Virus record (IMG/VR): IMGVR_UViG_3300021424_002361
Location: 1-26,288 of that record
DNA from: a virus
Reading direction: 5' to 3' (one strand)
DNA length: 26,288 nucleotides
Positions 1 to 26,288 of this stretch are shown one piece after another. The position numbers and the translations under genes were made by a program. The notes beneath the pieces were generated by a model. The model made no database searches. It had not been told where the DNA came from and was given only the letters and a program-made list of their open reading frames with translations. Position 1 is the first letter of the stretch. Every line of letters starts with the position of its first letter.

Positions 1-16
1 ATTTGATATCACCAAA

Positions 17-217
17 CTATCTTCCTCTTTTTCTTTTGAGTTCTAACTCTTTAAGGTAATGTGCCTTCCATTTATATTCAACGGAAATGGGTCCGTTTTG
101 TTGTTTTTTCAGGTCATATTTCCAAATTGAAGTAGATTCTTCATCTTCAAATATGTATTCAAATTTTGTGAGTTTTTCCGCTTTACTATTGTTTTCTTTA
201 GAGTTCTTTATACTCAT
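17..217 (-). CDS. Small charged protein of unknown function
   Basis: A 66-residue, highly charged protein with no signal peptide, membrane segment or cysteine. It has an acidic patch near residues 22-28 (FEDEE) and a basic C-terminus (KRKRGR), with two tryptophans in the middle. I do not recognise the family. The ATG overlaps the TGA of the upstream SGNH-like gene as ATGA, the translationally coupled arrangement used all through this window, which supports it as a real gene despite its size. It is the last gene before the left edge, and its TAG stop lies inside the window, so it is complete. The basic tail could bind nucleic acid, but nothing here proves that. Confidence 0.6.
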   Translation of the reverse strand: MSIKNSKENNSKAEKLTKFEYIFEDEESTSIWKYDLKKQQNGPISVEYKWKAHYLKELELKRKRGR

Positions 218-954
218 ACGTTAAAAAATTGTGGAAATTTTTTAATAAGATAATTTGCAAAAGCATTGTGCATTTTTTTAGAAAAATGGTGGTCACCCTC
301 TGTTCCTACCAAACCATTTGTTTCTTTCCATTCATCATAAATTGTATGCCAAAATCCAATTTCTTTTTCTATCTGATTTTTATTGATTATAATATCCGAT
401 TCAATCTCATTATTCCAACTCCATATAAAAATTTCAAATGGTAAATATTCTTTTAATGATTTTAAAATTTCAATATAATTTTCTTTAGATGCATCGGAAT
501 CGTTTATAATTTCTGTAGTTTGTATCATTTTATCAACTTCATCATCTTCTAATTCAAAAAATGGTTCTGCTAATCTAAAGTCCAAAAATGGTGTTTCTTT
601 TCGGTAAGATTTCGAACCTATAAAATAATCAAAATGAGAATTATCACCTTCCCATGTGTCAATAGTTTCAAATTCTATTTTTAAATTTGTATATTCAATA
701 TCCCAAGCTTTTTCATATCTCGGTAATCTAACTCTTGATAAAGTTGGTACTACTAAAATCACAAAATCATCTTTTGAAATGTTTTTTAAGTTTCTTAAAA
801 ATATATCCAATATAGTTTGAAAATCTCTACTAGGTTTTGATTTAACAATAAATGATTCTCCTTTAAATTTATCGGATACCTGCTGAACCCAATTTTTATT
901 TGGTCTATTGCCAAAACCTGTAAAACTATCCCCTATTATCCAAAGTTTACTCAT
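214..954 (-). CDS. SGNH/GDSL-hydrolase-like protein (third copy)
   Basis: This 246-residue protein looks like an SGNH-fold esterase or acyl hydrolase. Block I is GDSFTG at residues 8-13, placing the nucleophile serine directly after the first strand. Near the C-terminus a D-H-H-F-S segment followed by a helix fits block V, which supplies the catalytic Asp and His. The middle is rich in aromatic and acidic residues and shows no clear block II or III. There is no signal peptide, so it would act in the cytoplasm or on the virion. The ATG overlaps the stop of the cupin gene (ATGA), and its own stop overlaps the next gene. Two further SGNH-like genes lie at 4895-5776 and 19376-20227. In phages and surface-glycan clusters this fold often adds or removes acetyl groups on sugars; that role is inferred. 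Confidence 0.65.
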   Translation of the reverse strand: MSKLWIIGDSFTGFGNRPNKNWVQQVSDKFKGESFIVKSKPSRDFQTILDIFLRNLKNISKDDFVILVVPTLSRVRLPRYEKAWDIEYTNLKIEFETIDTWEGDNSHFDYFIGSKSYRKETPFLDFRLAEPFFELEDDEVDKMIQTTEIINDSDASKENYIEILKSLKEYLPFEIFIWSWNNEIESDIIINKNQIEKEIGFWHTIYDEWKETNGLVGTEGDHHFSKKMHNAFANYLIKKFPQFFNV

Positions 955-1358
955 ATATCAAATTTTGTATTTGGGTTTTCAACGTATCGAATATCATCCA
1001 ATTCTTGCGGATTATCTCTATAAATTCTGTAAGAATCATCTTCAAAATGTTCAGTAGATACTTCAAAAACAGTAGAATTATCCTCTAATGCTGTAAGTTG
1101 ATGTGGTTTTCCTTTTTCAATATAAACTACATCCCCAACATTTATTATCGTTCTGTTAAGTTTTGTATTTTCAATCCAATCAAATTGAAATTTACCAGAT
1201 TGTACATACCACGTTTCATTTTTAATCATGTGATAATGCATGGAAAAATTACTACTCATTTTTGGGAACACTAAGAGTTTTCCGCAATATTGTGGGTCAT
1301 TGTGTATCCATAATTCGTAACCCCAAATTTTTTTTACTTTTATTGGTTGTAAAATCAT
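951..1358 (-). CDS. Cupin, mannose-6-phosphate-isomerase-like
   Basis: A single-domain cupin of 135 residues. The N-terminal K-K-I-W-G-Y-E-L-W segment, the metal-ligand H-Y-H, a glutamate in NETWYV, and the late G-K-P-H-Q-L-T-A-L motif followed by E-V-S-T-E-H and D-D-S-Y-R match the cupin domain of type II mannose-6-phosphate isomerases and related sugar-phosphate isomerases. Known members bind a divalent metal and interconvert or epimerise phosphosugars. I chose the ATG at 1358 because it overlaps the TGA of iscA as ATGA; a longer reading frame from a TTG at 1385 would run deeper into iscA and adds residues the family does not need. With the GHMP kinase at 3278-4312 and the sugar epimerase at 14263-15132 it suggests activated-sugar synthesis. 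The substrate cannot be read from the sequence. Confidence 0.72.
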   Translation of the reverse strand: MILQPIKVKKIWGYELWIHNDPQYCGKLLVFPKMSSNFSMHYHMIKNETWYVQSGKFQFDWIENTKLNRTIINVGDVVYIEKGKPHQLTALEDNSTVFEVSTEHFEDDSYRIYRDNPQELDDIRYVENPNTKFDI

Positions 1359-1678
1359 AATGAAAAACTTTCTCCACATCCGCAAGTTCGGCTCGCGTTA
1401 GGATTTCTAAATTCAAATCCTTTACCATTTAAACCATCTGAAAAATTTAATTCAGTACCGAATAGGTATAGTAACGATTTATTATCTACTAAAATTTTTA
1501 CGCCCTTGTCTTCCGCAAGTGTATCGGTCGGATATTGTTCAGTATCAAATGAAAGTTCATAGGATAATCCACTACAACCGCCACCCTTTACTGCTACTCT
1601 TACAAATGGCGTTATACATCCACTTTCTTCTATAAGAGAATTTAATTTTTTTGCTGCTGTTTCTGTTACGGTAATCAT
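1355..1678 (-). CDS. iscA: IscA/HesB-type iron-sulfur carrier protein
   Basis: An A-type Fe-S carrier of 107 residues, the usual length. All three conserved cysteines are present: Cys35 in K-G-G-G-C-S-G-L-S-Y and Cys99/Cys101 in the C-terminal T-C-G-C-G-E-S-F. The segment around residues 63-90 (LVDNKSLLYL, then NFSDGLNGKGFEFRNPNA) is also standard for the family. The protein takes Fe-S clusters or iron from the scaffold IscU and passes them to apo-proteins in the cytoplasm. A phage-encoded IscU lies about 1.2 kb upstream in the same transcription unit, with an outer-membrane-like gene and a small gene in between. The ATG is two bases from the upstream stop. HesB-like genes are known in marine T4-like phages; having a full scaffold and carrier pair is less usual. 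Confidence 0.93.
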   Translation of the reverse strand: MITVTETAAKKLNSLIEESGCITPFVRVAVKGGGCSGLSYELSFDTEQYPTDTLAEDKGVKILVDNKSLLYLFGTELNFSDGLNGKGFEFRNPNASRTCGCGESFSL

Positions 1679-1679
1679 A

Positions 1680-2537
1680 TTAAAAATTAAACCCAGCTCC
1701 TAACCAAAATGTTTTTCTAAATGGGTCAAAATCAGTTGAAATTGAAATAAATTCATAATCATAAGTTATTCCAACACTTGTTGAAACGTAATTGTCTATA
1801 AAGTTTTTGAATGAGTATTTTCCGTTATTAGAAAGTATGTTCAACTCATCGTAAAATTGAAAATTTTCCTGCTCGTTTCCTATACCAAGTGATAAATTAA
1901 CACCAAAATGTTTCATTTCCCTTCCTACTCCAAAATATACTGACCATCCTTTAATTATATCTTCTAATCTTTGGTCATTCCAAACTGTTGAAGCATTATA
2001 AAAATTCACATTTGGGTGATTATAAAATTCAGAACGGTCGCCGCTCATAATTTTGTTAAACTGACCTTTAAAATAAACACCTTTTCCAATCGTAAACCAT
2101 GCTCCAAGTTCATTGTTTGTTGATAAATTGATACCAACCCTAACTTTATTTTTTCTACTTACTACCGTATCTGTTTTACCGTTTGATTGTACAAAAATTT
2201 TAGCGGGCCTTCTATAACCCCACCTGTCATAAACATCGAAATCATAAAAACTGTTGAATGAATATGGTGCTCCCCATCTATACCATTGGTTCCATCCACC
2301 AATTCCACCCCACATAGGTGGTGGAGGTGGAATGAATGTATTTTGTTTTGGTCTGTATTGTTCACGTCTTATTGCTTGTTTATCGAAACTTTCGGTAGAT
2401 GAGACTCGTGATGTAGACGGGCTTGATTGAGATGATGTAGTATTACGGATTGATGTTTTTTGGTCTTTTTCAGTTTGAGAAAAAGCTGAAATTTGTACTA
2501 AGAGTATAAATAGATTAAATAAAATAAATTTTTTCAT
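1680..2537 (-). CDS. Secreted outer-membrane-like protein with proline-rich linker
   Basis: A 285-residue exported protein. Residues 1-20 form a signal peptide (two lysines, then a hydrophobic core ending A-F-S-Q), a form typical of Bacteroidetes. A low-complexity Ser/Thr-rich stretch follows (about residues 28-50), then a linker with P-P-P-P-P-M-W-G-G and many Trp, Tyr and Gly residues, and then about 150 residues of alternating polar and aromatic strands ending in Phe (G-A-G-F-N-F). A terminal aromatic residue and such strands are typical of outer-membrane beta-barrels inserted by the BAM machinery. I do not recognise a specific family. It lies between the iscU and iscA genes, in a phage that otherwise encodes cytoplasmic enzymes, so it may alter the host envelope, for example by excluding other phages; that is inference. 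Confidence 0.65.
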   Translation of the reverse strand: MKKFILFNLFILLVQISAFSQTEKDQKTSIRNTTSSQSSPSTSRVSSTESFDKQAIRREQYRPKQNTFIPPPPPMWGGIGGWNQWYRWGAPYSFNSFYDFDVYDRWGYRRPAKIFVQSNGKTDTVVSRKNKVRVGINLSTNNELGAWFTIGKGVYFKGQFNKIMSGDRSEFYNHPNVNFYNASTVWNDQRLEDIIKGWSVYFGVGREMKHFGVNLSLGIGNEQENFQFYDELNILSNNGKYSFKNFIDNYVSTSVGITYDYEFISISTDFDPFRKTFWLGAGFNF

Positions 2538-2541
2538 AATT

Positions 2542-2778
2542 TTAATTTTTATTTATTATAAATCTAAAAGAACGAAGTGGGTAGTGATTCAGTTCTCGTT
2601 CAATACATTTACGATTATTTGTAATATAATTACGATTTACCATCTCAATTGAATCCCAAAATTGGTTTACAAAAGTTGGTGAAGATAGTATCTGAGATAC
2701 ATAATTCCCAATTTGAATTTTTTGTAAATCTAATTTGGGAGTTTTACAAACAAGTGTAATGCTTTTAGATTTAATCAC
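2542..2778 (-). CDS. Small protein of unknown function (GTG start)
   Basis: A 78-residue protein that I do not recognise. It starts at GTG, three bases after the stop of a possible 23-codon ORF; the next in-frame ATG is in the second half and would leave only a short fragment. The N-terminal half is mixed hydrophobic and basic (K-S-K-S-I-T-L-V-C-K), the C-terminal half polar with N-R-K-C-I-E-R-E-L-N-H-Y-P-L-R-S-F-R-F. No signal peptide or membrane helix is seen. It ends four bases before the signal peptide start of the outer-membrane-like gene, in a tight operon, which is the main reason to accept it. The GTG start and lack of a recognised domain keep confidence moderate. Confidence 0.5.
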   Translation of the reverse strand: MIKSKSITLVCKTPKLDLQKIQIGNYVSQILSSPTFVNQFWDSIEMVNRNYITNNRKCIERELNHYPLRSFRFIINKN

Positions 2779-2781
2779 AAT

Positions 2782-2853
2782 TTATTTTTTACACCAACCA
2801 AAACATACTTTTCCAAAAGTAAGTTTGCTAATTAGATTACAGATGTGTTTCAT
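2782..2853 (-). CDS. Possible 23-residue cysteine-containing peptide
   Basis: A short ATG-to-TAA frame overlapping the last 17 bases of iscU. It would encode a basic peptide beginning MKHICNLISKL and ending G-K-V-C-F-G-W-C-K-K, with three cysteines and a C-x-x-x-C pattern at the end. It fills the only real gap between iscU and the next gene, and the GTG start of that gene follows its stop by three bases, as expected if translation passes from one to the other. No family is recognised and 23 codons can occur by chance in AT-rich DNA. Treat it as a candidate only. Confidence 0.3.
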   Translation of the reverse strand: MKHICNLISKLTFGKVCFGWCKK

Positions 2854-3244
2854 AGTTTAATTTTTGAAGTCCTTGTTTTTCACGATAATCATTTATTGCC
2901 GCTTTTATAGCATCTTCGGCCAACACAGAGCAGTGAATTTTGACCGGTGGTAGATTCAGCTCTTCGACTAAATCCATATTATCAATTGTGACTGCCTCAT
3001 CAACACTTTTACCTTTTAACCATTCTGTTGCTAAAGATGATGCTGCGATTGCTGAACCACAACCAAAAGTTTTGAATTTTGCATCGGTAATGATATTATC
3101 ACTAACTTCAATTTGTAATCTCATTACGTCACCACACTCAGGTGCGCCCACCAAACCGGTGCCAACATTGGATTTTGATTTATCTAATGTTCCTACATTT
3201 TTAGGATTTTGATAATGGTCTAATACTTTATCTGAATATGCCAT
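2837..3244 (-). CDS. iscU: IscU/NifU-N iron-sulfur cluster scaffold
   Basis: A complete IscU scaffold of 135 residues. The three cluster-binding cysteines are present: Cys37 in G-A-P-E-C-G-D-V-M, Cys62 in F-G-C-G-S-A-I-A-A-S-S, and Cys105 in K-I-H-C-S-V-L-A-E-D-A-I. Asp39 and His104 are kept too. The chaperone recognition motif L-P-P-V-K, bound by HscA, is intact at residues 98-102, so the protein should be able to use the host HscA/HscB system. IscU builds Fe-S clusters with sulfur from the cysteine desulfurase IscS; no desulfurase is in this window, so the host enzyme presumably supplies sulfur. It is preceded by a 33-base gap with a promoter-like motif, suggesting a separate transcription start. 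IscA follows downstream at 1355-1678. Confidence 0.95.
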   Translation of the reverse strand: MAYSDKVLDHYQNPKNVGTLDKSKSNVGTGLVGAPECGDVMRLQIEVSDNIITDAKFKTFGCGSAIAASSLATEWLKGKSVDEAVTIDNMDLVEELNLPPVKIHCSVLAEDAIKAAINDYREKQGLQKLNYETHL

Positions 3245-3262
3245 ATATTTTGTTTACAATAA

Positions 3263-3293
3263 TAAATATACGAAAAATTATCCAATTTGCCAA
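3263..3293 (-). promoter_or_regulatory. Putative Bacteroidetes-type promoter for iscU
   Basis: Read on the minus strand, the gap upstream of iscU holds TATATTTA (3263-3270), matching the Bacteroidetes -7 element TAnnTTTG except for its last base. Twenty bases upstream is CTTG (TTG at 3291-3293), a fit to the -33 element inside the 3' end of the GHMP kinase gene. The 13 bases TTTCGTATATTTA also occur ahead of the sliding clamp gene. AT-rich sequence makes chance matches likely, so this is a candidate. Confidence 0.35.
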
Positions 3294-4312
3294 GTTCTCA
3301 TGCCAAATTTATTCCAGGTAAATGGTTGGTGATACCCCATATCTAAATTATCCAATGCTTTGATTACTTCATATTTTGTATCGTTTGGGCAGTAGAAAAA
3401 CATAAATCCACCACCACCTGCTCCACTTATCTTACCACCGGTCGAACCTGCTTTTAATGCGGTTTCGTATAATAATTCTATTTCAGGTGTACTGATTCCT
3501 TTTGCTAACATTTTCTTTTGCTGAAATCCGTAGTCTAAAATCTCTCCTAAATCATCTATGTTACCTCTGATTAGGCAATCCTTAATAAGTTTTGCTTGCT
3601 CTACCAAAGCGTGTAATGAAAGTGTAGAGGTTTTATTTTTATCTCTCATTTTTTTTACCTGTTCCTCTAGTACTTCCGAGCTATTCCGTGTTGAGTTTGC
3701 AAAGTATAAAACTATGTTATTTTCTAATTCGTCCTGAATACTATCTTTTACTCTCAATGGATTAACTACTACATCATCACCTTTAAATTCCATATAGTTC
3801 CACCCACCAAACGCAGCTGCATATTGGTCCTGCTTTCCACCATTTTCTGCAAGTTCAACCCTTTCAATTTGAATTGCCATTTCTGCAATATCATACTCTC
3901 CCAAAGGTAAATTAAACAATTCTGTATATACTCCAATTAAAGATACTATAAGTGTCGATGATGTACCCAAACCACTTCCCGTTGGAACATCTTGATAGGT
4001 AACAATATCATACCCAAATGGTTCTAACTTAAAACGTTTGCATACGTGATTGTGAGTTGCTTTAAAGAGCTTTAATCCATAAGAACAATCTAAATCATTA
4101 CTGAACTCATGCTCCTCTCTTTCCTCTTTATTTACCCAATAAAACGATACCTTACCATCTTCTCTTAATTGTAAGGATGTGTGAGTAAATAAACGAATTG
4201 TTGTATTGATAATTGCGCCAGTATGATATTTACAATAATCGGGCATATCACTACCGCCACCACCAAAACTAATTCTGAACGGGACTTTGCTCCTGTAAAC
4301 GGTTTTCTTCAT
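3278..4312 (-). CDS. GHMP kinase, D-glycero-D-manno-heptose 7-phosphate kinase-like
   Basis: A 344-residue GHMP-family sugar kinase, close to full length for HddA-type heptose kinases. The N-terminal signature P-F-R-I-S-F-G-G-G-G-S-D is at residues 11-22, the ATP-binding loop P-T-G-S-G-L-G-T-S-S at 110-119, a G-G-K-Q-D-Q-Y-A-A-A-F-G-G block at 158-170, and the C-terminal motif G-G-K-I-S-G-A-G-G-G-G-F at 292-303. HddA enzymes phosphorylate heptose 7-phosphate at C1 on the way to GDP-heptose for surface glycans; L-fucose kinases share the motifs, so the exact sugar is unsure. The ATG at 4312 lies 44 bases inside the 3' end of the HNH-like gene; a later start would remove the N-terminal motif. 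The nucleotidyltransferase partner of this pathway is not in the window. Confidence 0.85.
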   Translation of the reverse strand: MKKTVYRSKVPFRISFGGGGSDMPDYCKYHTGAIINTTIRLFTHTSLQLREDGKVSFYWVNKEEREEHEFSNDLDCSYGLKLFKATHNHVCKRFKLEPFGYDIVTYQDVPTGSGLGTSSTLIVSLIGVYTELFNLPLGEYDIAEMAIQIERVELAENGGKQDQYAAAFGGWNYMEFKGDDVVVNPLRVKDSIQDELENNIVLYFANSTRNSSEVLEEQVKKMRDKNKTSTLSLHALVEQAKLIKDCLIRGNIDDLGEILDYGFQQKKMLAKGISTPEIELLYETALKAGSTGGKISGAGGGGFMFFYCPNDTKYEVIKALDNLDMGYHQPFTWNKFGMRTWQIG

Positions 4313-4862
4313 CTTCAGTTATTTGTCCACCATTCTCTGCATACCAATTTTTTACATTTCTTTCACCAACTAATAGGAAAAAACAATTGTAACAAAGAGG
4401 GCGAATATTATCTAATTTTCTGTTGTTCAAATTACCATCCAAAAAATCTATGAGTAGAGGCATTTTACCATCAGTAATCCTTGCTTCACTAAATCCACAA
4501 CTACCACATACTTTTGGTACATAACCACTATCAAATAATTTGTTTTTAAATTTATGAAGTGGATAATGTAAATGTTTACCGTCTATTAAATCATCTATGT
4601 GATATTTTTTATTTTTAATTTTTTTTGCTTTCTCTATTCCAATACCATATGGGTTTTTAAGGTTTTCAAATATACCATAAAGTTTTGCATACTTTTTGTA
4701 AGTATTATATGATACTCCTAACAGTCTTGCTGCTTCAAATGCTGAACGAGATTTTTCTTGTGCTGCTTTTATTTGTGATTCTAGTAATGGTTTTGCACCC
4801 AACCCTCTTTTACCTTTTGGTGTTTCGTCCAAATTAGGAAAAAAATTATCCGTTTGTTCCAT
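4269..4862 (-). CDS. Helix-turn-helix plus HNH-derived zinc domain protein
   Basis: A 197-residue protein with two recognisable parts. Residues about 38-60 (S-R-S-A-F-E-A-A-R-L-L-G-V-S-Y-N-T-Y-K-K) look like a helix-turn-helix. Residues 119-160 have paired cysteines, C-G-S-C at 119-122 and C-Y-N-C at 157-160, around D-G-N-L-N-N-R-K-L-D-N, the layout of a zinc-stabilised HNH nuclease fold. The histidines that normally give HNH its name are replaced: the D-H position is Asp-Phe (139-140) and the residue after the last cysteine is Phe. The enzyme may therefore be inactive and serve as a DNA-binding regulator. A perfect 9-bp inverted repeat touches its start codon. Its 3' end overlaps the GHMP kinase gene by 44 bases. 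Confidence 0.65.
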   Translation of the reverse strand: MEQTDNFFPNLDETPKGKRGLGAKPLLESQIKAAQEKSRSAFEAARLLGVSYNTYKKYAKLYGIFENLKNPYGIGIEKAKKIKNKKYHIDDLIDGKHLHYPLHKFKNKLFDSGYVPKVCGSCGFSEARITDGKMPLLIDFLDGNLNNRKLDNIRPLCYNCFFLLVGERNVKNWYAENGGQITEDEENRLQEQSPVQN

Positions 4863-4893
4863 ACTTATAACATTTAATTATAACTATAAGTAT
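4861..4893. promoter_or_regulatory. Inverted repeat at start of HNH-like gene, candidate operator
   Basis: ATACTTATA (4861-4869) and its exact complement TATAAGTAT (4885-4893) form a 9-bp inverted repeat with a 15-base spacer. It covers two bases of the ATG and nearly all of the gap up to the SGNH-like gene. No T-run terminator structure follows. It could be a protein-binding palindrome or an mRNA hairpin hiding the start codon. Confidence 0.45.
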
Positions 4894-4894
4894 A

Positions 4895-5776
4895 TCAAAC
4901 TATAAATTTATTAATGTAATCAATTATTTGCTCTGATATTTTTTTAGAGCCATTTATAGAATTGTGAACATCTAAACTAAAACCCTTAGTATCATCACTA
5001 AACATACATTTTTCATCTCTTATCCACGAAGCAATATTCATATTAAAAATATTTTTATTTTTTGAATAAAAATTTACGGAATTTTCGTCTATGTGTTTTT
5101 GAATTTCTTGACAAGTATTATAATTTAAGTATTTATCATTTTTGTTTGGTATTAAAGAAAATCTATTATCAGTTTGAATAAAAAGATACTTTATATTATT
5201 AAATTTAAACAATTCAATTAATGTAAATAATTTTGCCAATTCATCTTTTGCAAATATATGTAAATCAAATGATTTTTTAAAAAACTCTCTTGTATATAAA
5301 AAATTATCTTCTTCTAAAAAATCATAATTATCATTATTAGATACATAGTTACAATACCTCTCTTGATTTATAAAATAAGTTTCATTTCTACCGATAGGGG
5401 GTATTTCTATTATAACTAATAAATTTTCTAAATTTTCTTTTTTATTATTAATTATATAATTTAATGTTTTTCTGTATACCCTATTGAATGACCCACCAAA
5501 TATAGATTCATTAACAATATCCACATTAAAAAAATCAGCAATTCTATTTGCATAATTATATTTTTCTCTCACCCAATCATATTCATTATAAGGTTTAAAA
5601 ACATTTGGATTTGTATATTGAGTATTTTCTGATTTTGATTTTACTTTACTACAATCACTTTTAAATTTTGAAATATCTATTTCTTTTGTTTCTTCAAAAA
5701 ATTCAAAATACCAAGGATTATTATGGTTATGTCCCCACATAAAACTACAACCATTTGAATAAATTTTTGAAAACAT
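4895..5776 (-). CDS. SGNH-hydrolase-like protein (second copy)
   Basis: A 293-residue protein with an SGNH-like N-terminus: strand, then N-G-C-S-F-M-W-G-H at about residues 8-16, where the Ser occupies the nucleophile position and Cys replaces the usual Asp of GDS. Near the C-terminus, S-L-D-V-H-N-S-I-N-G-S-K-K fits a D-x-H block V followed by a helix. Between them are N-E-S-I-F-G-G-S-F-N (block II Gly-like) and many Asn/Lys residues. It is visibly more AT-rich than the neighbouring genes, which may mean more recent acquisition. The ATG shares one base with the stop of the APS-kinase-like gene (TAATG). The closest relative in the window by layout is the gene at 19376-20227, which has G-C-S-F-T-E-G. 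Substrate unknown; glycan or lipid ester is a guess. Confidence 0.55.
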   Translation of the reverse strand: MFSKIYSNGCSFMWGHNHNNPWYFEFFEETKEIDISKFKSDCSKVKSKSENTQYTNPNVFKPYNEYDWVREKYNYANRIADFFNVDIVNESIFGGSFNRVYRKTLNYIINNKKENLENLLVIIEIPPIGRNETYFINQERYCNYVSNNDNYDFLEEDNFLYTREFFKKSFDLHIFAKDELAKLFTLIELFKFNNIKYLFIQTDNRFSLIPNKNDKYLNYNTCQEIQKHIDENSVNFYSKNKNIFNMNIASWIRDEKCMFSDDTKGFSLDVHNSINGSKKISEQIIDYINKFIV

Positions 5777-6222
5777 TATACTAACATTTTAATTAATTTT
5801 GTAAATGTAATATCAGCATTATCCGATGTATCTAAATCAACAAAAAATTCAATAGGTGGTTCATAATCTAATGCAAACTTATCTTCTCTACCTCTCATCT
5901 TTTTTGTGTGACAATAAATTTCTATAGCTTTATATTGCGATTTTAAATCTTCTCTTAAATTTCTATATGGTGATACTAAACTAATTACTACATCTACTCC
6001 CTCTGAATTAAGATACTTTGCTATATCAAACGCTTTTTGTATATTTCTTTCTCTACCTTCTTTTGAATAATCTGTGTTTGGAAATAATTCTCTCAATTTA
6101 TCTCCATCGATATGTAATACGGATTTACGCCAATTCTTTTTATCTGTTTGTAACCACATTTGTAACTTCTTAGCTAAAGTAGTTTTACCGCTACCTGGCT
6201 GACCTGTAAATAGGTAAATCAT
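5776..6222 (-). CDS. Adenylylsulfate-kinase-like P-loop kinase
   Basis: A 148-residue P-loop kinase resembling APS kinase (CysC). Walker A is G-Q-P-G-S-G-K-T at residues 7-14; D-G-D-K-L-R at 39-44, G-R-E-R-N-I at 56-61, the S-L-V-S-P-Y-R-N-L-R block at 81-90, and Y-E-P-P with V-D-L-D-T near 120-132 all match the family. APS kinase phosphorylates adenosine phosphosulfate to PAPS, the sulfate donor. This version is shorter than bacterial CysC (about 200 residues), and the usual lid segment between the S-P-H/Y-R block and Y-E-x-P is shortened to H-T-K-K-M-R-G-R-E-D, so another small substrate is possible. No sulfotransferase or ATP sulfurylase is seen in the window. The stop codon overlaps the ATG of the SGNH-like gene, suggesting coupling with glycan decoration. 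Confidence 0.75.
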   Translation of the reverse strand: MIYLFTGQPGSGKTTLAKKLQMWLQTDKKNWRKSVLHIDGDKLRELFPNTDYSKEGRERNIQKAFDIAKYLNSEGVDVVISLVSPYRNLREDLKSQYKAIEIYCHTKKMRGREDKFALDYEPPIEFFVDLDTSDNADITFTKLIKMLV

Positions 6223-6225
6223 AAC

Positions 6226-7074
6226 TTATTTGTTTTTTAAGGCAAATTGAGCAGCTTTATGTGCAGGGGTATTTTTATCGTATTGTAATGCTGATTTAAT
6301 TTTAATCATTTTACCGGTTTCAGGATTTTTTACCTTTTTATCTAAATCTTTTGGTAAAAGATTTTTCAATTTCATATCCCCACTTTTAGGCTGTTCTTTT
6401 TTATTTGGTATCTGTTTTTCTTTTTCTGAATTTTTAAATCTGTTTTCAGGTGCTTTTGGAATTTCATGTTTAACATGCTGCACTTTCATTTTTATATTAG
6501 GATATTTTTCTTTTAGTTTATTTACGGCTGCTACGTTTTTATGTGAATCATCTATAAAAAATACATCATCATATCCCTTTTTAATCTTGTCCTCAATCCA
6601 ATCGGCTTTCTTTTGTGGGTCGGAATCTCCCAATGCCACTACATATGTACCTTCTAATCCAATATCTTTTAAATAATCCTTAACAGGTTTGTATGCCCCT
6701 CTAGCTGTCAGTACCACAATTTTTCTTTGCCCTTCTGATTTTGCAATAGTTTTTAGTAATTTAGTAATACCTTTTACTTCCTGAGGTTGATTTACTTTTT
6801 CGAAATCGGAGAAATCAAATTTATCTTCTTTTTTTGGTTCGTAAACTGCGTATTCACCTGGCGTAAGCTTTAATTTCTTACCACTTTTATTTTGAACATA
6901 AATAAATGAATTAGTTTTTACAAGTGTATCATCAAAATCAAATACTCTCAATTTTTTTCCTGTTGGTAATTCCTCCTCATTGATTGGCTTAAAAGCATTT
7001 ACAAATGGATTGGAATAAACTTTTCCAAACTCTACTTTCATTCCATTCCATAACGAAGATATAAAATTAGCCAT
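6226..7074 (-). CDS. HAD-fold protein with lysine-rich C-terminal tail
   Basis: A 282-residue protein with a HAD-superfamily core at residues about 43-195. Motif I is D-F-D-D-T at 46-50, motif II the Thr in V-V-L-T-A-R-G near 123, and motif IV the paired acids in F-F-I-D-D-S-H-K-N at 172-180. Such proteins are usually Mg2+-dependent phosphatases, including polynucleotide 3'-phosphatases. The first 40 residues are an unrelated extension (aromatic, no signal peptide). The tail after 200 is basic and unstructured, and ends in a conserved-looking block, N-P-E-T-G-K-M-I-K-I-K-S-A-L-Q-Y-D-K at 250-267, reminiscent of NPxTG-type adaptor motifs but without cysteines. Substrate unknown: nucleic acid, nucleotide or sugar phosphate. 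The ATG overlaps the upstream gene end by eight bases. Confidence 0.7.
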   Translation of the reverse strand: MANFISSLWNGMKVEFGKVYSNPFVNAFKPINEEELPTGKKLRVFDFDDTLVKTNSFIYVQNKSGKKLKLTPGEYAVYEPKKEDKFDFSDFEKVNQPQEVKGITKLLKTIAKSEGQRKIVVLTARGAYKPVKDYLKDIGLEGTYVVALGDSDPQKKADWIEDKIKKGYDDVFFIDDSHKNVAAVNKLKEKYPNIKMKVQHVKHEIPKAPENRFKNSEKEKQIPNKKEQPKSGDMKLKNLLPKDLDKKVKNPETGKMIKIKSALQYDKNTPAHKAAQFALKNK

Positions 7075-7381
7075 TTATTTGTTTCTTAGTCTTTACAACC
7101 TTTTTTTCTAAGTAAGTATTTTCTTCTCTTAAAAAATCAACAGTTACTTTGAGTTCTGCCACTTTTGCTGTTAAATCTAAAATCATTTTTCGCATTTCAT
7201 CTTTTTCTTTAGATGCTTCCTCTAAAAGTGTCTCTAACTTTGATATACGGTCTTTACAATCATGGCGAATAAAATCATCATCTTTTTCTCTTCGTTGAGC
7301 TCTTTTTTCATAGTATCTAAATGCTGATGCACCACCTAATACTGTCAAAGCCGTAATAAGTACAGAATAAATATTTTCCAT
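7067..7381 (-). CDS. Small membrane-anchored coiled-coil protein
   Basis: A 104-residue protein with one N-terminal membrane helix (about residues 4-23, IYSVLITALTVLGGASAF), then a basic juxtamembrane stretch (Y-E-K-R-A-Q-R-R-E-K) and a long coiled coil (about 45-95) with heptad leucines. The arrangement suggests insertion in the cytoplasmic membrane. It resembles phage inner-membrane spanins in outline, but no lysin, holin or outer spanin is nearby, so that role is only a possibility. The ATG shares one base with the stop of the preceding gene (TAATG). Confidence 0.6.
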   Translation of the reverse strand: MENIYSVLITALTVLGGASAFRYYEKRAQRREKDDDFIRHDCKDRISKLETLLEEASKEKDEMRKMILDLTAKVAELKVTVDFLREENTYLEKKVVKTKKQING

Positions 7382-7764
7382 TATTTGTTTTCTTTACCAC
7401 CAAGCTCGTGATAGCCGGTGTTTGCTTGATTAATAAATTGCATTGCTTGTGAAATATGGTCAGTAATCCAACCTGGCAAATTCTTTTCTTGTGTACCGAT
7501 TTTACCTTTAAGCTCGGTAGCGTTCTTCATTATATCTTGCAATTGACCCATAGCCATACCAACCTCGTGGTCTCCACCTGAATCTGCTTCTTGCATTTTA
7601 TGCCTTAATAATTCTGTCATTTTGTTAAATACTTGCTCTCCACCACTCTCACCTAATCGGTATGCACCACCCATTTTTTCATAAATCTTAATCCTATTTT
7701 TTATAGGTATGGATTTTTCTGCAAGTTTTTTCCAAATTTTCGGATGTGTTACTTCAAATTTCAT
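7381..7764 (-). CDS. Small conserved-looking phage protein, unknown function
   Basis: A 127-residue soluble, charged protein. It has a glycine-rich turn (M-G-G-A-Y-R-L-G-E-S-G-G-E-Q) near residue 31-45 and a helical C-terminal segment L-P-G-W-I-T-D-H-I-S-Q-A-M-Q-F-I-N-Q-A-N. That last block is of the L-P-x-W-x-x-x-x-I-x-x-A type that I associate with small proteins in T4-like phages, but I cannot confirm the match. There is no signal peptide. It follows a 40-base gap, one of the longest in the window, and precedes the membrane coiled-coil gene with a one-base stop/start overlap, so those two genes may be expressed together. Confidence 0.55.
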   Translation of the reverse strand: MKFEVTHPKIWKKLAEKSIPIKNRIKIYEKMGGAYRLGESGGEQVFNKMTELLRHKMQEADSGGDHEVGMAMGQLQDIMKNATELKGKIGTQEKNLPGWITDHISQAMQFINQANTGYHELGGKENK

Positions 7765-7804
7765 ATTTTTTTAGTTGTATATACGGATATAAATATAAAA
7801 AAAA

Positions 7805-8530
7805 TTATCTTAAAACTTTTTCTCTATCTGCAGGCGAGTTAATAAATTCATCCTCTATTTTTTTTATAAAAGAAAGTATTGCATATCTACCTATTCCACC
7901 TGTAACCTCTGTAACCATGTGTTGTATATCAAATGTTTGTAAATCTAAGATTGCAATTTGACCAAATGTTGGTATAACTTTTTCATTGTTATTTAAAATT
8001 AAACATCCACCATCTTTTTCATCGTAAGTTTCATTTAAATAAATTAATAATGCACATATTCTTCCCGTACCTCTTCCATCCGAATGATTTTGTAATCTAC
8101 AACCTACGTCATAATATGTAAACATTGGTGCAAAAAAAGAATATTCTTGTGTTTCATCAAAATCAAAAAAATATTTTACAATTTTTTTTACATAATTTTG
8201 AAACTTAACACTTTCACCTTTTTCGCCAAAGATTGGATTTAAATCAGAAAAAAACCACATTTGTTGAATTATAATTTTATCTTTATCTTTCAAAAACTCA
8301 TTCTTTTTTACACATGCGTTTTCATATGTAAGAAAATTATTCTTTATTTTCCAACCATTTGCACCATTAGTAGTATCAGCTTTTAAATAAGTAAAATATT
8401 TTTTTAAATTTTTTTCCTCATTACATTTATAGTTTAATAACCAATTATAAAATTCAGAGTCAAATTCTTTCAAATTAAAAGTAGTATAACCTTCTTTTTT
8501 TAATTTTTCTTTTGATATTTCTATTGTCAT
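7805..8530 (-). CDS. 2-oxoglutarate/Fe(II)-dependent oxygenase (prolyl-hydroxylase-like)
   Basis: A 241-residue 2OG-Fe(II) dioxygenase. The iron ligands are His149 and Asp151 in N-H-S-D-G-R and His204 in D-I-Q-H-M-V; Arg215 in G-G-I-G-R-Y-A-I-L-S-F is placed to bind the 2-oxoglutarate carboxylate. The strand C-A-L-L-I-Y-L-N-E-T-Y and the G-G-C-L-I-L turn before the second His are usual for the prolyl-4-hydroxylase branch (P4Hc). The N-terminal 100 residues are family-unspecific. Relatives hydroxylate proline, lysine or nucleobases; here the gene starts ATGA-coupled to a glycosyltransferase at the end of the glycan cassette, which fits hydroxylation of an acceptor or a sugar, though DNA or protein targets are open. 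Confidence 0.85.
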   Translation of the reverse strand: MTIEISKEKLKKEGYTTFNLKEFDSEFYNWLLNYKCNEEKNLKKYFTYLKADTTNGANGWKIKNNFLTYENACVKKNEFLKDKDKIIIQQMWFFSDLNPIFGEKGESVKFQNYVKKIVKYFFDFDETQEYSFFAPMFTYYDVGCRLQNHSDGRGTGRICALLIYLNETYDEKDGGCLILNNNEKVIPTFGQIAILDLQTFDIQHMVTEVTGGIGRYAILSFIKKIEDEFINSPADREKVLR

Positions 8531-9429
8531 TGAATTTTATTTATTTCGTCCTGAAACACAGAATATGATTGTTTTTTGAATTCCTCTTTTCTATCAATTC
8601 TTTTTATAATAGAATCATAATGTTTTCTATTTCTATAAATATAATTTTCACAAACAATATAGTTTTTTAATTTAAATTGATATATTTGTTCTCCATTTTG
8701 ATTTAGTTTTTCAATACCCCACATTAAAAAAGTATCGTCAGGTCCATATGCACCCATAGATTCGGGTAGTGGTATTCTATCTAATAGAGGTTTTGATAAA
8801 AGTGTAAACCAACCAGCTCCAAATTTTGTTTTTGGCTGACCTGGAACTTCATTAATTACTGTTAATAATTCTACGTCACCTATTTCACCACTTTCGGAAA
8901 ATGGATTATTATTTTTACAATAATCTAAAGGTTTATTTAGATAATTTTCATTTACTAAGCAATCCCAAGTAGTGTCCCAATATTTTACAATTTCTGGCGA
9001 AATAAAATATTTTTTTAAATTTGGGTCAGTTTCCGATAATCTATCTATACTTGCTTCCATATAGTAAAGAATCTTATCATCGAAACAAATATCAGTATCT
9101 AACCAGATAAAATGAGTAGCATCTTTACATTCTAAATGTGAATATCTTTTGGTTTGAAAAGCACCTATAATTTCGTCTCTGATTTGATAGGTAGCTTTTC
9201 CGGCCCAATCCGTTAGTGGTTTTAGTGAATTAAATCTATCAATAAAAAATTGTTTATCTATTTTAGAATTTTCCCAATCAAATAGGTAATCTGAAACTGA
9301 AAATGAAATGTAAAATTCATAATTCTTTCCATCTACAAATTTAGATGCTTTATTCAAATCTACCAATACTCTTTCCAAATCATCCAACTCATGTGGCATT
9401 ACGAATGATGTTATAACTATTTTTTTCAT
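8527..9429 (-). CDS. Glycosyltransferase-like protein, GT-A fold
   Basis: A 300-residue protein that starts with a Rossmann-like strand (K-K-I-V-I-T-S-F-V-M-P) and carries a metal-binding D-x-D in H-F-I-W-L-D-T-D-I-C-F. Further on it has G-A-G-W-F-T-L-L-S-K-P-L-L and A-Y-G-P-D-D-T-F-L-M-W-G, where the paired acids after a GW(F/W) block resemble the acceptor-site residues of GT-A enzymes such as family 2 or the galactosyltransferase-type C-terminal region. It should transfer a sugar from a nucleotide donor in the cytoplasm. The ATG overlaps the upstream gene's TGA and its own stop overlaps the oxygenase's start, so the three genes are coupled. Confidence 0.7.
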   Translation of the reverse strand: MKKIVITSFVMPHELDDLERVLVDLNKASKFVDGKNYEFYISFSVSDYLFDWENSKIDKQFFIDRFNSLKPLTDWAGKATYQIRDEIIGAFQTKRYSHLECKDATHFIWLDTDICFDDKILYYMEASIDRLSETDPNLKKYFISPEIVKYWDTTWDCLVNENYLNKPLDYCKNNNPFSESGEIGDVELLTVINEVPGQPKTKFGAGWFTLLSKPLLDRIPLPESMGAYGPDDTFLMWGIEKLNQNGEQIYQFKLKNYIVCENYIYRNRKHYDSIIKRIDRKEEFKKQSYSVFQDEINKIQ

Positions 9430-10217
9430 TTGTATTTGTTTTCTATTAAATATTTCAATTCTTCATTTCTATCATATTGATGAACTAATGTGTATAATTC
9501 ACCATTTGAATTTTTAATTTCATCACCATCAATAGTTGCTAATTCTTCAGTATAAGGTAAAGTATCACCCTTCTTTAATTTTAAATGTAATTGAGCAGCA
9601 AATCCCTCTTGTTGTTTTACAAATTGAACTTTATCTTTCCATTGGTGCATATGTATTAAGATATTATATGCGGCTTGGTCTGCTAATTGTTGTGGATTTG
9701 ATGTCGTCAAACTCCATCTATAAATGTCTATAAATAAATCTCGTATTGCTTCTTTTTTACCCACAATAGTTCCTGCACAATATATTTCTTCGTTTTGCAA
9801 CCATTCCCATTCCATAGGAAAACTTGTACCTGCGTTTAATCTCGCCCATTCTTCCGCTCCAAATTTAAGGGATTCGCTAAATGCTAAAATATCTTTAGTC
9901 ATACATTTATTTAACCAATCCGTTGGGTCTTTTTGAAAAACAATATCTTTAACATCAACCCAAATAATTATGTCTGTATCGTATGTTTGCAATAACATAT
10001 ACATATCTCTAAATCTTTGTAGAATAATATGTTGCTGTTCTTCTGATTTTACAATTAACCAATCATTATCATCTAGGTATTTAATTACATCATCCGATAC
10101 ATTGTAAACTAACATTAATTTTTCACCCGTATAACCGCTTCTATTTATTGATTCTACAAATGGTCTAATTTGCTCTACACCATAATTCGTTAGAGAGCTT
10201 ACTATTGTATATTTCAT
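9426..10217 (-). CDS. Glycosyltransferase-like protein
   Basis: A 263-residue protein counted from the ATG at 10217. I preferred this over an upstream TTG at 10238 because this ATG overlaps the previous gene's TGA as ATGA, and the protein then begins with a plain first strand (M-K-Y-T-I-V-S-S-L). An acidic motif W-V-D-V-K-D at about residues 87-91 stands in the DxD position, and D-Q-A-A-Y-N further along is the D-Q-x-x-x-N signature seen in nucleotide-diphospho-sugar transferases of the GT8/DUF-type group. The end is polar and contains L-H-L-K-L-K-K-G. Donor and acceptor are unknown. It sits in the middle of the ATGA-linked glycan genes. Confidence 0.7.
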   Translation of the reverse strand: MKYTIVSSLTNYGVEQIRPFVESINRSGYTGEKLMLVYNVSDDVIKYLDDNDWLIVKSEEQQHIILQRFRDMYMLLQTYDTDIIIWVDVKDIVFQKDPTDWLNKCMTKDILAFSESLKFGAEEWARLNAGTSFPMEWEWLQNEEIYCAGTIVGKKEAIRDLFIDIYRWSLTTSNPQQLADQAAYNILIHMHQWKDKVQFVKQQEGFAAQLHLKLKKGDTLPYTEELATIDGDEIKNSNGELYTLVHQYDRNEELKYLIENKYK

Positions 10218-10957
10218 CTTTTTCCGTATTTTTGCCAATCGTTGTGCATGAATAATCCTTCGTTGTGTCCAACTTTATAATTTTGTTGAACCCACCATTT
10301 ACCAATATTTCCTTCTAATGCAATCCCATCGCCAGCAAATGGTTTAACAACATCTAAATAAAATTGTTTTTTATATAAGCAAGGGTTATTAGTCCAATTA
10401 CCATATCGAGAAGTCGTCCAAAACATATCTTCTGATTTTTTAATTTGCTCTGAAAATTCAATATCCGGCTCACACCAATGAACCGAATCTAAAAGATGTG
10501 GTGATGTTGCTCCAATCTCATCATCATAATAAGTTAATTCTTGTCCTTTATGTCTAAATGAAAAATGTGGATATCCTGGATTCTTTCTATGTCTTAAATG
10601 AATAACATCCATTCCCATTTCAATTGCCGATATACTTCTTTGTAATCTTTTGTATGTGGTATCTGTATCTTCTATTAAATTCCAATCATGTTCTAAAACT
10701 AATACATAATCGGATTGTGCATTTTCTGTAAGTTTGATAAATGCCTTTCCAATTCCAATATTAGAATTCATACCGATAAGATTCAATCCGAAATGTTTTG
10801 CTATTTGATAATCTTGGTCATTGAATTCTTGAAATAGGATAGTTACATCATTTACCATATCAAACAATCCATTATTGTGGTATGTTGTCAATGTATCTAC
10901 TAATACTTGGCCACTATGCCAACTTAAAATTCCTATGCTAATTGGTAACTTTTCCAT
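10214..10957 (-). CDS. Glycosyltransferase family 2-like protein
   Basis: A 247-residue GT-A-type protein. The opening P-I-S-I-G-I-L-S-W-H-S-G-Q-V-L-V-D-T-L and the block G-M-N-S-N-I-G-I-G-K-A-F-I-K-L-T (N-x-G-x-G-K/A-x) are the donor-binding elements of family 2; Y-V-L-V-L-E-H-D-W-N follows in the DxD position, with E-H-D as the metal-binding acids. A second acidic cluster, C-E-P-D-I-E-F, and K-S-E-D-M-F-W lie in the acceptor half. Soluble, with no membrane helix. The start lies 20 bases inside the end of the preceding glycosyltransferase gene. Confidence 0.75.
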   Translation of the reverse strand: MEKLPISIGILSWHSGQVLVDTLTTYHNNGLFDMVNDVTILFQEFNDQDYQIAKHFGLNLIGMNSNIGIGKAFIKLTENAQSDYVLVLEHDWNLIEDTDTTYKRLQRSISAIEMGMDVIHLRHRKNPGYPHFSFRHKGQELTYYDDEIGATSPHLLDSVHWCEPDIEFSEQIKKSEDMFWTTSRYGNWTNNPCLYKKQFYLDVVKPFAGDGIALEGNIGKWWVQQNYKVGHNEGLFMHNDWQKYGKR

Positions 10958-11585
10958 AACGCAAATAATTTATAAAATATTCGTAATCTTTTTTCTTAGT
11001 TTCATCCCATTCTTTTTCATCTGATGTTGTGCTCATTTCAGTTTCAATTCTAAAGTTTCTCAAACATCCTTTTGGGGCTAGATTAACATCTTTAATAAAG
11101 TTATCCCCATACCATATCTTTATATTTTCAGGAATATCTAACCAATATTTTTTATGTAGCATAATAAAACATCCCCAGCCCCAATCATTTATACCAGATT
11201 TCCAAACATCTATATAAGGTCCTTTTTCTTCATCTATTACTCCTTTATAATTTCCTTCACCCATTCCTATAATTCCATAATTAATGAGAACTTGTTCTGT
11301 AATTAATTCAAAAATATTGGTGTTAAAGTTAATATCGTCATTTAAAAGAGCTATACAGTTATTTTTAGCATGTTTGACTCCCAAATTCCAAGCGGGATTT
11401 ACATAAATGTTTCCTCCGAATGAAACAAATCTAATTTTTTCAACCACAGTATCCTGATATCCATCATATGAATTATCAATTACGATTATCTCATCTACAT
11501 ATTCGCATTCTTGTAAATCAACTAATAATTTTTTAGTTCTATTTGATTTCCAAAGTGTGGGTATTACGATTGAGTACTTATCCAT
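10938..11585 (-). CDS. Glycosyltransferase family 2
   Basis: A 215-residue family 2 glycosyltransferase. Y-S-I-V-I-P-T-L at the N-terminus, I-I-V-I-D-N-S-Y at about residues 33-40, the N-P-A-W-N-L-G-V-K-H-A block near 63-73, and A-L-L-N-D-D-I-N-F (D-D in the DxD role) near 79-87 follow the family order exactly. The C-terminal half contains G-W-G-C-F-I-M-L-H-K-K-Y-W, the usual GW/GxxxM acceptor region. It probably adds one sugar to a growing glycan from a nucleotide-sugar. The ATG falls 22 bases inside the 3' end of the SAM methyltransferase gene. Confidence 0.85.
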   Translation of the reverse strand: MDKYSIVIPTLWKSNRTKKLLVDLQECEYVDEIIVIDNSYDGYQDTVVEKIRFVSFGGNIYVNPAWNLGVKHAKNNCIALLNDDINFNTNIFELITEQVLINYGIIGMGEGNYKGVIDEEKGPYIDVWKSGINDWGWGCFIMLHKKYWLDIPENIKIWYGDNFIKDVNLAPKGCLRNFRIETEMSTTSDEKEWDETKKKDYEYFINYLRYGKVTN

Positions 11586-12163
11586 TGTATAAATTCTTCT
11601 TCTGAAATAACATTTAGCATTCTGTTTTTATTAAAATTATAATATGAATATGTTTTATAATTTTCAGTTAATGGATGGTATGGAACATTTGTTCCTCTAC
11701 GAATGATACCACAACCATAATCCGTATTAACAACTTTAATATCTAAATCAATTCTTTCAACTCTCAAATGTGCAATTGCTTTCCAAACATCACCGGTCCA
11801 TTCTCGTCCGTGGTCATCTCTAGCTTGCATATCTTCTGTCAATGGTAAACAATCATGACAAACTATCGTTCCATTATCCGATAAATGATTCAATGAGTTT
11901 TCAATATCTTTTAGAACTTGGTCATCGTGATGCAATCCATCTATAAAAATAATATCATATTTTATATCCGTAGAAATAGAATTAAAATATTCATCGGAGG
12001 TGCCAATAAATGTTACATCACCTCTTGGGAATGGGTCTAATGAAACTTTATGTTCTGCATTGATTTTATCAAAGTTTGAAGCTGGGTCTTGCGTACCAAC
12101 TTCTAAATAAGATTTGTAACCGTATTTTCTAATTAATATATTAATTATTTCTGTACGACTCAT
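11564..12163 (-). CDS. SAM-dependent methyltransferase, class I
   Basis: A 199-residue Rossmann methyltransferase of the Methyltransf_24 type. The SAM-binding motif I is S-Y-L-E-V-G-T-Q-D at about residues 18-26, V-S-L-D-P-F-P is the acidic strand 2, Y-D-I-I-F-I-D-G-L-H-H is motif IV with the His pair usual for this group, and G-T-I-V-C-H-D-C is strand 5. Members methylate sugars or small metabolites and are common in glycan clusters; nothing suggests a DNA target. Start and stop overlap the flanking glycosyltransferase genes by 20-odd bases each, so it is part of the same expression unit. Confidence 0.82.
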   Translation of the reverse strand: MSRTEIINILIRKYGYKSYLEVGTQDPASNFDKINAEHKVSLDPFPRGDVTFIGTSDEYFNSISTDIKYDIIFIDGLHHDDQVLKDIENSLNHLSDNGTIVCHDCLPLTEDMQARDDHGREWTGDVWKAIAHLRVERIDLDIKVVNTDYGCGIIRRGTNVPYHPLTENYKTYSYYNFNKNRMLNVISEEEFIQWISTQS

Positions 12164-13010
12164 ATTCTTTTATCAATTTATCTACTACTTGAATTTGTGT
12201 ATAGTTATTAAGAACTTTTTGCATACCATTAAATGCTATTCTTTCTCTTTCCCCTTCATTCTCATTGTAATAATTTATCTTTTCAATACAATCAAACATA
12301 TCATCATAATATACAATATCTTCACCACCTATAAACATATCTCTTAATCCTGTTTCATGTGGTAAATTATCTGTTAAAACCATTTTGCCACATGCCATTC
12401 CTTCAAAAATTCTACGAGTAATTTCTTTCCACCTACTATTTTGAATTACAATTAGACCACTATTTAAAAATTCTGTATGTTCTTTTGGTCCCATACCATT
12501 ACGATTTCCTATAACTCCCTCTGCCCAATTGGTAAGGTAATCAAGAAATTGAGAACCTCCTGGTCCTCTAGTTGTAACCCCTACAAATTTTGGTTCTATA
12601 TTCATTGGAAATTGCACAGCGGTATCTGCGAAATGATTTATCCAATGAGCATTTATACCTCTATTCTGATATTCTTTTGCACTTTGTTTATCCGGTGTAA
12701 TTGTATAATGAAAACGATTTGCTTTTGGATAATTTCTCTCAAAGTTTTGTGGGTCATCACCGCTTTCTTGAATCCAAAATGCGGAAACTAAATCCTTATT
12801 TAGATATTGTGAATCAAATCTACCCCAATCCATAAAAAGGACTATATCAGTTTTTGGTTTCGAATCCACCCAATTTTTTAAATCAGTATCATTAGTTTTT
12901 ATTATTTGGATTTCCCATCCTCTTTTTTTAAATTCATTTACCAAAGCCATCGGTGTGGACCATATTTCACCATCTTTATAATCGTATATAAATGTTATTT
13001 TATTTTGCAT
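12141..13010 (-). CDS. GT-B glycosyltransferase (group 1, short form)
   Basis: A 289-residue protein related to the GT4/group 1 transferases, but shorter than the usual 350-400. The N-terminal half has the strand K-I-T-F-I-Y-D-Y and V-L-F-M-D-W-G; the C-terminal half has I-V-I-Q-N-S-R-W-K-E-I-T-R-R-I-F-E-G-M-A-C-G-K-M-V-L-T-D, the donor-binding F-E-x-M-A-C-G motif of CgeB-like and DUF3880-associated enzymes. It should be a cytoplasmic sugar transferase. The beginning overlaps the end of the gene at 13000-13671 by 11 bases, and its end overlaps the methyltransferase's start. Confidence 0.75.
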   Translation of the reverse strand: MQNKITFIYDYKDGEIWSTPMALVNEFKKRGWEIQIIKTNDTDLKNWVDSKPKTDIVLFMDWGRFDSQYLNKDLVSAFWIQESGDDPQNFERNYPKANRFHYTITPDKQSAKEYQNRGINAHWINHFADTAVQFPMNIEPKFVGVTTRGPGGSQFLDYLTNWAEGVIGNRNGMGPKEHTEFLNSGLIVIQNSRWKEITRRIFEGMACGKMVLTDNLPHETGLRDMFIGGEDIVYYDDMFDCIEKINYYNENEGERERIAFNGMQKVLNNYTQIQVVDKLIKEYESYRNN

Positions 13011-13671
13011 AATTTTCTTTTGAGTATGGATGATAATAGTGATTTACATTACTATTAAATGCGTTAAAAGGGTTCCAATCAATTCCATTTTGTATATAAT
13101 TAATTTCGGCATCTACTCTAATAAATTTATCAGATTTTTTTGTATCAATTGTCTTTACATATTTTGCTTTTGCCCACCAGAAATTTCCCCCATACATTTT
13201 TGTTGGTTTATTATTATAAATTCTATCCAATAAATTAATACCATATGTGTTAAAATTTCCTTTTTCTAAAATTTTAAATACACTATTTACCTTTTCTATG
13301 TTAAAATAGTTCAGCAAATTTCTCCAATCACAAATATAATTGTAAAAAACATGACTAATTTTGGAAGCACCTTTTGTATGGAAGTAAAAAATATAATCTT
13401 CATCTCCAAACATTTTTTTATCTTCTTCTATTAAATCTAAAGTAATAAATTCATTACCCCTACATCTTATATCTTTTATTTTATAATTAAATTTATTAAA
13501 ACTATAAATTTTATCAATAATTGGTTTTGACTTTATATTCTCATCTGATATGGAAATTCCTATATTTAAATTATATTGAAAATTAAAATGTTTTTGGATT
13601 AATTGAATTTGTTCTTCGATTATAGATTCAATGCCATCTATTGCGTATATATGATAATAAACATGAACCAT
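13000..13671 (-). CDS. Glycosyltransferase-like protein, HTKG-motif family
   Basis: A 223-residue protein with the pattern Y-F-H-T-K-G-A-S at about residues 96-103, a W-R-N-L-L downstream, and Y-G-G-N-F-W-W-A-K-A-K-Y-V near 160-172. This HTKG plus GNFWW combination is seen in a group of uncharacterised glycosyltransferase-like proteins found next to family 2 enzymes. No cysteine cluster, signal peptide or membrane segment is seen. AT content looks higher than in the neighbours. It starts at the ATG that shares one base with the stop of the family 2 gene before it. The enzymatic assignment rests on motif and context, so it is moderate. Confidence 0.6.
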   Translation of the reverse strand: MVHVYYHIYAIDGIESIIEEQIQLIQKHFNFQYNLNIGISISDENIKSKPIIDKIYSFNKFNYKIKDIRCRGNEFITLDLIEEDKKMFGDEDYIFYFHTKGASKISHVFYNYICDWRNLLNYFNIEKVNSVFKILEKGNFNTYGINLLDRIYNNKPTKMYGGNFWWAKAKYVKTIDTKKSDKFIRVDAEINYIQNGIDWNPFNAFNSNVNHYYHPYSKENYAK

Positions 13672-14294
13672 TATAAGGTATTATAAAAATTATTTTGTTT
13701 TTCTTGTCTATCAATTGTTTTTGGATGTTTGATACAATATAATTCTTCTGTTGGGAATGCTGTATAATTTTCAAATCCAACAATCCTTTCATGAACTTTA
13801 CCGCTCCAACCTATTTTGTCCGATTTTTTATAGAGACGGGTTTGTACATCAGGAAAATTTACCCAACCCTTTTCATCTACTTTCCAACCCCATTTTTGAA
13901 TATGTGAATCAGTCAACCCCTCAACCGTATTTATTCGTGGTATAAGTATTAAATCTTTATCTTCATTATTACTTAATATATCCTCTAAATTATCTATTAA
14001 TTCCGGCATTAAATATTCATCTGCATCTAATTGAAATATCCAATCACCCTTACATTGTGAGTTTAAAAGGTTTTTCCATTGTGCAAAATCACTATTAAAT
14101 TCCGATTCTACTAAAGTAATATGGTCTGCATTTGCTTGTAACTCCAAATATTCAAGCATTTCAGTTGGTGCCTTTGGGGTATCTAAAAGCACAACCACCT
14201 CAGAATTTTCACCCTTATAGTTTAGTAATTGTGTAACTAAACGAATAATTTCTTCGTGCTCATTACAAGCTGTAATTGCGTAACTTAATTTCAT
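13671..14294 (-). CDS. Glycosyltransferase family 2
   Basis: A 207-residue GT2 enzyme. K-L-S-Y-A-I-T-A-C-N-E-H-E-E-I starts the nucleotide-binding domain, V-V-V-L-L-D-T-P-K follows, and G-D-W-I-F-Q-L-D-A-D-E-Y-L gives a full DxD motif in the form common to lipopolysaccharide core transferases (WaaE/KdtX-like). The later R-L-Y-K-K-S-D-K-I-G-W-S-G-K-V-H-E fits the same branch, where the W-x-G-x-V-H-E block forms the acceptor site. I use the ATG at 14294; a TTG three bases upstream is also in frame. The start is 32 bases inside the epimerase gene's end. Confidence 0.85.
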   Translation of the reverse strand: MKLSYAITACNEHEEIIRLVTQLLNYKGENSEVVVLLDTPKAPTEMLEYLELQANADHITLVESEFNSDFAQWKNLLNSQCKGDWIFQLDADEYLMPELIDNLEDILSNNEDKDLILIPRINTVEGLTDSHIQKWGWKVDEKGWVNFPDVQTRLYKKSDKIGWSGKVHERIVGFENYTAFPTEELYCIKHPKTIDRQEKQNNFYNTL

Positions 14295-15132
14295 CAATAT
14301 AACTTTTTAATTTATCAGTTGGTTGCCATCCTAATCTTTCGATAGCATCATTATTTATTCTTATTGTTTCTCTGTAATTTCCTTTCACATCCGCTACATA
14401 TTCTTTTTTAACATCGCCAAACATATTTGCAACTTCATTAATTGAGTAATTACACCCCGTACCTAATTCCCATGCATCTTCATGCTTTTCATCTGATTCT
14501 GCTATTCGGATTAATCCATCAACTATATCATCAATATGGGTAAAATCCCTACGTTGTTCACCATCACCATGAATTTTAATAGAATTATTATTTTTAATTG
14601 CAGCTCTCCACATTCCAATTACTGCTGCCATATCTGAATCTACTAATTCTCCCGGTCCATAAACATTGTAAAATCTAGCTATTTCAGCATTTATTTCATA
14701 AATTTGTTTATACATTTTAATCCATTCTTCTCCCATGTGTTTTGTTAATGCATATGGTGATAATATTGGGTTATGCCAACGAGAAGATGAGCCAGAATAT
14801 ATTAATTTACTACTACTTCTAAAAGCGTATTCTACTACTTTTTTTGTTCCTTCTACATTTACATTAAAAGTCCAAGAAGGATTTTGGAATGATGGTTGTA
14901 TTCTACTTAGCGCCGCTAGGTGAAATATGTATGTGTAGGATTTATTACCTAAAATATCTATATCTCTAATATCAATTTTTGAAAAATTAGCACCTAATTT
15001 TTTGACATCCTTAGCTTCTTTACCAATAGATAAATTATCAATTACATCTACGTTATAGCCCTTACTAATTAGTTTCTGAGTTAATGCATAACCTATAAAA
15101 CCACAACCACCAGTAACTAAAGATGTTTTCAT
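14263..15132 (-). CDS. NAD-dependent sugar epimerase/dehydratase
   Basis: A 289-residue short-chain dehydrogenase of the extended type. The NAD-binding motif G-G-C-G-F-I-G is at residues 8-14, D-I-R-D-I-D contacts the adenine, H-L-A-A-L-S follows, and the catalytic triad is visible as S-S-S in Y-S-G-S-S-S-R and Y-A-L-T-K (YxxxK). R-F-Y-N-V-Y-G-P and R-D-F-T-H-I-D-D-I-V are substrate-domain signatures of UDP-glucose 4-epimerase, dTDP-glucose dehydratase and related sugar-nucleotide enzymes. It converts one nucleotide sugar to another in the cytoplasm to feed the nearby glycosyltransferases. The exact sugar is not determined. Two bases of gap-like spacing (11 bases) separate it from the small gene upstream. 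Confidence 0.9.
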   Translation of the reverse strand: MKTSLVTGGCGFIGYALTQKLISKGYNVDVIDNLSIGKEAKDVKKLGANFSKIDIRDIDILGNKSYTYIFHLAALSRIQPSFQNPSWTFNVNVEGTKKVVEYAFRSSSKLIYSGSSSRWHNPILSPYALTKHMGEEWIKMYKQIYEINAEIARFYNVYGPGELVDSDMAAVIGMWRAAIKNNNSIKIHGDGEQRRDFTHIDDIVDGLIRIAESDEKHEDAWELGTGCNYSINEVANMFGDVKKEYVADVKGNYRETIRINNDAIERLGWQPTDKLKSYIDEIKLRNYSL

Positions 15133-15143
15133 AACAATAATGT

Positions 15144-15341
15144 TTATTTGTTTTCACCATTAGAATATGACCAAGTAGCATTTTCAGGATAAGAATAAGC
15201 AGTAGACGTATTTGTAGATTTAAAAGAATTTACTTTTTGCAATTCTTCTTTTATTGTATCCCATTGTTTTGGTGTAGGTGCATAATCATTACATGCTGTA
15301 ATAAAACCTTTTAACCAAATCGTAAATTCTTGCGATGTCAT
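15144..15341 (-). CDS. Small protein of unknown function
   Basis: A 65-residue protein beginning M-T-S-Q-E-F-T-I-W-L-K-G-F-I-T-A-C-N and continuing T-P-K-Q-W-D-T-I-K-E-E-L. This E-F-x-x-W-L-x-G-F-x-x-A plus P-T-x-x-Q-W-x-x-I-K pattern appears familiar from small conserved phage proteins, but I cannot name one. The second half is Ser/Thr/Asn-rich. No membrane or signal segment. It begins two bases after the upstream gene's stop. Confidence 0.6.
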   Translation of the reverse strand: MTSQEFTIWLKGFITACNDYAPTPKQWDTIKEELQKVNSFKSTNTSTAYSYPENATWSYSNGENK

Positions 15342-15343
15342 AA

Positions 15344-15820
15344 CTATTTATTTTTGACTTGTGATTTATTATCAATACCCGTAATTTTCATACTTGCAGG
15401 TGTTAGTTTATCTATATTCATATTTAATTCATAAACTTTTTTTATACCACTTAATTTGTATGTTCTATAAGCTTCGCTTGTAATTTTGGGTATTTTTGCC
15501 ACTGCACTTGAATAAAATTGTTTGGCACCCTGTTTCATTTCAAGTAAATTGGTTTCTTTATTTGAAAATTTAGAAAAAAATCTTTTAGCTATGTTTAAAT
15601 CAACCCCCGATAATAATACTGCGTGTACAATATCATTTTGTGGCGAAACAAATATACTAAAAATAATAGGTGCATCAGCATCACTAAATGAACCAACTTC
15701 ACCAGTAACATATTCATAATTTTTAAGTAAATAAAATTTTGCTCTGGTCATTTGTTTTGGAGTGACTTGTATTTTTTTCTTTACTAATTTTAAATATTTT
15801 TTTGAATAAGATTTATCCAT
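15344..15820 (-). CDS. Protein of unknown function
   Basis: A 158-residue basic protein. N-terminal residues 1-30 are lysine-rich (K-K-Y-L-K-L-V-K-K-K-I), followed by a mixed alpha/beta-looking stretch and a basic polar tail. No motif, signal peptide or membrane helix is recognised. It is placed between a glycosyltransferase and a small phage protein, with two- or three-base spacings on both sides, so it is probably expressed with the glycan genes; no functional link can be read. Confidence 0.55.
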   Translation of the reverse strand: MDKSYSKKYLKLVKKKIQVTPKQMTRAKFYLLKNYEYVTGEVGSFSDADAPIIFSIFVSPQNDIVHAVLLSGVDLNIAKRFFSKFSNKETNLLEMKQGAKQFYSSAVAKIPKITSEAYRTYKLSGIKKVYELNMNIDKLTPASMKITGIDNKSQVKNK

Positions 15821-15822
15821 AA

Positions 15823-17088
15823 TTATCTATTTAAGATTTTAAGTTTAGGTAATTGTAACTGCTGAAACTTTGGTTGTACTTTACTATAAATACCATATTT
15901 GTTTAAAATAGTATCAAACAATTTAGTCATTTTTGTGAGACTAAAATTTTGTTTGTTTTGTTTACCTAACTGAAAAGATGCCGTTTTATATTTATCATAA
16001 TTTTTAAAAACATCTTTAACAATCTGTAATGCTTTAGAAATATTTACATTAAACCATTGTGATTCTTTTAACAAAAACTGGTCTGCTGCAGATTCATGTA
16101 CATTTTTTAATTCACCATCTAGTAATACTGCCCCATCTTTTAAAAAATCTAAATGACCACTCCAATTAGAAACGATAATAGGTTTTCCTGTTAAACTAAA
16201 TTCTAAAAGAGGTCTACCAAATCCTTCACCTTTTGTAAAATTCAACATTGCTTTTACTTTTGGATGTTCGTATAAACTATTTAATTCATGAGCACTCATA
16301 TCACCATGTATTAAATATACAGGGACTGTTCCATAATCCTTAGCCAATGCATGTCTAATTTTTGAAACTATTCCTTCTCTGTCTAAAACGCTAAATGTTG
16401 CTGATGATGTTTTAAGCACCAATGCTGGTTTTACTTTTTCATTTTTAAAAGCCATAGCAAATGTCTTAATCATCATACCAACATTTTTTCTATCCTCACC
16501 TTCATCACCCTTTAACCAATGTCCAACAAATAAGAAAACAAAATCTTCTTTTACTTCATCTAATACATTAATTTTTGCGATTGTATCCGTTCCAAAATCA
16601 GATTCATCAAATCCTTCAAAAAGAACTTCAACTGGTTTTTCAATTTTGTGTTGACGTATCAATTGCCCTTGTGGATTGGCTTCGTTGTAGATTGTACCAA
16701 CTAAACTTTTTTTAGCGTGTTCAGATGGTGTAATTATCAAATCCATTCTATTACAACCATGTATCCAATCTAATGCACATGCTGTGGTTTCAATACCGGC
16801 TGTAATTCCTATATTGTAATGCCCTATTGGCTGAAATTCGTTTGGCACCGTAACTTGTATGTAAATATCAGGTTTTTGTTCAGTATTTTGTATAACATTA
16901 TCTACAACCCATTTATGGAATACATTATCATAATTAAGAGCATCCATTGGTGTATTTCCCCAACGTGTACTAATTACTTTAATATCAAATTTATCCAATT
17001 TGTAAAGGGAATGTAAAAGGTCTCTTGCATGGTCACCATATCCACTTCTTGTTGCTACCGGTGCCTGAAATACTAATGTTGGTTTCAT
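15823..17088 (-). CDS. Glycosyltransferase, group 1 (GT4-like)
   Basis: A 421-residue GT-B transferase. The N-terminal half opens L-V-F-Q-A-P-V-A-T-R-S-G-Y-G-D-H-A-R-D, with the glycine-rich acceptor loop, and the C-terminal half contains F-L-F-V-G-H-W and the donor-binding G-E-G-F-G-R-P-L-L-E-F-S, the E-x7-E motif, followed by G-K-P-I-I-V-S-N-W-S-G-H. This is standard for group 1 enzymes, which take a nucleotide sugar and build cell-surface or virion glycans. The ATG overlaps the TGA of the upstream group 1 gene as ATGA, so the two are likely to be made together and could act in consecutive steps. Confidence 0.88.
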   Translation of the reverse strand: MKPTLVFQAPVATRSGYGDHARDLLHSLYKLDKFDIKVISTRWGNTPMDALNYDNVFHKWVVDNVIQNTEQKPDIYIQVTVPNEFQPIGHYNIGITAGIETTACALDWIHGCNRMDLIITPSEHAKKSLVGTIYNEANPQGQLIRQHKIEKPVEVLFEGFDESDFGTDTIAKINVLDEVKEDFVFLFVGHWLKGDEGEDRKNVGMMIKTFAMAFKNEKVKPALVLKTSSATFSVLDREGIVSKIRHALAKDYGTVPVYLIHGDMSAHELNSLYEHPKVKAMLNFTKGEGFGRPLLEFSLTGKPIIVSNWSGHLDFLKDGAVLLDGELKNVHESAADQFLLKESQWFNVNISKALQIVKDVFKNYDKYKTASFQLGKQNKQNFSLTKMTKLFDTILNKYGIYSKVQPKFQQLQLPKLKILNR

Positions 17089-18461
17089 ATCTTAATTAAT
17101 TCGTATTTTTTAATTGGTTTCCAATTTGCGAATGCAGCCTCCATACCATCTACTAAAGATTGACACATATATTCTTTACTCAAATTTCCATCTCCTAACA
17201 TCCACTCTCTGCCTTTGAGTCCAGCTTCTTTTCTGGCTTCTTTACCCATATCATACCATTCACGTATTAACGGTGCTACATCTTCAAAATCAATTCTATC
17301 ATCGAAAATATATGGTGTAGGTACTGAACCTGTTACTGAACGTACTGGCCAAATAGGTTTTACCCATTCTCCATAGGATACTTTATCCTTCCAATCACGT
17401 TTGTGTAAAGAACCTATTTTTACATAATCTTCTGCAGTAAACAATTTTTCTGTTGTGTCTCTAAATCCACACTGGTCTTGCATACCTCCTGATACATTAA
17501 GAATAATAGGTGTTCCTGCCATTACAGATTCTGCGGTCGCTAAACCAAAACCTTCATTTGACGCTAGATTAATTGTTACATCGGCAAGATTGTAAAGATA
17601 ATTTAATTGTTGCTCTGAAAAACGATTACTTGTAAAAATAATATTTGAATCAGGTATACAATGCTCTATAAATTTTGGTAAATCAGTTCCATTTTCATCC
17701 ACAGGTTGAGTATGCATTACCATACAAACTTTATCCTGCTTATCTACTGGTAATCCTTTACGAAATAAATCAAATGCTAACATTGCATCCATTGGTTGTT
17801 TCCTACGAATGTTTCTATTGGACCAATAAAGTACAAAATCGTATTTTTTATCACCAAAAATAGATTGTTTAAAATCCTCCGGCACATCTGTGGGTTTATA
17901 ATCTTGTGAATTAATTCCGTGTGGCACATAACTTACTTGCCAATCGGCTGGCTTTTTCCAATATGTTTCCTTATCCCATCCCCAAACTCTACGGGTTATA
18001 CCATAAGTTTGTTTTGAAATACAACCAATCCAATCACAACTTTCGTAATAATCTCTATTGTATTTTGGGTCTGGCAAATCATCCCAAATATGATAAAAGA
18101 AAAGTGGTACTGATTGGCGAATTTCATGTGCCATATCATATAACCAAATCCAATATCTTGGGTCAGTAAAGTGTAGAATTGCATCAGGTTTTTCTACCAT
18201 TATCAATTGACGTATGATATCTGGATTACCATAACCATCGAAGGGATAAATTTTGACAGATGCATCTGATATACCTGTATTTTTACGAACGTCCTCATTT
18301 AAATCCATTATTTTACCAGCTTCCGGATGTTTGATTGCTGCACCCAATTGTACCCAATCATATTTATCAACAGTCCCTAATACTAATTGCTTTGAAACAT
18401 TTGCGATACCACTAGCCATTCTAAGGTCATCGGAGAGTAACAGAATTTTCTTTTTAGCCAT
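17085..18461 (-). CDS. Glycosyltransferase, group 1 (GT4-like)
   Basis: A 458-residue GT-B transferase. It begins K-I-L-L-L-S-D-D-L-R-M-A-S-G-I-A-N-V-S, with the loop after the first strand that binds the acceptor. The C-terminal domain shows F-V-L-Y-W-S-N-R-N (start of the donor fold), then N-L-A-S-N-E-G-F-G-L-A-T-A-E-S-V, with the E-x7-E pair, and G-T-P-I-I-L-N-V-S-G-G. The ends are longer than in the neighbour at 15823-17088, but the two are clearly the same fold. The 29-base gap upstream contains TATATTTA-like sequence, without a matching -33 element. Confidence 0.88.
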   Translation of the reverse strand: MAKKKILLLSDDLRMASGIANVSKQLVLGTVDKYDWVQLGAAIKHPEAGKIMDLNEDVRKNTGISDASVKIYPFDGYGNPDIIRQLIMVEKPDAILHFTDPRYWIWLYDMAHEIRQSVPLFFYHIWDDLPDPKYNRDYYESCDWIGCISKQTYGITRRVWGWDKETYWKKPADWQVSYVPHGINSQDYKPTDVPEDFKQSIFGDKKYDFVLYWSNRNIRRKQPMDAMLAFDLFRKGLPVDKQDKVCMVMHTQPVDENGTDLPKFIEHCIPDSNIIFTSNRFSEQQLNYLYNLADVTINLASNEGFGLATAESVMAGTPIILNVSGGMQDQCGFRDTTEKLFTAEDYVKIGSLHKRDWKDKVSYGEWVKPIWPVRSVTGSVPTPYIFDDRIDFEDVAPLIREWYDMGKEARKEAGLKGREWMLGDGNLSKEYMCQSLVDGMEAAFANWKPIKKYELIKI

Positions 18462-18490
18462 AACTTATTTTAAATATATATAGTTTGAGT

Positions 18491-19357
18491 TTAATTTTTA
18501 CCATCACAATGCGTTCCTAAAAATTCACACCAATCACAAAGTTTACTTGGCTTTTTAATATAATTTGTATTTAATCGGTAATTACCTGATTCATCAAATA
18601 CACTCTCTACAAATCCTTTGAAACCAGCCCACGCTTTATTTATAGATGGTTTACCACTTGCAGGAATATGTTTACTTATTCGGTGTGTTGGTATATCTTC
18701 TCTTACAGTTACTTTACGTTTTAATATAATAAATTCAACATCTATCATATCTTCGGAAATACCAATCATTTCCGCATAAAACTTTTTGTAAAGTAGTATT
18801 TGTGAATTTTTGACGGGGTCTGATTTTTGATATTTACTCCAACCTGCAGTAGATGTTTTGAAATCTATAATACGATATTTGCCTGTAAATGTATCTCTAA
18901 TAATTAAATCAATAAAACCCATAAAGTTTACCCCCTCTGCAATCTTTGTATTAATTGGTTGCTCAATTGCTACTAACTCATCATGCTTTAGCGAAAAGAA
19001 CTTATTAAAGTTTTTAGATTTTTGAAACCAATCTAGTAAAACATTACCATCGTGTAAAAATTCTACCATTTCCTCTTTTGTGCAAATAGTAGAACCAATT
19101 TCACCTTCAGCTTCTTTTAGGTAAGTTTCCCTCATTCTTTCTTTGAGATACTCCTTTAAATCAATCATCTTATCGGCTTGTGATTTCGATATTCGTAAAC
19201 ACTTATCTAAATAGTGTTGTAAGGTTTCGTGCATTGCTGTTCCGAATATAGAATGTATATTCGAACCGGATTCTGATAATCCATCTATGTATGCTAATTT
19301 ATATTGATGTGGACATGTACTCCACATGCTGTATTGTGAAAATGATACTCTTGCCAT
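18491..19357 (-). CDS. PD-(D/E)XK nuclease, Cas4/RecB-like with Fe-S cysteines
   Basis: A 288-residue nuclease of the RecB/Cas4 group. Cys15 in S-T-C-P-H-Q-Y pairs with Cys274, Cys277 and Cys284 (C-D-W-C, then T-H-C) near the C-terminus, the arrangement that holds a 4Fe-4S cluster in Cas4 and AddB. His43 in G-T-A-M-H-E-T-L, Asp150 in M-G-F-I-D, and D-F-K in I-I-D-F-K-T-S (165-167) form the metal site, with Gln186 in the following helix (Q-I-L-L-Y). The enzyme should cut DNA ends, 5' or 3', in replication or recombination. It lies between the SGNH-like gene and the glycosyltransferases, and could receive its cluster from the phage IscU/IscA pair. Confidence 0.88.
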   Translation of the reverse strand: MARVSFSQYSMWSTCPHQYKLAYIDGLSESGSNIHSIFGTAMHETLQHYLDKCLRISKSQADKMIDLKEYLKERMRETYLKEAEGEIGSTICTKEEMVEFLHDGNVLLDWFQKSKNFNKFFSLKHDELVAIEQPINTKIAEGVNFMGFIDLIIRDTFTGKYRIIDFKTSTAGWSKYQKSDPVKNSQILLYKKFYAEMIGISEDMIDVEFIILKRKVTVREDIPTHRISKHIPASGKPSINKAWAGFKGFVESVFDESGNYRLNTNYIKKPSKLCDWCEFLGTHCDGKN

Positions 19358-19375
19358 ATATCTAATATAACCAAT

Positions 19376-20227
19376 TTAATTTATTTTACCAAATAAATCT
19401 TCTATAATTGGTTGCAAATGTTCTGCCCATAGTTTTGAACCTAATTCATTTGGATGGCCTACATTATCTTTCAAATAAAAATTACTATCGTTATATTCAT
19501 TATCTCCTATATCAATCAAATATTGCTTATATTGAACATCTCTGATGTAATTTTTTATATTAAGTAAATATTCAATTATAGATTTATGGATTATAGGTCG
19601 GCCGTTATTTTTAAATTCACCAAAAGTTTGTAAATTTTCCATAACCTCTACTTTATGATTATCAATTTCCGCCTTACCAATTAAACCCCACCCATTTTTC
19701 GTTTTTTCTGGAATATTAGTGTTTATACCATCAAATATAAAATACTGATAATTATTTTTTTCACAAAAATTTATAAAATTAATTAAAGAATTAATTGTTA
19801 TAGATACGGCATGTGTAATGTTTATAAAAAATGGAGCCAATGAATATCTGTTTTCATAAATAAAATTATTATGATACACATTAAAATTCCAATTATCAAA
19901 ATGCTGCTCATCTATAAATGACATAGGTGTTAGGTGAGTATATTTTGGGTATCCATTTGTATCTGGAAAATCTAAACAAACTAAAGTTCTTAAAACTTCA
20001 CTTAACTGAATACCAAAAATAGCATTATCTGCTATTTCTTTATTCATAATAGAATATTGTATTGTATTATTTATAATATATTCGTTTCCGGCTCCACCCT
20101 TACCTAAATTTACCAATGTTAAATTATTATTTTTTGCAAAATAAGTTGCCCAAGACCCCTTTTCTTTTAAAATATGTCCTTCTGTAAAGGAACAACCGCT
20201 GGCTATTAGGTATTTTTTATTGAACAC
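19376..20227 (-). CDS. SGNH-hydrolase-like protein (first copy, GTG start)
   Basis: A 283-residue protein with an SGNH-like fold. Block I is S-G-C-S-F-T-E-G at about residues 10-17 (Ser as nucleophile), block II G-K-G-G-A-G-N-E-Y near 38-46 with both Gly and Asn, and block V near the C-terminus, D-N-V-G-H-P-N-E-L-G with Asp and His in the usual place. It starts at GTG, whose G is shared with the TAG of the clamp-loader small-subunit gene; no nearby ATG preserves the first strand. The gene is very AT-rich. In phages this fold is seen in tail spikes and in sugar O-acetyl hydrolases; here it is soluble and without a repeat domain. Confidence 0.65.
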   Translation of the reverse strand: MFNKKYLIASGCSFTEGHILKEKGSWATYFAKNNNLTLVNLGKGGAGNEYIINNTIQYSIMNKEIADNAIFGIQLSEVLRTLVCLDFPDTNGYPKYTHLTPMSFIDEQHFDNWNFNVYHNNFIYENRYSLAPFFINITHAVSITINSLINFINFCEKNNYQYFIFDGINTNIPEKTKNGWGLIGKAEIDNHKVEVMENLQTFGEFKNNGRPIIHKSIIEYLLNIKNYIRDVQYKQYLIDIGDNEYNDSNFYLKDNVGHPNELGSKLWAEHLQPIIEDLFGKIN

Positions 20228-20679
20228 TATATTTTTAATTTAAGCTTTGTGATTTGTTTTTTATCAGTACCATATTTTTCACAAATGTATTTAATATTTT
20301 CTCTACCTTCCCTAGTTGAATAAAGGACTTCAATATATTCCAATGCTTCTTTTTCTGAACATTGAAAATCTGTTTTAATTAAATCAATTAAAAAACTTTC
20401 ATATTTATCTGCAGATTTACCTTTGATATATTTTAAAAAGTATTTACCTTTTGGAATAACACTAATATACAACTTATACATTTCTTTAGGTTGTAAGGTT
20501 TGTGTTAAAGGAAGTAAGGTAGCAATCAACTCAACCCACTCTGGTTTCATAGAAAGAAAACGATTAATCATAAAATTACTCCATGATTTTAAATCCTCTT
20601 CAGAAAGTCGGTCAAAATATTTTGGGTCTTGCTCTGCAGTTATTGCATTTAAATGGTCAAATAATTTTTTTGCTGCCAT
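20227..20679 (-). CDS. Clamp-loader small subunit (T4 gp62-like)
   Basis: A 150-residue all-helical protein. Y-K-L-Y-I-S-V-I-P-K-G-K-Y-F-L-K-Y-I-K-G at about residues 68-87 matches the conserved A-V-P-R-G-K-x-Y-x-K-W region of T4 gp62, and the spacing of surrounding helices fits, although the protein is shorter than T4's 187 residues. Together with the ATPase at 20918-21865 it would form the loader that opens the sliding clamp and sets it on primer-template DNA. The order ATPase, zinc-ribbon protein, small subunit, with stop/start overlaps of one base, supports the call. Confidence 0.75.
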   Translation of the reverse strand: MAAKKLFDHLNAITAEQDPKYFDRLSEEDLKSWSNFMINRFLSMKPEWVELIATLLPLTQTLQPKEMYKLYISVIPKGKYFLKYIKGKSADKYESFLIDLIKTDFQCSEKEALEYIEVLYSTREGRENIKYICEKYGTDKKQITKLKLKI

Positions 20680-20918
20680 TATTCAATTACTTTATTATCT
20701 TTTAATTCGTCAGGAAGAAGGTCTTGTAAAGGTTTTCCACATTGTGTACAAAGATACATTTCGATAGGAAGTACACTATCTTTTGCTCCACCTGTGATTA
20801 GGCGGGATACTTTTCTAAATCTAAACCCTGGCATAAATGTATTATTACCGCATTCACAAAGCATTTCTCTTGCATCTGTTAATTTAAAATTCATAGGCAT
20901 TCCTTGTCCTTGCTCCAT
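20679..20918 (-). CDS. Small zinc-ribbon protein
   Basis: A 79-residue protein with two cysteine pairs, Cys21/Cys23 (C-E-C-G) and Cys57/Cys60 (C-T-Q-C-G), suited to bind one zinc ion. Between them is a basic segment, R-F-R-K-V-S-R. The C-terminus is acidic. It lies between the two clamp-loader genes with one-base overlaps at both ends, so it is made with them. The function is unknown; a DNA- or protein-binding accessory of the replisome or of late transcription is plausible. Confidence 0.65.
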   Translation of the reverse strand: MEQGQGMPMNFKLTDAREMLCECGNNTFMPGFRFRKVSRLITGGAKDSVLPIEMYLCTQCGKPLQDLLPDELKDNKVIE

Positions 20919-21865
20919 TATTTTATAATATTTAAAATTTGAATAATTGTACTCATAAAAACTATTTCTTTATCTACTACTAATGCATCTTTGGATAAAC
21001 CATCAGCAATAGTTAGGATTACATTTGCAGTATTACCTACTGCATACTCATCTACTTTATCGTATAACATAGAATACATTTCGGAATAATCGTTTAAGTG
21101 ATTATCTGCAACTGCCTGTCTAATCTTCATAAACAAATTACGTTTATCATCGTTTGATTTTAATAATTCAATCAATTTAGTCTGAAAATTTGATTCAACC
21201 ATTACTTTATGGTCTACTTTTAATTCTCCTTTTGCGGATTGTAATTGGCAAGTGTTTAGGACTCTACGAATATCTGGATAATATGAATTAATTATATCTG
21301 CAACATTTTTAATATCATATTTAATCTTTTCTCCATCCAATATCTTACTAACTTGCATCGCCACACCCTTTTTAGTTGGCGGAGTAATTGCAAATGATTG
21401 ACAACGGCTTTGAATAGGGTCAATAATCTTCTCAATATAATTACAAGTCAAAATAAATCGGCAATGCTTACTAAATGTTTCCATTAGGTTACGAAGGATT
21501 GCCTGTGCGTTTGGAGTCATATAATCAAACTCATCAAGGATAATCACTTTAAATCCTGCGAAACCTACTGAGGATGCGAAGTTCTTTACCTTTGTTCTTA
21601 CGGTGTCCACATTGTTTTCATCAGATGCGTTGATAATCATACTATCACACTTAATTGTATTTACGATAAGTTTTGCAAGTGTGGTTTTACCCGTACCCGC
21701 TTTACCATAAAACAATAGATGTGGAATATCATTAGTGTCCAAATATTGTTGGATTGTTTCTTTTACTTGCTCATTTCCTACATAATCTGCAAGTGTTTGT
21801 GGACGATATTTCTCTACCCACAAAGTATGTTCTCTTTTGCTTATATCGTTTGCGAAAAAACTCAT
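20918..21865 (-). CDS. Clamp-loader ATPase subunit (T4 gp44-like)
   Basis: A 315-residue AAA+ ATPase close to T4 gp44 (319 residues). W-V-E-K-Y-R-P is at 16-22, Walker A G-K-A-G-T-G-K-T at 54-61, Walker B I-L-D-E-F-D at 109-114, sensor 1 T-C-N at 140-142, and the S-R-C arginine finger at 153-155. It hydrolyses ATP to load the sliding clamp (23088-23801) with the small subunit (20227-20679). The ATG is one base from the dUTPase stop, and its stop overlaps the next start. Confidence 0.95.
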   Translation of the reverse strand: MSFFANDISKREHTLWVEKYRPQTLADYVGNEQVKETIQQYLDTNDIPHLLFYGKAGTGKTTLAKLIVNTIKCDSMIINASDENNVDTVRTKVKNFASSVGFAGFKVIILDEFDYMTPNAQAILRNLMETFSKHCRFILTCNYIEKIIDPIQSRCQSFAITPPTKKGVAMQVSKILDGEKIKYDIKNVADIINSYYPDIRRVLNTCQLQSAKGELKVDHKVMVESNFQTKLIELLKSNDDKRNLFMKIRQAVADNHLNDYSEMYSMLYDKVDEYAVGNTANVILTIADGLSKDALVVDKEIVFMSTIIQILNIIK

Positions 21866-21866
21866 A

Positions 21867-22298
21867 TTAATTTCCAGTTGAACCGAATCCGCCTTCGCCT
21901 CTTTCGGTGTTAGATAATACTTCTACTTCTGTAAATTCTATTTGTGGATATGGAAGGATTATAATTTGTGCTATTCTATCACCTATTTTATAATCTTCTT
22001 TTCTTACTGAATGATGATTAATTTTATTGAATGTAGCCTGTAATTCACCTCTATATCCACTATCAATTACACCAACACAATTTGATAATACTAAATCGGT
22101 TTTTCTGATTGATGAACGTGGAAATACTAATCCTACAAATCCTTCTGGTATTTCCATTGCAATGCCCATACCATATGTTATTTGGTTGGGCTTATCTGAT
22201 ATAATTGATGTTGCAATTAAATCTACACCGGCATCCCCATACTTTGCGTATTGTGGAATTACTGCTTTTGGGTTAAGCTTCTTTATTTTTATTTTCAT
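21867..22298 (-). CDS. dut: dUTP pyrophosphatase (trimeric)
   Basis: A 143-residue trimeric-type dUTPase with all five motifs: I D-A-G-V-D-L at 22-27, II P-R-S-S-I at 60-64, III G-V-I-D-S-G-Y-R-G at 76-84 with the catalytic Asp, IV G-D-R-I-A-Q at 106-111, and V R-G-E-G-G-F-G-S-T-G at 133-142. It splits dUTP to dUMP and pyrophosphate, limiting uracil in new DNA and feeding dTMP synthesis. The start overlaps the preceding small gene by 26 bases. Confidence 0.97.
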   Translation of the reverse strand: MKIKIKKLNPKAVIPQYAKYGDAGVDLIATSIISDKPNQITYGMGIAMEIPEGFVGLVFPRSSIRKTDLVLSNCVGVIDSGYRGELQATFNKINHHSVRKEDYKIGDRIAQIIILPYPQIEFTEVEVLSNTERGEGGFGSTGN

Positions 22299-22578
22299 CC
22301 TGCTCCTTTCTTATTTTTTTAGTATCTTCGGAGATAGGTCTAGCAAAAATTCTAAACTCCATTCCATTTTGTTTAAATGTTAATACATCACTTTCTACAG
22401 GTTGTAATTGTAAAACTAATGGGGATGGTTCAGTATTTTCGCCTTGCCAACCAAATACTACTGGCTCATTGTTAAAAAATTGAAAACACCATTCGGCATC
22501 TTTTATTGGTTTTACCTCTGGTAATTCTAAACTACCCTTTTCGGCTGGAAATAATTCTAATTGTTCTGTCTTTGCCAT
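22273..22578 (-). CDS. Small protein of unknown function
   Basis: A 101-residue acidic, soluble protein with no recognised domain. It begins A-K-T-E-Q-L-E-L-F-P; the middle holds aromatic residues (A-E-W-C-F-Q-F-F, V-F-G-W-Q-G), and the end is charged (K-K-I-R-K-E-Q-D-E-N-K). The ATG has an A-rich leader and a T4-late-like TATAAATA ten-odd bases before it. Its 3' end overlaps the dUTPase start by 26 bases. No role can be given. Confidence 0.6.
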   Translation of the reverse strand: MAKTEQLELFPAEKGSLELPEVKPIKDAEWCFQFFNNEPVVFGWQGENTEPSPLVLQLQPVESDVLTFKQNGMEFRIFARPISEDTKKIRKEQDENKNKEA

Positions 22579-22593
22579 TTTTTTTGTTTTTAT

Positions 22594-23067
22594 TTATAAT
22601 CTATATAATACTGTAATACCAATATTGTTATTATGTGTTACATTTAAAGTTGTATAATTAGCTCTTGTTGCTCTAAATACAGATTGTTCAACAATTATTT
22701 TTTTAGTAATAAATCCCCAACCTGCTGTTAGTGTAAACTTAGCATTTTCATCTTTAAAAAATGTAGCGCCTGTACCATATGTCACATATAATTGTTTATA
22801 AACAATATGCCTAGCACCTAATAAAACTGGTAATTGGATATAACCACCTTTATTTTGTTGTAAGCCTAAGTTTAATAGATAAGCAAACTTATCATTTCTT
22901 GGTTTAGCAAATTGTACTCGTTGTCCCCATCCTTTATCGTTCCATGTTACATTTTTAGTAATAGGAGCAAATAATGATGCACCAACGTTTACTTCTAATT
23001 TTTGGAATTTTTGTCCAAATACATTTGTGGTAATTAATACCGCTAAAATTAATAAAAAGTTTTTCAT
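22594..23067 (-). CDS. Secreted outer-membrane beta-barrel-like protein
   Basis: A 157-residue exported protein. Residues 1-18 form a signal peptide ending V-F-G-Q, of the form common in Bacteroidetes. The rest alternates polar and hydrophobic residues in strands of about ten (E-V-N-V-G-A-S-L-F-A, A-Y-L-L-N-L-G-L-Q, V-T-Y-G-T-G-A-T-F), ending N-I-G-I-T-V-L-Y-R-L. This fits a small outer-membrane barrel of eight or so strands. I do not recognise a family. It lies between the sliding clamp and dUTPase genes, an odd place for an envelope protein. It may change host surface properties during infection, for example to block other phages; this is inference. Confidence 0.6.
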   Translation of the reverse strand: MKNFLLILAVLITTNVFGQKFQKLEVNVGASLFAPITKNVTWNDKGWGQRVQFAKPRNDKFAYLLNLGLQQNKGGYIQLPVLLGARHIVYKQLYVTYGTGATFFKDENAKFTLTAGWGFITKKIIVEQSVFRATRANYTTLNVTHNNNIGITVLYRL

Positions 23068-23087
23068 AAATTTATTTTTTGTTTTTT

Positions 23088-23801
23088 TTAATTTGAAATT
23101 TCTACTAAATAATACTTACATACAAAGTCATCGATTTGGAATTCAACGTGTGATAAACCATCGGTTGATACTTTTAATTTTGCATTAGTTGCTTCTTTGT
23201 TTGCAGTAAGAATTTCTTTCAGATATTTTGCTGAAAATGAAATTGGTTTAACTTCGGTTGTAAATCCTTTAATCGCTGTAAAGGTGACTCTATTTGTTGA
23301 TATTGAAGAATAACCGATTGCTAACTTTAAATCATCACCTTCAGTAAAGATTGTAAATGTATCAATATCACTCAATGCACCTTTTGCCTTAATAAATTTA
23401 TCCACCATTTGGGATGTCATATCAATTTCAATACCAAAATCAGGTAATGCTTTTAAATCTGGTACGGGTGGAATTACACCCAAATCGGCCAACTGATACG
23501 ATGTTTCGGTATCATCTGAATTTAATTTTAGTGTAACTGCTTTATCACCTGTTTTATCAACTTTCAATGTAATATCGTTATCTAATACACCAATCATATT
23601 TTTGAGTAATGATGTTGTATAGATACCAACATTAAATGGTTTAGAAGTAAATGCATTAAATTCTACTTCACCTAATAGGGTTTTATCATCAGAAATAAAT
23701 CTTACTGATAATTTGGTTCCTTCTGCGTTCCATGCTACGGATTCAATAAGTCCTCCCAAAGAATACTTTTGAATAAATCTTAATAAATTGTTTTTGTTCA
23801 T
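23088..23801 (-). CDS. Sliding clamp (T4 gp45-like)
   Basis: A 237-residue protein with the length and fold pattern of T4 gp45 (228 residues): two domains of alternating strands with hydrophobic helices, Y-T-T-S-L-L-K-N-M-I-G-V-L-D in the first and M-V-D-K-F-I-K-A-K-G-A-L-S in the second, which align with the corresponding T4 L-N-G-F-L-G-I-L and L-L-R-V-S-R helices. Identity to T4 is low, so the call also rests on position among polymerase and loader genes. Three subunits would form a ring around DNA and hold the polymerase. It has a 38-base upstream gap with a promoter candidate, allowing separate expression. Confidence 0.85.
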   Translation of the reverse strand: MNKNNLLRFIQKYSLGGLIESVAWNAEGTKLSVRFISDDKTLLGEVEFNAFTSKPFNVGIYTTSLLKNMIGVLDNDITLKVDKTGDKAVTLKLNSDDTETSYQLADLGVIPPVPDLKALPDFGIEIDMTSQMVDKFIKAKGALSDIDTFTIFTEGDDLKLAIGYSSISTNRVTFTAIKGFTTEVKPISFSAKYLKEILTANKEATNAKLKVSTDGLSHVEFQIDDFVCKYYLVEISN

Positions 23802-23823
23802 TTGTTTTAAATTTTATGTTTGT

Positions 23824-23854
23824 TAAATATACGAAATTTTTATGAGAATGCAAA
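23824..23854 (-). promoter_or_regulatory. Putative Bacteroidetes-type promoter for the sliding clamp
   Basis: On the minus strand TTTG (23851-23854) is followed by exactly 19 bases and then TATATTTA (23824-23831). This matches the Bacteroidetes TTTG-N19-TAnnTTTG consensus except for the final base of the -7 element. The -33 part lies inside the last codons of the methyltransferase. The clamp ATG is 22 bases below, behind an A-rich leader. Confidence 0.45.
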
Positions 23855-24769
23855 AAACTTTTTAACTTTTTTATCCATTTCATATTCAATTTCTTTACAA
23901 TATGAAGGAATAATATATTCTCCTGGTTTACGAAATACCAAAATATATTCATGAGTTTTTGGCACATATCTTTTACATGCAGCCTGATATTGTGTTAATG
24001 TTGCAAATGGTGATATATTTTCCATAATAATAATATCGTGATGTGACCAACCCGCTTTCTTAAATGATTGAATTGTATCTCCGTGAAAGTTCAATAGATT
24101 TCCATTATCTCTAAAATCTGCTACTACCCAAACACAAAACGAACCGGCTTTTGCTACTCTAAAACAATTTTCAACACATAAATCTATTTCATTCATAAAA
24201 TCGGAATATGATTTATTATCACTTAATTGTCCTTCAACACTTTCATATTTTTCAATACTATAATATGGTGGACATGTAAAAATTAAGTCTGAAAAATTGT
24301 CTTCCGTTTTACTCAATTTTGTTCCATCACCTAAATATAATGTTGGTGATATACCTAACCTATCAAAGTGTGCTAATGCTCTTCTATGTGTGTTTGGTGT
24401 AATCTCATAACCATAATACTCTCTACCTAATTTTGTAGTTACAACTGCACGGGTCACTCTACCTGCAAATGGGTCAACAACTCTTGCACCGGGCATTGAC
24501 CAATATCTAATAATATTTTCCGCAACTCCGGCGTGAAACTCTGACATCTTTTGTGGTCCGCCGCCCGCTCCTTTAACATATCCACCATTTATTTTGCGGA
24601 TATCAATCTCGCCATCATCAAAATAAGCATCGTTCCACTTTTCTTTACTTTCTTTTGTTGGTTTGATAATAGAAAGTGGTAAAAAACCAAATTGGTCTTT
24701 TACATTTATATCCTCACGTATTGGTAAGATTTTTGATTGTTTTGTATAATGGTCTAAACTTCTACTCAT
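23840..24769 (-). CDS. DNA methyltransferase with polymerase-like C-terminal peptide
   Basis: A 309-residue N4-cytosine/N6-adenine-type DNA methyltransferase. Motif I is D-P-F-A-G at residues 99-103; the catalytic motif IV follows as T-C-P-P-Y-Y at 165-170 (C-P-P-Y in place of the usual N/D/S-P-P-Y), with S-I-E-K-Y-E after it; H-E-Y-I-L-V-F-R-K near the end is usual for the group. Order I before IV is that of alpha or gamma classes. No restriction enzyme is adjacent, so it probably protects or marks phage DNA. The C-terminus K-K-F-F-A-F-S nearly repeats the polymerase's last residues K-K-F-F-A-F, suggesting a sliding-clamp-binding peptide. It begins two bases after the polymerase stop. Confidence 0.85.
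   Translation of the reverse strand: MSRSLDHYTKQSKILPIREDINVKDQFGFLPLSIIKPTKESKEKWNDAYFDDGEIDIRKINGGYVKGAGGGPQKMSEFHAGVAENIIRYWSMPGARVVDPFAGRVTRAVVTTKLGREYYGYEITPNTHRRALAHFDRLGISPTLYLGDGTKLSKTEDNFSDLIFTCPPYYSIEKYESVEGQLSDNKSYSDFMNEIDLCVENCFRVAKAGSFCVWVVADFRDNGNLLNFHGDTIQSFKKAGWSHHDIIIMENISPFATLTQYQAACKRYVPKTHEYILVFRKPGEYIIPSYCKEIEYEMDKKVKKFFAFS
23847..23864 (-). repeat. 18-bp direct repeat, copy at methyltransferase 3' end
   Basis: AATGCAAAAAACTTTTTA (plus strand) occurs here and identically at 24776-24793. Both copies encode the K-K-F-F-A-F end of a protein. Confidence 0.8.
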
Positions 24770-24771
24770 AA

Positions 24772-26288
24772 CTAAAATGCAAAAAACTTTTTAGCGGTTT
24801 GTGCCTCTACTGATGCTTTCTCCCACTTTAACGCATTGTAGAAATCATCAATTTTATTTTCTAATTCTGCTTTATAGATTTCATCTCTATCAATATAGGT
24901 TTCAATAAAATCCGTAATCTCTTTAGGGTCATTGTAATCCTTAAACGCCACTCCTTCTAATCCTAATGGATTTGTTTTAAGATATACCCACTTTACTTTA
25001 TCACCATCTCTAATTGGTTCGTGCTTATATGGACAATCAAAGAATTTTAGTAATCGGTTATATGCTATTCCGGCTTTGACGTGTGCGGGTGTTCCTTTCT
25101 CAAATTCTGTAATTGCTTTTCCTTTTTGCCAATTACCACTATCATATTTACTCAATTCTTTAATTGCTCCACCCTTTGCAATTTTATTAACTGGTAGGTT
25201 TATCATATCTTTTTTAAAATCTAATAAGGATTTGTCTATATCAGCATTTGTTTTACCCATAAGAATGTCCTTTAAGGTTCTTGCCATAAAGTCCTGAAAT
25301 GCTTTGGGGAATGAACTTCTTACAACATCCAACCCTTTTACGTCCAACTTATCACAAGGAATGCCATTTTTCAAAATCATCCATTGTGCATATCGCTTCT
25401 TTGCCACCCAAAACCCTGCTTTACTAATATACTCTTTCTTAATTTCAAAGCGATGTTTCTCTTTTGGTATAAAGAAAAATCTCTCTGCTAAAATATCATA
25501 GAATTTATTTAAGAATGATTGTGTTTCATCTGCAATTATATTTACTTCTTGTGCCATTCTGTTTTCATCAAATTCTTTATATTCTGCGTATCTATGTTTT
25601 ACTAAAGGTTCTGCCATCATATAAATTGAATCGGTATCAATATACACATTGTAATCCTCTTTTGTTCCTAATTCTTTCCAATATTTTATATTTGCCATTT
25701 CCGCCGTTTTCTTAATCACTACCTGTCCGGTCAGAGTCACCGCTTCTGCATTATCTACATCATAAAAACGAAATGCGGGCAAACCCAATACACCATACAT
25801 TGAGTTTAAAAGAATTTTCTGCACATGCTGTCTTTTACCATAAAACTCATACTGGTCTGTATTTCCTTCTTCACCATATTTCTTTTCCAACTTTCTATAC
25901 TCAACTCTTTTTTTAAACCACATATCAAGTATATCTGCAATTAGACCTGGCTTATCCTGATTATATAATACCCCATTTGCTGCTACACCTAAATTACTAT
26001 CTTTAATTACTTCCTCTAATTCTGTTCGGGTATATTCATATGTTTCGTTTTTACCAATTATCTTATATGTGCCGGCATCTTCACCCTTAATCCAAGCTTC
26101 GGCATCCCAATTATTAATCTTACCAATCTTTGTTTCTGGCGATATATTAAGTGTCATAATAATTGAGGGATATAGTGATGTCAAATCCAAATCATAAATC
26201 CAATCATACTTACCAACGATGGGCTCTTTTACATATGCACCAATGAACTTCTCCTCATCATTATCACGTAGTGCCTGCATTCTTTCCT
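24772..26288 (-). CDS. DNA polymerase, family B (T4 gp43-like), C-terminal part
   Basis: The C-terminal 500-odd residues of a family B replicative polymerase; the frame stays open to the right edge, so the exonuclease domain and true start lie outside. Counting from the ATG at 26280, motif A is D-L-D-L-T-S-L-Y-P-S at 30-39 (catalytic Asp32), motif B K-I-L-L-N-S-M-Y-G at 155-163, and motif C Y-I-D-T-D-S at 213-218 with Asp215 and Asp217. It ends A-Q-T-A-K-K-F-F-A-F, in the place where T4 and RB69 polymerases carry the hydrophobic clamp-binding tail. It copies the phage genome with the clamp and loader encoded downstream. Confidence 0.95.
   Translation of the reverse strand, partial: ERMQALRDNDEEKFIGAYVKEPIVGKYDWIYDLDLTSLYPSIIMTLNISPETKIGKINNWDAEAWIKGEDAGTYKIIGKNETYEYTRTELEEVIKDSNLGVAANGVLYNQDKPGLIADILDMWFKKRVEYRKLEKKYGEEGNTDQYEFYGKRQHVQKILLNSMYGVLGLPAFRFYDVDNAEAVTLTGQVVIKKTAEMANIKYWKELGTKEDYNVYIDTDSIYMMAEPLVKHRYAEYKEFDENRMAQEVNIIADETQSFLNKFYDILAERFFFIPKEKHRFEIKKEYISKAGFWVAKKRYAQWMILKNGIPCDKLDVKGLDVVRSSFPKAFQDFMARTLKDILMGKTNADIDKSLLDFKKDMINLPVNKIAKGGAIKELSKYDSGNWQKGKAITEFEKGTPAHVKAGIAYNRLLKFFDCPYKHEPIRDGDKVKWVYLKTNPLGLEGVAFKDYNDPKEITDFIETYIDRDEIYKAELENKIDDFYNALKWEKASVEAQTAKKFFAF
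24776..24793 (-). repeat. 18-bp direct repeat, copy at polymerase 3' end
   Basis: Identical to 23847-23864 on the same strand and in the same reading phase relative to the K-K-F-F-A-F codons. Confidence 0.8.

Follow-up and report, generated by a model that had tools for sequence, protein, structure and literature searches.

The late-transcription coactivator gp33 of phage T4 ends in NTLDFLL, gp55 in SLDFLYEAND and the DNA polymerase gp43 in ASLDFLFG. These three C-termini are similar, interchangeable epitopes that bind the sliding clamp, that of gp55 following a divergent linker (PMC2988020), and T4 DNA ligase also carries such a clamp-binding motif (PMC7892883). The statement in an earlier note that the polymerase tail of T4 and RB69 is the peptide that docks in the clamp agrees with the literature, in which the RB69 peptide occupies a hydrophobic clamp pocket (PMC3012046) and the gp43 tail is one of the T4 epitopes (PMC2988020). 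The same face of the clamp is also bound by the gp44/62 clamp loader (PMC2988020).

Coupling of DNA modification to the replication machinery has been described in several settings. T4 alpha-glucosyltransferase binds the clamp gp45 (Sommer et al. 2004). A later study, which cites this work, confirmed the interaction by pull-down, but found that glucosylation is mainly determined by something other than clamp binding (PMC13216743). In eukaryotes, the methyltransferase DNMT1 is brought to new DNA via a PCNA-binding peptide (PMC9690074). The plasmid methyltransferases M.EcoGIX and M.BceJIII are a case of replication-associated methylation by a mobile element; they differ from the system proposed here in being tied to Pol I and single-strand specific, and the available portion of that report describes no clamp motif for them (PMC7736820).

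The earlier note had also stated that no phage system with a clamp-bound methyltransferase was known to it. In the literature searched, no phage methyltransferase was found to be described with a clamp-binding tail like that of the polymerase. The statement nevertheless needs correcting, as recruitment of a DNA-modifying enzyme by a phage clamp is already known from the T4 alpha-glucosyltransferase. That enzyme resembles the methyltransferase proposed here in being a DNA-modifying enzyme recruited by the clamp and proposed to act with replication; it differs in its chemistry and in its last residues, KEQFDIITK, which lack the motif.

A polymerase-type tail on a methyltransferase beside a predicted sliding clamp

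The window, i.e. the whole stretch of DNA that was analysed, is a 26,288-base record in IMG/VR of a virus of bacteria. A T4-type family B DNA polymerase (PF00136; phrog_262, E 1.3e-108) occupies positions 24772–26288 on the minus strand, with its 5′ part beyond the window. Its open reading frame (ORF) at 24772–26280, open to 26286, has the C-terminal end VEAQTAKKFFAF, and a complete 851-aa copy is present in locus L001. The next gene (23840–24769, minus strand), which starts 2 bases beyond the end of the polymerase ORF, is predicted to encode a 309-aa DNA methyltransferase (MTase) of PF01555 N6_N4_Mtase (E 2.2e-21; 77.3 bits against a cutoff of 26.7). The product shows the N6/N4 methylase fold and contains the DPFAG and CPPY motifs (SAM/catalytic). 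Its C-terminal end is YEMDKKVKKFFAFS.

The earlier note placed the clamp gene next downstream, and structure prediction supports this assignment. The 237-aa product of 23088–23801 (minus strand) had no Pfam match in the profile search; its AlphaFold model (mean pLDDT 92.2) matched PCNA clamps with Z about 20, T4 gp45 (6drt) with Z 19.8 (215 residues aligned at rmsd 2.5) and RB69 gp45 (1b77) with Z 19.3. Sequence similarity to gp45 was too weak to map pocket residues. The window phage is thus predicted to encode a clamp of the PCNA/gp45 fold. Genes for the gp44-like large subunit (20918–21865, minus strand; phrog_168, E 6.2e-83) and the gp62-like small subunit (20227–20679, minus strand; PF16790, phrog_225) of a clamp loader are also present. 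The interval between polymerase and clamp (23802–24771 in the window) is an insertion hot spot, which across relatives is either empty (36–102 bp) or filled by a methyltransferase or by a ~248-aa SGNH-like protein starting M..LKFW.

As the earlier note had observed, the polymerase ends in KKFFAF and the MTase in KKFFAFS (TAKKFFAF and KVKKFFAFS with the preceding residues), and the assignment of the two proteins to PF00136/phrog_262 and PF01555, respectively, confirmed that they are otherwise unrelated. The polymerase tail lies at 24775–24792 (minus strand), and relatives keep it as [KQE][KQ]FF[ASTV]F. The clamp-binding-like tail of the MTase lies at 23843–23863 (minus strand), in which F305 and F306 are invariant. 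Residues 292–304, immediately before FF, form a divergent linker in the alignment of homologues, and similarity to solved methylases (e.g. 2zie) stops at residue 291. The structure model of the MTase (pLDDT 56) was too poor to judge packing of the tail. On composition alone, about 3e-6 occurrences of an exact KKFFAF at the end of a window gene would be expected, and about 9e-5 of a loose version. The sharing of the tail is not chance. The match extends to the DNA as an 18-bp exact direct repeat, TAAAAAGTTTTTTGCATT, at 24776–24793 in the polymerase gene and 23847–23864 in the MTase gene (both minus strand), which raises the rival explanation of a simple duplication (see below).

Like the clamp clients gp43, gp55, gp33 and ligase of T4, the MTases end, behind a linker, in a short hydrophobic motif that contains aromatic residues, and functionally unrelated proteins of one phage share it. 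The present case, recognised at the sequence level, differs from T4 in that the client would be a methyltransferase and in that the window-type motif is basic (KK; AKKFFAF), whereas the T4 motifs are acidic (SLDFLFG). The hxxFF part of the canonical PIP box (Qxxhxxaa) is present in the MTase tails tested, while no Gln was found three residues before the hydrophobic residue in the tails of the window, L094, L095, L099, L174 and L101–L105. The MTase tail does not match the bacterial beta-clamp motif QL(S/D)LF.

Conservation of the tail among close homologues

Scans of IMG/VR yielded MTase homologues with 59–73% identity to the window MTase, and in every complete one FF followed by 0–3 residues forms the end of the protein. 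All 12 distinct nearest homologues, from window-type and related loci, have FF near the C-terminus, and the ~12 residues ahead of it show no conservation. The tails read KKFFAFS in the window, KKFFAL in the L065 group, QNFFSF in L003, LNEFFG in L094, LNKFFK in L095, LDKFF in L099 and LNQFF[AEGI] in L004 and L101–L105. Where seen, the polymerase tails of the same phages are AKKFFSF (L065, L095), AEKFFSF (L003), AEQFFSF (L094) and AKKFFVF (L099). A terminal motif matching the polymerase of the same phage, set off by a divergent linker, is therefore a conserved property of these MTases. Absence of the tail from close homologues, which would have spoken against the reading of the earlier note, was not observed: all complete homologues that were examined, with identities as low as 47% (see next section), carry it. 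Co-variation of the MTase tail with the polymerase tail beyond the FF core, which the earlier note had suggested looking for, was not significant (permutation P = 0.10 for 7 phages and 0.11 for 18 distinct pairs).

At least five positions of the MTase gene were seen: in the interval from polymerase to clamp, upstream of the clamp, 3–5 kb upstream of the polymerase, adjoining gp32 and, in small phages, adjoining terminase. In L065, where the gene has the same position as in the window, the tail codons of polymerase and MTase differ (AAAAAGTTTTTCAGTTTT and AAAAAATTCTTTGCACTA, respectively), indicating that the peptide is kept, and not the DNA alone. Among 26 protein families with at least eight members in window-type loci, F[FW] within the C-terminal 7 residues was found only in the polymerase (75/75), the MTase (12/12) and a Mom-like family (59%). 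Window-type phages yielded no match to PF16805, the gp33 profile. In the small phages (L004, L101–L105) the MTase lies beside terminase genes and ends in KLNQFF plus one residue; no T4-type clamp was found in these records, which are possibly incomplete, and the partner of the tail there is perhaps the host clamp.

A database search found no close relatives of these MTases in named phages. The nearest polymerase among named phages is that of Microcystis phage Mel-JY01 (47.7% identity), with the tail NLSKFFNFK. Not all phage methyltransferases have the tail: the methylase-like proteins of Mel-JY01, within the 44 kb examined, lack it, and T4 Dam ends in EVYIFN.

The motif in a second methyltransferase family and in gp33

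A genome scan identified a homologue with 47% identity to the window MTase on G028:C79. This contig of a T4-like phage is 121 kb long and was binned in a Sphingobacteriales MAG. The gene of the homologue (MTase A) follows those of gp59 and gp32 homologues, and the protein ends in ESLEQFFS behind a different linker; the polymerase of the contig ends in ASLDSFFG. The same contig encodes a gp33 homologue (PF16805, E 1.5e-19) ending in SITSFFSD, and a second methyltransferase (MTase B; 478 aa, PF01555 barely above cutoff) ending in NTLESFFG. The families of MTase A and MTase B are only distantly related. No clamp gene was found in G028:C79. The T4 counterpart of the gp33 homologue is a proven clamp client, and a gp33 carrying the same motif as the MTases was seen in C79-type phages only.

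Two viral scans recovered 65 loci for MTase A and at least 600 for MTase B, 80 of which were kept; this type of T4-like phage is represented in about 65 viral contigs. All 56 complete C-termini of MTase A contain LxxFF (e.g. ESLEQFFK, SSLTDFFE, NDLGAFFN), and 78 of the 79 complete C-termini among the 80 kept from the at least 600 MTase B loci contain Lxx[FW][FL] (e.g. STLESFF, SLESFFG, TTLDNFF, QLDEFFV, STLDEFLA). On viral contigs, gp33 ends in [LIV]xxF[FY] in 55/55 cases, and polymerases carry the motif in 44/45, as SL/TLxxFF in 43/45. The polymerase exceptions are a broken ORF and L318, which ends in ASLMSFM; the MTase B of L318 likewise departs (TLEKWLV). FF itself is present in 56/56 MTase A, 73/79 MTase B, 49/55 gp33 and 43/45 polymerase C-termini. 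The tails of T4 gp43, gp55 and gp33 are close to MTase B tails such as STLDEFLA and NTLESFFG.

A family-wise scan of C79-type loci found the motif to be near-universal in MTase B (60/61), polymerase (38/39), MTase A (38/38) and gp33 (22/22), as well as in a gp26-like baseplate protein, named from resemblance alone (23/23), and, in the form PxPxFMS, in one further family (18/22). Beyond these six families, none with a near-universal motif was found in the scan. The gp26-like proteins (G028:C79 10217, minus strand, and homologues) end in LEGIQNFF or similar in all 23 cases, which calls for caution, as an ending that resembles the clamp motif can arise otherwise.

Interpretation and alternative explanations

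As the T4 tails of gp33 and gp43 are proven clamp binders, the sequence evidence and the T4 analogy strongly suggest that the MTases are sliding-clamp clients. We consider it likely, with good confidence, that the MTase tail is a T4-type clamp motif and that the clamp-carried enzyme would methylate phage DNA during or just after replication. This supports the reading of the earlier note, in which the MTase too binds the clamp and would methylate DNA at the fork. The purpose would probably be protection from restriction, the usual role of such methyltransferases. V-KK-FF-A-F-S would be the clamp-binding motif, joined to the catalytic domain by the divergent linker. The clamp encoded next door would carry the polymerase via the equivalent polymerase tail, and the MTase would ride another subunit of the same trimeric ring or, alternatively, stay on clamps left behind the fork; either way, it would be placed on newly made duplex DNA. 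Phages with such MTases, including many ocean phages, would then probably methylate their DNA from the clamp while it is copied.

The 18-bp exact repeat at the two 3′ ends and the location of the MTase in an insertion hot spot would both fit an origin of the matching tails as a DNA by-product, in which the 3′ end of the polymerase gene was duplicated by insertion of the MTase, or copied by gene conversion, and is functionless in the MTase. This explanation is largely refuted, because the tail is conserved in MTases that do not adjoin the polymerase (L003, L094, L095, L099 and L174), and we regard it as very unlikely. The occurrence of the gene in at least five contexts, together with the differing codons in L065, means that the family cannot be explained by local duplication of DNA. 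The 18-bp identity may stem from recent gene conversion in the lineage of the window, but the family-wide tail is not accounted for in this way.

The tail might instead be intrinsic to the MTase, serving in dimerisation, packing or target recognition, with its likeness to the polymerase tail a convergence. Retention of the tail in small phages in which no T4-type clamp was detected would be in keeping with such a role, and the MTase model is too poor to exclude packing. Against it, the tail is absent from the distant homologues phage G gp294, Funu2 and Mae-JY30, the linker lacks conservation, the tail lies beyond the part that resembles solved methylases, and the same motif recurs in a distantly related methyltransferase family and in gp33; we regard an intrinsic role as unlikely. 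The tail could also bind another partner common to polymerase, gp33 and MTases, such as the clamp loader or a single-strand binding protein, or the host beta clamp in the small phages. The gp44/62 loader shares the clamp face (PMC2988020), so that replisome partners overlap, and the small phages keep LNQFF; however, for two of these tails the T4 and RB69 counterparts are known to bind the clamp directly (PMC2988020, PMC3012046, PMC7892883), and we give a different partner very little probability.

Beyond this locus, we see about an even chance that many T4-like phages of aquatic bacteria practise replication-coupled DNA modification, with the clamp as a tool belt for at least two MTase families and perhaps for Mom-like and other modifying enzymes. 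If MTases do bind the clamp, the known phage clamp clients (polymerase, late transcription factors, ligase, alpha-glucosyltransferase) would be extended to DNA methyltransferases, in convergence with DNMT1 on PCNA, a cytosine-5 enzyme of another class that is a cellular analogue with no relationship implied. With this system one could test directly whether protection of phage DNA is timed to its replication, and the motif provides a simple sequence rule to find clamp clients in uncultured T4-like phages.

Other candidate tail carriers

Mom-like DNA-modification proteins (PF25680; L136:7700-8500 and homologues, 54 sequences) encoded near the polymerase end in KFW in 32 of the 54 (e.g. ELASKFW, EILNNFW), and some of these genomes also encode a paralogue without the tail; the KFW proteins are possibly another clamp client. 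A PD-(D/E)XK nuclease of G028:C58 (94792; L179:989-1510), which adjoins a polymerase with the tail ASLEDFFG, ends in GTLDEFLG and is likewise a possible client. In L089, the gene immediately upstream of the polymerase (8339-8863) encodes a GNAT-like protein with the ending SKKFFTCS. Asparagine-synthase-like proteins, also encoded upstream of the polymerase (L085:1388-2842), end in NLNKFF[EK]YA or IKKFWDA; these endings may represent the shared tail or coincidence.

Croceibacter phage P2559S (L168:2012-3370) carries a distant MTase (25% identity) ending in EDLEFFGLD, which resembles both the MTase tail and the bacterial beta-clamp motif. Two unrelated proteins encoded just upstream of the polymerase in L096 (1101-2327 and 2329-3447) start with MKFWDTG and MTFWDT, respectively, and this N-terminal FW motif has counterparts in L094 and L099. 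The window also encodes an IscU scaffold (2837–3244, minus strand; TIGR01999 above cutoff) and an IscA-type protein (1355–1678, minus strand; TIGR00049 above cutoff) of iron-sulfur assembly, and a 140-aa protein directly after the polymerase in the C79 phage looks similar to the iron-sulfur assembly protein(s) of the window.
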